A stretch of DNA of 51,077 nucleotides from Helicobacteraceae bacterium. GTDB taxonomy: Bacteria > Campylobacterota > Campylobacteria > Campylobacterales > Sulfurimonadaceae. Of the stretch, positions 1 to 51,077 are shown in pieces. How positions within the stretch are numbered: position 1 is the stretch's first letter; every line of letters begins with the position of its first letter. The stretch spans positions 1-51,077 of the forward strand of contig JAMONY010000013.1 in NCBI GenBank assembly GCA_027066325.1. The letters are read 5' to 3'. The notes below the pieces were generated by a model, which saw only the letters and a program-made list of their open reading frames with translations, searched no databases and was not told the origin of the DNA. Both the position numbers and the translations under genes were made by a program.

Positions 1-2581
1 TGTACTCAAAACTAAATGGTAGCGTAAATTTACTAGCTATAACCGTTGATATCGTAACCCCTAGTGTACTTTCACTAAACTCTGTTGTCTGCTCTGCTAG
101 ATCTTCAATACTATAGTAGCGATACTTTGCATAGATAGATTCGCGTTGAAGCGAGAGTGGAAATGTAAAAAAGAAGGCAGATAGATTGAGTACTTTTGCT
201 AGAGCAATTTCACCATAAGTTGCGCGTTTCACATAGCTATTGTCAGCAATAGTTGGTATCTGTATAGCTGAGGGATCTTCTGGCGTTGATACGGATGATA
301 GTTTGATGCCACTATCGAGATCGGTTGATATATCTTGTAGTATGGAGTGTTTTATATTTGCTCCTATGTAGAGCTCATGACCCAAGCTATGCTTTAGACT
401 ATAGTTGGCAGTATAGATATCACTACTACGCTCCTTGAGAACATAGGCTTGAAGTGAGTTTTGGTAATTAGGGTACATTGAGACACCATACTGCTCATAT
501 CTCCCTATGTCTATCCCAAGACTCACAGGCTCTCTACTAGCAGTTGAGTAGTCTTGGTAGTAGTTGGCTTTAAGTGAGCCGTAGTAGTGTCCAGTTCTTA
601 AAAATGCAAGTGCAGCAGAGGCGATTATGCCGTAATCTCGTCTATCTTTTTCATCAGCTTTATCAAGAGTTGAGTAGAGGTTTATGCTGTAGTTGAGCAG
701 ATATTGAGAATTTGTGTAGCTAAGCATAGCGGTAGTGATATTGAGCTCATCACGATCAAGCAATATGCTGAGAGAATTTTTTGCTAAAATGTCTTCAAAA
801 TTTACTCCAATACTTCCACCAATATTGCCATCTGAAGAGAAGAGAAAGATGCTAGTTGAGTTGTATTTAAGATCAAAAAGTGAGTAGTATGGTGAGGGGT
901 CGTTGAGCTCAATATCACCTTGACTAGCAGCTGCTTTGGCGTAGTATGGTTCATGTTCAAAAAAGTGCTCTATCTCCCATATCGGCTCATCGATATTCTT
1001 TAGTGTATCTACGGTGTAGTAATAGCCATCAGAATCCATGCAGGCGTAGAGTACTCTGTCATCTCTTAGAAGTCTGGCATCTATGATGTTGTCAGCACTA
1101 GAGACTCTGCTAGTTTTGCCATCTATGTATCTATAGAGTGTTGATCCAAACTGTGAGGTAGATATAAAATAGATAGAGCCATCATCTAAAATATCAACAA
1201 CAAAAGAGTAGAATCCTCTCATGCTCATAAGAGGTTCTCTGTTTTTATATAGAGTTCTCTTTTTGCCATCTTGAATAAAATAGTAGAGATTATCATCTAA
1301 ATCTATCTGTACTGATGAGTTTACTTTGCTATAAAACTGCTTATCAATATAGAGTTGTGGTTCTGAGAAAGAGCTAGGTATATCAAAATAGACCGCACGC
1401 CCATCGCTAAGATAGCCCTGCATGGCTCTTGAGTTGCTACCATTGAGCAGTATTGCATCTTCATCATAGAGTCCAGCAGAGATCTGTAAGATAGAGGTGA
1501 AGTTGTTAGATTGCGTATAGTAGTCATCGTCAACTTTGAAGACTTTGCCACTAAGGTAACTTTGAGAGCTCTTTTTGACTTTAAGATCTCTTTTATCCAT
1601 AGTTACAAGCTGTGGAAAACTTCGACCATCATCATTGATGATAAAGTAGATCTCATCTCTGTCGCTATTGAGTTGTGAAAAAAATTCAGAACGAGCTACT
1701 ATCTTGCCTTCTGCTAATACCATGTTATCAGCCCTCTTGGCATAGAGCTTGGCAAAGTCAGATAGTGAGTCCTCAAAATCTACACCAACTGATGCTCTCA
1801 TGCTGCCATTGGTTATAAATGGCCAGTACCAATGTTTTGAGAAATTTTTAAAGTAGTGGCTTATCTTTTTTGTTGTGTACTGTTGTGCCATATATAGATT
1901 ATAGAAGCCACCAACTATGTAGTACCTCTCACCATATGGAAATTCTAAGACTGGATTATAGACCATTTGAGGCGTGATTTTATTGGCTTTTGCCTGTAGG
2001 TTTACGAGTGCTAGGTGTCTGCCGCTATAGAGTCTTCCTCCATTACCATGATAAGATTCACTAAAGAGCGCATGACCTTCTAACATAAAAGGATTTATCA
2101 TGATATTTGGCAGACTCATAGGTAGTATAGTTAGCAAATTGCCATTACCTATAACAGAGTGCAGAACCCTTGATACCGCGCTAGCTTTAATATTCATCTG
2201 GTAGTTGTGTGCACTTTCATGGTATATCAATGTTTTAAGCCATGAGGTGGTACTGAAATAATCTACCATAGATGCGCCAGCTCCATAGTTGACCTGTAGG
2301 TTGCTAGGTATCTGTGTAGAGTAGGCATTGGCAATCTGGTTTTTGCTTGATGCTATGGCTATGTAAAGCTTCTCATCAAGCCTAGATCCAAACATCTGCT
2401 CATATATGGATCTTATGGCTAACTCACTCTGAAGAGCTATCTTGGCTTCAGCAACATTTTGCTCATTATAGATGAGCTGCACGCTATCATAATCACTTTT
2501 TTGATACTCATTATCTAGAGGAACAACAGCTGATGCATGAAGCATATGGCAACATAGAGTGAACAATATAGCTCTTTTCAT
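1..2581 (-). CDS. Exported HExxH metalloprotease-like protein with presumed propeller and outer-membrane barrel regions (5' part, runs off left edge)
   Basis: The minus-strand frame is open for about 860 codons from the ATG at 2581 and has no stop before the window edge, so the C-terminus is missing. Residues 1-18 look like a signal peptide. Residues 121-125 read HESAH, a HExxH zinc-binding and catalytic motif, and E168 in EGHALFSES fits the third ligand of gluzincin peptidases of the peptidase-MA type. The central region has short aromatic/GS-rich repeats of TolB-like propeller style. The last 250 visible residues alternate short polar and aromatic strands such as YYGSLKANYYQDY, typical of an outer-membrane barrel. 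It diverges from gap. Function is unknown; the three-part architecture is inferred from the translation, not from a search. Confidence 0.75.
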   Translation of the reverse strand, partial: MKRAILFTLCCHMLHASAVVPLDNEYQKSDYDSVQLIYNEQNVAEAKIALQSELAIRSIYEQMFGSRLDEKLYIAIASSKNQIANAYSTQIPSNLQVNYGAGASMVDYFSTTSWLKTLIYHESAHNYQMNIKASAVSRVLHSVIGNGNLLTILPMSLPNIMINPFMLEGHALFSESYHGNGGRLYSGRHLALVNLQAKANKITPQMVYNPVLEFPYGERYYIVGGFYNLYMAQQYTTKKISHYFKNFSKHWYWPFITNGSMRASVGVDFEDSLSDFAKLYAKRADNMVLAEGKIVARSEFFSQLNSDRDEIYFIINDDGRSFPQLVTMDKRDLKVKKSSQSYLSGKVFKVDDDYYTQSNNFTSILQISAGLYDEDAILLNGSNSRAMQGYLSDGRAVYFDIPSSFSEPQLYIDKQFYSKVNSSVQIDLDDNLYYFIQDGKKRTLYKNREPLMSMRGFYSFVVDILDDGSIYFISTSQFGSTLYRYIDGKTSRVSSADNIIDARLLRDDRVLYACMDSDGYYYTVDTLKNIDEPIWEIEHFFEHEPYYAKAAASQGDIELNDPSPYYSLFDLKYNSTSIFLFSSDGNIGGSIGVNFEDILAKNSLSILLDRDELNITTAMLSYTNSQYLLNYSINLYSTLDKADEKDRRDYGIIASAALAFLRTGHYYGSLKANYYQDYSTASREPVSLGIDIGRYEQYGVSMYPNYQNSLQAYVLKERSSDIYTANYSLKHSLGHELYIGANIKHSILQDISTDLDSGIKLSSVSTPEDPSAIQIPTIADNSYVKRATYGEIALAKVLNLSAFFFTFPLSLQRESIYAKYRYYSIEDLAEQTTEFSESTLGVTISTVIASKFTLPFSFEY

Positions 2582-2614
2582 ACTGCTCTAACCTTTTTAT
2601 CAATTTAAAATGAC

Positions 2615-2620
2615 TATAAT
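2615..2620 (+). promoter_or_regulatory. -10 element (TATAAT) upstream of gap
   Basis: A perfect TATAAT lies 27 bases before the preferred gap start and leaves a leader of about 20 bases with an AGGA Shine-Dalgarno sequence at 2637-2640. No -35 box is evident, which is usual for the main sigma factor of Campylobacterota. Confidence 0.6.
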
Positions 2621-2647
2621 ACACTATATTTACTTTAGGATATGTTT

Positions 2648-3643
2648 ATGGCAGTAAAAGTAGCAGTGAATGGGACAGGCAGGATTGGGCTTATAGCTAT
2701 TAAGATAGCATTGAGCAGAGCAGATATGGAGCTAGTTGCGATCAACACTACAGCAAAACCATCTATGTTGGCATATCTTCTTAAGTACGATACTGTACAT
2801 AGCGGTATAGATGCAGAAGTTTTGAGTGATACAGAGATGTTGGTGGGCGGTAAAAGAGTTGTTCTTTTTACTCAAAGGTCTTTAGATGAGCTTGACTTTA
2901 GCTCTACTGGAGCTGAGGTTGTTGTTGAGTGTACAGGTGTATTTTTAACTACCCAAGCTTGTCAGAAACATCTTAAAGGTAGCGTAAAAAAAGTTGTTAT
3001 ATCCGCACCTGCTAAGGATGATATGCCAACTTTTGTGATGGGCGTAAATACAGATGAGTATAGAGGTGAAAGCATAGTCTCAAATGCTAGTTGCACCACA
3101 AATGCATTAGCTCCTATATGTAAGGTTTTAGACGACTCTTTTGGTATACAGAGCGCTCTTTTAACTACCATTCACTCTTACACTAATGATCAAAATCTGT
3201 TAGATGTAAAACATACTAAAGATATGCGTCGCTCAAGAGCAGCTGCGGTCAATCTCATACCAACTACAACAGGAGCAGCAAAAGCGATATCGCTTGTTAT
3301 GCCACATCTAAAAGGTAAGTTAAATGGCTATGCTATGAGAGTTCCTACAACAGATGTCTCGGTGATAGATCTTACTGCAAACCTTAAAAAAGATATCACG
3401 GTAGATGGTATGGTAGAGATATTTACTGCTGCTTCAAAAGGGGCATTTAAAGCCCTTATTGAGATAGATCATGATAAGCGTGTATCGAGTGATTTTGTAG
3501 GCTCCACATATAGCTGCACTCTTATCCCCGATATGTGTAGTGTGGTAGACAATAGAACCATAAAAGTGTTAGCTTGGTATGATAATGAGTGGGGATACAC
3601 AGAGCGCCTTATGGATATGGCAACACTTATTGGGAAGTATTGA
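2648..3643 (+). CDS. gap: Glyceraldehyde-3-phosphate dehydrogenase
   Basis: Converts glyceraldehyde-3-phosphate to 1,3-bisphosphoglycerate, or the reverse in gluconeogenesis. The nucleotide-binding glycine motif NGTGRIG is at residues 8-14, the catalytic cysteine is C149 in SNASCTTNA, and its histidine partner is H176 in TIHSYTNDQ. The C-terminal WYDNEWGYTERL is diagnostic. The ATG at 2648 is preferred over 2642 because AGGA at 2637-2640 gives 7 bases of spacing instead of one. After the second strand the usual Asp is replaced by Thr (AINTT, T34), which may relax NAD over NADP preference. The stop overlaps the start of pgi (TGATG), so the two are translationally coupled. Length of 331 residues is normal. 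Confidence 0.96.
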   Translation: MAVKVAVNGTGRIGLIAIKIALSRADMELVAINTTAKPSMLAYLLKYDTVHSGIDAEVLSDTEMLVGGKRVVLFTQRSLDELDFSSTGAEVVVECTGVFLTTQACQKHLKGSVKKVVISAPAKDDMPTFVMGVNTDEYRGESIVSNASCTTNALAPICKVLDDSFGIQSALLTTIHSYTNDQNLLDVKHTKDMRRSRAAAVNLIPTTTGAAKAISLVMPHLKGKLNGYAMRVPTTDVSVIDLTANLKKDITVDGMVEIFTAASKGAFKALIEIDHDKRVSSDFVGSTYSCTLIPDMCSVVDNRTIKVLAWYDNEWGYTERLMDMATLIGKY

Positions 3644-4887
3644 TGCTAAAGTTTGATGGTGATAAGATAAGGGTTGATGAGCAGCAGAAGCGAGAACTTT
3701 TTGAGATGATCTGCCAAGAGAGGAGTAGTGGTGCTGTAGGCTACTACGACCTACCATCATCATCGCAACAGCTAGTAGAGCAGACTAAAGAGTTTGCAAA
3801 AGATCTCTTTGCCGATATAGTAGTTCAAGATATTGTGATTATAGGCATAGGTGGCTCATCGCTTGGCATAAAAGCGATAGATAGCTTTTTAAGTGCTTCA
3901 CAGAGTAGCTCTAAGACTTTACACTATCTTGAGAATTCAGATCCACTACAGATCATTAGGACTCTCACAAAGTTAGATATCAAGACCACTCTTGTTGTTG
4001 TCATATCAAAATCTGGTACCAGCGTTGAGACAATCTCTATTTTAAAAGCTGCTATAGCTCACTTTAAGATAGATCTTATGGGCTCAAAACGCCTTATCTG
4101 TATCACCGATCCAGATTCAGCACTCGATAGATTTGCAGCCCATTATAGTTTAAAGGTATTTCATATACCACCTACCGTTGGTGGACGCTTTTCTGCACTT
4201 AGTGCTGTTGGCATGGTACCTCTAACACTTGCTGGATATAATACCTTAGCCATGCTTAGTTCAGCAGAAGAAAAATTGGAGACATTTTTTAACTATCGAG
4301 ACCACTATATTCTAAGTAGAGCAGTGCAGATAGCACAAAGTGAGCCTGATAGATACATACATATACTCTTCTCATACGCTAGCGCGTTAGAGGATTTCAA
4401 TAAGTGGTTTGTGCAGTTGTGGGGTGAGTCACTTGGTAAAAAAGACTCTAACCGTAGACGAACAAAACTTATCCCAGTTGCGCTTATTGGCTCAGTTGAT
4501 CAGCACTCTTTTTTACAGCTTATCATTGATGGAAGGTTAAATAAGAGTGTAACTTTTATAGATATTGCCAATAGAGGTGTAGACTTGATCATACCAGATC
4601 TGCCTCTACCATTTCTAGAGAGTAGTGATATATTTAACAATGAGAGTTTTGCAGATCTTATTAGCACGCAGTGTAGCTCAACGATGGCAAGTGTTAAGCA
4701 GAGCGGTACGGCTGTTGACAAGATCACGCTAAATGGCTATAGTGAAGATGATATTGGAGAACTGATAATCTATTTTGAGCTTTTAACATCTCTTGTTGGA
4801 CTACTCTTAGATGTAGACACATATGATCAGCCAGGAGTTGAGCTTGGCAAAGAGATACTATATCAAACATATAAGGAGAAAAAATGA
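3643..4887 (+). CDS. pgi: Glucose-6-phosphate isomerase
   Basis: Interconverts glucose-6-phosphate and fructose-6-phosphate. Motifs visible from the ATG at 3643 are GIGGSSLG (69-75), the phosphate-binding loop SKSGTS (122-127), GGRFSALSAVG (180-190), the catalytic Glu in WGESLGKK (E262) and YDQPGVELGKE near the end carrying the C-terminal lysine. The protein has 414 residues, short like other compact bacterial forms. The frame is open further upstream inside gap, but the TGATG junction and a GGGAAG ribosome site at 3632-3637 favour 3643. It is coupled to gap and to the following P-loop gene. Confidence 0.95.
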   Translation: MLKFDGDKIRVDEQQKRELFEMICQERSSGAVGYYDLPSSSQQLVEQTKEFAKDLFADIVVQDIVIIGIGGSSLGIKAIDSFLSASQSSSKTLHYLENSDPLQIIRTLTKLDIKTTLVVVISKSGTSVETISILKAAIAHFKIDLMGSKRLICITDPDSALDRFAAHYSLKVFHIPPTVGGRFSALSAVGMVPLTLAGYNTLAMLSSAEEKLETFFNYRDHYILSRAVQIAQSEPDRYIHILFSYASALEDFNKWFVQLWGESLGKKDSNRRRTKLIPVALIGSVDQHSFLQLIIDGRLNKSVTFIDIANRGVDLIIPDLPLPFLESSDIFNNESFADLISTQCSSTMASVKQSGTAVDKITLNGYSEDDIGELIIYFELLTSLVGLLLDVDTYDQPGVELGKEILYQTYKEKK

Positions 4888-5597
4888 CAATCGGCAAGTA
4901 CAGCAGCAGCATCTCTGCTCTTAAATTAGATAAAGATGTGCTTCGTAAAAATACGCTTATATTAGCAGAAGAGGGCTCAGGAAAGACAAACTTAGCTAGT
5001 AAGATTAGAAAGTTTGCCATAGACTCAAGTACACCAACGCTATATATGGACTTCTCAAATCCATCCATAGATGATGTAGAGAAGAGGTATATAGATAGCG
5101 ACTTTAACTATCTGCGTTTTGATGAGAGTGAAGAGTTTAGCCGTAGCCTAAACGCTCTTATAGATGCAAGAGCACATATCTATCTAGCTGTTAATCCAGA
5201 CTATTTTACCAATAAAAGAGATAAAAAAAGCACTCTCTCACAGATGATTTCAAATAAAGCACTACTAGATAACTACTACTACTTTTTTCATGAGATAGCG
5301 CAGTTGAATGCTTTTTATACTAAGTTTGAAGACTTTTTACTCTATCTTTTTGGTCTTATACATATGCAGAAGTTTGGTATGACATTTCTTACTCAGCCGC
5401 ATGAGATATTTGAAAATGCTCAACTAAAATTGCTCTTTTCAAATCTTTTTGTAGGTAGGTGCTCTAATGCCAACTACTTCAATACAGCAGTATTGAAAAA
5501 TTTGGGAAGAAATAGATTCTACTTTCAGCATAGATTAAACCACTGTTCGTTACTCTTTAATCCTATTAAGAGTGATATAGTCACCATTTACGAGTAA
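4884..5597 (+). CDS. P-loop NTPase-like protein of unknown function
   Basis: A protein of 237 residues starting in an ATGA overlap with the pgi stop, so it is probably translated with pgi. Residues 28-35 read AEEGSGKT, a Walker-A variant with Ala in the first position, preceded by a hydrophobic strand (TLILA). A strand-like LYMDF and LAVNPDYF follow, and no clear acidic Walker-B signature is seen. The C-terminal half is rich in aromatic residues. The layout recalls small HerA/VirB4-related or MoxR-like ATP-binding proteins, but I cannot assign a family. The pgi linkage may be only transcriptional convenience. Confidence 0.8.
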   Translation: MTIGKYSSSISALKLDKDVLRKNTLILAEEGSGKTNLASKIRKFAIDSSTPTLYMDFSNPSIDDVEKRYIDSDFNYLRFDESEEFSRSLNALIDARAHIYLAVNPDYFTNKRDKKSTLSQMISNKALLDNYYYFFHEIAQLNAFYTKFEDFLLYLFGLIHMQKFGMTFLTQPHEIFENAQLKLLFSNLFVGRCSNANYFNTAVLKNLGRNRFYFQHRLNHCSLLFNPIKSDIVTIYE

Positions 5598-5606
5598 GGA
5601 GCATTT

Positions 5607-6347
5607 ATGAAAAGATTTATAGTAGCTGGCATAGCAGCAGCACTTATGAGCACAACCGTAGGGGCAAGTGAGGATCAAAATTTTGTAAACAGAGCTTATA
5701 AATCTGTTGCACTTTTAGCACAAAAAGGTGACCCAAATGCTCTCTTTTCGCTTGGTGAGATGAACTATCTTGGCATAGGTCAGAAGAAAAATTACGATAT
5801 GGCTATTAAGTACTTTACAGAGTCTGCTGAAAAAGGGCATGTAAAAGCTGCTTTTAACTTAGGCTCTATGTATTACAATGGCTCTGGGGTTGCGCAAGAT
5901 ATAGAAAAGGCACTTCACTGGTTTACTGTAGCAGCATCTGAAGATGATCCAAAGTCTATACTCTATCTTGCTAAGATCTATGAAGATGAGAAGAAGAGCA
6001 ATGAGCAAGCACTCTATTGGTACAATAAAGCAGCAGCTCTTGGGTACCCTCAAGCACAATTTGCAGCAGCTAGAATGTATCAAGATGCTGAGGGCTCAAA
6101 GAGAGATATCAAAAAAGCCATTAAGCTATATCAAGAGGCATCAGATCAAGAACATGGTGAGGCTCAGTATAATTTAGCGATGATCTATCTTAATGGAGAT
6201 GGTACTAAGAGAGATTCTAAAAAAGCTAAAAAGCTTATGCAAGACTCATATATGAACGGTTTTCAAGGTGCAAAGCGTGTTTTAGATAAGAATAAGTGGG
6301 CTATTGTAATTCAAGAGGCTACTCTGCCAGAGTTTGATAAACAGTAG
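5607..6347 (+). CDS. Periplasmic Sel1-repeat (TPR-like) protein
   Basis: Residues 1-20 form a signal peptide ending VGAS, so the protein is exported. The rest is a run of about five Sel1-like repeats of roughly 36 residues, with recurring patterns of the type ALFSLGEMNYLGIG, AAFNLGSMYYNGSG, AQYNLAMIYLNGDG and conserved A/G/Y positions. Such solenoids act as protein-interaction scaffolds in the envelope. A good AAGGAG site precedes the ATG. It lies 2 bases before the pentahaem cytochrome gene, suggesting co-expression and perhaps assistance to an exported redox protein. No partner can be named. Confidence 0.88.
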   Translation: MKRFIVAGIAAALMSTTVGASEDQNFVNRAYKSVALLAQKGDPNALFSLGEMNYLGIGQKKNYDMAIKYFTESAEKGHVKAAFNLGSMYYNGSGVAQDIEKALHWFTVAASEDDPKSILYLAKIYEDEKKSNEQALYWYNKAAALGYPQAQFAAARMYQDAEGSKRDIKKAIKLYQEASDQEHGEAQYNLAMIYLNGDGTKRDSKKAKKLMQDSYMNGFQGAKRVLDKNKWAIVIQEATLPEFDKQ

Positions 6348-6349
6348 TT

Positions 6350-7417
6350 ATGCGTATAGTTATACTACTGTGTGCTATATTTTACATAGCTACCGCATCA
6401 GAGTTTGCACCAAATAGCGCATGTAAGGAGTGTCACCCTCTCATATATGATGAGTATATGAGTTCTCAACACTCTAAAGCTTCTATCTTCAAAGATGAAA
6501 TCCATGCCGCTGTGTGGAGTAAACACCCTAAAAATATCAAACTAAAAGCGTATGGTTGTGCACACTGCCACACACCAGCCGCATCAAATCTAAAAGAGCT
6601 TACTGCACCAAACAATGGTGTTGTGCCAGATGTAAACAATACAACTCACACTGATGGCATCTCTTGTGCGTATTGTCACCGCATCAAGAGCATATCTCTA
6701 GGAGCTAAGCGCAATAAAAATATCTTAAGTGCAGATCCAAAAAGTTTCTTTGGCGATTCTAATATCTCAAAAACAACACCATTTCATACCGTGATTGTAA
6801 GAGATGTAAATAGCAGCAGTTCAGATATCTGTATGGGCTGCCACTCACATAAGAAAAATAAGTTCAAGTTTAATGTCTGTATCACTACTATGCCAAAGTC
6901 TTCAGATACAAAGAGTTGTGTAAGCTGTCACATGCCTAAGCAGTCTAGGGAGAGCAATCAAACAGCAAGGTTTCATGGTTTTGCAGGCATAAACTCATAT
7001 GCGCCTATGTTAGAAGAGCATGTAGAGTTAGGGTTTGAAAAAATTAAAGATGGCTTTAGTATTGTTATCACAAACAAGACACCTCATGCACTCTCACTTC
7101 ATCCATTAAGAGTGATGCAGCTTAGAGTGAGTGTAGATAACAAGGCACTCAAGAGTGTGAACTTTTTAAAACTTATAGGTAGTGATGGCAAGCCTACACC
7201 ACCTTGGTTAGCTAAAGAGGTTGTTCTCAATAGCGTTATACAAGCAGATGAGAGTAGGGTAGTTGAGTTTACATATGATCTTAGCAGTAAAAGCAAGATA
7301 GATGTTGTGTTAGGTTATTATCTTGTAAATCCAAAAGCACTTAAGGGTCTTGGATTAGAGCAGAGTGAGAATGTGAAGCGTTTTCGAATCTTTAAAGAGC
7401 AGAGCTTTAAGCTCTAG
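6350..7417 (+). CDS. Exported pentahaem c-type cytochrome
   Basis: After a signal peptide (1-17) there are five CXXCH haem-attachment motifs at residues 25-29, 70-74, 106-110, 161-165 and 190-194, all in the N-terminal 200 residues. The remaining 160 residues have no haem motif and look like a beta-rich domain. The spacing resembles the cytochrome c554/NrfA-related multihaem group (cytochrome_C554-like). It is expected in the periplasm as an electron carrier or a reductase of a small oxyanion or nitrogen compound. I cannot assign the substrate. It begins two bases after the Sel1-repeat gene. Confidence 0.9.
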   Translation: MRIVILLCAIFYIATASEFAPNSACKECHPLIYDEYMSSQHSKASIFKDEIHAAVWSKHPKNIKLKAYGCAHCHTPAASNLKELTAPNNGVVPDVNNTTHTDGISCAYCHRIKSISLGAKRNKNILSADPKSFFGDSNISKTTPFHTVIVRDVNSSSSDICMGCHSHKKNKFKFNVCITTMPKSSDTKSCVSCHMPKQSRESNQTARFHGFAGINSYAPMLEEHVELGFEKIKDGFSIVITNKTPHALSLHPLRVMQLRVSVDNKALKSVNFLKLIGSDGKPTPPWLAKEVVLNSVIQADESRVVEFTYDLSSKSKIDVVLGYYLVNPKALKGLGLEQSENVKRFRIFKEQSFKL

Positions 7418-7450
7418 TGGTTGTGGTAAAGCTTAGCACATTTTCCGTGT

Positions 7451-7456
7451 TATAAT
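7451..7456 (+). promoter_or_regulatory. -10 element (TATAAT) directly before rnr
   Basis: A perfect TATAAT with a GTGT prefix ends 7 bases before the rnr ATG at 7464. A transcript beginning 6-7 bases after this box would start at or next to the initiation codon, predicting leaderless rnr mRNA. No Shine-Dalgarno sequence is present. Confidence 0.6.
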
Positions 7457-7463
7457 AGCACCA

Positions 7464-9404
7464 ATGAAATCACTTCTAATAAGAGTTACTCTCGGGCTTG
7501 ACGAGAGAGATATTTTACCAGATGAGTTAGAGCATATAGAGCAGTGGTACCAGCACGGCATGTTGAAAAAAGAGAGTGGTATATATAAGCTACACTCTAA
7601 GTATAGAGCTGGCAGAGTTATGCTAACGCATAATGGTAGTGGCGCATACATTCAGGTATTGGCATTGAGTGTTCGTGATCTATTTGTTGATAGCTCTAAT
7701 CTAGATGGTGTGCAAACTGGTGACCTTGTAATTGCTAAGCGTATTTTAGGCAATAACAGGGGAGCGCCAAGTGCTACAATTGCACTAGTTGTAGGTCAAG
7801 AGGCGAGCTATAGTGTTGGCTATATTAAGACAAATCTAGGAGTCAAAACCCTTATTGATATAAAAACATCTCACCCATGTGGAGTTCAGATTAGCAGCCA
7901 AGATTTGAGCTTGTATGAGGAGTACACACTTTTTAAAATCAGCAATCAAGATGGACAAATAGTAGAAAACTTAGGAAATTTAACTGATCCTTTAGTAGAT
8001 GAGAAGATTGTTCTTGCTATGTACAATAGAGATGATAAATTTGATGACGATGTGCTAGATCTAGTTAGAGACTTTAGTGACAATATCAGTTTAGATGAGT
8101 ATAAACATAGAGTTGACTTGAGAGATTTACCATTTTGTACTATAGATCCAGTAAGTGCAAAAGACTTTGATGATGCTATCTGTTTTGTACCATCTACTAG
8201 TACTCTTTATGTGGCTATTGCTGATGTTGGGGCATATGTTGCACCATTTGGTGCACTAGATGCTGAGGCAGCTAAAAGAGGTTTTAGTATATATTTTCCT
8301 CACAAATCAATTCCAATGTTACCACGCATACTCTCTGAAACTCTATGCTCACTTCAGCCACAAGTAGATCGATTGGCATATGTGTTTGAGATCAAACTTG
8401 ATGGAGCCAGTGTTGTATCTAGTAAGCTTTATGAAGCTGTTATACACTCAAAAAGACGCTTTACATATGAGCAGATAGACGCTTTTTTTCAAGGCAAATT
8501 AAAGCTTTGCGAAGAGGGTGATAAAGATATATTTGGCTATATATCACCTCTAAAAAGGCTAACTGAACAGCTGCGTCAAAAGAGACTGGATATCGGGTTT
8601 GATTTTCACTCACTAGAGATAGAGATGAAGTTAGATGATAGTGCGCAGATACAGAGCGTGGAGTTAGCGGAGCAGACACCATCACACTCACTTATAGAGG
8701 AGTGTATGCTTTTAGCCAACAAAGAGGCGGCCTCTATGTTTGAGCGTGGTATATTTAGAATTCATGAATCACCAACGGAGAGCTCACTTCAAAATCTGTA
8801 CGAGGAGCTCTCAACCATAGGGATAGTTGTAGACTTTAAAGAGAGTCTTCAAGAGACAATAGAGTCTATTCAGAGCGAGGCACAAGCGCGTGATTTGAGT
8901 GCTGAAGTTGATGAGCTTATTATTCGTGCACAGATGAGGGCACGATATGCACCTGAAAATAGTGGTCACTTTGGGCTTGGATTCGATAAGTACACACACT
9001 TCACTTCACCTATACGCCGATACTCTGATCTTATTGTACATAGGCTTTTGAAGGCGATACAAGCAGATAGTACAACACGGAGCTCATACCTGCTTCGCAA
9101 TATAGATGCGCTCTGTTTTGCTGTAAGTGATAAAGAGCGTGAAATTGCTGATATAGAGTTTAGGTTTTTTGATAGAAAATATGCTAGATGGGCATTGAAA
9201 TACAGAGGCAAAAGTGTACAAGCGCGTATCATAGCTACTACGCCACAGGTTATAGCGCAGGTGCAAAATCCACTTTTTGGTGCTAAAATGGTAGTGTATG
9301 GTGGTGATAATTTAGCTCTTTTTGATGACATAGTAGCTAAGATAGAGAGTGTAGATCTAGCAACAACCAAGATAACATCTACCTACCTAGATCGAGTTAA
9401 TTAG
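7464..9404 (+). CDS. rnr: Ribonuclease R family 3'-5' exoribonuclease
   Basis: Degrades structured RNA processively from the 3' end. The RNB catalytic domain carries the metal-binding cluster DPVSAKDFDD at residues 228-237, and later the signatures HFGLGFDKYTHFTSPIRRYSDL and IADIEFRFFDRKYA. An N-terminal cold-shock-like region precedes it. The C-terminal S1 domain is short and hard to recognise. The 646 residues match the short RNase R of Campylobacterota. The start at 7464 lies 7 bases after a TATAAT box with no ribosome site, so leaderless translation is likely. It is followed after one base by holA, a conserved pairing in this phylum. Confidence 0.93.
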   Translation: MKSLLIRVTLGLDERDILPDELEHIEQWYQHGMLKKESGIYKLHSKYRAGRVMLTHNGSGAYIQVLALSVRDLFVDSSNLDGVQTGDLVIAKRILGNNRGAPSATIALVVGQEASYSVGYIKTNLGVKTLIDIKTSHPCGVQISSQDLSLYEEYTLFKISNQDGQIVENLGNLTDPLVDEKIVLAMYNRDDKFDDDVLDLVRDFSDNISLDEYKHRVDLRDLPFCTIDPVSAKDFDDAICFVPSTSTLYVAIADVGAYVAPFGALDAEAAKRGFSIYFPHKSIPMLPRILSETLCSLQPQVDRLAYVFEIKLDGASVVSSKLYEAVIHSKRRFTYEQIDAFFQGKLKLCEEGDKDIFGYISPLKRLTEQLRQKRLDIGFDFHSLEIEMKLDDSAQIQSVELAEQTPSHSLIEECMLLANKEAASMFERGIFRIHESPTESSLQNLYEELSTIGIVVDFKESLQETIESIQSEAQARDLSAEVDELIIRAQMRARYAPENSGHFGLGFDKYTHFTSPIRRYSDLIVHRLLKAIQADSTTRSSYLLRNIDALCFAVSDKEREIADIEFRFFDRKYARWALKYRGKSVQARIIATTPQVIAQVQNPLFGAKMVVYGGDNLALFDDIVAKIESVDLATTKITSTYLDRVN

Positions 9405-9405
9405 T

Positions 9406-10377
9406 ATGAAAAAACATGAACTAGATAGAGCTATAGATCAGCAAAAAGTACCTTCTGCTATGATGCTTTATGGAGAGAGCCATTTTCTTATTGAGTACTA
9501 TATGAGACATATCTCAAATTTAGATAATGTTAACATACTGACTCTCTACAATGATGAGTATAGTTTAAATACCGCTCTTACACATCTATCACAAGGTTCT
9601 CTCTTTGGTGGCGATAGTTTACTAATTTTACGCTCTAGTAAGAAGATACCAAAAGCAGACTTGGAGCGCTTGTTAGAGCTTGTAGATAAAAACCCTACCA
9701 ATAGGTTCATCTATGCATATTTTGGTACCGATTTTAAAAAGGGAGTATCTTCTGCTTTTGATCGTAGTGGAGTTGGCGGCTCAATTAGACTGTTTCATCC
9801 ATATCAAAATGACGCAAAGATGATCTTAATTAGTGAAGCTAAACGCAAAGGGATAGAGCTTGATCACTATGTAAGTCTACACCTTCTTGAGTCTCAAAAT
9901 GGAGATCTTGCATTGAGTATAAATGAGCTTGATAAACTTGCTCTTTCTGGATCACATATAGGAGTGAAAGATATAGACGAGATAGTATATGGTACAGCAG
10001 AGTTTAAGATAGAGCAGCTAAGCAGTGCTCTTGTAGAGAAGAAGAAATTTTTAGAGATTTTACAGCGTCTACTTGAGAGTGGTTATGATGAGGTTCGTAT
10101 ATTGACGGCTATATCTTCACATATAAGTGTGCTCTATCTGTATAACCTACACACTAGAGTTCATGCACACACAACATCTATGGATATCTTAGGCTACAGA
10201 TTGCCACCATCAAAGGAGCAGGAGTATCAAAAGCAGTATATGCGCATAAAGCCATATCAGTATAAAAAAATCTTAAAATTGCTATGCGAGGTGGAGCTAC
10301 AGATAAAAAGTAGCCACTCAAATGCTAAAAATACTACACTTATTGCTACCTTGTTAAGGGTGCAGTCTATGCTTTAG
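9406..10377 (+). CDS. holA: DNA polymerase III delta subunit
   Basis: Clamp-loader subunit that opens the beta sliding clamp. The N-terminus contains AMMLYGESHFLIEYYM, matching the degenerate nucleotide-binding strand of HolA, then GDSLLILRSSKKIPKADLERL. The mid-region NGDLALSINELDKLAL is a strong delta-family signature, and the C-terminal third is the helical collar domain. The 323 residues are normal. It sits one base after rnr. Its last 11 bases overlap convergently with the small gene on the minus strand. Confidence 0.9.
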   Translation: MKKHELDRAIDQQKVPSAMMLYGESHFLIEYYMRHISNLDNVNILTLYNDEYSLNTALTHLSQGSLFGGDSLLILRSSKKIPKADLERLLELVDKNPTNRFIYAYFGTDFKKGVSSAFDRSGVGGSIRLFHPYQNDAKMILISEAKRKGIELDHYVSLHLLESQNGDLALSINELDKLALSGSHIGVKDIDEIVYGTAEFKIEQLSSALVEKKKFLEILQRLLESGYDEVRILTAISSHISVLYLYNLHTRVHAHTTSMDILGYRLPPSKEQEYQKQYMRIKPYQYKKILKLLCEVELQIKSSHSNAKNTTLIATLLRVQSML

Positions 10378-10597
10378 TCTCTATCTTGTTCAAAGCCTCG
10401 ATGACAGCATTTAGGTCTGTTAGAGGAATATGTACTTTCCATTCAGGATTATCTACATCCCCATCTAGTGAGACACCTATACTAGCAACACTTGGGCTAC
10501 CTTTGGCATATGGCTCATCTATCTGAGATATACTGATTACACCCTCTTGAGTTGTAGATAATGGGATAAGTTTTAGTAGCTTTGTGTTTTTGCTCAT
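10367..10597 (-). CDS. Small conserved-type hypothetical protein (76 aa)
   Basis: The start at 10597 is chosen because AAGGAG lies five bases upstream; the frame extends 14 codons further but lacks such a site. The product is small, soluble and acidic, without signal peptide or membrane segment. Visible features are VISISQIDEPYAKGSPSVA, a DPEW-like DNPEWKVHIPL stretch and a C-terminal helix (DLNAVIEALNKI). I do not recognise a family. It converges on holA and overlaps its last 11 bases, so the two genes could interfere transcriptionally. An extended -10 box is present at 10629-10634. Confidence 0.75.
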   Translation of the reverse strand: MSKNTKLLKLIPLSTTQEGVISISQIDEPYAKGSPSVASIGVSLDGDVDNPEWKVHIPLTDLNAVIEALNKIETKA

Positions 10598-10628
10598 AAT
10601 ATCTCCTTGTAAAATTTTTATGTATAAA

Positions 10629-10634
10629 ATTGTA
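10629..10634 (-). promoter_or_regulatory. -10 element for the 76-residue gene
   Basis: On the minus strand the sequence reads TGTGTACAAT, a TACAAT box with an upstream TG. Transcription would start near 10622, giving a leader of about 25 bases that contains AAGGAG. Confidence 0.5.
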
Positions 10635-10770
10635 CACAAATAGTTATTTAACCTTCATTAATCTCTATCTTGATCTAACATTTATGAGCCATCTGAAATA
10701 CTTAAAAAGAGTAGGCAACTCTTAACTCTTGAAGTTTCTTGAGAGAGGGTCAAGTAAAGTTTAAAACTTA

Positions 10771-10779
10771 TGATACAAT
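10771..10779 (+). promoter_or_regulatory. Extended -10 for the gene at 10848
   Basis: TGATACAAT lies about 70 bases before the ATG at 10848, leaving a leader of roughly 60 bases with an AAGGA ribosome site at 10834-10838. Confidence 0.45.
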
Positions 10780-10847
10780 TTGAGGAATTATTTGATATCA
10801 ATATAGATTTTTGAACAGCACTTATTGTGGAGAAAGGATTTTACAAC

Positions 10848-11324
10848 ATGACCATACCAAATAAAAACACCATCTCGTTGACAAGAGGATTTTGGTGTAT
10901 TTTTAAAGATGGAGTCGATACAATAGCTGCAGGCGCATCTGCAGTTAATGGAAAAGAGTATGTGTATATCAATGGAGATCTTATCTTAGAGCAGAGGTCA
11001 TATTCAACAACAAGCAGACACTCATTTGAGTTTAAAAACAATAGATACGAAGTAGAATTTTGTGTGCCTGAGGTGCTCAAAGGGAAGATAGAGTGCAGTC
11101 TATCAAAAAATAGTAAGCTCATTCAAAAATATAAAACACTGTATAAGTATAAATTTAGTTTCTATGAATTTTCTATCTACTTTGCACTGGTGTTTATATA
11201 TGGATTTGCTACGATTTATTATCATCTATCAGCCTGGAGTTTAATTCCATTTGTAGCAGTTATGTCCATAGTAAGTATTGTGTTTGCTATGAGACATATA
11301 GTTTTTATTGAAGAAGATCTATGA
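10848..11324 (+). CDS. Hypothetical protein with two C-terminal membrane helices
   Basis: The ATG at 10848 is preferred to the GTG at 10827 because AAGGA at 10834-10838 is nine bases upstream. The first 100 residues are soluble and beta-rich (RGFWCIFKDGVDTIAAG, YVYINGDLIL, NRYEVEFCVP). Two hydrophobic segments follow, IYFALVFIYGFATIYYHL and LIPFVAVMSIVSIVFAM. The arrangement suggests a cytoplasmic sensor or binding domain attached to the membrane. I recognise no family. It converges on ftsH, with a large inverted repeat between the two. Confidence 0.75.
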   Translation: MTIPNKNTISLTRGFWCIFKDGVDTIAAGASAVNGKEYVYINGDLILEQRSYSTTSRHSFEFKNNRYEVEFCVPEVLKGKIECSLSKNSKLIQKYKTLYKYKFSFYEFSIYFALVFIYGFATIYYHLSAWSLIPFVAVMSIVSIVFAMRHIVFIEEDL

Positions 11325-11412
11325 GAGAGTGTTGTAGTAGAAAGTTATTTATATAACTATAATTGCAAGCCTCTAAATCGGGACTATACTGCATACAACA
11401 CTCCCTCTCTCT
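11323..11412. terminator. Long imperfect inverted repeat between convergent genes
   Basis: GAGTGTTGTA (11327-11336) pairs perfectly with TACAACACTC (11394-11403); the GAGA before it can pair with TCTC after a CC bulge. The 57-base interior contains a second perfect hairpin, AGTTAT-TTAT-ATAACT (11343-11358). A T7 run follows at 11417-11423 in the plus direction. It lies exactly between the end of the membrane gene and the end of ftsH, so a bidirectional terminator is the simplest reading. Confidence 0.55.
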
Positions 11413-13337
11413 TAGCTTTTTTTACTCTCTTGAGTTTTTGTTGTCTCAACTTGCTGTAGTAGTGAGTTGAGCCCGTGCTCTTCTTCAAACTCAGCTATGA
11501 TCTTTACAACCTCTTCTCCAGTGATATTTTCTCTATCGTAGAGTAGCTCAACCATCTTCTCAATAGCTCCTTTATATAGACGAAGTCTCTCAAGTACAAG
11601 CTCATAATGTTCTTGTAGAGTGAGTTTAATGTGCTCATCCATCTTCATGGCCATCTGTTCGCTATACTCTCTACCTTGAGTCATACCACCACCTAAAAAT
11701 GTACTCCTCTGCTTCTCAAGTACCATTAGTCCTGCAACATCACTCATACCATACATCTGAACCATAGATTTTATGATATCGGTTGCGCGTTCAAGGTCAT
11801 TGCTGGCTCCAGTAGAGATCTCACCTATAAAAACCTCTTCAGCAGCTCTACCACCAAGAAGTACATCTACTTCAGCTAAAAGTTCATGTTTTTGTGCTAG
11901 ATACTTATTTTCCTCTGGAGTATTTAAAGTGTAGCCAAGTGCTGCTAGTCCGCGCGGAACTATGGATACTTTTGATACTCGACTAGCCCCTTTGGTTGTC
12001 TCAGCCAGTAGAGCATGTCCACTCTCATGGTAAGCTACAATCCTCTTCTCTTTCTCATTGATACGACGACTCTTTTTGGCAAGTCCAGCAATAGCACGCT
12101 CAACTGACTCTCTAAGATCATTCTGTTTTACACTATCTTGATTGTTTCTTCCTGCTAGTAGAGCTGCTTCATTGATGATATTGGCAAGGTCTGCACCAGC
12201 TAGACCAGCTGTAAGTTTGGCTATCTCTTTAAGGTCTACATCTTTATCTATCTTGATGCCTTTAACATGTACCTTTAAGATCTCAATTCGACCCTCAAAG
12301 TCTGGTCGATCAACAAGTACTTGTCTATCAAACCTTCCAGGTCGTAAAAGTGCAGGATCTAAAACCTCTGGACGGTTTGTAGCTGCTAGGATAATGATAG
12401 GTGTATCGGTGCTAAAGCCATCCATCTCAGCTAGTAGTTGGTTTAGAGTCTGCTCTCTCTCATCATTACCACCCATCATACCACCAGCAGCACGACTCTT
12501 ACCAATAGCATCAATCTCATCTATAAAGATGATAGAAGGAGCATCTTTTTTTGCCTGCTCAAATAGATCTCTAACTCTTGCTGCGCCAACACCAACAAAC
12601 ATCTCTATAAAACTAGAGCCTGAAACAGAGAAAAATGGCACATCAGCCTCACCTGCAACAGCTTTTGCTAAAAGAGTTTTACCAGTACCGGGGCTACCTA
12701 CTAAGAGTAGACCTTTTGGGATTTTTGCCCCTAACTCTACATACCGCTCTGGAAATTTTAAGAAGTCAACTATCTCTTTGACCTCCTCTTTTGCTTCAGA
12801 GGCTCCAGCGACATCATCAAACTTTGTTTTAGGTTTTTCAGAGTTGATAAGTTTTTTGCTGCCACCCATGCCAAGTATGCCTCCACCCATACTTTTTTGC
12901 ATGCGAGATGCCATAAACATCCAGATTGCTAGTATGATCAATATAGGCAACATAAAACCAAACATCTCTGTAAACCAGTTGCTTTCAGAATACCCCTCAT
13001 ACTCTATGCCACTCTCATCTAAAAGTGGTACAAGTGTATCATCGCCTGCTACACGCCTTGTGGTATAGAGAGTCTTAACTCCACCCGCTTCACTGATGGC
13101 TTTGATATAGCTTTGACCTATCTCTACTTTTGTGATCGATTTAGTTTTGATAAGCTCTTTGAGTTCTGAATAACTCACCTCTTTTACTTTTGATACCCCT
13201 TTATAACTGCCTGATCCATCACCTATAAGTGTTTGAAAAATCAACACAACTGCAACTGCAAAGATTGCAAATGTTACTATTGGGTTTTGGTTAAAAAAAT
13301 TATTGTTATTGTTACTGTTATTGTCTTGTTGTGCCAT
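11412..13337 (-). CDS. ftsH: ATP-dependent zinc metalloprotease FtsH
   Basis: Membrane-anchored AAA+ protease that degrades misfolded membrane proteins and regulators. A transmembrane helix (21-38) is followed by a periplasmic domain and a second helix (125-143). The AAA domain has Walker A GSPGTGKT (214-221) and Walker B IIFIDEIDAIG, with the SRH region RPGRFDRQV. The zinc-site motif HESGH is at 437-441. The pore motif reads MFVGVGA. The N-terminus has a run of asparagines encoded by a near-repetitive AAC/AAT tract. It lies five bases after prmA as the last gene of the hisH-hisA-prmA-ftsH block. The 641 residues are normal. Confidence 0.97.
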   Translation of the reverse strand: MAQQDNNSNNNNNFFNQNPIVTFAIFAVAVVLIFQTLIGDGSGSYKGVSKVKEVSYSELKELIKTKSITKVEIGQSYIKAISEAGGVKTLYTTRRVAGDDTLVPLLDESGIEYEGYSESNWFTEMFGFMLPILIILAIWMFMASRMQKSMGGGILGMGGSKKLINSEKPKTKFDDVAGASEAKEEVKEIVDFLKFPERYVELGAKIPKGLLLVGSPGTGKTLLAKAVAGEADVPFFSVSGSSFIEMFVGVGAARVRDLFEQAKKDAPSIIFIDEIDAIGKSRAAGGMMGGNDEREQTLNQLLAEMDGFSTDTPIIILAATNRPEVLDPALLRPGRFDRQVLVDRPDFEGRIEILKVHVKGIKIDKDVDLKEIAKLTAGLAGADLANIINEAALLAGRNNQDSVKQNDLRESVERAIAGLAKKSRRINEKEKRIVAYHESGHALLAETTKGASRVSKVSIVPRGLAALGYTLNTPEENKYLAQKHELLAEVDVLLGGRAAEEVFIGEISTGASNDLERATDIIKSMVQMYGMSDVAGLMVLEKQRSTFLGGGMTQGREYSEQMAMKMDEHIKLTLQEHYELVLERLRLYKGAIEKMVELLYDRENITGEEVVKIIAEFEEEHGLNSLLQQVETTKTQESKKS

Positions 13338-13342
13338 CGGCT

Positions 13343-14182
13343 CTACTCCTTATTTGTGGCAACTATACTTACCCACTCATCTTCTCTCATGATCTCAATG
13401 ACGCTCAAAGAGTCAAATGAACTCAAGATTTTATCTTCATATCTATCCAAAATACCTGAAAGAATCAAAATAGCACCACATTTGAGTCTACTTATAAGCT
13501 CAGGTGCTATCATATGTAACACATCAGCCACAATGTTGGCGATGATGAGATCATACTGTTTAGTAGATCTTGCAATAGATCCTTTCCATAGATTTAGATC
13601 TATGCTATTTAGCTTAGCATTTTGAGCTGTATTGCTAATGCAAACTGGATCTGTGTCACAAGCATCAACTACACCTCCTAGTTTAGCAGAAGCTATAGAG
13701 AGTATGCCACTTCCACACCCTACATCTAATACCTTAGAGCCATCTTGTTGATACTTTGCTATTGCTTTAAGACAAGAGGCTGTTGTTGGGTGGTGACCTG
13801 TGCCAAATGCCAAAGATGGGTCTATTGTTATGTTGAGCAGAGTGCTATCTGGCTTTACCCATGTTGGGTGTATGTGAAATGGCTCTATGGTGATGGGCTC
13901 TATGGCATTTTGATATATCTCTACCCACTCTTGATTCTCTTTTAGCTCAGACTCAATAGTGACATCAATCTGCGTATTTAGAGCGTTTTGTAGTGCATCT
14001 GCATACTGTTCTACTCCCCAAGCTATATTTTCAAGACTCTCTTCACTTCTTACTATAAGACTCTCATCCGTGCTCTCAAAACCTATCGGTAGCACATCAG
14101 ATAAAAAGTCACTAAAGAGCTCAATATGTGATGATGGTGTAATGGTCAGTTCGTGGTATGTTGACTCTTCTGATTTAGACAT
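13343..14182 (-). CDS. prmA: Ribosomal protein L11 methyltransferase
   Basis: Methylates lysines of ribosomal protein L11 using S-adenosylmethionine. The Rossmann-fold motif I is [13 protein letters not shown], preceded by the family signature [18 protein letters not shown], and followed by [12 protein letters not shown] (motif IV NIVA type). Two possible starts exist; the ATG at 14182 gives a 279-residue protein beginning MSKSEEST, close to family length, and overlaps the end of hisA by eight bases. The ATG at 14203 would add seven residues. Coupling to hisA and ftsH indicates one transcript. Confidence 0.92.
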
Positions 14183-14891
14183 TACTGTAGACTTTAAGTG
14201 CATCTTCTAGGTCAAGTGTGCCCTCATAAAATGCTCTGCCGATAATGACACCAGCAATCTCATCGGTAACTGCTAGTGATGCTAAATCACTAGCATCTTT
14301 TACACCACCGCTTGCAATGGTTGGTATTTTGCAGGCGCGTGCTATCTCAAGCGTAAATTCAACATTTACCCCGCTAAGCGTACCATCGCGACCAACATCT
14401 GTACAGATAATTGCCTCAACGCCAGCATCAGCATAGGCGATGGCTAAATCAGTAGCCTTCATGCTACTAACCTCACCCCATCCCTCAACAGCTACAAAGC
14501 CATCTACTGCATCTATGCCAACTACGATGGGATACTTTTGTGCCATCTCTTTAACAAACTGCTCATCTTTTACCGCAATAGAGCCCAAGATGACTCTATC
14601 TATGCCAGCATCAATGTACTGTTTTATGGTCTGCTCATCACGAATTCCTCCACCAAGCTCTATCTTTAAAGAGCACTCGGAGCGTATTTTTTTGATCACA
14701 TCTAAGTTTTTTGGTTCACCCGCAAATGCTCCATCAAGATCAACCAAATGCACCCATTCGCTTCCCATCTGTTCAAATGTTTTAGCTACCTCGTAAGGTT
14801 TTTTGCTATATATCTTAGCTGAATTCATGACACCTTTAGTCAATCTCACAGCTCTGCCATCTTTTAAGTCTATTGCCGGTAGTAGTACCAT
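14175..14891 (-). CDS. hisA: ProFAR isomerase (phosphoribosylformimino-AICAR-P isomerase), histidine biosynthesis
   Basis: Catalyses the Amadori rearrangement in the fourth step of histidine synthesis. It is a TIM barrel with the catalytic Asp in [10 protein letters not shown] and the second in VVGIDAVDG, plus phosphate-binding loops ELGGGIRD and TIASGGV. The start at 14891 is chosen over the ATG two codons upstream because GAGGAG then sits six bases away instead of touching the start codon. It lies 18 bases after hisH; hisF, the usual hisH partner, is not in this window. Confidence 0.95.
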
Positions 14892-14909
14892 TTTCATCTC
14901 CTCTCTATT

Positions 14910-15518
14910 TTAGAGTTTTATAAAATTTTCTAAGATCTTTAAGCCATTTGTATGACTCTTCTCAGGGTGTGGTTGCAACCCATAGATATTCTCTTTGTGT
15001 ACAGCAGATACAAACTCATATCCGTAGTGGCTCTTAGCTGCAACAAACCTATCATCACAAACCACATGGTATGAGTGTACAAAGTAGAGATAGAACTCCT
15101 CACTCATGCCATCAAATAGATCACCACCATTTACAAAAACCTCGTTCCATCCCATGTGTGGTACTTTGAGTGCTTGATCAAATCTCTTTGTGTCAAATGC
15201 TTTAATCTCTCCATCAATTAACCCCAAGCCCTCATGGTGACCAAACTCACAACTACTCTGAAAAAGTAGTTGCATCCCAAGACATATGCCAAGAAGTGGT
15301 CTATCTGTTTTACTAAACTCTATGATCGCCTCATCAAGATTGGAGCTTTTGAGATGATCCATAGCGTCACCAAAAGCTCCTACACCAGGCAGTATTACCT
15401 TGTCATATTTTGCTAAGTTATCAGCAGAGCTCTCTATGTGAACCTCTTTGCCAAGCAGTCTAAATGCATTTTGAACACTGCGTAGATTGCCCATGTTATA
15501 GTCTATGATGGCTATCAT
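14910..15518 (-). CDS. hisH: Imidazole glycerol phosphate synthase glutaminase subunit
   Basis: Class I glutamine amidotransferase that feeds ammonia to HisF. The N-terminal IAIIDYNMGNLRSV is diagnostic, the oxyanion region is LPGVGAFGDAM, the nucleophile is C79 in GICLGMQLLF, and the His-Glu pair is in LQPHPEKSH. Its ATG shares a base with the stop of the upstream membrane gene (TAATG), so translation is coupled. The 202 residues are normal. Confidence 0.96.
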   Translation of the reverse strand: MIAIIDYNMGNLRSVQNAFRLLGKEVHIESSADNLAKYDKVILPGVGAFGDAMDHLKSSNLDEAIIEFSKTDRPLLGICLGMQLLFQSSCEFGHHEGLGLIDGEIKAFDTKRFDQALKVPHMGWNEVFVNGGDLFDGMSEEFYLYFVHSYHVVCDDRFVAAKSHYGYEFVSAVHKENIYGLQPHPEKSHTNGLKILENFIKL

Positions 15519-16432
15519 TAGTGCTCACGATTGGTAGAGAGAGTTAGCCTAACATAGATAGCTAGAGATATCACAAGTGCAGAGACTCCTCCAAGTATGT
15601 AGATTGCTACCATAAGCTTATCTGTGTCTATGATAGCAAACTTAAAGACAAGCATCAGTGCCTCAATCGAGAGAGCTATGATGATAGAGCCTAAAAACCT
15701 AACCATGGTTCTATGCGGATCAGAAGCACCACTATGTTGATCTCCCCTACCTAAAACCTCCTCTTCAAAAAGAGTTTTAACAAGATCAAATATGGCTAGA
15801 GCTAGTGTGAGCAAGATAGTAGATTTAAAGATACTCTCAATATCAATCGCTTTATAGTTTGCGCCAAATTCCCAAAAAACACTCACACTTTTTACAAGCA
15901 AAAGTAGCGCAATCATAGCCAGCAAGAAGGTAAACAGCGCATATCCAGCACGAAAAAACCTACCTGTAAATGAGTGCATAGGCATAGGGTGAGCAATATG
16001 TAGTACAGAGTCAAGAGGTAGATCTATACATGCAACAAAGAGTAGCTCACCCTTTTCATTAAAGATGGGTTGTGAGGCTGTTACTGTCAACTCTTCTGTT
16101 ATGAGTGATGGGTACGGGTCTGTGATGGTGCATCGCCTCTCTTTGCATGCGCGGTAGTAGTAGGCGCGATCAGAGCGAATCAGTCCAACATCATCCTCTT
16201 TTTCGATAAATCCATTGAGTATAGTTGCAGATATCTGTACACCACGGTGATCTAAAAGATAGATCCCCTCTGCATCTCTTAGATCACCCATGATTTTACG
16301 CATCTTGTTCATAACCGACTCACTAGAAGCTGATGGTAGACGATTTGGAAGATTTTTAGAAAATAGATAACAAAAATATGCACGAGCTTGAGTGCGAATC
16401 TCTCCAAAGTTTTTTATATCTCTTGCAACCAT
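15518..16432 (-). CDS. PDC-like domain membrane protein without output domain
   Basis: Residues 40-145 resemble a PDC/Cache sensor fold: a helix (ESVMNKMRKIMGDL), strands GIYLLDHRGVQIS and GELLFVACIDLPLDSV, and the RSDRAYYYRA loop typical of ligand-binding Cache domains. Four transmembrane helices follow at about 162-181, 203-222, 243-264 and 273-294. No kinase, GGDEF, HAMP or methyl-accepting region is present, and no helix precedes the PDC part, so its side of the membrane is unclear. It is coupled to hisH by TAATG. A -10 box lies at 16463-16468. The role is unknown. Confidence 0.82.
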   Translation of the reverse strand: MVARDIKNFGEIRTQARAYFCYLFSKNLPNRLPSASSESVMNKMRKIMGDLRDAEGIYLLDHRGVQISATILNGFIEKEDDVGLIRSDRAYYYRACKERRCTITDPYPSLITEELTVTASQPIFNEKGELLFVACIDLPLDSVLHIAHPMPMHSFTGRFFRAGYALFTFLLAMIALLLLVKSVSVFWEFGANYKAIDIESIFKSTILLTLALAIFDLVKTLFEEEVLGRGDQHSGASDPHRTMVRFLGSIIIALSIEALMLVFKFAIIDTDKLMVAIYILGGVSALVISLAIYVRLTLSTNREH

Positions 16433-16462
16433 AACTGTAAAATCCTCATTTAAATAGCACGA

Positions 16463-16468
16463 ATTATA
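16463..16468 (-). promoter_or_regulatory. -10 element for the PDC-hisH-hisA-prmA-ftsH block
   Basis: The minus strand reads GGTATAATTC. Transcription would begin near 16456, giving a leader of about 25 bases with a GAGGA site before the ATG at 16432. It is divergent from the waaC promoter 22 bases away. Confidence 0.55.
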
Positions 16469-16489
16469 CCAAAAGTTCTGTTTACAAGA

Positions 16490-16495
16490 TATAAT
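16490..16495 (+). promoter_or_regulatory. -10 element directly before waaC
   Basis: TATAAT ends six bases before the waaC ATG and no ribosome site lies between them. As for rnr, this geometry predicts a leaderless transcript. Confidence 0.55.
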
Positions 16496-16501
16496 ATCGA
16501 C

Positions 16502-17485
16502 ATGAAAAAGTCTATATCGAGGGTACTGATTGTCCGTCTAAGCGCACTTGGAGATATCATCAATAGTGCTATTGTTGCTAGTTTTATAAAGCAGCATATG
16601 CAAGGGTGTAGAGTTGAGTGGCTTTGTGATGAGCAGTTTGCAGATCTACTTAGACTCTCAGACTCTATAGATGAAGTCCATACAGTAGCTCTTAAGAGAA
16701 TCAAAAAAGAGAAAAAGCTCTCGCTTATCTTCAAAGAGATAGCATCATTAAGATCTCTTGGTGCGTACGATCTCATCATCGACATGCAAGGGCTACTTAA
16801 GTCCGCTATTGTCTCTAGAATCATTGGTAGCAATATACACGGCTTTGATGCAGAGTCCGCTAGAGAGGGTATGGCATCTCATCTCTACTCTACTACTAGC
16901 TCTATAGCATATGAGACCAATATCATCAAACGAAACTGTACACTTATAGGCGATGGGCTAGGTATAGAGATAGGTGATGAAGATATAGAGTCTAAACGAC
17001 GCCTATTTGTACCGCCAAAGAGCCCTCTCTTAAATCCTTATGTAGCTATTGTAGTTGGTGCATCTTGGGCTAGTAAGCGCTATAGTGTAGAGGGTTTTGC
17101 AGAGGTGTGTGACGCACTTGCTTTTCCATGTCTGTTGATTGCAGGTGATAGTGATGAGCAGCAAATGGCACACTCAATAGCCTCACTTTGTAGCAATGCT
17201 TCACACTATAAGACGGCTTCACTTCAAGATCTAGTTGCTATCATTACACACGCCAAGTTAGTTATAGGTGGTGATACGGGTCCAACACACTTAGCATGGG
17301 CTCAAAATACTCCATCTATCACGCTTTATGGACCAACTACGCCTAGAATGATGTTTGAGACCAGCGTAAATCTAGCCATAGAGTCTAGCTCAACCGTAGA
17401 TATTTTACATATAGATAAAAATGATATGAGCATAATCGATATAGAGCCAAAAGATATCATTGAAAAAGCGAAACAACTACTTTGA
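16502..17485 (+). CDS. waaC: Lipopolysaccharide heptosyltransferase I
   Basis: Adds the first heptose to Kdo on the LPS/LOS inner core. The N-terminal VLIVRLSALGDIINS is the hallmark of heptosyltransferases, the mid-protein has the donor-binding region VAIVVGASWASKRYSVEGFAEV in two parts, and the C-terminal signature GGDTGPTHLAWA with YGPTTPRM follows. The 327 residues are normal for GT9. Its stop overlaps the TTG start of the acyltransferase (TTGA), so inner-core glycosylation and lipid A acylation are translated together. Confidence 0.93.
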   Translation: MKKSISRVLIVRLSALGDIINSAIVASFIKQHMQGCRVEWLCDEQFADLLRLSDSIDEVHTVALKRIKKEKKLSLIFKEIASLRSLGAYDLIIDMQGLLKSAIVSRIIGSNIHGFDAESAREGMASHLYSTTSSIAYETNIIKRNCTLIGDGLGIEIGDEDIESKRRLFVPPKSPLLNPYVAIVVGASWASKRYSVEGFAEVCDALAFPCLLIAGDSDEQQMAHSIASLCSNASHYKTASLQDLVAIITHAKLVIGGDTGPTHLAWAQNTPSITLYGPTTPRMMFETSVNLAIESSSTVDILHIDKNDMSIIDIEPKDIIEKAKQLL

Positions 17486-18366
17486 TACTATATTATATCT
17501 TTAGAACCATTGAGTATCTCTTGATGCTTTTTCCATACCAAGTAAGAAGATCTTTTTTTCTATTTTTAGCCTTTTTGGCTTATCATTTTGATAGAAAATA
17601 TAGACGAGTAGTTGAGCAAAATCTTAAAATGGCATATGGCGATGAGTTGAGCCAAGATCAGATTATACAGATCAAAAAATACTGCTATAAAAACTTACTA
17701 CTAAATTTTCATAGAGCTGTTGAGAATGCTCACTCTAGTGCAGATGAGATAAACAAACGCGTAAGTTTTATCAATAAAAAGGTGGTAGATGATGCATTGC
17801 AGAGTTCACGACCTATCATCTTTGTGTCTGCACACTATAGCAATTGGGAGCTAGGAGCTGCCTCTGTTTCTGCGCTTATTACCCCTACTTTAAACACCTA
17901 TAAAAAACTTAAAAATCCATATTTTGATCACTACTTAGTGGCATCAAGATCTACACTCAATATGCATCTTGTTGAGAAAAAAGGTGCACTCAAGCAGGTG
18001 GTAAAAGCTCTAAAAAATTCTCAAGCAGTAGGTTTTTTGATAGATCAAAATACCAATCCACGCGACAGCTTAACAGTAGAATTTTTTGGTAAAAAAGTGA
18101 CACAAACAGCTGCTCCAACCTACTTGGCGCAAAAATATAATGCTCTTATTATCCCGCTATTTATCGATACAGAAGATGAGCAGCACTATACGGTAGAGTT
18201 TATGGATCCACTAACATGTGGTTTAGATGAGTCTGTACAGGTGGTTGCGCAGAGGTTGTCTGATCTAGTGGAGTTAAGAGTTAAAAGAGATCCAAAGAGA
18301 TATTTTTGGCTACATAAAAGGTTTAAAAATTTCTATCCAGAAATATATGGTGCAATTTCAAAGTAG
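17482..18366 (+). CDS. waaM: Lipid A late acyltransferase (LpxL/HtrB family)
   Basis: Transfers a secondary acyl chain to Kdo-lipid A at the inner membrane. An N-terminal hydrophobic segment anchors it; the catalytic HX4E motif is H118-E123 in AHYSNWE, followed by the downstream regions SLTVEFFGKKVTQTAAPTYLA (two parts) and the late DPKRYFWLHKRFK signature. It begins with TTG overlapping the waaC stop (TTGA). The 294 residues are normal. The waaC-waaM pairing is usual in Campylobacterota LOS loci, though the rest of such a locus is absent here. Confidence 0.92.
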   Translation: MILYYIFRTIEYLLMLFPYQVRRSFFLFLAFLAYHFDRKYRRVVEQNLKMAYGDELSQDQIIQIKKYCYKNLLLNFHRAVENAHSSADEINKRVSFINKKVVDDALQSSRPIIFVSAHYSNWELGAASVSALITPTLNTYKKLKNPYFDHYLVASRSTLNMHLVEKKGALKQVVKALKNSQAVGFLIDQNTNPRDSLTVEFFGKKVTQTAAPTYLAQKYNALIIPLFIDTEDEQHYTVEFMDPLTCGLDESVQVVAQRLSDLVELRVKRDPKRYFWLHKRFKNFYPEIYGAISK

Positions 18367-18432
18367 CCATATAAAAACTGGACAGAATCTTTGTGCTATT
18401 TTTTTCTCATTTTTTTATGTTACATTTAGAAG

Positions 18433-20175
18433 ATGAAGATTTTTACTATCTTATTTGGTATCTTAGCTATCTCTGTTACTGCCTTTAGCTCATCTTTGAT
18501 TGATGATATCAAGGTCTATCAGACAGACAATAGAGGTGTAAATATCGACAATATCAATAGATATGTATCTCACATGCATGAGATTAATGACTCTAGAGAG
18601 ATGTTGTCACAAAAAGGTATGAGTTACTGGCTAGAGTTTAAGTTAAAAGATAATTTGAAAGCTGATCTATATGTGGGTTATTATATTGGGTTTGAGATCA
18701 ATGAGACATCTTTTAAAGAGCATCAAAACTTCCATAAGTTCTCTTTTACTAGCTTAGATCACATAGAGTTTGATTATGACCCATTAGAAGATGTTAAAAC
18801 ATACTATTTGAAAATAACTCCAAATGTACTTTTTATGGATAGTGCCACACTAAATATAATGCCTGAAAAAGAGTATCTTGCTCAGATGGATCACTACTCG
18901 TATGTTCAGGTTATCATAGGTATTGTTATCGGTATCATTTTTATGACCGCTGTTTACAATGGCGCTATTTTTTACTTTAATAAAGAGCGTGTTTTTATCT
19001 ACTACACTCTGATGCAGATCTCTATGATACTGTTGTTGTTGGCATATAGTAGTAGTATGTTTCTCGATATTTTACAAGTAGTTATGGAGTGGAACAAGCT
19101 AGAGCTGTTAGCTATGGTTACAACTCTGTTTACCATTTTATTTACAAGAGATTTTTTTAATACACCAAGGTTTACACCAAGAATTGATAAGATACTTTTA
19201 GTATATATCACCATTCTCATCATCGACATAATCATAACTATATTTTATAGATCACTAATACTAAGAGATCTCTTCTACTCCCCTTTTTTAACAGTACTGA
19301 TTCTTGTAGCGCTAATACGGATCAGACAAGGTTTTATGCCGTCGTATTTCTATCTTATAGGTTGGATTGTTATGCTAATTAGTGTTGCTATGCTTGAGTT
19401 TGAAGATGATCTCATTTTTAGTCCTATGCTTGTGGGCTCTGCTGTTGAGGCTATAATGCTATCACTGGCTCTAACATATAAGTTTAAACTTCTACAAGAG
19501 GAGAATGAGCAGCAGCGACAAATCATGATACAGCAATCAAAGTTGGCATCTATGGGTGAAATGTTAGGAAATATTGCTCATCAGTGGCGTCAGCCTCTTG
19601 CTAGATTGTCATATATTTTTATGAATATAGGTACTTTAGATAGCAAAACATCTATTGCTACTAAAGTTTGTGAGGGTGTAAAACAGCTTGAGTTTATGTC
19701 ACAAACTATCGATGATTTTAGAGATTTTTATCTGCCAAATGGAGAGAAAGAGATCTTTTCGTTAAGCGTAGAGACTCACTCTGTTTTAGATATTTTACAT
19801 GCTCATCTTGATAGCCAACATATAGATTGTATCTTTGTAACAAAGCAAGATGCAAAAATCAATAATCATAAACATCAATACGCCCAAGTGCTTTTAAATC
19901 TAATTTTAAATGCCAAAGAGGCTTTTGATCTATGTGAGGTAGAAAATCCAACTATTAGAGTTGTTGTTGATGGGCGCACGGTTAGAGTTCAAGATAATGC
20001 AGGAGGTATATCTGATGATATTGCAGATAAGATATTTGAACCATACTTCACCACCAAAGATAGCGGTAGTGGCATAGGTTTATATATGTCCAAGATGATT
20101 GTTGAGAAAAATATGAGCGCTATATTGGGTATGAAGAGCCTTGATGGTGGCTCAGAATTTTGGATAAGATTCTAA
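18433..20175 (+). CDS. 7TMR-DISM sensor histidine kinase (orphan)
   Basis: A signal peptide (1-20) leads into an extracytoplasmic 7TMR-DISMED2-like beta domain (MSYWLEFKLKDN, VGYYIGFEIN), then about seven transmembrane helices between residues 155 and 350. A short helix carries the H-box MGEMLGNIAHQWRQP with phosphoacceptor H383. The ATPase has an N-box (LLNLILNAKEAF), G1 QDNAGGIS and G2 GSGIGLYMSK. It is 580 residues long. No response regulator lies beside it. Such kinases sense small ligands such as carbohydrates or metabolites, but the ligand here is unknown. Confidence 0.92.
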   Translation: MKIFTILFGILAISVTAFSSSLIDDIKVYQTDNRGVNIDNINRYVSHMHEINDSREMLSQKGMSYWLEFKLKDNLKADLYVGYYIGFEINETSFKEHQNFHKFSFTSLDHIEFDYDPLEDVKTYYLKITPNVLFMDSATLNIMPEKEYLAQMDHYSYVQVIIGIVIGIIFMTAVYNGAIFYFNKERVFIYYTLMQISMILLLLAYSSSMFLDILQVVMEWNKLELLAMVTTLFTILFTRDFFNTPRFTPRIDKILLVYITILIIDIIITIFYRSLILRDLFYSPFLTVLILVALIRIRQGFMPSYFYLIGWIVMLISVAMLEFEDDLIFSPMLVGSAVEAIMLSLALTYKFKLLQEENEQQRQIMIQQSKLASMGEMLGNIAHQWRQPLARLSYIFMNIGTLDSKTSIATKVCEGVKQLEFMSQTIDDFRDFYLPNGEKEIFSLSVETHSVLDILHAHLDSQHIDCIFVTKQDAKINNHKHQYAQVLLNLILNAKEAFDLCEVENPTIRVVVDGRTVRVQDNAGGISDDIADKIFEPYFTTKDSGSGIGLYMSKMIVEKNMSAILGMKSLDGGSEFWIRF

Positions 20176-20211
20176 ATCTTACCATCTTGCATAGCCCTTT
20201 TAAAATATGGT

Positions 20212-20649
20212 TTGCTTTTATTCTATATACTTTGTTTTATTGAATTTTTTTTATTAGTTTTAGCTAGTGTAAAATCTTCTCTAAGTATATTTAACTATGA
20301 AAGGCTAGTCGTGACACTACTAGATAGTTCAGCTACATTAAAAAGATTGGGATATGCTCCAAATGAACCACTTTTAGAGCAAGTAAAGCGCATCGAAGCC
20401 AATACAGCAGGATACGCTAAGATACAAAAACATATGTTTGATTTACATGATCGCCTCAAGATAGAGGAGGGGTATGTTGCTATGTCAAATACGCTAGATC
20501 TATTTAAGATCAAGGTTGAAGCTACGGATCAGGAGCGTCAAAATAGAGCGTTTGAGCAGATCAATGCATTTGCAACAAAATACAAGATCAATCTACAAAA
20601 AATCCGCAATAAAAATACATACTACATAGTAGGGTTCGATAAAGAGTAA
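20212..20649 (+). CDS. Small N-terminally anchored hypothetical protein
   Basis: The frame opens just after the kinase stop; the first usable codon is TTG at 20212, which gives a membrane helix (LLFYILCFIEFFLLVLASV) followed by a soluble domain of about 120 residues. A GTG at 20311 would remove the helix, and it has a weak upstream AAAGG. The soluble part is helical and charged with a terminal KNTYYIVGFDKE strand. I recognise no family. Its position immediately after the orphan kinase could mean an accessory role, which is inference only. Confidence 0.7.
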   Translation: MLLFYILCFIEFFLLVLASVKSSLSIFNYERLVVTLLDSSATLKRLGYAPNEPLLEQVKRIEANTAGYAKIQKHMFDLHDRLKIEEGYVAMSNTLDLFKIKVEATDQERQNRAFEQINAFATKYKINLQKIRNKNTYYIVGFDKE

Positions 20650-20668
20650 CTCTTATAAGGGAGATTTT

Positions 20669-21208
20669 ATGGCAGATAAATTCGATATGTTACATCAAAA
20701 ACACATAGAGTTTATAGAGCAACAGCAGATCTTTTTTGTAGCCTCTGCTGGGTGTGAGGGGCTAATCAATCTCTCACCAAAAGGTATGGACACACTTAAG
20801 ATCATAGACTCATCAAAGCTAGTTTGGTTAAATTATATAGGTAGTGGCAATGAGACCGCTGCTCACATTAACCAAAATAGTAGACTAACCATCATGTTCT
20901 GCTCATTTGAGAAAAAACCACTTATACTAAAAGTTTTTGGTAGAGCAGAAGAGGTTAGAAGCACTCATTCAGATTTTAGTAAGTATAGCAACCATTTTAA
21001 CAATATTAGGGGTGCAAGGCAGATATTTGTCGTTGAGATAGATTCTGTTTTGACATCTTGTGGGTATGGAGTGCCTCTGTATGAGTTTAAGTCACAGCGT
21101 GATACATTGACTAAGTGGCTTGACAATAAAAGTAACGATGAGCTTCAAGAGTATCAGCAGAAAAATAACACGATAAGCCTAGATGGAGTCAAAATTGATA
21201 TAAGTTGA
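20669..21208 (+). CDS. Pyridoxamine 5'-phosphate oxidase-related FMN-binding protein
   Basis: A 179-residue split-barrel flavoprotein-like sequence. The N-terminal FIEQQQIFFVASAG and the LINLSPKGMDTLKI segment are characteristic of the PNPOx-like family, as are WLNYIGSGNETAAHI and LTIMFCSFEKKPLILKVFGRAE. It is not the biosynthetic PdxH, which is longer and has different C-terminal motifs. A GGGAG ribosome site precedes the ATG. Relatives often bind FMN or F420 in uncharacterised redox roles, so the substrate is unknown. Confidence 0.85.
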   Translation: MADKFDMLHQKHIEFIEQQQIFFVASAGCEGLINLSPKGMDTLKIIDSSKLVWLNYIGSGNETAAHINQNSRLTIMFCSFEKKPLILKVFGRAEEVRSTHSDFSKYSNHFNNIRGARQIFVVEIDSVLTSCGYGVPLYEFKSQRDTLTKWLDNKSNDELQEYQQKNNTISLDGVKIDIS

Positions 21209-21228
21209 GTCGTATGCTATCAAGTTTA

Positions 21229-21257
21229 TTGACAAAAAATCCTAAAGGTGATACAAT
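21229..21257 (+). promoter_or_regulatory. Consensus sigma-70-type promoter of clpB
   Basis: TTGACA (21229-21234) and TACAAT (21252-21257) are separated by exactly 17 bases. A recognisable -35 box is uncommon in this phylum and suggests strong or heat-responsive expression of clpB. No HAIR or CIRCE operator is evident. Confidence 0.65.
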
Positions 21258-21278
21258 TTCAGAAAAAAGGATTTAACA

Positions 21279-23861
21279 ATGAGTACAATATTTGATAAAC
21301 TAACACACCAGATGAGTCAGAGTGTAGAGTCTGCGCTATCTTTAGCGCTTCACAACTCAAACAGCGAGGTAGAACCTATCCACATGTTGTGGGCACTACT
21401 TACCAACTCCTCTTCTACTCTTAGCTCAGCACTAAATAAGCTAGCAGTTGAGAAAGAGGCGATACTTCTAGAGGTGAAAAGCAGGGCAGAGAAGCTACCT
21501 AAGAGCAGTAGCGTAAGCAAAGAGAGTATCAAGATATCACGCATGTTGGTTGCAGAGCTAGAGCGTGGTGTCGGATTGATGACTAGTAGTGGCGATAGCT
21601 ATCTTGCGGTAGACACATACATCTTAGCAAATCTAGATTACGATCCTCTAAAGAGTGTGCTTGGCAAATTTATAGATCTGCTAGAGTTAAAAAAAGCTCT
21701 TGAGCAGATGAGATCTGGTGGCACAATTGATTCACAGAGTGCAGATGAGAAGCTTGAAGCGTTGAGTAAGTATGGCATAGATCTATGTGAGATGGCTAGT
21801 AAGTCAGAACTCTCTCCAGTTATAGGTCGTGATGAGGAGATCCAGCGCATGATGGAGATACTTATCCGTAAAAGTAAAAATAACCCGATACTACTTGGGG
21901 AGCCTGGTGTTGGAAAAACTGCACTTGTTGAGGGCTTAGCACAGCGTATATACGATAAAAATGTCCCACTATCTCTACAAAATATGCGAGTAGTTACGCT
22001 AGACATGGGTGCACTTATAGCAGGCGCCAAATATAGAGGCGAGTTTGAAGATAGACTAAAGGCTGTTATAGATGAGGTAAAGAGTAGTGCCAATATCATA
22101 CTATTTATAGATGAGATTCACACTATTGTAGGCTCTGGAGCTAGCGAGGGCAGTATGGATGCTGCCAATATCTTAAAACCAGCTCTAGCGCGCGGAGAGC
22201 TTCGTACCATAGGCGCAACCACTCTAAAAGAGTATCGCAAATATTTTGAGAAAGATACAGCACTTCAACGCCGATTTCAGCCAGTTAATGTTGGTGAGCC
22301 ATCTATCAATCAAGCTCTACAGATACTAAGAGGCATCAAAGAGCATCTAGAGGCTCATCACAATGTTACCATTACAGATAGCGCACTAATTGCAGCTGCT
22401 AAGTTATCGGAGCGCTATATTGCAGATAGGTTTTTGCCTGATAAGGCGATAGATCTTATAGATGAGGCTTGTGCAGAGCTAAAGATGCAGATAGAGTCGG
22501 AGCCACGAGCACTATCTATTGTTAAGCGTAAAATTGAGGAGCTAGAGGTTGAGAGAGAGGCGCTAAAGATGGATGAGGGCGCATCAAACGAGAAGCGTAT
22601 AGAGGAGATCGAACGAGAGCTAGCAGATGCTAATGAGCAAAAAGCACAGCTGCAGAGCCAGTACGAGAGTGAAAGAGAGGTGTTTGAGAAGATAGCAGCA
22701 CTCAAGACAGATATAGAGAGGCTTAGGCGTGAAGCTCAAAGCGCAAAGAGTGTAGGTGATTATAATAAAGCAGCAGAGATTGAGTATGCTCAGATACCAG
22801 CTCTCCTTGATGAGGTAGATATACAAGAGCAGCAGTGGAAACAGATGCAACGCGCGGGAACCCTGCTTAAAAATAGTGTAGATGAGAGCTCAATCGCTGG
22901 AGTAGTTAGTAGATGGACGGGCATACCAGTCTCTAAGATGTTGGCAAGTGAAAGAGAGAAGATCCTAAATATCCAAAGCGTGCTAGAGGAGGATGTTGTA
23001 GGACAAAGTAGAGCAATAGAGGCTATATCAAGGGCTATTAAGCGAAATAAAGCGGGACTATCTGATAGCTCAAGACCAATAGGATCTTTTATGTTTTTAG
23101 GACCTACTGGAGTTGGTAAGACTCAGAGTGCTAAAACACTTGCTAAATTTCTGTTTGATAGCGAAGATGCGCTTATCCGTTTTGATATGAGTGAATACAT
23201 GGAGAAGCATGCTGTATCAAGATTAGTTGGAGCACCTCCTGGATATGTAGGTTATGATGAGGGTGGGCAGTTAAGTGAAGCTGTTAGACGCAAGCCATAT
23301 AGTGTCCTGCTTTTTGATGAGGTAGAGAAGGCTCACCCTGATGTCTTCAATATACTACTTCAGGTACTTGATGATGGTAGGCTTACAGATAACAAGGGTG
23401 TGGTGGTAGATTTTACCAATACTATCATTATCTTAACATCCAACATAGCTTCAGATAAGATCATGGAGTTTAGTGGCAAGGATGGTTTAGATGAGATGGT
23501 TTTAGCAGAGCTTAGGCTTAAGTTTAAGCCAGAATTTTTGAACCGTCTTGATGATATAGTGATCTTTAACCCACTAGGTGAGGATCAGATCGTCTCAATT
23601 GTTAAGTTATTTTTTGCAGAAGTTGCTACAAAAGCAGCCAACAGAGGCATAGAGATAGAGCTGAGCGCGAGTGCCGCTCAATATATAGCAGAAGTTGGGT
23701 TTGATCCTACATATGGTGCAAGACCACTTAAGAGGGCGCTATTAGAGATAGTAGAAGATAGACTTGCGGACATGATACTGCGTGAAGAGATCACAGAGGG
23801 TAGTAGGGTTGTTTTTGATGCTGTAGATGGTGAGATAACCGTTAATGTTAGTGGAGTATAA
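21279..23861 (+). CDS. clpB: ATP-dependent disaggregase ClpB
   Basis: Hsp100 chaperone that threads aggregated proteins with DnaK. The N-terminal Clp repeat domain is followed by AAA-1 (Walker [16 protein letters not shown], Walker [10 protein letters not shown]), the coiled-coil M-domain at about 400-525 and AAA-2 ([25 protein letters not shown], pore loop GYVGYDEG). The conserved end is [14 protein letters not shown]. The 860 residues are normal. AAGG eight bases upstream fixes the ATG. It has its own consensus promoter; the cytochrome gene behind it may be co-transcribed. Confidence 0.97.
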
Positions 23862-23868
23862 TCTAGAT

Positions 23869-24228
23869 ATGAAAAAAATTATTGTAACTATCTTGATCGT
23901 ATTTGTAGCCATATCAGAGGCTTGTACTGGTGACTGTATGAGTTGTCATCCAAACTTGTTGCCAACAATCAATGAGGATTTGCGTCACAAACCGATGTTA
24001 ACCTGTATAAATTGTCACAAGGCAGATACTGAGTCTATGGCGGAGTGTGGAAGCGACTGCTTTGCTTGTCATGATGTAGATAAGATTGAGAAAAAAGGGA
24101 TATTTGAACATAAAGTTATCAGGAGCTGTCGAGACTGTCATATGCAGATGAAAAGAGAGCTTAGTGACATAACAAAACCAAAAGATCAGTCACAGATCAA
24201 TCCTTTAGATATATTTTTGGCACCTTAA
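23869..24228 (+). CDS. Small exported tetraheme c-type cytochrome
   Basis: Residues 1-18 are a signal peptide. Four CXXCH motifs are at 23-27, 46-50, 64-68 and 87-91, so nearly every 20 residues carry one haem; extra histidines (for example in LRHKP and FEHKV) can serve as distal ligands. The ATG at 23869 is chosen over an upstream codon inside clpB because it yields the clean signal peptide. At about 119 residues it is a periplasmic electron carrier, resembling small low-potential cytochromes. The partner is not evident from context. Confidence 0.88.
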   Translation: MKKIIVTILIVFVAISEACTGDCMSCHPNLLPTINEDLRHKPMLTCINCHKADTESMAECGSDCFACHDVDKIEKKGIFEHKVIRSCRDCHMQMKRELSDITKPKDQSQINPLDIFLAP

Positions 24229-24236
24229 TAACATGT

Positions 24237-24242
24237 TATAAT
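24237..24242 (+). promoter_or_regulatory. Extended -10 for the DUF900-type hydrolase gene
   Basis: TATAAT with an upstream TG (ATGTTATAAT). A stem-loop AAGCCA-GAGA-TGGCTT (24255-24270) followed by TT lies just downstream, within the predicted leader and before the GAGG ribosome site. Confidence 0.55.
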
Positions 24243-24254
24243 ACTTGTTGCACT

Positions 24255-24272
24255 AAGCCAGAGATGGCTTTT
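24255..24272 (+). promoter_or_regulatory. Leader stem-loop with short T run
   Basis: Six perfect base pairs (AAGCCA/TGGCTT) around a GAGA tetraloop, ending in TTTT. It begins only six or so bases after the expected transcription start. It could protect the 5' end or act as a weak attenuator. Confidence 0.45.
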
Positions 24273-24290
24273 GACACAAAGAGGTAACAT

Positions 24291-25271
24291 ATGATTTTTA
24301 TTACCAATAGGTTTCCAAAGCAGAGTATTAGAACTAGAATTGGGCGTAAGTTTGATTTTGACCTTGATGATAATGCGGCTAGCAACTCAGTCTTTTTTTG
24401 TGAACATTTAGGAAAAGAGAGATATAGTGAGATTGGTAGTATTGAGTTTTTACAGAGACTAAAACACTCTAAGTATCGACAAATTTTGATCTATATACAC
24501 GGCTTCTCTAATATGCCAGAAGATGTGTTAGCAGATGCGCGTGAGTTTCAAAAACTCTGCGATCAAAAGAGGAGAGATGAGGTTTTAGTTATCCCTATTA
24601 TTTGGCCCTGCGATAATGATCTAGGTATCATCAAAGACTATTGGGATGATCAAAAATCTGCTGATCAGAGTGCCTTCTCTTTTGCAAGAGTTTTAGAGAA
24701 ATTTCTATCATGGAGAAGCTCACCAAAGTATAATCCAGATGGTGATCCTTGTCTAAAAAGAGTAAATATATTGGCTCACTCTATGGGAAACAGGGTCTTA
24801 AGAGAGACATTTGTAGTCTGGAATAAGTATGATCTACCAAAAGGCCTACCTATGATATTTAGAAATATATTCTTAGTAGCTGCTGATGTTGTTAATGAGA
24901 CTCTTCAGGAGGGAGAGGCTGGTGAGCTTATCTGCCATGCATCACGCAATGTAATTGTGTATCACGCCTCTGATGATTTGGCATTAAGAGCCAGTAAAGC
25001 ATCAAATCTTAAAAATAAGATTGCATCACGAAGATTGGGACATACTGGACCAGAAAACATGGATAAGACACCAAGAAATGTTTTTCGTATAGATTGTGAT
25101 GATGTTAACAATCTATACGATAGACCAAAAGGGCACTCTTATTTTCGCTCTGGAACCAAAAAAGGCACACCAGGAGAGGTGTTTGAGCATATCTACTCAT
25201 GTCTACTTTCAGGTCGTGTATTTCCAGAAGATGAGAACAGAAGATCCTCAATTATTAGACTAGAAAAGTAG
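24291..25271 (+). CDS. DUF900-type alpha/beta hydrolase
   Basis: A 326-residue cytoplasmic protein with no signal peptide. The strand-turn ILIYIHGFSNMPEDV is the oxyanion region of alpha/beta hydrolases, and the nucleophile elbow is AHSMGNR with S164. A later IVYHASDDLAL supplies the expected acidic residue, and KGHSYF near the end a candidate histidine. This pattern fits the DUF900 esterase/lipase-like family. The substrate is unknown. It stands alone between a promoter with leader hairpin and the tig operon. Confidence 0.85.
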   Translation: MIFITNRFPKQSIRTRIGRKFDFDLDDNAASNSVFFCEHLGKERYSEIGSIEFLQRLKHSKYRQILIYIHGFSNMPEDVLADAREFQKLCDQKRRDEVLVIPIIWPCDNDLGIIKDYWDDQKSADQSAFSFARVLEKFLSWRSSPKYNPDGDPCLKRVNILAHSMGNRVLRETFVVWNKYDLPKGLPMIFRNIFLVAADVVNETLQEGEAGELICHASRNVIVYHASDDLALRASKASNLKNKIASRRLGHTGPENMDKTPRNVFRIDCDDVNNLYDRPKGHSYFRSGTKKGTPGEVFEHIYSCLLSGRVFPEDENRRSSIIRLEK

Positions 25272-25364
25272 CCCAATAGATCATAAAGTATAGCTATAGA
25301 TTCTCTGCACTAAGCTCAATATTAGGCTATTTTAGGTATTATTGCCAAAATTTTTATTATTGGT

Positions 25365-25383
25365 AGAGTATTTTAACTACTCT
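25365..25383. terminator. Hairpin between hydrolase gene and tig
   Basis: AGAGTA and TACTCT form a six-base stem around a seven-base loop, 26 bases before the tig start. Without a following T run it is a weak terminator candidate and could equally be a leader structure of tig. Confidence 0.3.
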
Positions 25384-25408
25384 TATCATAACTCAAGGAA
25401 AAGTACGA

Positions 25409-26710
25409 ATGCAGACGACATTTAAGAAGCTAGATAGCGCAAACGCTCAGATAAAAGCCCTAATCACTAAAGATACACTAGAGGCAAACATAGAAAAAAT
25501 CGCAAAAGACCTTAGTAGACAGGTCAATATAGCAGGTTTTCGAAAAGGTAAAACCCCAGTTAGTGCTGTGAAAAAACACTATGGCTCAAAACTTGTACAA
25601 GATGCAGAGTCTCAAGCTCTTCGTGATCTGCTAGATGATGGTCTGAAGCAGATGAAGATTGACTCTAGTTCTTTAATTGGTGAGCCACATATTGCTCAGT
25701 ACGATAAAAAAGATCAAGATATTGAAGTTGAGATTAGAGTAGCTATGAAGCCCAGCATAGATCTTGGTAACTATCAAGAGCTTGTAAAGCCTGCTGTAAA
25801 ACCTACTATAACAGATGAGGATGTCACAAAGCGTATAGAGCAGATAGCATCTTCTAAAGCCTCTTTGGTTGATATATCTAAACCTAGAGCTGTAGAGAGT
25901 GGCGATAGCGTCACTATTGACTTCAAAGGCTTCTTAGATGGTGAGCCATTTGCTGGTGGTGAGGCTAGTGAGTTTGTTTTAGAGATAGGTAGCAATCAGT
26001 TTATACCAGGGTTTGAAGATAGTGTTATTGGTATGAAAATTGGTGAGTCAAAAAGCATAGATGTAACATTTCCACAAGAGTATGGCAGTGCAGATCTAGC
26101 AGGAAAAGATGTAAAATTTGATGTAAAGCTTCATAAGATTCAGGTTAAAGAAGATGTGAAGATAGATGATAAACTAGCAAAGAGCCTCTTAACAGATGAA
26201 GATGATGCCACAGTTGCCAAGCTTGAGGCAAAAGTGAAAGAGCAGTTAGAGAGCGAAGAGCTTACAAAACTGTACAATGAGTCACTAAAGCCTGAACTGC
26301 TTGAGAGCATTGTTGATAAATATAGTGTTGATCTGCCTGAGTTTGTTGTTGAGCAGGAGATTGATGTTGCATTGAACAATAAGGCTAGAGAGCTAAGTGA
26401 AGATGAGTTAACTAAGCTTAAAGAAGATTCAGAGAAGATTAAGCAGATGAGAGATGAGCTAAGAGCTGAAGCAGAGAGATCTGTAAAGGCTACATTTATC
26501 ATAGACGCACTTGCTAAAGCAGAAGATGTTAGCATTGGTGAACAAGAGGTTATGCAGACTATCTACTATGAGGCTATGCAGAGTGGACAAGATCCACAAA
26601 AGTCATATGAGCAGTATAAAGAGTCTGGTTACCTTCCAGCCATACAGATGTCTATGGTTGAAGATAGAGTCTTAACTAAGCTGCTGGACGATAAGTTAAA
26701 AAGCGTCTAA
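25409..26710 (+). CDS. tig: Trigger factor
   Basis: Ribosome-associated chaperone and prolyl isomerase. The N-terminal ribosome-binding domain has the signature [17 protein letters not shown], the FKBP-type domain starts [17 protein letters not shown], and the C-terminal chaperone arms are highly charged helices. The 433 residues are normal. It heads the run tig-clpP-def-comM, with three bases to clpP. The AAGGA site precedes the ATG. Confidence 0.96.
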
Positions 26711-26712
26711 CT

Positions 26713-27303
26713 ATGAGTTACATACCATATGTTATAGAAAAAAGTGCTAGAGGTGAGAGATCTTATGATATCTTTTCGCGCCTGCTCAAAGATCGTATTA
26801 TTATGCTAAGTGGAGAGGTAAATGATGCAGTATCATCTACCATAGTTGCTCAGATGCTCTTTTTAGAGGCTGAAGATCCAGAGAAAGATATCTATTTTTA
26901 CATAAACTCTCCAGGTGGTGTGGTCACATCTGGTATGGCAATATACGATACTATGAACTATATCCGTCCAGATATTACAACTATCTGTATCGGGCAAGCT
27001 GCGTCTATGGGTTCGCTACTACTTAGCTCAGGAACAAAAACTAAACGGTTTGCTTTGCCACATGCGCGCATCATGATCCATCAGCCACTAGGTGGTGCTC
27101 AAGGTCAAGCCACAGATATTCAGATACAAGCAGCAGAGATTCAGCGTATGAAAGATGAGTTAAATAGCATCTTAGCAACCAATACCTCTCAAGATATCAA
27201 GCAGGTTGAGAAAGATACAGATAGAGATAACTTCATGAGTGCAACAGAGGCAAAAGAGTACGGCTTAATTGATGAAGTGTTGAGTAAAAATAGTAAAAGC
27301 TAG
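26713..27303 (+). CDS. clpP: ATP-dependent Clp protease proteolytic subunit
   Basis: Serine peptidase that forms a tetradecameric barrel with ClpX or ClpA. The N-terminus [22 protein letters not shown] is typical; the catalytic Ser is in [11 protein letters not shown], the His in [11 protein letters not shown], and the Asp follows in the [18 protein letters not shown] region. The 196 residues are normal. It is the second gene of the tig operon. Confidence 0.97.
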
Positions 27304-27310
27304 CTCAGTC

Positions 27311-27826
27311 ATGAAGCTTCAAATCATAAGATATCCAGATAAAAAACTAAGAGAAGTTTCACATAGAGTCACATCGTTTGATGCTTCACTACACTCTTTT
27401 TTGGATGAGCTATATGGTGTTATGTTGGAGTCAAATGGTATCGGGCTAGCAGCGATACAAGTATCTAAGGCGGTGCGAGTATTTATCATAAACCTACCAG
27501 ATGAAGATGGAAATCAGCTAGAGGAGAATAAGATAGAGTTTATTAACCCTGTCATAGTCTCATCAGATGGTAGTGTAGAGTATGAAGAGGGGTGTTTGAG
27601 TGTCCCTAGATTCTATGAGAGTATAGAGCGCTATGAGAGCATAGAGTTAGAGTATAGGGATCGAGATAATCTCAAAAAAAGTTTATCGGCAGATGGTCTG
27701 TTGAGCATAGCTATTCAGCATGAACTAGACCATCTAGATGGTAAGTTATTTATAGATAAGCTCTCATACTCTAGGCGTAAAAAGTTTGAAAAAGAGTATA
27801 AACAGGCTCAAAAGAGCAGGTCATGA
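27311..27826 (+). CDS. def: Peptide deformylase
   Basis: Removes the N-formyl group from new proteins. All three motifs are intact: GIGLAAIQV, EEGCLSVP with the metal-binding Cys, and QHELDHLDG with the HExxH metal site. The 171 residues are normal. Its stop overlaps the comM start (ATGA). Confidence 0.97.
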   Translation: MKLQIIRYPDKKLREVSHRVTSFDASLHSFLDELYGVMLESNGIGLAAIQVSKAVRVFIINLPDEDGNQLEENKIEFINPVIVSSDGSVEYEEGCLSVPRFYESIERYESIELEYRDRDNLKKSLSADGLLSIAIQHELDHLDGKLFIDKLSYSRRKKFEKEYKQAQKSRS

Positions 27827-29331
27827 AGCATCTAAAGTGTGCTACGCTTGAGGGCATAGAGGCACTTGAGGTAGATGTTGAGTCTACTCTCACTAGAGGA
27901 CTGCCATCTTTTACCATTGTAGGCTTAGCATCCAATGCTATCTCTGAAGCTAGAGAGAGAGTTAAAAGTGCACTTCTTGCCAATGATTTTACATTTCCAC
28001 CAAAGCGTATAACTATCAACCTAAGTCCTAGCGATATATCTAAGAGTGGCTCACAGTTTGATCTATGTATAGCCCTTCTTATCGCTTTAGATAGTAGTGA
28101 TGTTGAGTTTGATGGTTGGTTTGTATTTGGTGAGTTGGGGTTAGATGGAGTTGTCAAAGAGAATAGCATACTCTACCCACTCATATTATCTTTAGCAAAT
28201 CAAGGTGTGCTACTTAGAGCGGTTGTGCCAGAAGAGTCTTTACCAAAAGTCTCAAATATTCCAAATATTCAGTTTTTAGGAGTTAAAAATCTAAGTAATG
28301 CTATAGAATTTTTTAGTCAAAGTAGTCCAGATGCTACCCTGCAAACAGCAACTCCTATAGCACACCCGCACCAAGAGGTGTCAGGTGATAGATACTATTA
28401 TGAGCAGAGTTATTATGAAGACTTTAGAGATATCAAAGGTCAGGAAGTTGCCAAGAGAGCAGCGCTTATTAGTGCATGTGGGCTTCATAATCTACTGCTA
28501 GAAGGTAGTCCAGGATGTGGCAAATCCATGGTAGCAAAGAGAGTTCGCTATATACTACCGCCCGTGAGCACTCAAGAGCTATTAGATATAGCCAAACTAG
28601 ATGCTCTTGATGGTAAAGAACCACACTTTAGACCACTGCGACCATTTCGTTCTCCTCACCATAGTGGTACACCAGCCTCTATATTTGGCGGAGGTAGCAC
28701 AAAGGCACGCATAGGTGAAGTTGGTTTAGCACATGGCGGGGTGTTATTTTTTGATGAGTTGCCACACTTTAGTAAAAGTGTTTTAGAGGCACTTAGGGAG
28801 CCACTTGAAGATAAACGCATTCGTATATCACGCGTGAACTCCAAAGTAGAATATCCAACTGATTTTCTATTTATAAGTGCTATGAATCCGTGTCCATGTG
28901 GCAACTTGTTGAGTGAAGATCTTGATTGCAGGTGTAGTGATCTTGAGATTAGGCGCTATAAATCACGCCTCTCTGATCCATTTTTAGATCGTATAGATCT
29001 GTATGTTCAGATGCAGAGTGTGCGAGCGGATGATAGCTCCAGTGTGAGCTCAAAAGAGCTTCATGAGATAGTCTTGAGAGTACACAAAACCCAACGCCAA
29101 AGAGGACAAAGTGCTCTAAATGGTGCGCTTAATGATGAGCAGATTGAGCGAATATGTCTACTTAGTGGCGAGGCGGAGTCTATTCTCTTTCAAGCTGTTA
29201 GTAGATACTCTCTCTCATTTAGATCGATCAAGAAGATTCAAAAAGTTGCAAGAACCATAGCAGACATAGATAACTCAAACGGTATTGAGCAGAAACATAT
29301 TTTAGAGGCGTTGAGTTATAGGCGCAGATAA
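27823..29331 (+). CDS. comM: YifB/ComM-family Mg-chelatase-like AAA+ ATPase
   Basis: In transformable bacteria ComM is a helicase aiding branch migration during DNA uptake. The N-terminal lobe RGLPSFTIVGLASNAISEARERV is diagnostic, the Walker A is LEGSPGCGKSMVAKR, Walker B is GVLFFDELPHF, and the C-rich NPCPCG followed by CRC loop is typical of the YifB family. The 502 residues are normal. It overlaps def by four bases and is followed nine bases later by the first acyl carrier protein, linking housekeeping and biosynthetic genes. Confidence 0.94.
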   Translation: MKHLKCATLEGIEALEVDVESTLTRGLPSFTIVGLASNAISEARERVKSALLANDFTFPPKRITINLSPSDISKSGSQFDLCIALLIALDSSDVEFDGWFVFGELGLDGVVKENSILYPLILSLANQGVLLRAVVPEESLPKVSNIPNIQFLGVKNLSNAIEFFSQSSPDATLQTATPIAHPHQEVSGDRYYYEQSYYEDFRDIKGQEVAKRAALISACGLHNLLLEGSPGCGKSMVAKRVRYILPPVSTQELLDIAKLDALDGKEPHFRPLRPFRSPHHSGTPASIFGGGSTKARIGEVGLAHGGVLFFDELPHFSKSVLEALREPLEDKRIRISRVNSKVEYPTDFLFISAMNPCPCGNLLSEDLDCRCSDLEIRRYKSRLSDPFLDRIDLYVQMQSVRADDSSSVSSKELHEIVLRVHKTQRQRGQSALNGALNDEQIERICLLSGEAESILFQAVSRYSLSFRSIKKIQKVARTIADIDNSNGIEQKHILEALSYRRR

Positions 29332-29340
29332 GGAGTAGTG

Positions 29341-29610
29341 ATGGTAGGTTCAAAAGATAGTGAACTAAAGCTAAAGTTAAAAATGATGATCATTGAAGAG
29401 TGTGAAAAAGATGAGATAGATGTAGATGATATAGCAGATGATCTAGAGCTATTTTCACCACAAAGTGGACTTGAGCTAGACTCATTGGATGCTCTTCAGA
29501 TCTCTTTGGGACTTCAAAATAACTTTGGAGTGCGCATTGCAGATCCAAAGGAGTTTAGAAGAGTTGTTGTAAGTATCAATACCTTAGCAGAGTATATACA
29601 GCCTAAGTAA
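29341..29610 (+). CDS. Acyl carrier protein 1 of type II polyketide-like cluster
   Basis: A small acidic protein of 89 residues with the phosphopantetheine-attachment site LELDSLDAL, serine S48. The ATG at 29341 is preferred to the GTG at 29338 because AGGAG at 29331-29335 is five bases away. It is clearly different from housekeeping AcpP (longer N-terminus, FSPQSGLELDS). The stop shares a base with the next gene's start (TAATG). It is expected to carry the growing chain for the ketosynthases that follow. The phosphopantetheinyl transferase is not in the window. Confidence 0.88.
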   Translation: MVGSKDSELKLKLKMMIIEECEKDEIDVDDIADDLELFSPQSGLELDSLDALQISLGLQNNFGVRIADPKEFRRVVVSINTLAEYIQPK

Positions 29611-30752
29611 TGCAGCAGAGTACTAAGATCCTAGATTCACAGATATTGTGTGCTTTAGGTGAGAACAGCAGAGCACTACAACACCTTAGAGATGGCACAA
29701 CAGAGCTAAGTAGCAAAGAGATAGATTCTGATCTGTTGCAGATTCGTTATCCGTACTATAGCATAGAGCCCAAAGAGCACAACTTTGGTCTATCTGTATC
29801 GTTAGAGTATATCTTTGATGTAGTGGGCAAGCTTTTAAGTAGATCAGATTTGAGTGCAGATGAGCATAAAAATATGGCCATATTTTTTGGATGTGCAAGC
29901 ATAGACCTATCTGTAGCGGAGGTGTTGCAATATAGTCTTGATGAGAGTTTTGAGTCTACTCTATGCTCTAAGCGCATAGGGAGTGGCTACTATGCAGAGG
30001 CTATCGCATCAAAATTTGGCATAGATGGACTCTGTTTTACCTACAATACAGCGTGTACTTCAAGCGCAAATGCTCTATTGGATGCAGACTTAATGCTCAA
30101 GAGTGGGGCTATACAGCATGCGCTTATTGTAGGGTTTGAAAGCTATGCTCCAACAACAGTTGAGGGGTTTAGCGTGATGGGTCTTCTGTCACAAAACTGT
30201 TGTAGCCCGTTTGATATAAATCGTGATGGCATTGTATTGGGTGAGGCGGTTAGTGCAGCAATTTTAAGCTCTAATGGCTCTAGTGACTGGACTCTTTGTG
30301 GTGGTAAGAGTAGTTGTGAGACTCACTCTATCACAGGTACAAGCGCAGATGGTATCGAGATAGCAAAAGTTATGCAAGGTGCGCTAGAGAATAGCTCTTT
30401 AAGAGCAGAGCAGATCACGCTTATAAAAGCACATGCAACAGCAAGTGCTCTAAATGATACAGCAGAGATCAATGCTATGAGATCACTATTTGGCAATACT
30501 ACACCCTTTATCTCACTAAAACCCTACATAGGACATACACTTGGTGGATGTGCTTTGGCAGAGTTGGTGCTGATGATGCTTGCGGTTGATGATGGATTTG
30601 TGCCAAAATCTTTAAACTTCATAGAGGGTGAGTCCAGTGATATGTCACCTCTTTGTGAGATAGCGAGTGTTGATGGTGGAGTGTTTATGATGAACTATTT
30701 TGGTTTTGGTGGGAACAATACATCGTTTATAGTTAGTAAGAGTAGAGCATGA
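29610..30752 (+). CDS. Beta-ketoacyl-ACP synthase (KS1) with intact triad
   Basis: A decarboxylating condensing enzyme of the FabF/FabB thiolase fold, 380 residues. The nucleophile is C149 in NTACTSSAN, the histidines are H275 in IKAHATASALND and H309 in YIGHTLGG, and the glycine-rich end is NYFGFGGNNTS. The second motif is unusual (HATAS in place of HGTGT), a divergence seen in ketosynthases of secondary pathways. It is coupled to the ACP before it (TAATG) and to the half-KS after it (ATGA). It probably pairs with that half-KS. Product unknown. Confidence 0.88.
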   Translation: MQQSTKILDSQILCALGENSRALQHLRDGTTELSSKEIDSDLLQIRYPYYSIEPKEHNFGLSVSLEYIFDVVGKLLSRSDLSADEHKNMAIFFGCASIDLSVAEVLQYSLDESFESTLCSKRIGSGYYAEAIASKFGIDGLCFTYNTACTSSANALLDADLMLKSGAIQHALIVGFESYAPTTVEGFSVMGLLSQNCCSPFDINRDGIVLGEAVSAAILSSNGSSDWTLCGGKSSCETHSITGTSADGIEIAKVMQGALENSSLRAEQITLIKAHATASALNDTAEINAMRSLFGNTTPFISLKPYIGHTLGGCALAELVLMMLAVDDGFVPKSLNFIEGESSDMSPLCEIASVDGGVFMMNYFGFGGNNTSFIVSKSRA

Positions 30753-31612
30753 TCTACATAAAAGCACTCTCAACTTACCACTCACTAAAGCGTATCGATA
30801 CTAAGCAGACTTTAAAAGAGCTAACAGGTAAGATATTTCGCCGAAGTGATAGATTTACACAATTAGCACTGATGGGCGCACATGTAGTAGCAGATAGCCA
30901 AAAACTAGATGATAAGTGTGCCCTATATCTTACATCAGCGCAAGCAAATCTAGCAGTTTTTAACCGCATAAGAGATCAAAAATATCTACACAATCAACTT
31001 CCGCGACCTGTGGATTTTATAAACATGTTAAGTGGATCTGCAAGTTTTTATGTAGCAAAACATCTGGGCTTAAAAGGTAAAAATATCTCACTGTCTCACT
31101 CTGGATTTGCTGCCCAGATGAGCCTGATAGTAGCTAGTAGCGAGTTGAGGTCTGGCAACTCAACGCAGGTACTCTTTGGTGGAGTTGATGAGCTTGTAGA
31201 GCCACTTAGTCTACACCAGAAAATAGCTGGCGTAGAGCCAAGTGTGAGTCTTGCAGAGGGGAGTAATTTTCTACTACTTAGCCAAGATGCTCAAGACGCT
31301 TTAGGCGCTATTGAATTAAGCTATAAGCAGCACAGTAGTAGTGAGATGATAGCAGTCATCAAAGAGCATAAAGATTTAGATTGTATCAGTTTTAGTGCGC
31401 GTATATCTCAATCTCAAAGAGATAATATGTTGGCTGGACATGAAGTATTTGAAGTTGAGAGTGGATATTATGAGACTGCTGTACTCTTTGTTGTAGCGGA
31501 GTTTTTAAGGTCTCAAGATAGTGGTGATAAGATGCTATTTGTAGATAGGTATAATGATAGATATATGAGTACTTTGATCCATAAGATGCCAAAAGGGAGA
31601 GGTAGTGAGTAG
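30749..31612 (+). CDS. Cysteine-less half ketosynthase (KS2), possible chain-length factor-like partner
   Basis: This 287-residue protein resembles the N-terminal lobe of a ketosynthase: NMLSGSASFYVAKHLGLKG, then SLSHSGFAAQ (114-123) where active KSs have TACTSS, then an SELRSGN helix, FGGVDELVEPLS, and SLAEGSNFLLLS in place of the usual GEGAAALVLE. No Cys is present at the nucleophile position, and the histidine-bearing C-terminal half (NAHGTGT, GHTLG) is absent. It therefore cannot catalyse condensation itself and likely acts as a scaffold or length-determining partner of KS1. It starts in an ATGA overlap with KS1 and overlaps the GTG start of KS3. Confidence 0.75.
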   Translation: MIYIKALSTYHSLKRIDTKQTLKELTGKIFRRSDRFTQLALMGAHVVADSQKLDDKCALYLTSAQANLAVFNRIRDQKYLHNQLPRPVDFINMLSGSASFYVAKHLGLKGKNISLSHSGFAAQMSLIVASSELRSGNSTQVLFGGVDELVEPLSLHQKIAGVEPSVSLAEGSNFLLLSQDAQDALGAIELSYKQHSSSEMIAVIKEHKDLDCISFSARISQSQRDNMLAGHEVFEVESGYYETAVLFVVAEFLRSQDSGDKMLFVDRYNDRYMSTLIHKMPKGRGSE

Positions 31613-33368
31613 AGTCTTTATAAATGCGTATGCATCACATAGTTGCGTGGGAGCAGATAGTGAGCTTATGCAGAGTATATATGCAAAAAAGAGTGGTGTT
31701 AAGAGTGATGGTGAGTATATCAGCAGTAAAAGTGTAGCTATTGGAAAGTTTAATGATATTGAATTTTTTGATGCTCTTAGTAGAGCCACATCACAACTAT
31801 TAAGTAGCTCCTCTTTGAAGAGTTTTGCTGATACACTCTTGATTGTGGGCTCTTCAGTTGGTGGCATGGCAACTAGTGAGAAGGTCTATTTTGCTACAGG
31901 CTCTTATGAACAGATAGATCCAGCTTTGCATACCATCAGTGTCATATCAGACATGTTAGATAGAGAGTTTAAGTTTAAGCAGAGCAGGTCAGTATCAACT
32001 GCTTGTACCTCAAGTGCTAATGCTCTAATATTAGCACATCGACTTATCAAGCTTGGGGTATATCGCTCTATTGTTGTGGTGGGTGCAGATGCACTTTGTC
32101 ACACTACTGTTTGTGGATTTGACTCACTTGGAGTACTTAGTAGTAGTGCTTGTAGACCATTTGACATTGAGCGCGATGGCATGAATGTAGCAGAGGCAGT
32201 TGCGGCGATACTGCTACAAGATGAGATGACAGATGAGAGCATAGAGTTGGTTGGTTGTGGGGCAAGTTCTGATGCTTTTCATATAACCAATCCAGATCCA
32301 GAAGCCAAAGGTGCTATTGCTGCGATGTGTGCCGCACTTGATGAGGCTGGAGTTGATGCTAGCATGGTAGACTATATTAATGCGCACGGTACAGGTACAG
32401 AGGCAAACGATAGTGTAGAAGCTCTAGCGATCTCTAAGGTGTTTGATAAAACATCTACATATGTAAGCTCTACTAAAGCCATCACAGGACATACGCTAGG
32501 AGCTGCGGGAGCACTTGAGGCGATAGTGAGTTGTGAGGTACTAAAGCAGCAGCTCATACCTCCACAGTCTGCTTTAAAGACTCAGCAAAATGGTGATATA
32601 TCTCTTCTTAAAGAGCCTCTTAGTAGTTGCGTGAAGTATGTGCTATCTAACTCATTTGCATTTGGCGGAAATAATACATCACTACTATTTGCTCTACCTC
32701 AACAAAAGAGTGCTAAGGTGGCTGCATCTAAATGCAAAAACTTTAAGATCGTATCATCTGCGCAGATAGACTCACCTCTTAAGATAGACTCACTAAACGA
32801 AAAAGAGTTGGTACCAAAGATGATGTTGCGTCGTCGCTTAACGCGTCTAGCACGCATAGCTATCTATCTAGCAGATCAGTGCTCATTTAGAGATGGGCTC
32901 ATTGTATTTGGTAGTGCTTATGGTGAGCTTAAAGCCACTGCTGATATCACAACAGCAATATTTAACAAAGAGCCCATAAGCCCAACATCTTTTCAAAACT
33001 CAGTCTACAATACTGCTGCTTCATATCTATCTCTACTACACAATAATCAAAATGAGATCATCACTATCTCAAGTGGACTTAAGACCTCACAAGATCTGCT
33101 CAAAACAGCAGCTCTTCAAGCCACCTACCACAATAGAGCTGTACTCATCATATGTGCAGAAGCCCTTAATATACCAAAGATAGATGAGTTAGATTGTAAG
33201 ATAGATCTACTAGAGCAGGGCGTGGCGATACTGATAGAACCTACAGATGATGAAGCAGAAGTTTGCAACAAAAAAGGCTCACCACACAGCCCATCTTCAT
33301 CTTTGTATGATATGTTGGATATAATATCGAACAAAAAAGATGGTAGCATAATCTCACTGGAGCTTTAG
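31605..33368 (+). CDS. Ketosynthase fused to a chain-length-factor-like domain (KS3-CLF)
   Basis: Residues 1-380 are a complete FabF-type ketosynthase with C134 in STACTSSAN, H261 in NAHGTGT and H296 in TGHTLG, ending NSFAFGGNNTS. Residues about 400-587 are a second domain with RRRLTRLARIA from about 407, FGSAYGEL (435-442) and SPTSFQNSVYN (459-469). This pattern is that of the beta-ketoacyl synthase N-terminal-like family (Pfam 13723) called chain length factor in arylpolyene clusters, where it is normally a separate protein. The GTG start at 31605 has a GGGAGAGG site. The 587-residue length agrees with a fusion. Confidence 0.82.
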   Translation: MSRVFINAYASHSCVGADSELMQSIYAKKSGVKSDGEYISSKSVAIGKFNDIEFFDALSRATSQLLSSSSLKSFADTLLIVGSSVGGMATSEKVYFATGSYEQIDPALHTISVISDMLDREFKFKQSRSVSTACTSSANALILAHRLIKLGVYRSIVVVGADALCHTTVCGFDSLGVLSSSACRPFDIERDGMNVAEAVAAILLQDEMTDESIELVGCGASSDAFHITNPDPEAKGAIAAMCAALDEAGVDASMVDYINAHGTGTEANDSVEALAISKVFDKTSTYVSSTKAITGHTLGAAGALEAIVSCEVLKQQLIPPQSALKTQQNGDISLLKEPLSSCVKYVLSNSFAFGGNNTSLLFALPQQKSAKVAASKCKNFKIVSSAQIDSPLKIDSLNEKELVPKMMLRRRLTRLARIAIYLADQCSFRDGLIVFGSAYGELKATADITTAIFNKEPISPTSFQNSVYNTAASYLSLLHNNQNEIITISSGLKTSQDLLKTAALQATYHNRAVLIICAEALNIPKIDELDCKIDLLEQGVAILIEPTDDEAEVCNKKGSPHSPSSSLYDMLDIISNKKDGSIISLEL

Positions 33369-33369
33369 A

Positions 33370-33624
33370 TTGATAACAACAGATAGATTAAAAAGTGATA
33401 TTGTAGAGCTATTTGAACTTGATCAAAATACCAATATAGACAACAGCGAGCCTCTGTTTGGCGATGGACTTGGACTTGACTCTGTTGATGCTATTGAGCT
33501 GAGTATCTATCTTGATAATACTCACTCTATCACAATTACCAATTTAGCTGATACACAGAACATATTTGCCTCTATCGACACTTTGGTAGAGTTTATAAAT
33601 AGCACTGGAGAGAAGAGTGCATAG
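33370..33624 (+). CDS. Acyl carrier protein 2 of the cluster
   Basis: An 84-residue carrier protein with the site GLGLDSVDAIEL, serine S38. It starts with TTG at 33370, supported by GGAG at 33359-33362 seven bases upstream and one base after the KS3 stop. Its last eight bases overlap the next gene's GTG start. Two carrier proteins in one cluster is a trait of arylpolyene-type systems, where they serve different stages. Confidence 0.85.
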   Translation: MITTDRLKSDIVELFELDQNTNIDNSEPLFGDGLGLDSVDAIELSIYLDNTHSITITNLADTQNIFASIDTLVEFINSTGEKSA

Positions 33625-34000
33625 ATTGCCACATCAGCCACCAATCAGGTTTGTAACACAGATACTTGACTCACAAGAGCAGAGTGCGAAGTGTCAAGTA
33701 AGCTTTAGCTCAAAACCAACTCTAGCTATGATCATAGAGGCAGCTGCACAGAGTTCTGTCTACATGAAACTTACCATATATAAAGAGGCATTGGGTATCA
33801 AATCTGGTGAGTTGGTTCAAGGCATGTTGCTTAAGATGAGTGCAAAACAAAGAGGTAGTCTACATAGCGGCAAGATGATCATAAGCACAAGCTATGTAGC
33901 CAACTACAGACATTTTTTTGAGATAAATTTTGAAGCTGTAGTAGATACTCATATAGTAGCAGACGGGAAGATCAATATTTTATTGGGAGATGAGAGTTGA
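33617..34000 (+). CDS. Hotdog-fold dehydratase-like subunit A (Glu-bearing)
   Basis: A 127-residue protein starting at GTG 33617 with a GGAG site. The opening RLPHQPPIRFVTQIL matches the N-terminus of FabZ/ApeP-type hotdog dehydratases (LPHRYPF type) and the central helix is MIIEAAAQSSVY with E41, the FabZ catalytic-acid position. The loop with the catalytic His (HFPxxPxxPG) is deleted. It therefore probably needs the next gene product to supply the histidine. Its stop overlaps that gene's TTG start (TTGA). Confidence 0.78.
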   Translation: MHRLPHQPPIRFVTQILDSQEQSAKCQVSFSSKPTLAMIIEAAAQSSVYMKLTIYKEALGIKSGELVQGMLLKMSAKQRGSLHSGKMIISTSYVANYRHFFEINFEAVVDTHIVADGKINILLGDES

Positions 34001-34320
34001 GCCTGCTTAGTGATGATATCTATACTCTTGTGAGCAGGGATGGCAATATCATAGTTATAGAGCTAGCAGATGCCACTCACCCAGTCTTTAAGGCACATTT
34101 TCCATCAAACCCTCTTCTACCAGGATATATGCAGATAGATATCTTGGCAACACTTTTGCAAGTAGATGTCTGTGAAGTTGTAAGTGCTAAGTTTATGAAG
34201 ATAGTGCGCCCTAAAGAGAGGTTAACTTTTACAGTTAGCTATAAAAATACTCAATTAAGAGCAACCATAACAGATAGCTCACAAAGAAAAGTCTCTGCTC
34301 TTAAGTTACTTACTGCCTAA
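33997..34320 (+). CDS. Hotdog-fold dehydratase-like subunit B (His-bearing)
   Basis: A 107-residue protein that begins with TTG in a TTGA overlap and has GGGAG upstream. It contains HPVFKAHFPSNPLLPGYMQIDIL, split here as HPVFKAHFP and NPLLPGYMQID; H34 is the FabZ-type catalytic histidine and D48 stands where Glu is usual. This resembles ApeI of arylpolyene clusters. Subunits A and B carry complementary halves of the FabZ catalytic dyad, suggesting a heterodimeric 3-hydroxyacyl-ACP dehydratase. A ketoreductase is not adjacent. Confidence 0.78.
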   Translation: MSLLSDDIYTLVSRDGNIIVIELADATHPVFKAHFPSNPLLPGYMQIDILATLLQVDVCEVVSAKFMKIVRPKERLTFTVSYKNTQLRATITDSSQRKVSALKLLTA

Positions 34321-34378
34321 TCTGCTAGCTATCTGTACAGCTCTGCTACTTCTTACGGGTTGTAGTGTCAAGTCATCA

Positions 34379-34852
34379 ATGAGAATCACAGATCAGAAGC
34401 GGATGGCTCTTGAGAAGATGCTACTTGAATTAGATGGTAGAGTTTTAAAGAGAGAAGCACATGAGTTAGCCTCAAGTGCACTACTGCACACAAAAGCTCT
34501 ATCACATAGATACGCTCTTGTATCACCACCTCTACTACACAACACACTTGTAAATATTGGTTTAAGAGATAGGGGTTTATGTTATGAGTACGCCTATGAT
34601 CTACTTGAGCACCTTAGAGCCCAAAACTATAGAAGTTTTAAGTTCTATATAGCAGGCTCAAAGATAGGCACCTATTTTGAGCACAACTCACTAGCAGTAG
34701 GGTTTAGAGATGGTAGGTTTGAAGAGGCTATTATCTTAGATCCATGGAGGGAGTCCGGAGAGCTCTATTTTATACACATAAGAGATGATGAGTATGAGTG
34801 GAGCAGTCGTGAGCATCTACTAAAACTCATTAAAATCTCTCCCCAAATCTAA
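34379..34852 (+). CDS. Probable lipoprotein with papain/transglutaminase-like Cys-His-Asp pattern
   Basis: From the first ATG (34379) the protein has 157 residues with C68 in RGLCYEYAYDLL, H102 in YFEHNSLAV and D121 in IILDPWRESG, the order and spacing of a transglutaminase- or papain-like triad. In the same frame just upstream, codons 34322-34375 encode LLAICTALLLLTGCSVKSS, a lipoprotein signal peptide with lipobox LTGC, but the open frame back to 34271 has no ATG, GTG or TTG. The real start may therefore be a non-standard codon, for example CTG at 34313 or 34322. It immediately follows dehydratase subunit B. The role in the cluster is unknown. Confidence 0.72.
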   Translation: MRITDQKRMALEKMLLELDGRVLKREAHELASSALLHTKALSHRYALVSPPLLHNTLVNIGLRDRGLCYEYAYDLLEHLRAQNYRSFKFYIAGSKIGTYFEHNSLAVGFRDGRFEEAIILDPWRESGELYFIHIRDDEYEWSSREHLLKLIKISPQI

Positions 34853-35486
34853 AAAGTGCATAGACTCTTATAGTAGCACCTTCTACAGACTCATCTCTAT
34901 CATTATCATCATCTTCTTCTAATATTACAGTAGCCAAAGATGTGCGATAATCAATATCTACAGCAATGGCAAAAGCTCGATTAATATTGAAGTTAGCACC
35001 TAATGCGGCTGCTAATCCAATCTCCACATAGCTTGATACATCATCATCTTGTCTATTTGTGCTATTTCCATTCTCTTCATTTATAGCTATGTTAAGACGC
35101 GGTCCAAGCCAGAGCCTAAAGTCTCTATTGCGTATCGCCCCAAATCCAAAAGTATGCACCATATTGTATCGTGTTGAAGTGCACTCTCCTTGACATGTTT
35201 TTCCATTTATTTTATCAATTTTTAGCCTTATAGTCTCTAAACTGAGTCTGTAGTTGTAGATTCTATTTTGACCTATATTGCTATCAAAAGTTATACCCTT
35301 GCCAAATGAAGTTTTATACTCCACATCATCGGTGTCATACTCTTCTGTATCTGAACGGTAGATATCGTTATCTACTACAGCAGTACTGTGTAGCGATATA
35401 GGAACATGAAGCCCCATGCCAGCTGCCATAAGTGCCGTTGATGGTAAGGCTAGAGCTATGAAAATTATCACTTTAAATCTGCGCAT
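34830..35486 (-). CDS. Small outer-membrane beta-barrel-like protein
   Basis: Residues 1-22 are a signal peptide ending LMAAG. The mature part has alternating amphipathic strands (YNYRLSLETIRLKI, YNMVHTFGFGAI, FRLWLGPRLNIAI, SYVEIGLAAALGANF) and ends in FRFGERF with a terminal aromatic residue, as expected for BamA-assembled barrels. It is 218 residues long. Its 3' end overlaps the putative lipoprotein by 23 bases on the other strand. It diverges from tatD across a symmetrical palindrome. Specific function is unknown. Confidence 0.8.
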   Translation of the reverse strand: MRRFKVIIFIALALPSTALMAAGMGLHVPISLHSTAVVDNDIYRSDTEEYDTDDVEYKTSFGKGITFDSNIGQNRIYNYRLSLETIRLKIDKINGKTCQGECTSTRYNMVHTFGFGAIRNRDFRLWLGPRLNIAINEENGNSTNRQDDDVSSYVEIGLAAALGANFNINRAFAIAVDIDYRTSLATVILEEDDDNDRDESVEGATIRVYALFRFGERF

Positions 35487-35571
35487 GTGTAACTCCTAAA
35501 AATCGCATTGTAAAAATAGATAATACACTAAAATTAAAAACATAAAAAGTTTAAAAGCTTTTAGTCAAGCC

Positions 35572-35600
35572 AAACTATACACAAAATTAGTGTATAGTTT
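35572..35600. promoter_or_regulatory. Perfect 11-bp inverted repeat with a TATAGT on each strand (operator/divergent promoter)
   Basis: AAACTATACAC (35572-35582) and GTGTATAGTTT (35590-35600) are perfect complements around AAAATTA. Each arm reads TGTATAGT in its own direction, a plausible extended -10, so the element could fire both ways: toward tatD (leader about 24 bases) and toward the outer-membrane gene (leader about 80 bases). A separate 12-base palindrome TAAAAGCTTTTA is at 35552-35563. Confidence 0.55.
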
Positions 35601-35628
35601 CTAAAAGAGATGACAGATAGGAGATAGT

Positions 35629-36402
35629 GTGTTAGTTGATACGCATGTACATTTAGATCATGAGAGATATATTGATGATATTGAGCAGGTTTTAGAGCGC
35701 TCTAGTAAGGCTGGAGTTGGAGTAAAGATCATACCAGGTGCAGATCCTTCAACACTTCAAAGAGCAGTTTTGCTTAGTGAGAGATTTGATGAGGTCTATT
35801 TTGGCGTTGGTGTACACCCTTATGATATGAGTAGTTTTGATGAGCAGATCTTTAAGAAGTATGCAACCCATAAAAAGTGTGTGGCTATTGGTGAGTGTGG
35901 GCTTGATTATTATCGATTAGAGGGCAGCCAAGAGCAGCAAGAGCTAGAAAAAGAGAGTCAAAAAAAGATATTTAGGCGACAGATAGAGTTAGCTAAAGAG
36001 TACAAAAAGCCACTTATTGTTCATATTCGTGATGCTAGTTTGGATGCTAAGAGGATACTACTAGAGTGTGGTGCCTCAGAAGTTGGCGGAGTGCTTCACT
36101 GTTACAATGCAGACGAGCAGCTTTTGTCGCTATCTAATGAGGGTTTTTACTTCGGTATAGGTGGCGTTGTAACATTTAAAAATGCAAAAAAGTTGGTTAA
36201 TGTTCTGGTAAACATAGATCTTGATAAGATAGTATTTGAGACAGATGCACCATATCTTACACCACACCCATATCGCGGTAAGCGAAATGAGCCATCATAC
36301 ATACCGCTGATACTTGAGAGAGTAGCAGAGCTGCTAAACATTGACAGCAGTAAGCTTGCTAAGATCAGTACGGCAAATGCTAGAAGGCTTTTTATGCTAT
36401 AA
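35629..36402 (+). CDS. tatD: TatD-family metal-dependent deoxyribonuclease
   Basis: TIM-barrel hydrolase with 3'-5' exonuclease activity in characterised members. Metal-site motifs are DTHVHLDH at the start, GECGLDYYR, VHIRDA, VLHCYNA and ETDAPYLTP. It begins with GTG at 35629 with AGGAG five bases upstream. The 257 residues are normal. It is the first gene after the palindrome; its stop overlaps the next promoter box. Confidence 0.95.
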   Translation: MLVDTHVHLDHERYIDDIEQVLERSSKAGVGVKIIPGADPSTLQRAVLLSERFDEVYFGVGVHPYDMSSFDEQIFKKYATHKKCVAIGECGLDYYRLEGSQEQQELEKESQKKIFRRQIELAKEYKKPLIVHIRDASLDAKRILLECGASEVGGVLHCYNADEQLLSLSNEGFYFGIGGVVTFKNAKKLVNVLVNIDLDKIVFETDAPYLTPHPYRGKRNEPSYIPLILERVAELLNIDSSKLAKISTANARRLFML

Positions 36403-36403
36403 T
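36395..36403 (+). promoter_or_regulatory. Extended -10 of the mltD operon, overlapping the tatD stop
   Basis: TGCTATAAT spans the last codons and stop of tatD and lies 22 bases before the mltD ATG, allowing the envelope block to be transcribed separately from tatD. Confidence 0.55.
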
Positions 36404-36425
36404 TGCACTAAAAATTGGGTTATTT

Positions 36426-37631
36426 ATGCTATTTAGAGTTTTACTATTGATATCTTTATCCTTTTTGTCTCTTAGTGCTTCTACTACTTATGGGTATGAG
36501 CAGGTGAAGCAGCAGAGCGTGTTGAGTGCTTTTGATGTTGACTACTCATTTTTACACAATAGAGACTTTCAGGATGTCTTAAAACATAAGCAACAAGCAC
36601 ATATTAGTAGGTTTTTTGCTAAAAAACTTCAAAATGCCTATCTGTTTTTGCCGATGATGCAAGAGACAATCGCAAACTCTACTCTGCCAGAAGAGTTTCT
36701 ATTTTTGGCTATGGCGGAGTCTGGCTTTAGTGTTGATGCACACTCTCACAAGAGAGCTTCTGGTCCATGGCAGTTTATGAGCGCGACTGGTAAGAAGTAT
36801 GGTCTACATATAGATGAGTATGTAGATGAGAGGCGTGATCTTGTTAAGTCAACTCAAGCAGCAGTGACATACCTAGAGGAGCTTCATCAGCGTTTTGATA
36901 AGTGGTACCTTGCTGCACTTGCATATAACTGTGGCGAGGGTTGTGTGTTGAGGGCTATTAAACGCGCACAGACAGATGATCTTGAGACACTTATTGACCC
37001 GTCAAAAAAGTATCTACCACGCGAAACACGCAACTACATTAGAAAAATTTTGGCATTTGCTATGGTGGCTTCTGATGCAGAGTTTACACACCTACTAAAC
37101 CGCGCAAAGGCAAACTCTATAGTTGGTGTTGATGTTGTGCGAGGTGAGAGAGTTAGTAGGGTGGCAAAGATGCTTGGTATGAAGGTTTCTGAGCTTAAAA
37201 GACTCAACTCTCACCTATGTCACGACTTTGTGCCACCTTATGATGAGAAGTATACTCTTTATATACCAGCCTCTAAGCTTGGAGAGTTTAATCAAAAATA
37301 CTCACCATCTGCACTAGTTGAGTACTACATCTCTTATAGAGTCAAAGCAGGAGATAATCTCTCTAAAATAGGCAAAAAATATAGAGTAAAATATAGCCTA
37401 ATACAAGACTTTAACGACCTTGAAGATACAAGACTCAAGATAGGGCAGAAGCTTATCATACCAGTAGATGCAACAACTGATCTAAAAAATGGTCAATATA
37501 CCGTCAAAAAGGGTGATTCGCTTATTAGCATAGCTAGAGCATATAAGATCTCCACAGAGAAGCTCAAAAAGATAAATAACCTTAAGGGTAGTCTAATTCG
37601 CATAGGAGAGAGGTTGAGTATATATGATTAA
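36426..37631 (+). CDS. mltD: Lytic transglycosylase D with LysM domains
   Basis: Signal peptide (1-18) then an SLT domain with the catalytic Glu in LAMAESGFSVDAHSHKRASG (split as LAMAESGF and the SHKRASGPWQFM region), then ALAYNCGEG. Two LysM repeats bind peptidoglycan at the C-terminus (YRVKAGDNLSKIGKKY and YTVKKGDSLISIARAY), and a third weaker LysM-like repeat precedes them. It cleaves the glycan strand to form 1,6-anhydro ends. The 401 residues are normal. It overlaps rlpA by eight bases. Confidence 0.93.
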   Translation: MLFRVLLLISLSFLSLSASTTYGYEQVKQQSVLSAFDVDYSFLHNRDFQDVLKHKQQAHISRFFAKKLQNAYLFLPMMQETIANSTLPEEFLFLAMAESGFSVDAHSHKRASGPWQFMSATGKKYGLHIDEYVDERRDLVKSTQAAVTYLEELHQRFDKWYLAALAYNCGEGCVLRAIKRAQTDDLETLIDPSKKYLPRETRNYIRKILAFAMVASDAEFTHLLNRAKANSIVGVDVVRGERVSRVAKMLGMKVSELKRLNSHLCHDFVPPYDEKYTLYIPASKLGEFNQKYSPSALVEYYISYRVKAGDNLSKIGKKYRVKYSLIQDFNDLEDTRLKIGQKLIIPVDATTDLKNGQYTVKKGDSLISIARAYKISTEKLKKINNLKGSLIRIGERLSIYD

Positions 37632-38409
37632 GACTGTACTATACGCGCTACTAGTTGCGCTTTTGATATCTGGTTGTAGTAGTAGGGGTGTACCATCTGT
37701 ATCACCTAGTGTAGATAACTCAAATGTGTATGAGACTCCAGATGGCTCAGCACACTCTCATCCAACCATGCGAGCATATACCATTAGGGGCGTTAGATAC
37801 TACCCTACAGTTGTAAGAAAAGGCGATATTTTTGATGGAAAAGCTAGCTGGTATGGTCCAAACTTTCATGGCAAACTAACCTCAAATGGTGAGACTTACA
37901 ACATGTACGATGATACAGCAGCGCACAAGACTCTACCTATGAATACAGTAGTAAAGGTAACCAACCTTAACAACAAAAGACACACCATTGTGCGTATCAA
38001 TGATAGAGGTCCATTTGTGGCTTCACGCATCATAGATCTATCGAAGAAGGCAGCAGAAGATATAGGCATGCTCAAAGATGGAACAGCGCCTGTGAGGGTT
38101 GAGGTGTTAGGTTTTGCACAAAAAGGTAGCAGATCTGTACCAGATAGCGCAACACTTATAGCTAGTGATGAGCAGCAGGTTATAGATGCACTCTATATTC
38201 AGATAGGCTCATTTAGTCGCTATGAGGGTGCGCTATTGACGCAGAAAAAGTATGATAACCTTGATGGCTATACAACTATAGTTAGAGATACAGAGCGTGA
38301 TGGAAAGAGACTTTTTAGAGTCTGGCTTGGTGAGTTTGAGAGCGAAGATGAGGCTAGAGATTTTATATCATCGTCACCATTTCATGATGCATTTATAGTA
38401 AGGAGATAG
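37624..38409 (+). CDS. rlpA: Septal ring lytic transglycosylase RlpA (lipoprotein with SPOR domain)
   Basis: Lipobox ISGC places the lipidated Cys at residue 18. The double-psi beta-barrel domain has GKASWYGPNFHGKLTSNGE (two parts, with WYGPNFHG) and the catalytic-Asp region RINDRGPF. A C-terminal SPOR domain starts IQIGSFSRYEGALL and binds denuded glycan at division sites. The 261 residues are normal. It overlaps mltD and is followed by hisB after two bases. Confidence 0.93.
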   Translation: MIKTVLYALLVALLISGCSSRGVPSVSPSVDNSNVYETPDGSAHSHPTMRAYTIRGVRYYPTVVRKGDIFDGKASWYGPNFHGKLTSNGETYNMYDDTAAHKTLPMNTVVKVTNLNNKRHTIVRINDRGPFVASRIIDLSKKAAEDIGMLKDGTAPVRVEVLGFAQKGSRSVPDSATLIASDEQQVIDALYIQIGSFSRYEGALLTQKKYDNLDGYTTIVRDTERDGKRLFRVWLGEFESEDEARDFISSSPFHDAFIVRR

Positions 38410-38411
38410 TC

Positions 38412-38984
38412 TTGATTAAAAAGAGCAGAAAGACTCAAGAGACATCTATAACAGTTGAGCTGGAGTTGTATGGCAGTGGGCAGAGCAATATAGATACAGG
38501 GGTTGGTTTTTTAGACCATATGTTAGAGTCGTTTACAAAACACTCACTTATAGATTTGAGTGTATCATGTGATGGCGATACTCATATAGATGATCACCAT
38601 AGCGTAGAAGATATCGGCATAGTGATCTCACAAGCACTCAATGAAGCGCTCTATCCGCTTAGTGGTGTAGAGCGGTTTGGTAGTGCTGGTATTGTGATGG
38701 ATGAGGCTTTAGTGCAGTGTGATTTAGATCTTAGCAATAGAGCATATCTTCACTATGATATAGAGATAGATGGCAAAGTAGGTAGTTTTGATGTTGAGCT
38801 TGTTGAGGAGTTTTTTCGTGCACTTGTTGTAGGTTCTAGTATATCTGCTCATCTAGTTATGCTTAGAGGCAGAAACAAGCACCATATTATTGAGGCATCT
38901 TTTAAGGCTTTTGCAGTAGCACTAAGACGAGCTCTAAGCCCAAATAGCAGAGTAGGTGTTCCAAGCACAAAGGGTCTACTTTGA
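38412..38984 (+). CDS. hisB: Imidazoleglycerol-phosphate dehydratase
   Basis: Monofunctional HisB of the histidine pathway. Metal-binding signatures are GFLDHMLESFTKHS, DTHIDDHHSVEDIGI and GRNKHHIIEASFKAFA. It starts with TTG at 38412, with AGGAG at 38401-38405, and its stop overlaps the TTG of kdsC (TTGA). The 190 residues match the monofunctional form. Its location inside an envelope operon, far from hisA and hisH, shows the dispersed histidine genes usual in this phylum. Confidence 0.95.
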   Translation: MIKKSRKTQETSITVELELYGSGQSNIDTGVGFLDHMLESFTKHSLIDLSVSCDGDTHIDDHHSVEDIGIVISQALNEALYPLSGVERFGSAGIVMDEALVQCDLDLSNRAYLHYDIEIDGKVGSFDVELVEEFFRALVVGSSISAHLVMLRGRNKHHIIEASFKAFAVALRRALSPNSRVGVPSTKGLL

Positions 38985-39475
38985 TTCGCCTTATTGTGCT
39001 TGATGTAGATGGATGTTTGAGTGATGGCAAGATCACATATAGTAGTTGTGAAGATGAGCTTAAATCATTTAATGTCAAAGATGGTTTGGCGATCAAGAGT
39101 GCTAAAGCTCTTGGGTATGAGATTGCTATTATTACCGGTCGCAACTCTTCTATTTTAGCTAAAAGAGCTAAAGAGCTTGAGATAACTTATCTATACCAAG
39201 GTATCCGAGATAAAGCCACTAAGCTAAAAGAGCTCTGTTTAGAGTTAGAGATCTCACTAAATGAGGTGGTGGCTATTGGCGATGATCTAAATGATCTTGG
39301 TATGTTGCGCATTGTAAATAGATCATTTGCGCCAGCAGATGCAGCTAGCTATATCTTAAAAGAGTGCGATACTGTTCTTAAGAGAGTTGGTGGTGATGGT
39401 GCTGTTCGAGAGATGATAGAGATTGTATTTGAGGAGAGTGGTGACTATGATAGATTTGTGGCTCTTTGGGAATGA
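38981..39475 (+). CDS. kdsC: KDO-8-phosphate phosphatase
   Basis: HAD-family phosphatase that forms Kdo for LPS. The nucleophile motif is VLDVDGCLSDG, with D8 and D10, the second is AIITGRNS, and the late Mg site is GDDLNDLGML. At 164 residues it is a capless C0-type HAD, as KdsC is. It starts with TTG overlapping hisB, and its stop overlaps the lptC ATG (ATGA). Confidence 0.93.
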   Translation: MIRLIVLDVDGCLSDGKITYSSCEDELKSFNVKDGLAIKSAKALGYEIAIITGRNSSILAKRAKELEITYLYQGIRDKATKLKELCLELEISLNEVVAIGDDLNDLGMLRIVNRSFAPADAASYILKECDTVLKRVGGDGAVREMIEIVFEESGDYDRFVALWE

Positions 39476-39993
39476 GTATAAATAGTTTTTTTATCACACT
39501 ATCCATTGTGTTGGCATCGATATTTCTATTTTTTAAACCACTAGATATTAAAACTATACCAGAAGATGAGCCTATTGCGCAGTTACAGATATCTGATTTT
39601 ACAGTATATAGAGTGTTTTTAGACGGTGTTAAGAGTATCATTAGTGCAGATATAGCAGAGCTGATAGATGACACCTATAAGATAGATAATATAACTGTAT
39701 TGGATCGCTCAAGAGAGCATGTTGAGCAGATGAGAGCCGATAGGGCAGAGTATAGCGATGGTGTAGTCACACTAGAACAACAGGTAGTCTATCTAAGAGA
39801 TGATGAGTTGAAGTTTGAGAGTAGTAGAGCTTCATGGTCTGAAAAGAGCTCTGTTATTAGAGTTGATGGTGCTTTTGTGCTTAGTAGAGGTGAAGACAAG
39901 ATGAGAGGTACCGACTTGTTGTATGACACAGAACTTGGCAAATACTCTGCAAAAAAAGTCAATGGTACATATGAGATAAAGGAGAAGATTTGA
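39472..39993 (+). CDS. lptC: LPS export periplasmic/membrane protein LptC
   Basis: A single membrane helix (about 4-19) is followed by a beta-jellyroll of the LptC/LptA type with repeated short strands (SDFTVYRVFLDGVKS, DGVVTLEQQVVYLRDDEL, GKYSAKKVNGTYEI). The start at 39472 is an ATGA overlap with kdsC. It bridges the LptBFG transporter and LptA in moving LPS across the periplasm. The order kdsC-lptC-lptA is conserved. Sequence similarity in this family is weak, so the call rests partly on context. Confidence 0.85.
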   Translation: MSINSFFITLSIVLASIFLFFKPLDIKTIPEDEPIAQLQISDFTVYRVFLDGVKSIISADIAELIDDTYKIDNITVLDRSREHVEQMRADRAEYSDGVVTLEQQVVYLRDDELKFESSRASWSEKSSVIRVDGAFVLSRGEDKMRGTDLLYDTELGKYSAKKVNGTYEIKEKI

Positions 39994-40460
39994 GAGTCCC
40001 AATAGTCCTTATGCTACTAATCTCAACCCTTGTAGCAGAGCAGTTGAGTATCAGTGCTGACAATTTTAGTGGTAGCGAGAAGAGTGGAGTCTCTATTTTT
40101 GATGGTAGTGTAAAGATCAAAAAAGGGTTTGATGAGCTTAATGCCTCTGTTGTTGAGGTGACACTCAACGAGAAGAGCCAGCCTATCAAGTATGTAGCAA
40201 AGGGTAGTGTCTCTATTAGATTACGCACAGAGAATGGGTCTATCTATACAGGTAGTGCAGAGCGTATTGTCTTTTTGCCATATATAGAGGAGTACCGTTT
40301 TTACGACAATGTGCAGTTGCGCCAGATAGATAAACATAAGCAGATCAATGGAGATGAGGTTGTGGTAAACATTAAAGATGGAACAGCGGTGGCAAGAGGT
40401 GATGGTAAAAGACCAGTTATTATGGTCTTTGATCTACCTGATGGAGCTAGTGTAAAATGA
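39990..40460 (+). CDS. lptA: LPS export periplasmic bridge protein LptA
   Basis: Signal peptide, then an OstA/LptA jellyroll with LSISADNFSGSEKSGVSIFDGSVKI (two parts) and later EEYRFYDNVQLRQ and GDEVVVNIKDGTAVARG. It starts with TTG in a TTGA overlap with lptC, with AAGGAG at 39979-39984. It forms the periplasmic bridge for LPS. The 156 residues are normal. Its stop overlaps engB (ATGA). Confidence 0.9.
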   Translation: MRVPIVLMLLISTLVAEQLSISADNFSGSEKSGVSIFDGSVKIKKGFDELNASVVEVTLNEKSQPIKYVAKGSVSIRLRTENGSIYTGSAERIVFLPYIEEYRFYDNVQLRQIDKHKQINGDEVVVNIKDGTAVARGDGKRPVIMVFDLPDGASVK

Positions 40461-41074
40461 TAGATATCGTAGGAGCATCTTTTATGACAAGCGCACCCAA
40501 TTTATCACTATCACCACCAAATGAGCTTCAGAACGAAGTTGCATTTATGGCGCGTTCTAACGCTGGTAAGAGCTCACTACTAAACGCATTGACTGATCAT
40601 AAAAATCTAGCAAAAGTCTCATCTACACCAGGAAAAACTAGATTGATAAACTACTTTGATGCTGCTATTATCGATCGAGAGAGAGGAGTTAAACTACCTA
40701 TCAAGCTAGTGGATCTACCAGGTTTTGGGTATGCTAAGGTGTCAAAATCTATGCTTGGTGATTGGGAGAAAAATCTTACGCAGTTTATAGCTGAGCGTGA
40801 ACAGCTTAAGCTATTTGTGCACCTCATAGACTCAAGACATACTGATTTGGAGATAGATAAAAGTGTTCGAACATATCTTGAGCTTCACTGTAGAGAGGAG
40901 CAGACTATTGTGCAAGTTTTTACTAAATCCGATAAGTTAAATCAAAAAGAGCTGTCTGCGCTGAAGCGCAAATATCCAGATGCACTTATAGTCTCAAGTA
41001 GCAAAAAAAGAGGTCTAGATGCTCTAAAAAAACAGATCTTTGGCTTTTTGCAAAGAGAGGTTAGTGGTGATTGA
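40457..41074 (+). CDS. engB: Ribosome biogenesis GTPase YsxC/EngB
   Basis: Small TRAFAC GTPase required for 50S assembly. G1 is ARSNAGKSSLLNAL, G2 the Thr in SSTPGKTRLINYF, G3 DLPGFGYAKV and G4 TKSDKL. The 205 residues are normal. It begins in an ATGA overlap with lptA and its stop overlaps the following gene. Confidence 0.96.
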   Translation: MIDIVGASFMTSAPNLSLSPPNELQNEVAFMARSNAGKSSLLNALTDHKNLAKVSSTPGKTRLINYFDAAIIDRERGVKLPIKLVDLPGFGYAKVSKSMLGDWEKNLTQFIAEREQLKLFVHLIDSRHTDLEIDKSVRTYLELHCREEQTIVQVFTKSDKLNQKELSALKRKYPDALIVSSSKKRGLDALKKQIFGFLQREVSGD

Positions 41075-41525
41075 GTATAGAAAAGCCCTATTGAGCGATA
41101 TAGAAGCGATGCAGTCTCTTGTTGCAGATGAGGTAAAGAGTGGTATTATACTTGAGAGAACTAGTGATGAGATGGCAACAAATATACGCTCATACACATT
41201 GGCACTTAAGAGAGATAGAGTAGTCGGCTTTGTAGCTCTTCATATACACTCTCTTGCTTTAGCTGAGATAAGATCTTTGGTAGTAGATGAGGCGTATAGA
41301 GCTCAAAACATAGGCTCCTTGCTTGTTACAGAGGCTACTGCTGAGGGTAAAAGACTTGGCTTAGAGCGTCTATTGGCTCTAACATATGCAGAGAAGTTTT
41401 TTCTTAAATTAGGATTTGTTGAGATCTGTAAAGAGAGTCTACCTGAACAGAAAATATGGGCTGATTGTATCAGATGTAAACACTTTCCAATATGCAACGA
41501 AATCGCACTTATCAAAACCCTCTAA
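41067..41525 (+). CDS. argA: GNAT acetyltransferase, probable N-acetylglutamate synthase (short ArgA type)
   Basis: A single GNAT domain with the acetyl-CoA loop VDEAYRAQNIGSLLV. The C-terminus reads KIWADCIRCKHFPICNEIAL, with CxxC-like cysteines that recur in the short ArgA-like N-acetylglutamate synthases. The GTG at 41067 is chosen because GAGAGG at 41055-41060 gives six bases of spacing. It would start arginine synthesis. Its start overlaps engB and its end overlaps the mreD-like gene. The assignment to ArgA rather than another acetyltransferase is by pattern only. Confidence 0.75.
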   Translation: MIEYRKALLSDIEAMQSLVADEVKSGIILERTSDEMATNIRSYTLALKRDRVVGFVALHIHSLALAEIRSLVVDEAYRAQNIGSLLVTEATAEGKRLGLERLLALTYAEKFFLKLGFVEICKESLPEQKIWADCIRCKHFPICNEIALIKTL

Positions 41526-41944
41526 TAGCACTACTTTTAGTAGCTATCTTTACAATCTATGCAGCTTTTTTAATGAGCTACTGGCTACTGCCACCGCTCA
41601 TCGGAGTACTCTTTTTCTACTTTGTACGCGCTCTTGATCGGCAAGATGGTGTACTTCTTATCCAGATTATTGCTATGAGCTGTATTATTGAGGTAGCTTT
41701 AGGCTATACGCTATTTTTGTTAACTATCTTTTTTGTCTTGAGCTACTACATAGCTATCCCGAGGTTAAAAACCGTGGTTAATACAAAGCTCTCATATCAT
41801 GCTCTTCTTATACTGTATGCCTATGCAGGATCTGCTTTTTTTATATATTTGATATCTGTTATATTTGCGCTTGAGTCACCATCTTTTCCGCTATATGTAC
41901 TTTTCTATATACTGCTAGAGTTTCTGTTTGTGAGTCTGATTTGA
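41492..41944 (+). CDS. mreD: MreD-like integral membrane protein
   Basis: A 150-residue, very hydrophobic protein with about five membrane helices (LLLVAIFTIYAAFLMS, LLPPLIGVLFFYFVRAL, IIEVALGYTLFLLTIFFVL, and two more). It lies immediately before mrdA, the place of mreD in rod-shape operons, and shares a TTGA junction with it. Sequence of MreD is poorly conserved, so the call rests on size, topology and context. It would connect MreBC and PBP2 in elongation. Confidence 0.65.
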   Translation: MQRNRTYQNPLIALLLVAIFTIYAAFLMSYWLLPPLIGVLFFYFVRALDRQDGVLLIQIIAMSCIIEVALGYTLFLLTIFFVLSYYIAIPRLKTVVNTKLSYHALLILYAYAGSAFFIYLISVIFALESPSFPLYVLFYILLEFLFVSLI

Positions 41945-43722
41945 GAGTCTATCTGCTTGTCTTAATCTTTGTTGTAGTCTGGATATCTCTACTTAGTAGA
42001 ACATACTATCTTAGTGTAGAATCCAATAGCTACTACGAGAAGCTATCGCTTAAAAATACAACAAGAACATATCTAATTGCACCAGTAAGAGCAGATATCG
42101 TAGATAGAAACTTCAAACCAATAGCGATCAATAAATTAGGCTTTAAGATAGAGATTGAGCCACATTTGAGTATCCAAAAAAGATACGATCAACTACAAGA
42201 TGTTATCAACAAAATCGCCCTGCTGTTGCCAGAGTTTAAGAGTTACGAGATGCTAAAGAGCTATATAGATCAAGATTCTCACTATAACCATAAGTACATA
42301 AGCGTCATAGATTTTGTCTCATATGAGTCTATACTACCTGTCTATACAAAACTTAATCTTCTAGATGGTGTTAAGATAGATCTCTCACCTAAACGATACT
42401 ACCCATACCAACAAAGCGCAGCTCATCTCATAGGCTATACATCAAAAGCTAACGCCAAAGAGATGGATGAAGACTCTGTACTTAAACTTACACATAAAAG
42501 TGGAAAAACAGGAATTGAGAAACAGTATAATAGTTTCTTACAGGGTGTTCCAGGCAGTAAAAAAGTTCAGATTGATGTCTACAATGAAGAGATTAGAGTG
42601 CTAGATTCACAAGAGAGTATCGAGAATAGAACTTTAGTGCTCTCTATCGATATCAGACTTCAGCGCTATATCACTAAGCTTATGCGAGGCAAAGCTGGTG
42701 CTGTTGTTGTCATGGGCGTAGATGGTGAGATCTTGAGCGCTGGAAGCTACCCTGAGTTTAATCCAAACCATTTTGTCTCAGGCATCTCTCAAAAAGAGTG
42801 GAAGAGTATTATCGAAGATCTTGATCTGCCGTTTACAAATAAGTTCATAAATGGTCTCTATCCACCAGCTTCTATCATTAAGCCGTCAATGGCACTATCT
42901 TTTATCAATAACGGACTATCAAAATGGTGGTATGTAAACTGTAGTGGAGGCATGGAGCTTGGTAATCGTAACTTTAGATGCTGGAAGAGGTATGGACATG
43001 GTAAAACTGATCTCATTAAAGCGATTCGTGAGAGTTGTGATGTCTATTTCTATAAGGCTAGTCTTAAAACTGGCATAGCCAATATGAGCGCAGATCTAAA
43101 AAGACACGGCTTTGGTGCAAAAACACTCATAGATCTACCAAATGAGTTTATAGGAACCATACCAAATCGTGAATGGAAGATGCGTAAATATAGTGAGAGA
43201 TGGTATAGCGGCGAGACATTAAATACCTCCATAGGTCAAGGTAGCACACTAGTAACTCCCATGCAAGTAGCTCAAAATACAGCACTTATAGCTACAGGAA
43301 AACTACCTATCCCAAGAGTAGCATATATGATTGATGCCAATAGAACGGTGCCTGTTATTAAAGATCTTTTAACAGAAGCGGAGAAGGGTGTTTTGCCCCT
43401 AATTCGTCGTGCTATGGTTGAGGTGTGTAATCACCCAAAAGGGACCGCTTCTAAACATATCACAAGCAAGATAAAGATAGCGGGCAAAACAGGAACAGCA
43501 CAAGTTGTAGGCATACCACAAGAGACAAAAAAGAGGATAAAAGAGAAAGATATGGCATACTACACACGCTCTCATGCATGGCTTACCACATACGCTCCCA
43601 TTAAAAATCCAAAATACATTGTAACAGTACTTGTGGAGCATGGAGGACATGGTGGGGCGGCAACTGGAGAGATAGTCTCTAAGATCTATGATAAACTATC
43701 AGAGTTAAAATATCTACCATAA
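41941..43722 (+). CDS. mrdA: Penicillin-binding protein 2 (elongation transpeptidase)
   Basis: One N-terminal membrane helix, a dimerisation domain with APVRADIVDRNFKPIAINKLG (in two parts), and a transpeptidase domain with the active-site SIIK motif (S311-K314), SCD as second motif and KTGTAQ near 516. The 593 residues are normal for class B PBP2. It starts with TTG overlapping the mreD-like gene. It cross-links lateral-wall peptidoglycan. Confidence 0.95.
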   Translation: MRVYLLVLIFVVVWISLLSRTYYLSVESNSYYEKLSLKNTTRTYLIAPVRADIVDRNFKPIAINKLGFKIEIEPHLSIQKRYDQLQDVINKIALLLPEFKSYEMLKSYIDQDSHYNHKYISVIDFVSYESILPVYTKLNLLDGVKIDLSPKRYYPYQQSAAHLIGYTSKANAKEMDEDSVLKLTHKSGKTGIEKQYNSFLQGVPGSKKVQIDVYNEEIRVLDSQESIENRTLVLSIDIRLQRYITKLMRGKAGAVVVMGVDGEILSAGSYPEFNPNHFVSGISQKEWKSIIEDLDLPFTNKFINGLYPPASIIKPSMALSFINNGLSKWWYVNCSGGMELGNRNFRCWKRYGHGKTDLIKAIRESCDVYFYKASLKTGIANMSADLKRHGFGAKTLIDLPNEFIGTIPNREWKMRKYSERWYSGETLNTSIGQGSTLVTPMQVAQNTALIATGKLPIPRVAYMIDANRTVPVIKDLLTEAEKGVLPLIRRAMVEVCNHPKGTASKHITSKIKIAGKTGTAQVVGIPQETKKRIKEKDMAYYTRSHAWLTTYAPIKNPKYIVTVLVEHGGHGGAATGEIVSKIYDKLSELKYLP

Positions 43723-43739
43723 ACTTAAGAGGATTTAGT

Positions 43740-44546
43740 ATGCGTATGCCTATAATATTTCTACTAGCATGTTCACTACTGTTAGCACTAGAGCACTCAC
43801 CACACCAAGGAGGTGTGGCAGTAGTAGAGCTTAGTGGATTTAAGCAAAAGCCAAAGCTCTTTTATCGTGCCAAGGAGGCAAAAGTTATATACCAAGATGG
43901 AGTATATTATGGTGTTATAGGTATCGGTCTTGATGCAAAAGCTGGAAGCCGACATATATTGGCAGTCAATAGCGAGTTAAAGAGAGATTACTATTTTGAT
44001 ATCTATGAAAAAGAGTATGAAAAAGAGTACATCACCTTAAAAAGCAATAAACATGTATCACTATCAGCCAAAAACCTTAAAAGACATAGAGGTGAGAGGG
44101 CAAAAACTTTTAAACTTTTAAACTCCTATACTCATCTACACAACATAGAGTTAGAGTTTATAGCCCCAGTAGATGGACGAATATCTTCACCATTTGGCAA
44201 AAAACGCTACTTCAATAGCAGACCACGAGCCCCTCATAAAGGTATAGATATCGCAGCAGCCGAAGGGACTCCTGTTGTGGCTAGCGAAGATGGTACTATC
44301 TCTATAGCAGAGGAGTTTTTTTTCAATGGCAACACTCTGTACATAGATCACTCAGAGGGAGTTGTTAGTATGTATTGTCATCTTCACAAGCTTTTTGTAA
44401 AGAGTGGCGATAGAGTTAAAAAAGGTGATATTATAGGTAGTGTTGGCAAGACTGGACGCGCTACAGGAGCACATCTTCACTTTAGTATCTTTCTTAATCA
44501 AGAGGCAGTAGATCCTGCGCTATTTATACAGAGTTATGCAAAATAG
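43740..44546 (+). CDS. M23-family peptidoglycan endopeptidase
   Basis: Signal peptide (1-17), an N-terminal linking domain, and a C-terminal LytM domain with zinc ligands in APHKGIDIAAAEGTPV (H and D), then GAHLHFSI (HxH), plus MYCHLHKL. All residues needed for catalysis appear present, so it should cleave peptide cross-links. The 268 residues are typical. It lies 17 bases after mrdA and probably shares its transcript. Confidence 0.92.
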   Translation: MRMPIIFLLACSLLLALEHSPHQGGVAVVELSGFKQKPKLFYRAKEAKVIYQDGVYYGVIGIGLDAKAGSRHILAVNSELKRDYYFDIYEKEYEKEYITLKSNKHVSLSAKNLKRHRGERAKTFKLLNSYTHLHNIELEFIAPVDGRISSPFGKKRYFNSRPRAPHKGIDIAAAEGTPVVASEDGTISIAEEFFFNGNTLYIDHSEGVVSMYCHLHKLFVKSGDRVKKGDIIGSVGKTGRATGAHLHFSIFLNQEAVDPALFIQSYAK

Positions 44547-44576
44547 CATACAAGTTATATTTTAGAAACTACATAC

Positions 44577-44582
44577 TATAAT
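44577..44582 (+). promoter_or_regulatory. -10 element for the OmpA-family gene
   Basis: TATAAT, 23 bases before the GTG start at 44606, with AAGGAG at 44595-44600. Confidence 0.55.
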
Positions 44583-44605
44583 AGTGAAAACAAAAAGGAG
44601 ATACT

Positions 44606-45508
44606 GTGCCTAGATGTAGGAAATTGTGTATCGCTGTATTTGCACTGATTGTGTTAATTATATTATGTACACTTACACACTTAGATAAATTTAAACCAGA
44701 CTCTTCGCCTAAGGAGTTGTCAAGTAGCACACACGCTAGCGTTGTGTTACCTGCTGTGGAGCCTATCTATACAGAGTTGCTTATCATCAAAAGCCTTGAT
44801 GGGGTTTTTCTTGATGGAGTCTTTTCAGCTCAGGATGAGTCAGATCAGCTAGTGGGTAAGATAGAGAGCCTAGGCACTCTACTAGCAGATAGAAGTAGAG
44901 TAGATGACAACAGACAGAGTGCGGAGTGGGTTGTGAGTGTCACTCAGATTCTAGGGCCTTTTATGAGTAGCTTTGATAGCGGCAGGATAAGTTATAAAAA
45001 CAGAACTTTAGATGTACAAGGCTCTATCTCCTCACAAGTTGAGCTAGATAGACTACTTAGTATGCTGAGTAATACCAATATAACATACACTCACAATATA
45101 GAGCTTATAGTACCAGAGGTAGAAGAGACACAAGGCAACATAGAGGTTGCCCAAAAAGAGCTAGCAGATCTGCTTAGTATTGAAAATATAGAGTTTAAAA
45201 AAGCTAGTGACTATCTATCACGAAAGGGTAGCTTAACAGTCAAAAAACTAGCAGATATACTGAAAAGACATAGTACCATTAAGGTTGAGATCGCAGGTCA
45301 TACAGACTCAGATGGTGATGACAATCTTAATTTGAGGCTATCACAAGCTAGGGTAGATAGTGTCAAAGATGAGCTTATACTTCTTGGTATCAGTCCAGAT
45401 AGACTTAGGGCTGTTGGATATGGTGAGAGTAGACCTCTAGTCTCAAATACAGATGCGGCAAATAAACAGAAAAATCGTCGTGTAGAGTTTATAGTTATAG
45501 GAGAATAA
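44606..45508 (+). CDS. OmpA-family peptidoglycan-binding protein with N-terminal anchor
   Basis: A hydrophobic anchor or signal (8-22), a central region of two weakly related alpha-beta units, then an OmpA-like domain near residues 190-300: AGHTDSDGDDNLNLRLSQARV (two parts), GYGESRPLVSN and NRRVEFIV. The Asp-Arg pair that binds diaminopimelate is present in the HTDS and NRRVE contexts. The GTG start has AAGGAG six bases upstream. It tethers the envelope to peptidoglycan, like OmpA/Pal/MotB-type proteins; the central part is unassigned. Confidence 0.88.
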   Translation: MPRCRKLCIAVFALIVLIILCTLTHLDKFKPDSSPKELSSSTHASVVLPAVEPIYTELLIIKSLDGVFLDGVFSAQDESDQLVGKIESLGTLLADRSRVDDNRQSAEWVVSVTQILGPFMSSFDSGRISYKNRTLDVQGSISSQVELDRLLSMLSNTNITYTHNIELIVPEVEETQGNIEVAQKELADLLSIENIEFKKASDYLSRKGSLTVKKLADILKRHSTIKVEIAGHTDSDGDDNLNLRLSQARVDSVKDELILLGISPDRLRAVGYGESRPLVSNTDAANKQKNRRVEFIVIGE

Positions 45509-45509
45509 C

Positions 45510-45971
45510 ATGTTAGAAATCGCTTTAAAAATTATCTTTTGTCTACTGCTAGCCGCTCTCATAGGCGGTATTATTGGTTATCTAATCTGCCGTGTCGGCT
45601 GTAGTGATGAGAAGAGCTGTGATGATGAGTCTGATACTCAGAGTGTTGAGGAGCTTTTAGGTGAAGATTTAGGAACTGCTCCATTGCAACTAGATGCCCC
45701 ACGCGATGGCGTGAAAGATAACCTAACACGCATAAAAGGGATAGGTGTTAAGATCGAGGAGTCTTTAAACTCTAAGGGTATATTTCACTTTGATCAGATA
45801 GCCTCTTGGGGCGCAGATGAGATAGTTTGGGTTGATCACAACATAGCTTTTCCAGGTAGAGTTGTGCGCGAAGAGTGGGTCAAGCAGGCAGAACTTTTAG
45901 CATCCGGAGCTCAGACAGAGTTCTCTAAGCGCGTAGATGCTGGAGAGGTGTCTAGCAGTAAGAGAGGGTAG
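45510..45971 (+). CDS. Membrane-anchored helix-hairpin-helix protein (NuoE C-terminal-like)
   Basis: One N-terminal helix (7-27), a short acidic linker, then a domain at about 70-130 reading DNLTRIKGIGVKIEESLNSKGI, split as LTRIKGIGVKIEES and FHFDQIASWGADEI, followed by VDHNIAFPGRVVREEWVKQAELL. This H3TH-like domain occurs at the end of some NADH dehydrogenase subunit E proteins and in envelope proteins. It starts one base after the OmpA-family stop. Its biological role is not established. Confidence 0.75.
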   Translation: MLEIALKIIFCLLLAALIGGIIGYLICRVGCSDEKSCDDESDTQSVEELLGEDLGTAPLQLDAPRDGVKDNLTRIKGIGVKIEESLNSKGIFHFDQIASWGADEIVWVDHNIAFPGRVVREEWVKQAELLASGAQTEFSKRVDAGEVSSSKRG

Positions 45972-45991
45972 GATTAGCTTCTAGTAGCGAT

Positions 45992-46507
45992 CTACTCTGT
46001 AAGAAGATCAAAACCGTTTGGCATGTTTGGGACAAATCTCTCTGGCGGTATGATCTGATTTGTCTGTTGTGAAGAGAAGACTATGTTTATGCGATTTTCA
46101 AAATCATCTTGATAGGTGATTGATACAAGCTTATCATCAACCATCTTGATCTTAAACTCTCTTTTCAGATAGAGAGCTAAATACCTATCTGTACCTACTT
46201 TTTTTGCACTTTGTAAGATCTTAAAGATATCAAGATCTTTATCTAGCTTCCGCACTATAACTTGCTCTAGTTCAGGCTCTATGATTGTCACCTGTCTGCT
46301 ATTGATATAGATATCTTTTTTAACAGGTGAGACATACTCCCATTTGGCAAGGTTTGGTCTCTCTATCTGCACTTTGCCACTGTAGGTAATGGTGCGTTCA
46401 GAGTCATCTGTAAGTGTCTGTGTAAAGTTTGCTTGAAATGTTTTTATGTTCTCAGCAAGAGCAAAAAGTGTAGTAAATGTTAACGATATAACAATCAAAA
46501 TCTTCAT
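45992..46507 (-). CDS. lolA: Outer-membrane lipoprotein chaperone LolA
   Basis: Carries lipoproteins from the inner to the outer membrane. A signal peptide (1-16) is followed by a beta-sheet half-barrel: IKTFQANFTQTLTDDSERTITYSGKVQI (split at TQTLTDD), RPNLAKWEYVSPVKK and late NRINIVFSSQQTNQIIP. The start at 46507 is chosen because GAGAGG is five bases upstream; the frame extends 28 codons further. The 171 residues are normal. It converges on the HhH gene and diverges from secA. Confidence 0.88.
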   Translation of the reverse strand: MKILIVISLTFTTLFALAENIKTFQANFTQTLTDDSERTITYSGKVQIERPNLAKWEYVSPVKKDIYINSRQVTIIEPELEQVIVRKLDKDLDIFKILQSAKKVGTDRYLALYLKREFKIKMVDDKLVSITYQDDFENRINIVFSSQQTNQIIPPERFVPNMPNGFDLLTE

Positions 46508-46568
46508 CAAAACCTCTCTAGTCGATAAGTATAGATGCAATTTTAGCAAAATAAAATAGATCATTAGG

Positions 46569-46574
46569 TATAAT
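46569..46574 (+). promoter_or_regulatory. -10 element for secA
   Basis: AGGTATAAT lies 40 bases before the secA start, leaving a leader of roughly 30 bases with AAGG at 46604-46607. Confidence 0.5.
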
Positions 46575-46613
46575 CGCATAAATTTAGTCAATTATTGATT
46601 GTGAAGGTAGATG

Positions 46614-49178
46614 ATGCTTCAAGCTATGCTAGGAAAGGTTTTTGGAACCAGAAATGATAAAGAGCTTAAAAAATATAGAAAAAGAGTAGTTGCTATAAAT
46701 AGCTTGGAGTCGACTTATGAGGCGATGAGTGATGATGAGCTAAAGAGCTCATTTGCTACACTCAAGGCGTCCGTATTGAGTGAAGAGCAAGGACTTGATG
46801 ATGTGCTTGTAGAGTCGTTTGCAATCACCAGAGAGGCTAGTAAGCGCATACTCAATATGCGCCACTTTGATGTTCAACTTGTTGGTGGTATGGTGCTACA
46901 TGAGGGTCGTATCGCGGAGATGAAAACAGGTGAAGGAAAGACACTTGTAGCAACTCTACCGGTAGCTCTAAATGCTATGCTGGGTAGAGGCGTGCATGTG
47001 GTCACAGTCAATGATTACTTGGCTATTAGGGATGCATCAGAGCTAGAGCCTCTATATAACTTTCTAGGTTTTGAAGTAGGAACTATACTTGAAACCATGC
47101 ATGATAGCGCTCTTAAGAGAGCAGAGTATGCAAAAGATATCACCTATGGTACTAACAATGAGTTTGGGTTTGATTATTTACGAGACAACATGAGCTACTC
47201 ACTAGAGCAGATGGTACAGCGCAGTCACAGTTTTGTTATTGTAGATGAGGTTGACTCCATCTTGATAGACGAGGCTAGAACCCCACTTATCATCTCAGGA
47301 CCAGTTAGTCGCACTATGGATGGGTACTTAAGAGCAGATCAGATAGCCAAGCAGCTCTCAAGAGATACACACTTTGAGGTAGATGAGAAAGATAGATTGA
47401 TTCTTATTACAGAAGAGGGTATTGCAGAGGCAGAGAAGCTACTAGAGGTTGATAATCTATATAGTCTTGAAAATGCCACACTCTCACATCATCTAGATCA
47501 AGCTCTAAAAGCAAACTATATATTTGAAAAAGATGTAGATTATGTTGTGCGTGATGGTGAGATACTGATTGTAGATGAGTTTACCGGTCGCCTCTCTGAA
47601 GGGAGACGCTACTCTGAAGGTCTTCATCAGGCACTAGAGGCAAAAGAGGATGTAGATATCAAAGAGGAGAGCCAGACGCTAGCTGATATCACATTCCAAA
47701 ACTACTTTAGAATGTATGAAAAACTAGCTGGTATGACCGGTACCGCGCAGACTGAAGCTACAGAGTTTGCTCAGATCTACTCACTAGATGTTGTCTCTAT
47801 CCCTACCAATGTTCCTGTTGTGCGTGATGATCTCAATGATCTTATCTATAAGACGGAGACCGAAAAGTTCAACGCGGCTATCGCAAAGATCAAGGAGCTA
47901 AACACAAAGGGTCAGCCAGTCTTAGTGGGAACTGCATCTATAGAGAAGTCAGAGGCCTTACATCTTCTACTTAAAAAAGAGAAGATAGTCCACACTGTAC
48001 TAAATGCTAAAAATCATGAGAGTGAGGGTGAGATCATTAAAAATGCCGGCTCTAAAGGTGCTGTTACAGTAGCTACTAACATGGCTGGTCGTGGTGTAGA
48101 TATCAAAGTTAGTGATGAGATTAAAGAGCTTGGAGGTCTATATATCTTAGGTACGGAGCGACATGAGAATCGCCGTATAGATAATCAGTTGCGAGGTCGT
48201 TCAGGTAGACAGGGTGATCCTGGTACTACAAGATTTTATCTCAGTTTAGAAGATCATCTATTGCGTATTTTTGGCTCTGATAAGATCAAGTCCATCATGG
48301 AGCGCATGGGTGTTGAAGATGGTGAGTATATAGAGTCCAAGATGGTTACTAGAGCTGTTGAGAAGGCTCAGAAAAAAGTTGAGACTATGCACTTTGAGGG
48401 TAGAAAAAATATTGTTGAGTATGATGATGTTGCAAATGAGCAGAGAAAGATAGTCTACAAATTTCGCAATCAACTACTAGATCAAGAGTATGATATAGCT
48501 AAAAAAGTTAAAGAAGTGCGTGAGGAGTACCTAAAGCATCTTCTGCTAGAGTCCAATATCTATGAGGGTGCATCGCCAGAAGATTTTGATATAGACAAAC
48601 TATCAAAATTGCTAAAAGAGGAGTGCAATTTTACTCTTAGTATCGCAGACTATGAGTCACTAGAGTCTGATGAGCTTGAGTATAAGTTACTTGCAGACTT
48701 GAGTGGTGAGTACGATCAGAAGATGCAAGCAGTAGATGAGGAGTTGCGCTCAAATATAGAGCGTGAGATCTATCTTAAAACACTAGATAACGCATGGCGT
48801 GAGCATCTATATAGAATGGATACTATGAAAACTGGTATCAGATTGCGCGCTTACAATCAAAAAGATCCACTTGTAGAGTATAAGAAAGAGAGTTTTGGGC
48901 TCTTTGGTGAGCTTATTGAGACTATCAAGTTCGACACCATTAAGACACTGCATATCATACAGTTTAGATCACCTGAAGAGGAAGCTGAAGCATTTGTAAA
49001 GGCTCAAGAGCAGAGTAGAAAAATAGCTGAAGAGCAGATGAGACTTAGTAGCGAAGAGCAGAGCATACTTGTTGAGAAGAAGCCTGCTAGAAATGCACCA
49101 TGTCCATGTGGTAGTGGTAAGAAGTATAAGAGCTGTTGTGGTAAGAGTGGACCAAAAAAAGGAGCTCTTGTATCTTGA
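46614..49178 (+). CDS. secA: Preprotein translocase motor SecA
   Basis: ATPase that drives Sec export. The DEAD-like core has Walker A MKTGEGKT, Walker [13 protein letters not shown], and the second half GRGVDIK and [11 protein letters not shown]. The C-terminal zinc motif is [14 protein letters not shown], which binds SecB or ribosomes. The ATG at 46614 leaves AAGG six bases away; an ATG at 46611 is also possible. The 854 residues are normal. Its stop overlaps the LolC-type gene (TTGA). Confidence 0.97.
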
Positions 49179-50383
49179 ACCATAAGCGTTCATTAGTGGG
49201 CTATCTGTTACGCCGTTTTTTGCGTTTTGACCCACAGCAACCTTTTATCTTCCTATCTGCCATGTTGGCATTTGTGGGTATCTTATTGGGTGTAGCGGTT
49301 TTGATTATAGCTATGTCCCTTATGAATGGCTTTAGCAAAGAGTTTAAAAAACAACTCACAACAATGAACTATCCACTGACAATTGTTCCTCATTTTTTTG
49401 CAAGTGTCAATCACAATCTCTTAGAAGAGCTACAGCAGAAGTTTCCAGAGTTAAAATTTAGTCCATATGTTGTCTCGTCTATCATGACTAGAAGTGGCAC
49501 AAAGATAGAGGGTGGATATCTATTTGGTGTAGATTTTGAGGCGGAAAAAGAGGTAAATGCCGTAGTTGCAGAGGCTCTATCTAAGACTCCAAAACAGAAC
49601 TTTAGTGTAGTCATTGGTAGCTCTTTATATGATGAGTTTTCACTCTCTAAGGGTGATAAGCTCATGTATATATTTACTCAGATTGAGCCTGGAGGATTGG
49701 CGCTTACTCCTAAGATTAAAAGATTTAAGGTTTTTGATACTTTTAGCTCAGGACTCAAGGCGTATGATCGTGCCTACAGTTACACATCCATAGACTCTTT
49801 ACAGAAAGTTCTTAATTTACCAAAAAACTACTATGATGGTATCCATATACACAGCGACAATCCACGAGCCACACTACAGATGATAGCTCCAGAGTTGCCT
49901 AGCAATGTTCGCATTAAAGGTTGGTGGGAGGATAACGCAAACTTTTTTGTAGCACTTGAGCTTGAGAAACGATCACTATTTATTGTTCTAATGCTTATCA
50001 TACTTATCGCATCAGTTAACATCATCTCATCTCTTCTTATGACAGTTATGAACCGTAGAGCAGATATAGCACTTCTTATATCGCTTGGAGCTTCACCTTC
50101 TCAGATAAAAAGACTTTTTCTATATTTGGGAGTTGTTATTGGTATTGGTGGTATTGTGGTTGGGGTTGCTCTTGGCTTAGGTGGCGTATGGTTACTGCAG
50201 ACATTTGACATAGTATCACTTCCAAAAGATGTCTACCCAACTTCAACACTAGCACTTGAGTTATCTACAATAGATCTAGTATCTATCATCATTGGAGCGC
50301 TACTGATTGTACTGCTCTCAGCTTGGTATCCAGCCTCAAAAGCTAGCAAAGTTGATGTTTTAACAGTATTGCGCAATGAGTAG
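49175..50383 (+). CDS. lolC: LolC/LolE-type lipoprotein-releasing permease
   Basis: ABC permease of the FtsX/MacB type. N-terminal membrane helix (about 24-47), a large periplasmic domain (50-250), then three helices in the last 140 residues including [22 protein letters not shown] and the FtsX signature [14 protein letters not shown]. It extracts lipoproteins for LolA. It starts with TTG overlapping secA. The 402 residues are normal; the ATPase LolD is not nearby. One protein may replace both LolC and LolE (LolF-like). Confidence 0.88.
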
Positions 50384-50410
50384 TTAACCCAAAGATGATA
50401 AACTACTTTT

Positions 50411-50944
50411 ATGAGACAGCTACTTCTATTTGCACTACTATTGTTACTTGCAGGCTGCTTTGAGCCAACTAAAGAGCCGGAGAATTCGGTAGTTGACCCA
50501 GAACTTACACAAGAGTTAGCCCATATTGACTCAACAAAAGAGGTAGAGCTAAAAAAGCTAGAGCAGAGAGTAGAGCTAGAGCAACTTCAGAGTGATCTTC
50601 TACTAAAGCAGCAGAGCATAAACGAAGAGTATCTATATAAAAAAGAGCGCAATCTTATACTGTTGAGCGCTTTTTTGATACTTATCTTAGCGCTTGGGGT
50701 CTATATGCTTATCAAACATAGGCGCGAGAATCGTCAAAAAGCTTATGACAACAATCTTAAAAAGTATTTCCATCAGCAAGAGATACAGAGCAGAATGCGT
50801 CTAGCAGAGAAGATTATAGATAAAATTCAAGACTCTACTCACCCAACCGAACAAGATAAAAAACTCATAGAGATACTACACAGCGTAAGCACACCAGTAG
50901 AAAATGAGATCACAAATAGCAACAATCAGATAGCTAAAAAGTAG
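50411..50944 (+). CDS. Hypothetical lipoprotein with coiled coil and membrane helix
   Basis: The signal peptide ends LLLLAGCFEP, with lipidated Cys at residue 16. A charged coiled coil (about 32-75, with VELKKLEQRVELEQLQSDLL) leads to one membrane helix (LILLSAFLILILALGVYMLI) and a basic then helical tail. A lipidated N-terminus plus a transmembrane helix is unusual topology. It lies 27 bases after the LolC-type gene. Function is unknown. Confidence 0.75.
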   Translation: MRQLLLFALLLLLAGCFEPTKEPENSVVDPELTQELAHIDSTKEVELKKLEQRVELEQLQSDLLLKQQSINEEYLYKKERNLILLSAFLILILALGVYMLIKHRRENRQKAYDNNLKKYFHQQEIQSRMRLAEKIIDKIQDSTHPTEQDKKLIEILHSVSTPVENEITNSNNQIAKK

Positions 50945-50981
50945 CAAATTAAAAAACTTTCCAAATTCCTCCCCAACACTC

Positions 50982-51010
50982 TTGACATCCAAACAATAAT
51001 CCCCTATAAT
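50982..51010 (+). promoter_or_regulatory. Full-consensus promoter, probable stable-RNA operon
   Basis: TTGACA (50982-50987) and TATAAT (51005-51010) with exactly 17 bases between, and A/T-rich tracts upstream (50947-50967) that could serve as an UP element. No coding frame follows in the remaining 67 bases. A promoter this strong at the edge most likely drives an rRNA operon. Confidence 0.65.
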
Positions 51011-51060
51011 TCCCCTCCACAAACAAGAGACCACTTGTAAAAAGAGGTATCTCAAAGCTG

Positions 51061-51077
51061 CTCTTAGTGTTTAAGAG
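51061..51077 (+). other. Stem-loop in the putative stable-RNA leader
   Basis: CTCTTA (51061-51066) and TAAGAG (51072-51077) are perfect complements around GTGTT. The preceding TG makes TGCTCTTA, similar to a boxA antitermination element. The window ends here, so the context is incomplete. Confidence 0.45.

Follow-up and report, generated by a model that had tools for sequence, protein, structure and literature searches.

Behind the housekeeping genes tig, clpP, def and comM of a small, Sulfurovum-like genome (1.69 Mb, 82 contigs, 99.87% complete; all relatives found that have a name are Sulfurovum MAGs) lies a row of genes for polyketide-type enzymes, and the question arises whether such a block works by itself or belongs to a larger pathway. 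The window analysed here, 51,077 nucleotides long, is the entire contig C13 of this genome. A sequence-only reading had described a compact cluster with the parts list of an aryl polyene or flexirubin core, which would either use the housekeeping FabG or form a distinct short product. According to the sequence comparisons presented here, the parts list is right, while the block very probably represents the condensation and dehydration core of a dispersed, flexirubin-like pathway for a dialkylresorcinol (DAR) and an aryl polyene, which in joined form are the product of an established type of yellow-pigment pathway.

Eight open reading frames at positions 29341-34852 of the forward strand follow each other head to tail, separated by 1-bp gaps or overlapping by 1 to 11 bp (Table 1). 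ACP1 starts 9 bp past the end of comM, in line with the placement claimed before. The seven-gene parts list proved to be real and intact with respect to open reading frames, Pfam and NCBIfam matches and catalytic motifs. PRK09184 is the best model for both ACP1 and ACP2 and PRK09185 for KS1 and KS3, and the combination of a ketosynthase with a half-size chain-length factor (PF13723) is present. The two hotdog proteins, previously regarded as complementary, indeed share out the catalytic residues of a two-component dehydratase of the ApeI/ApeP kind: HD1 has the acid and lacks the His, HD2 has the His, and both residues (E41 of HD1, H34 of HD2) are invariant in alignments of 14 sequences. The Pfam Ape models were reached by the hotdog subunits only below the cut-off; the HD2 profile matched FabZ and 6qsr_A in the PDB, and for HD1 and KS2 the profile searches of the PDB gave weak matches or none.

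Table 1. Features at the polyketide-type block, in positions of the window.
Feature	Positions	Strand	Assignment and evidence
tig-clpP-def-comM	25409..29331	+	housekeeping row to which the block attaches; context, outside the pathway (ORFs and spacing)
ACP1	29341..29610	+	acyl carrier protein; alternative start GTG at 29338; PRK09184 42.8 bits, PP-binding 19.5 bits (below the Pfam cut-off); DS motif
KS1	29610..30752	+	ketosynthase; PF00109/PF02801; Cys-His-His; partner of KS2, Dar-associated
KS2	30749..31612	+	non-catalytic KS-like protein; active-site Cys absent; read as second chain-length factor
KS3::CLF	31605..33368	+	elongating ketosynthase (to ~32720) fused to ApeC-type half-size chain-length factor
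ACP2	33370..33624	+	acyl carrier protein; PP-binding 21.4 bits, PRK09184 42.5 bits; DS motif
HD1	33617..34000	+	ApeP-like hotdog; acid supplied (E-A-A-A-Q), no His; PF22817 18.8 bits, below cut-off
HD2	33997..34320	+	ApeI/FabZ-like hotdog; catalytic His (AHFP); PF07977 26.9 bits
Lipoprotein neighbour	34310..34852	+	LTGC lipobox; first ATG at 34379; not counted in the pathway

The FabF-like and FabZ-like signals of these genes could suggest that they take part in housekeeping fatty-acid synthesis, but the scores remain far under the cut-offs (226.5 of 494 bits for FabF, 28 of 113 bits for FabZ). Given also the half-size chain-length factor and the sporadic occurrence, with a KS3 homologue in 32 of the 227 other family members, this assignment is almost certainly wrong.

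The absence of a ketoreductase, a ligase and an exporter, noted before, holds for the window locus and not for the genome, in which a ketoreductase (KR) and an AMP ligase are encoded on contig C68 and an ABC transporter on contig C15. The C68 locus, found through a PF00221 search followed by reading around the match, has the gene order lyase, KR, KS4, ACP3, membrane protein, acyltransferase and AMP ligase; family models support the lyase, KR, KS4, ACP3, acyltransferase and ligase. The aromatic ammonia-lyase reaches 472 bits with PF00221 and 342 of 700 with the FlxA equivalog (below cut-off), and contains an F-H pair at the position where tyrosine ammonia-lyases (TALs) are reported to have H first (PMC3992019); this pair would favour Phe over Tyr as substrate. 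The KR, a dedicated enzyme, has FlxB as its best match (263 of 340, below cut-off), and the ligase matches PF00501 with 76 bits, its best NCBIfam model being 4-coumarate-CoA ligase (below cut-off). Catalytic residues or motifs are retained in KS4 and ACP3 as well as in KS1, KS3 and the other ACPs. Contig C15 carries a methyltransferase on the reverse strand, a putative DarA (303 aa), DarB, DarG, DarH, an ABC ATPase and an ABC permease. DarB passed the StlD/DarB model NF005293 (585 with a cut-off of 450) and missed the DarB-specific NF053539 (513 of 550 bits); DarG and DarH scored above their family cut-offs (164 versus 70 and 482 versus 300, respectively). The methyltransferase is FlxJ-like (428 of 560, below cut-off), and the putative DarA, located directly before DarB as in the relatives, had no Pfam or NCBIfam match. 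On contig C11, a lipid-A-type acyltransferase and a Trp-halogenase-like flavoenzyme, both on the reverse strand, and a GT2 glycosyltransferase are encoded. Family models also back the ABC permease and the GT2. The acyltransferases on C68 and C11 and the GT2 on C11 contradict the supposed lack of glycosyl- and acyltransferases. An ApeK-like thioesterase was not recognised within the four loci.

The C15 and C11 loci were found with queries from relatives, and all four loci are tied to the window genome by tetranucleotide composition (r of 0.91 to 0.98, compared to 0.03 to 0.56 for loci of other genomes). The C68, C15 and C11 blocks are each flanked by unrelated genes within their contigs, so that contig ends do not account for the division into four loci. 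Since the strict FlxA, FlxB and FlxJ cut-offs were not reached by any of the three proteins and the lyase has F where TALs are reported to have H, the pathway is called flexirubin-like only. The genes that could have formed an ordinary aryl polyene locus elsewhere were thus found, but dispersed over three loci rather than in a single one.

In two relatives (G231 and G236), the homologous genes form one contiguous cluster of about 24 kb in the same order. In G231 it begins with a methyltransferase (reverse strand), DarA-like, DarB, DarG, DarH and two ABC genes, continues with ACP1, KS1, KS2, KS3, CLF, ACP2, HD1 and HD2, followed by LPLAT and flavoenzyme (both reverse) and GT2, and ends with ammonia-lyase, KR, KS4, ACP3, two membrane/acyltransferase genes, LolA-like and MMPL. 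The C15, window, C11 and C68 blocks each correspond to a stretch of this order and follow one another within it. Homologues of the whole block are found there (KS1 47%, KS3 58-59% identical); the clusters differ from the window genome in being undivided, in possessing the MMPL exporter and in encoding KS3 and CLF separately. In two further genomes (G232 and G234) the first part stops at HD2 with unrelated genes beyond, so a separation after HD2 has also happened elsewhere.

A stand-alone minimal type II system, using the housekeeping FabG to form a short polyene or fatty acid of its own, would fit the lack of KR, ligase and exporter at the window locus. The dedicated KR, lyase, ligase, KS4 and ACP3 encoded elsewhere in the genome, together with the Dar genes, contradict it, as does the inclusion of the block in one large cluster in relatives. 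Because the apparently missing enzymes are present in the genome, there is no longer a reason to assume a minimal aryl polyene system, and this alternative appears highly improbable.

The exporter gap remained only in part. The MMPL-type exporter of the family was not found in the window genome (G000) with a profile of eight pathway sequences, which detected it in G231, G307 and G009; an ABC transporter of the pathway is present on C15. A first query for MMPL and LolA within a single genus, which included no positive control, was empty. Pfam MMPL matches on contigs C4 and C62 were discarded, since their neighbours are other envelope genes and they did not match the pathway MMPL profile.

KS2 had been described as a ketosynthase without the active-site cysteine, and this was borne out: motif inspection showed that the active-site Cys and His motifs are all absent, and the Cys is also missing from 13 homologues in an alignment, so that KS2 is a conserved non-catalytic partner. 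The AlphaFold model of KS2 (pLDDT 86) most resembles short chains of KS/CLF complexes in the PDB, namely the shorter one of the ishigamide KS/CLF and those of the AntDE:AntF entries, and KS2 is read from this model as a chain-length factor. ACP1 is 59-70% identical to the KS1-adjacent ACP in most relatives possessing one. Of 34 loci retrieved through their KS3 gene, 16 contain DarB or DarH; 14 of these have ACP1, 14 have KS1 and 13 have KS2, whereas each of the three occurred only once in the 18 loci without DarB/DarH. The exception for KS1 and KS2 is L066, whose genome (G200) carries DarB on a different contig, and that for ACP1 is L040, where the assignment was made at 40% identity. The co-occurrence (Fisher 1.6e-6, a value which overstates independence, since these are related loci, some of them truncated) is a clear pattern in the sequence data: the KS1/KS2 pair and its ACP go together with the Dar genes. 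As a proposal, ACP1, KS1 and KS2 would serve the resorcinol half of the product, which offers a testable idea on the origin of the resorcinol chain.

The fusion of KS3 with its chain-length factor, postulated before, is found as one open reading frame with matches to PF02801 (110 bits) and, in the C-terminal half, to PF13723 (79 bits, cut-off 25); a genome profile search found PF13723 nowhere else in the window genome. KS3 retains Cys-His-His, and the second-best PDB match of the fused protein is the solved XdApeO (6qsp_A). All relatives carrying both genes encode KS3 and CLF in separate ORFs, the TGA of KS3 overlapping the ATG of CLF in G231 and G236. In the window, the KS frame continues via a linker into CLF, and an out-of-frame ATG is still visible at the former place of the CLF start (ATGCAAAAACTTT). 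With one A fewer, CLF would begin with M-Q-N-F-K-I, close to the M-K-M-N-F of the relatives, and KS3 would stop about 13 codons further on. As the fusion thus depends on one base in a run of five A within positions ~32730-32745, either a genuine mutation or a mistake in base calling or assembly may have produced it, and it is best regarded as provisional. In the AlphaFold model of the fused protein, only the KS half is good; the CLF half has mostly pLDDT values below 70 and the model is therefore silent on how the halves pack. No natural KS-CLF fusion was recognised among the publications searched, judged by title. If real, the fusion would provide a ready-made single chain of a heterodimer which normally consists of two proteins, and would be useful for enzymology.

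The gene fusion through a small indel could also be a sign of decay, in which the cluster was broken up, the MMPL exporter lost and the dispersed genes left to give little or no product. In trees, the window sequences of KS3 and CLF are placed within the clade of the family, on long end branches (0.74 and 0.78, compared to medians of 0.23 and 0.24), and a KS3 homologue and DarB are absent from the seven other genomes sampled from the genus; both observations, as well as the lack of the family MMPL, are consistent with decay. Every ORF found for the pathway is open, however, and the catalytic residues are intact; the spacing is tight and operon-like, and all four functional groups were kept in a small genome, all of which makes decay improbable. 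Counted against the dispersed pathway itself are the four separate loci, the lack of the family MMPL exporter, the failure to reach the strict Flx models and NF053539, and the fusion, unverified at one base.

Unlinked loci were shown to work together in Azoarcus (PMC3949708) and exist in Chitinophaga (PMC3992019). In the dispersed pathway, the C68 ammonia-lyase would deaminate an aromatic amino acid to an arylacrylic acid, which the C68 AMP ligase would load onto an ACP. KS3::CLF (ApeO:ApeC in one chain) would extend this starter with malonyl units, the C68 ketoreductase would perform the reduction, and the HD1:HD2 heterodimer, combining the acid of HD1 with the His of HD2, would dehydrate the chain to a conjugated polyene acid; KS4 might assist in the manner of ApeR. 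From the work on ApeO-ApeC, which act as a KS-CLF heterodimer (PMC8358021), and from the roles of the ape genes of E. coli (PMC8253772), we infer that KS3::CLF, ACP2, HD1 and HD2 make the polyene together with the C68 KR. In the least certain step, KS1/KS2 with ACP1 would likely make or hand over a beta-ketoacyl chain, from which DarB would form the resorcinol. DarH and the glycosyl- and acyltransferases may join the two halves and anchor them in the envelope, and export would fall to the C15 ABC transporter rather than to an MMPL protein.

DAR-aryl polyene pathways are already known from Bacteroidetes and proteobacteria, and the present genes place them in Campylobacterota; among the publications searched, and judged by title, no relevant one on aryl polyenes or flexirubins was recognised for Sulfurovum, Sulfurimonas or Campylobacter. 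The flexirubin pathway of Chitinophaga pinensis and Flavobacterium johnsoniae (PMC3992019) likewise has an aromatic ammonia-lyase, an acyl ligase, several KS, KR, dehydratase, glycosyltransferase, acyltransferase and DarB, and in C. pinensis the flx and dar genes are located at separate loci (PMC3992019). In the window genome, by contrast, the loci are more numerous, FlxA, FlxB and FlxJ remain below cut-off and no MMPL-type exporter was found. Arcuflavin of Azoarcus sp. BH72, a xanthomonadin-DAR hybrid, also combines DAR with a polyene and requires two unlinked arc loci for the pigment, plus the dar cluster (PMC3949708); its starter is derived from an XanB2-type chorismate enzyme (PMC3949708), while an ammonia-lyase is encoded in the window genome. 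The ape clusters of E. coli, Xenorhabdus and Acinetobacter (PMC8253772, PMC8358021) share with the window genome the ApeO-ApeC KS-CLF, an ApeR-like KS, two ACPs, two hotdog dehydratase proteins and a KR; there, ApeO and ApeC are separate genes, and the E. coli list includes neither a second KS/CLF pair nor Dar genes. On sequence grounds, the distinctive features are the four loci, the core behind comM, the KS-CLF fusion seen in no relative and the lack of the family MMPL exporter.

A same-genus genome (G407) has tig-clpP-def-comM together without the block, and def-comM or more is kept together without it in G405 and G410. A recent foreign origin of the block is unsupported, as its GC, GC3 and tetranucleotide values agree with those of the genome. 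Promoter predictions at the block were as numerous as in shuffled sequence, and terminator predictions were slightly more numerous than in shuffles, with none between comM and ACP1. Growth-linked expression of the block behind comM is plausible. It is doubtful that the whole set applies, namely a functional four-locus pathway whose KS-CLF is naturally a single chain, in which a second, dedicated KS-CLF pair supplies the resorcinol half, export runs through the ABC transporter in place of an MMPL protein, and the committed step shares a transcript with trigger factor and ClpP; if true, pigment output would be tied to a protein-quality-control operon.

The lipobox protein noted at the 3' end of the block is present but has no tie to these clusters: no homologue was found in the cluster loci fetched from relatives, while its family occurs in 36 other genomes among 249, some of which (e.g. 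G021, G022 and G037) showed no cluster-type KS3 match. It was therefore rejected as a member of the pathway and is a neighbour from an unrelated, widespread and separate Campylobacterota family, in which a Cys, a His and an Asp are conserved (alignment of 15 sequences).

The starter unit of the dispersed flexirubin-like pathway is suggested by its aromatic ammonia-lyase. An F-H pair occupies the position reported to govern substrate selectivity in the pathway ammonia-lyases (motif extracted from 12 Campylobacterota loci), and this residue pair points to phenylalanine rather than tyrosine as the starter. The flavoenzyme encoded on contig C11 could halogenate the aryl head or have a role as an oxidoreductase.

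Genes at the pathway loci outside the window
Feature	Location	Remarks
Aromatic ammonia-lyase	L103:9411-10931	homologues in Campylobacterota loci
Tryptophan-halogenase-like flavoenzyme	contig C11, L126:9175-10392	PF04820, 86 bits
Further ACP	contig C15, L125:6200-6454	at the beginning of the C15 block
Gene at the 3' end of the core, in the window
Lipoprotein	34310-34852	conserved Cys, His and Asp in GLC, EHN and DPWR

The further ACP of the Dar block shares 51% identity with ACP2 of the window. Putative restriction-modification subunit genes (L125:1-6054) immediately adjoin this block.

The lipoprotein encoded at the 3' end of the core is unrelated to the pathway. Its family is present in 37 of the 249 genomes sampled from the order, and its Cys, His and Asp seem to resemble a transglutaminase-like or papain-like triad. 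No ATG, GTG or TTG start was found upstream of the lipobox.

A second instance of the core adjoining Clp protease genes is found in the relative G234, in which the half from Dar to HD2 is followed by putative clpS and clpA (L071:12490-14884). Two genomes of the same genus, G192 and G409, carry comM in two pieces (loci L100 to L102, L111 and L114). Distances of roughly 17 and 36 kb separate the halves, a pattern resembling disruption of the gene by a large inserted element.

Follow-up and report, generated by a model that had tools for sequence, protein, structure and literature searches.

The window, that is, the whole 51,077-nt stretch of DNA analysed here, contains a tight run of seven genes that overlap or are separated by gaps of a few bases. 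Within this run, a single open frame encodes a ketosynthase (KS) followed by a half-size chain-length factor (CLF) (Table 1). The fused gene overlaps the preceding gene by 8 nt and has AGGGAGAGG upstream of its main start, and the strand opposite to it is full of stops. Its neighbours include two acyl carrier proteins (ACPs), a second ketosynthase (KS1) with a short CLF-like partner, and two dehydratase-like proteins. The polyene operon begins directly after comM, which lies whole in the window (27823–29331). In two genus mates (G010 and G036), comM is present in two pieces ~17 kb and 36 kb apart, as if separated by inserted elements, and in none of the four genus mates inspected do the operon or the downstream genes of the window lie beside comM. 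Just past the operon, a 157-aa protein (34379–34852) gave no Pfam or NCBIfam match. In a promoter and terminator scan of positions 29000–34700, promoter-like sites were no commoner than in shuffled sequences.

Table 1. Positions of the operon genes, of the parts of the fused gene and of the Streptomyces plasmid proteins used for comparison
Feature	Position	Strand	Remarks
Acyl carrier protein 1	29338..29610	+	PF00550 just under cut-off; NF006617 E=3.5e-11
Second ketosynthase KS1	29610..30752	+	Cys-His-His present
Short CLF-like partner of KS1	30749..31612	+	287 aa; 4-nt overlap with KS1; CLF-like fold
Fused KS-CLF gene	31605..33368	+	587 aa; GTG start; open frame
Ketosynthase domain, ApeO-like	31605..32696	+	~residues 1–364
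C134 codon	32004–32006	+	KS active site
H261 codon	32385–32387	+	KS active site
H296 codon	32490–32492	+	KS active site
Linker LPQQKSAKVAASK	32694..32732	+	~residues 364–376, ~13 residues; coil in model
In-frame GTG, residue 372	32718..32720	+	only plausible internal start, would give a free 216-aa CLF; ribosome-binding context is weak
Half-size chain-length-factor domain, ApeC-like	32733..33365	+	~residues 377–587; PF13723 match 32817–33164
Acyl carrier protein 2	33370..33624	+	Pfam
ApeP-like dehydratase partner	33617..34000	+	PF22817 18.8 bits, below cut-off 27
ApeI/FabA-like dehydratase	33997..34320	+	PF07977 26.9 bits versus cut-off 23; PF22818 21.5 versus 28.5
Double-KS protein, Streptomyces plasmid	L121 5653–8007		full-size, KS-CLF-like; type II-like cluster
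Double-KS protein, Streptomyces plasmid	L123 2530–4893		full-size, KS-CLF-like; type II-like cluster

The original prediction of a KS and a CLF-like domain within one protein agrees with this single frame. The predicted triad C134, H261 and H296 is present at exactly these positions, as is K291, and with all four residues kept the KS part looks active, as far as its sequence tells. A Pfam scan of the fused protein placed ketoacyl-synt at residues 76–206 and Ketoacyl-synt_C at residues 214–322. The prediction had staked its case on a match of the C-terminal part to Ketoacyl-synt_2 (PF13723), and the scan found one at residues 405–520, scoring 79.0 bits versus a cut-off of 25 (E=5e-22). Pfam detected no further domains in the chain beyond the KS and the ~210-aa CLF part. 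The two C-terminal motifs named beforehand, RRRLTR and SPTSFQNSVYN, start at residues 409 and 459, respectively. A chance match to PF13723 is ruled out by its score and by motifs that are common to all aligned relatives. No Cys occurs between residues 426 and 517 and hence the CLF domain lacks a thiolase-type nucleophile. VIA-align provided a good test for residues 1–367 of the fused protein only. The proposed nature of the C-terminal part, an APE-type CLF partner, is likewise borne out by sequence matches in the PDB, the only solid ones being 7f28_A and 6qsp_B. The KS part best matches 7f28_B and 6qsp_A, which are the partner chains in these two entries; going by these matches, each part of the fused protein corresponds to one member of the ApeO-ApeC pair. 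In the accessible text of PMC8358021, ApeC is a CLF of about half the size of a KS, which has one thiolase fold and forms a heterodimer with ApeO.

The 287-aa protein encoded between KS1 and the fused gene gave no Pfam match above cut-off. Its best AlphaFold model (pLDDT 80.7; the other four ranging from 70 to 45) matches best 6kxe_B, 6kxd_B, 6kxf_B and 6smo_C, all of them CLF subunits, from the ishigamide synthase and from AntDE. Based on this resemblance of the model, the protein is probably the CLF of KS1. Seven related loci (L023, L024, L026, L027, L029, L031 and L032) likewise encode a protein of this type next to KS1, and comparison with the CLF domain of the fused protein by hhalign yielded a probability of 31%. 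These proteins probably constitute a second type of short CLF, one that no family model covers.

Further genes for a polyene pathway reside on contig C68 of the same genome (L098, 9411–15561), which encodes an aromatic amino acid lyase, a ketoreductase, a third KS, a small membrane protein, an acyltransferase and an AMP-binding enzyme (AMP-ligase). The order of the first five is the same as in L031, a relative in which lyase, ketoreductase, KS, membrane protein and acyltransferase form one larger, intact cluster with the operon genes. Since counterparts of the first five C68 genes share one cluster with the operon genes in L031, the pathway looks complete but split over two contigs, judging from gene content. 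Of the traits of an aryl polyene cluster, two ACPs and a KS are present in the operon, and ketoreductase, KS, lyase and AMP-binding enzyme lie on C68. Concerning the dehydratases, the ApeP- and ApeI-like matches remain under the Pfam cut-offs and the FabA match lies above.

The original prediction had also called for a survey of separate versus fused arrangements across Campylobacterota, and this survey located the fusion in one genome only. Within the family, PF13723 gave 33 matches in 32 of 228 genomes, 32 of which are without a fused frame; the frame around the match spans 596 codons in the window versus 199–247 in the others. The phylum sample yielded 75 matches in 73 of 397 genomes, and 74 of these are unfused, in frames of at most 278 codons. 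A fused frame was found in none of the 31 other matching genomes of the family and in none of the 72 of the phylum sample. Searching the order (398 genomes) with the whole protein returned 45 matching genomes at E ≤ 1e-100, among which solely the match in the window is stop-free over its full length; in G567 and G558 the match extends across both KS and CLF but is interrupted once, by an in-frame stop that separates the two. Two loci, L021 and L022, were first taken for fusions, as two tblastn matches covered the whole query, but the frames show two overlapping genes in each. That the fusion is common in Campylobacterota is ruled out by these counts, i.e. one of 33 family matches, one of 75 phylum matches and one of 45 matching order genomes, in samples that share genomes and are not independent. 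None of the seven other genomes of the genus has a PF13723 match; they contain weaker KS matches only. The KS of the closest relative is 60% identical to the KS of the window, and the junction is seen in one genome only. In a KS tree, rows from the window's family group with Sulfurovum MAGs, and the KS of the window takes no settled position.

The linker of the fused gene lies where the KS genes of relatives end and their CLF genes begin. We compared this junction with 32 relatives, comprising 30 of the 32 other family matches (two are without a locus) as well as L021 and L022 from two named Sulfurovum MAGs. In all 32, the KS tail after the FGG-x-N motif measures 8–11 residues, and the distance from this motif to RRRL in the CLF is 124–134 nt and never a multiple of three. 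In all six clusters with the same gene order, the KS stop and the CLF start overlap by 4 nt (ATGA) and the motifs are 125 nt apart, as compared to 153 nt, in frame, in the window, whose additional residues read LPQQKSAKVAASK. To obtain the joined frame from the arrangement in the syntenic relatives therefore needs a net gain of ~28 nt. The letters at the junction are AAATGC in the window versus AATGA in relatives, and thus a KS tail that had been extended earlier, followed by a slip of one base, could also account for it. Nine further loci from the order search were inspected; in two of them (L112 in G567 and L113 in G558) the KS gene and the half-size CLF gene share a frame and are separated by only one stop codon, which puts them one step away from a fusion. 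Together with the same-order clusters, they reveal that separate KS and CLF genes exist both overlapping and in the same frame.

For conservation of the two parts, alignment A1 was built from 21 loci carrying both genes and contains 17 KS rows and 17 CLF rows, in the latter of which the aligner misplaced the first few residues; L029, L035, L037 and L039 were left out. In L029 (9143–10893 in genome G128, the same place as L008), a frame shift breaks the KS gene and the adjoining CLF gene is intact. The ratio of CLF identity to KS identity is 0.94–1.03 for the window compared to the six syntenic clusters and 0.77–1.03 compared to all 17 relatives. Among the relatives themselves, it averages 0.89 with a range of 0.68–1.06 (36 pairs with KS identities of 50–65%). 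As CLF identity keeps pace with KS identity, the CLF part is not decaying.

Taken together, we consider it likely that the gene encodes a natural single-chain ApeO-ApeC pair, composed of a KS and a half-size CLF, of a pigment-making, aryl-polyene-type type II polyketide synthase (PKS). The fusion appears to be real, and the enzyme is probably functional. An assembly or base-call error, behind which the true sequence would be two overlapping genes as in relatives, is unlikely. Although the genes are separate in all 32 relatives measured and a one-base difference at the junction would be enough to split the frame, the excess of the window over the six same-order clusters amounts to 28 nt rather than a single one, and these extra nucleotides read as a linker; one base-call error alone therefore fails to explain the fusion. 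In addition, the conserved motifs are kept in both domains. Ten housekeeping proteins of the window were compared to curated models and all proved to be full length, and ComM aligns over 502 of 502 residues with five of the seven genus mates, being split in the other two. Given these intact proteins, indel errors are rare in the window.

A genuine single-chain gene might also give rise to a free CLF through internal initiation at the GTG of residue 372, resulting in a mixture of fused and separate enzyme or in CLF domains swapped between chains. The product would be as long as its counterpart in L022 (216 aa) and differ little from that of most same-order clusters (214 aa). However, there is no good ribosome-binding site at this GTG, whereas the main start has one in AGGGAGAGG, and the ATG used by relatives at this place is no longer in frame. 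We hence regard internal initiation as quite improbable.

AlphaFold2 modelled the fused chain with a pLDDT of 92.2 and a pTM of 0.94, placing a coil at residues 364–376. The chain was already joined in this prediction and the 17 KS rows and 17 CLF rows of the input alignment were kept separate (unpaired), which is why the closeness of KS and CLF in the model is partly imposed. When the model was submitted to Foldseek, the KS-CLF didomain of PfaC (6riw) took fourth place in the ranking by E-value. It aligns with most of the chain at an rmsd of 7.2 and reaches a TM-score, relative to the query length, of 0.77, as compared to 0.56–0.58 for the remaining chains shown, whose length is about that of a single KS. 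The intramolecular dimer interface that the original prediction had considered possible fits these results, because the joined-chain model is confident and aligns with the natural PfaC didomain; the modelling supports, short of proof, that the fused protein pairs KS and CLF intramolecularly. For the KS-CLF of gammaproteobacterial PUFA synthases, pairing within one chain has been proposed (PMC13311796, accessible text). In the fused protein, the tether would hold KS and CLF at a fixed 1:1 ratio. That the C-terminal domain is instead a leftover without CLF role, the KS acting as a homodimer, is conceivable inasmuch as a half-size CLF by itself lacks an active site and KS homodimers are common, but it is highly improbable in view of a CLF conservation that keeps step with that of the KS, the retention of all core motifs and a model that sets the CLF domain confidently against the KS.

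For the single-chain pair, the families of the enzymes involved suggest the following scenario. A carrier protein would pass the starter or the growing polyene to C134 of the KS domain, which would then catalyse decarboxylative condensation with malonyl-ACP via H261, H296 and K291. The CLF domain of the same chain, itself without catalytic activity, is predicted to pack at the usual thiolase dimer face and may bound the acyl pocket of the KS. Between rounds, the ketoreductase encoded on C68 would carry out reduction and the dehydratases of the operon dehydration, and the third KS on C68 may act as well. Many rounds would yield a conjugated polyene, the starter of which is probably aromatic and provided via the lyase and the AMP-binding enzyme. 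As to its origin, two overlapping, translationally coupled genes may have acquired net ~28 nt, which joined the frames and created the ~13-residue linker. A benefit could be that the tether blocks exchange with KS1, the CLF of KS1 or the third KS. That it indeed insulates the fused pair from the second CLF and the two further KSs of the same cell, allowing three KS systems to share two carriers without subunit exchange, is a tentative and rather doubtful proposition.

Balanced expression of the two subunits is often difficult to achieve for the KS-CLF heterodimers of type II PKSs. The 587-residue chain, which contains both parts, offers a KS-CLF encoded by one gene, ready for experiments on how the CLF controls chain length. 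Moreover, the fusion provides a worked example of overlapping, translationally coupled genes turning into one enzyme, with steps that are visible in relatives, i.e. overlapping genes in different frames and two genomes in which the frame is the same and one stop lies between.

No report of a fused ApeO-ApeC was found in the literature searched, whose reach mostly excluded subscription papers, and the accessible portions of PMC8358021, PMC13311259, PMC13311796, PMC10132072 and PMC12664062 do not mention one. The fused protein shares with ApeO-ApeC (6QSP, 7F28; PMC8358021, as far as its text is accessible) the KS family and the half-size CLF family PF13723, and its operon is of the same kind, with two ACPs and dehydratases. 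However, ApeO and ApeC are two polypeptides that form a heterodimer, whereas here one chain of 587 aa with a linker combines both. The ishigamide enzymes Iga11/Iga12 (6KXD-F) are likewise a polyene-making KS-CLF, and the neighbouring 287-aa protein is predicted to fold like Iga12, but the Iga subunits are separate. A tblastn search of a plasmid collection revealed, among the best 15 of 1196 records, at least two Streptomyces clusters with two-KS-domain proteins of 784 and 787 aa, which weakens the idea that the fusion is unique among type II clusters. As in the window, two KS-type domains reside in one protein, and the L121 cluster has a discrete ACP, a ketoreductase and dehydratases; the second domain of both proteins matches PF13723, and one of these two matches exceeds the cut-off. 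In contrast to the protein studied here, however, these proteins come from Actinomycetota, have a full-size second domain and are annotated simply as KS. PfaC of the PUFA synthases (6RIW; accessible text of PMC13311796) is a natural KS-CLF fusion in one chain as well, but its CLF is full-size, not of the half-size PF13723 kind, and is part of an iterative type I megasynthase. Thus, the single-chain KS-CLF varies an enzyme pair that is already known and does not constitute a new kind of enzyme; its novelty lies in combining a free-standing KS with a half-size CLF in one chain.
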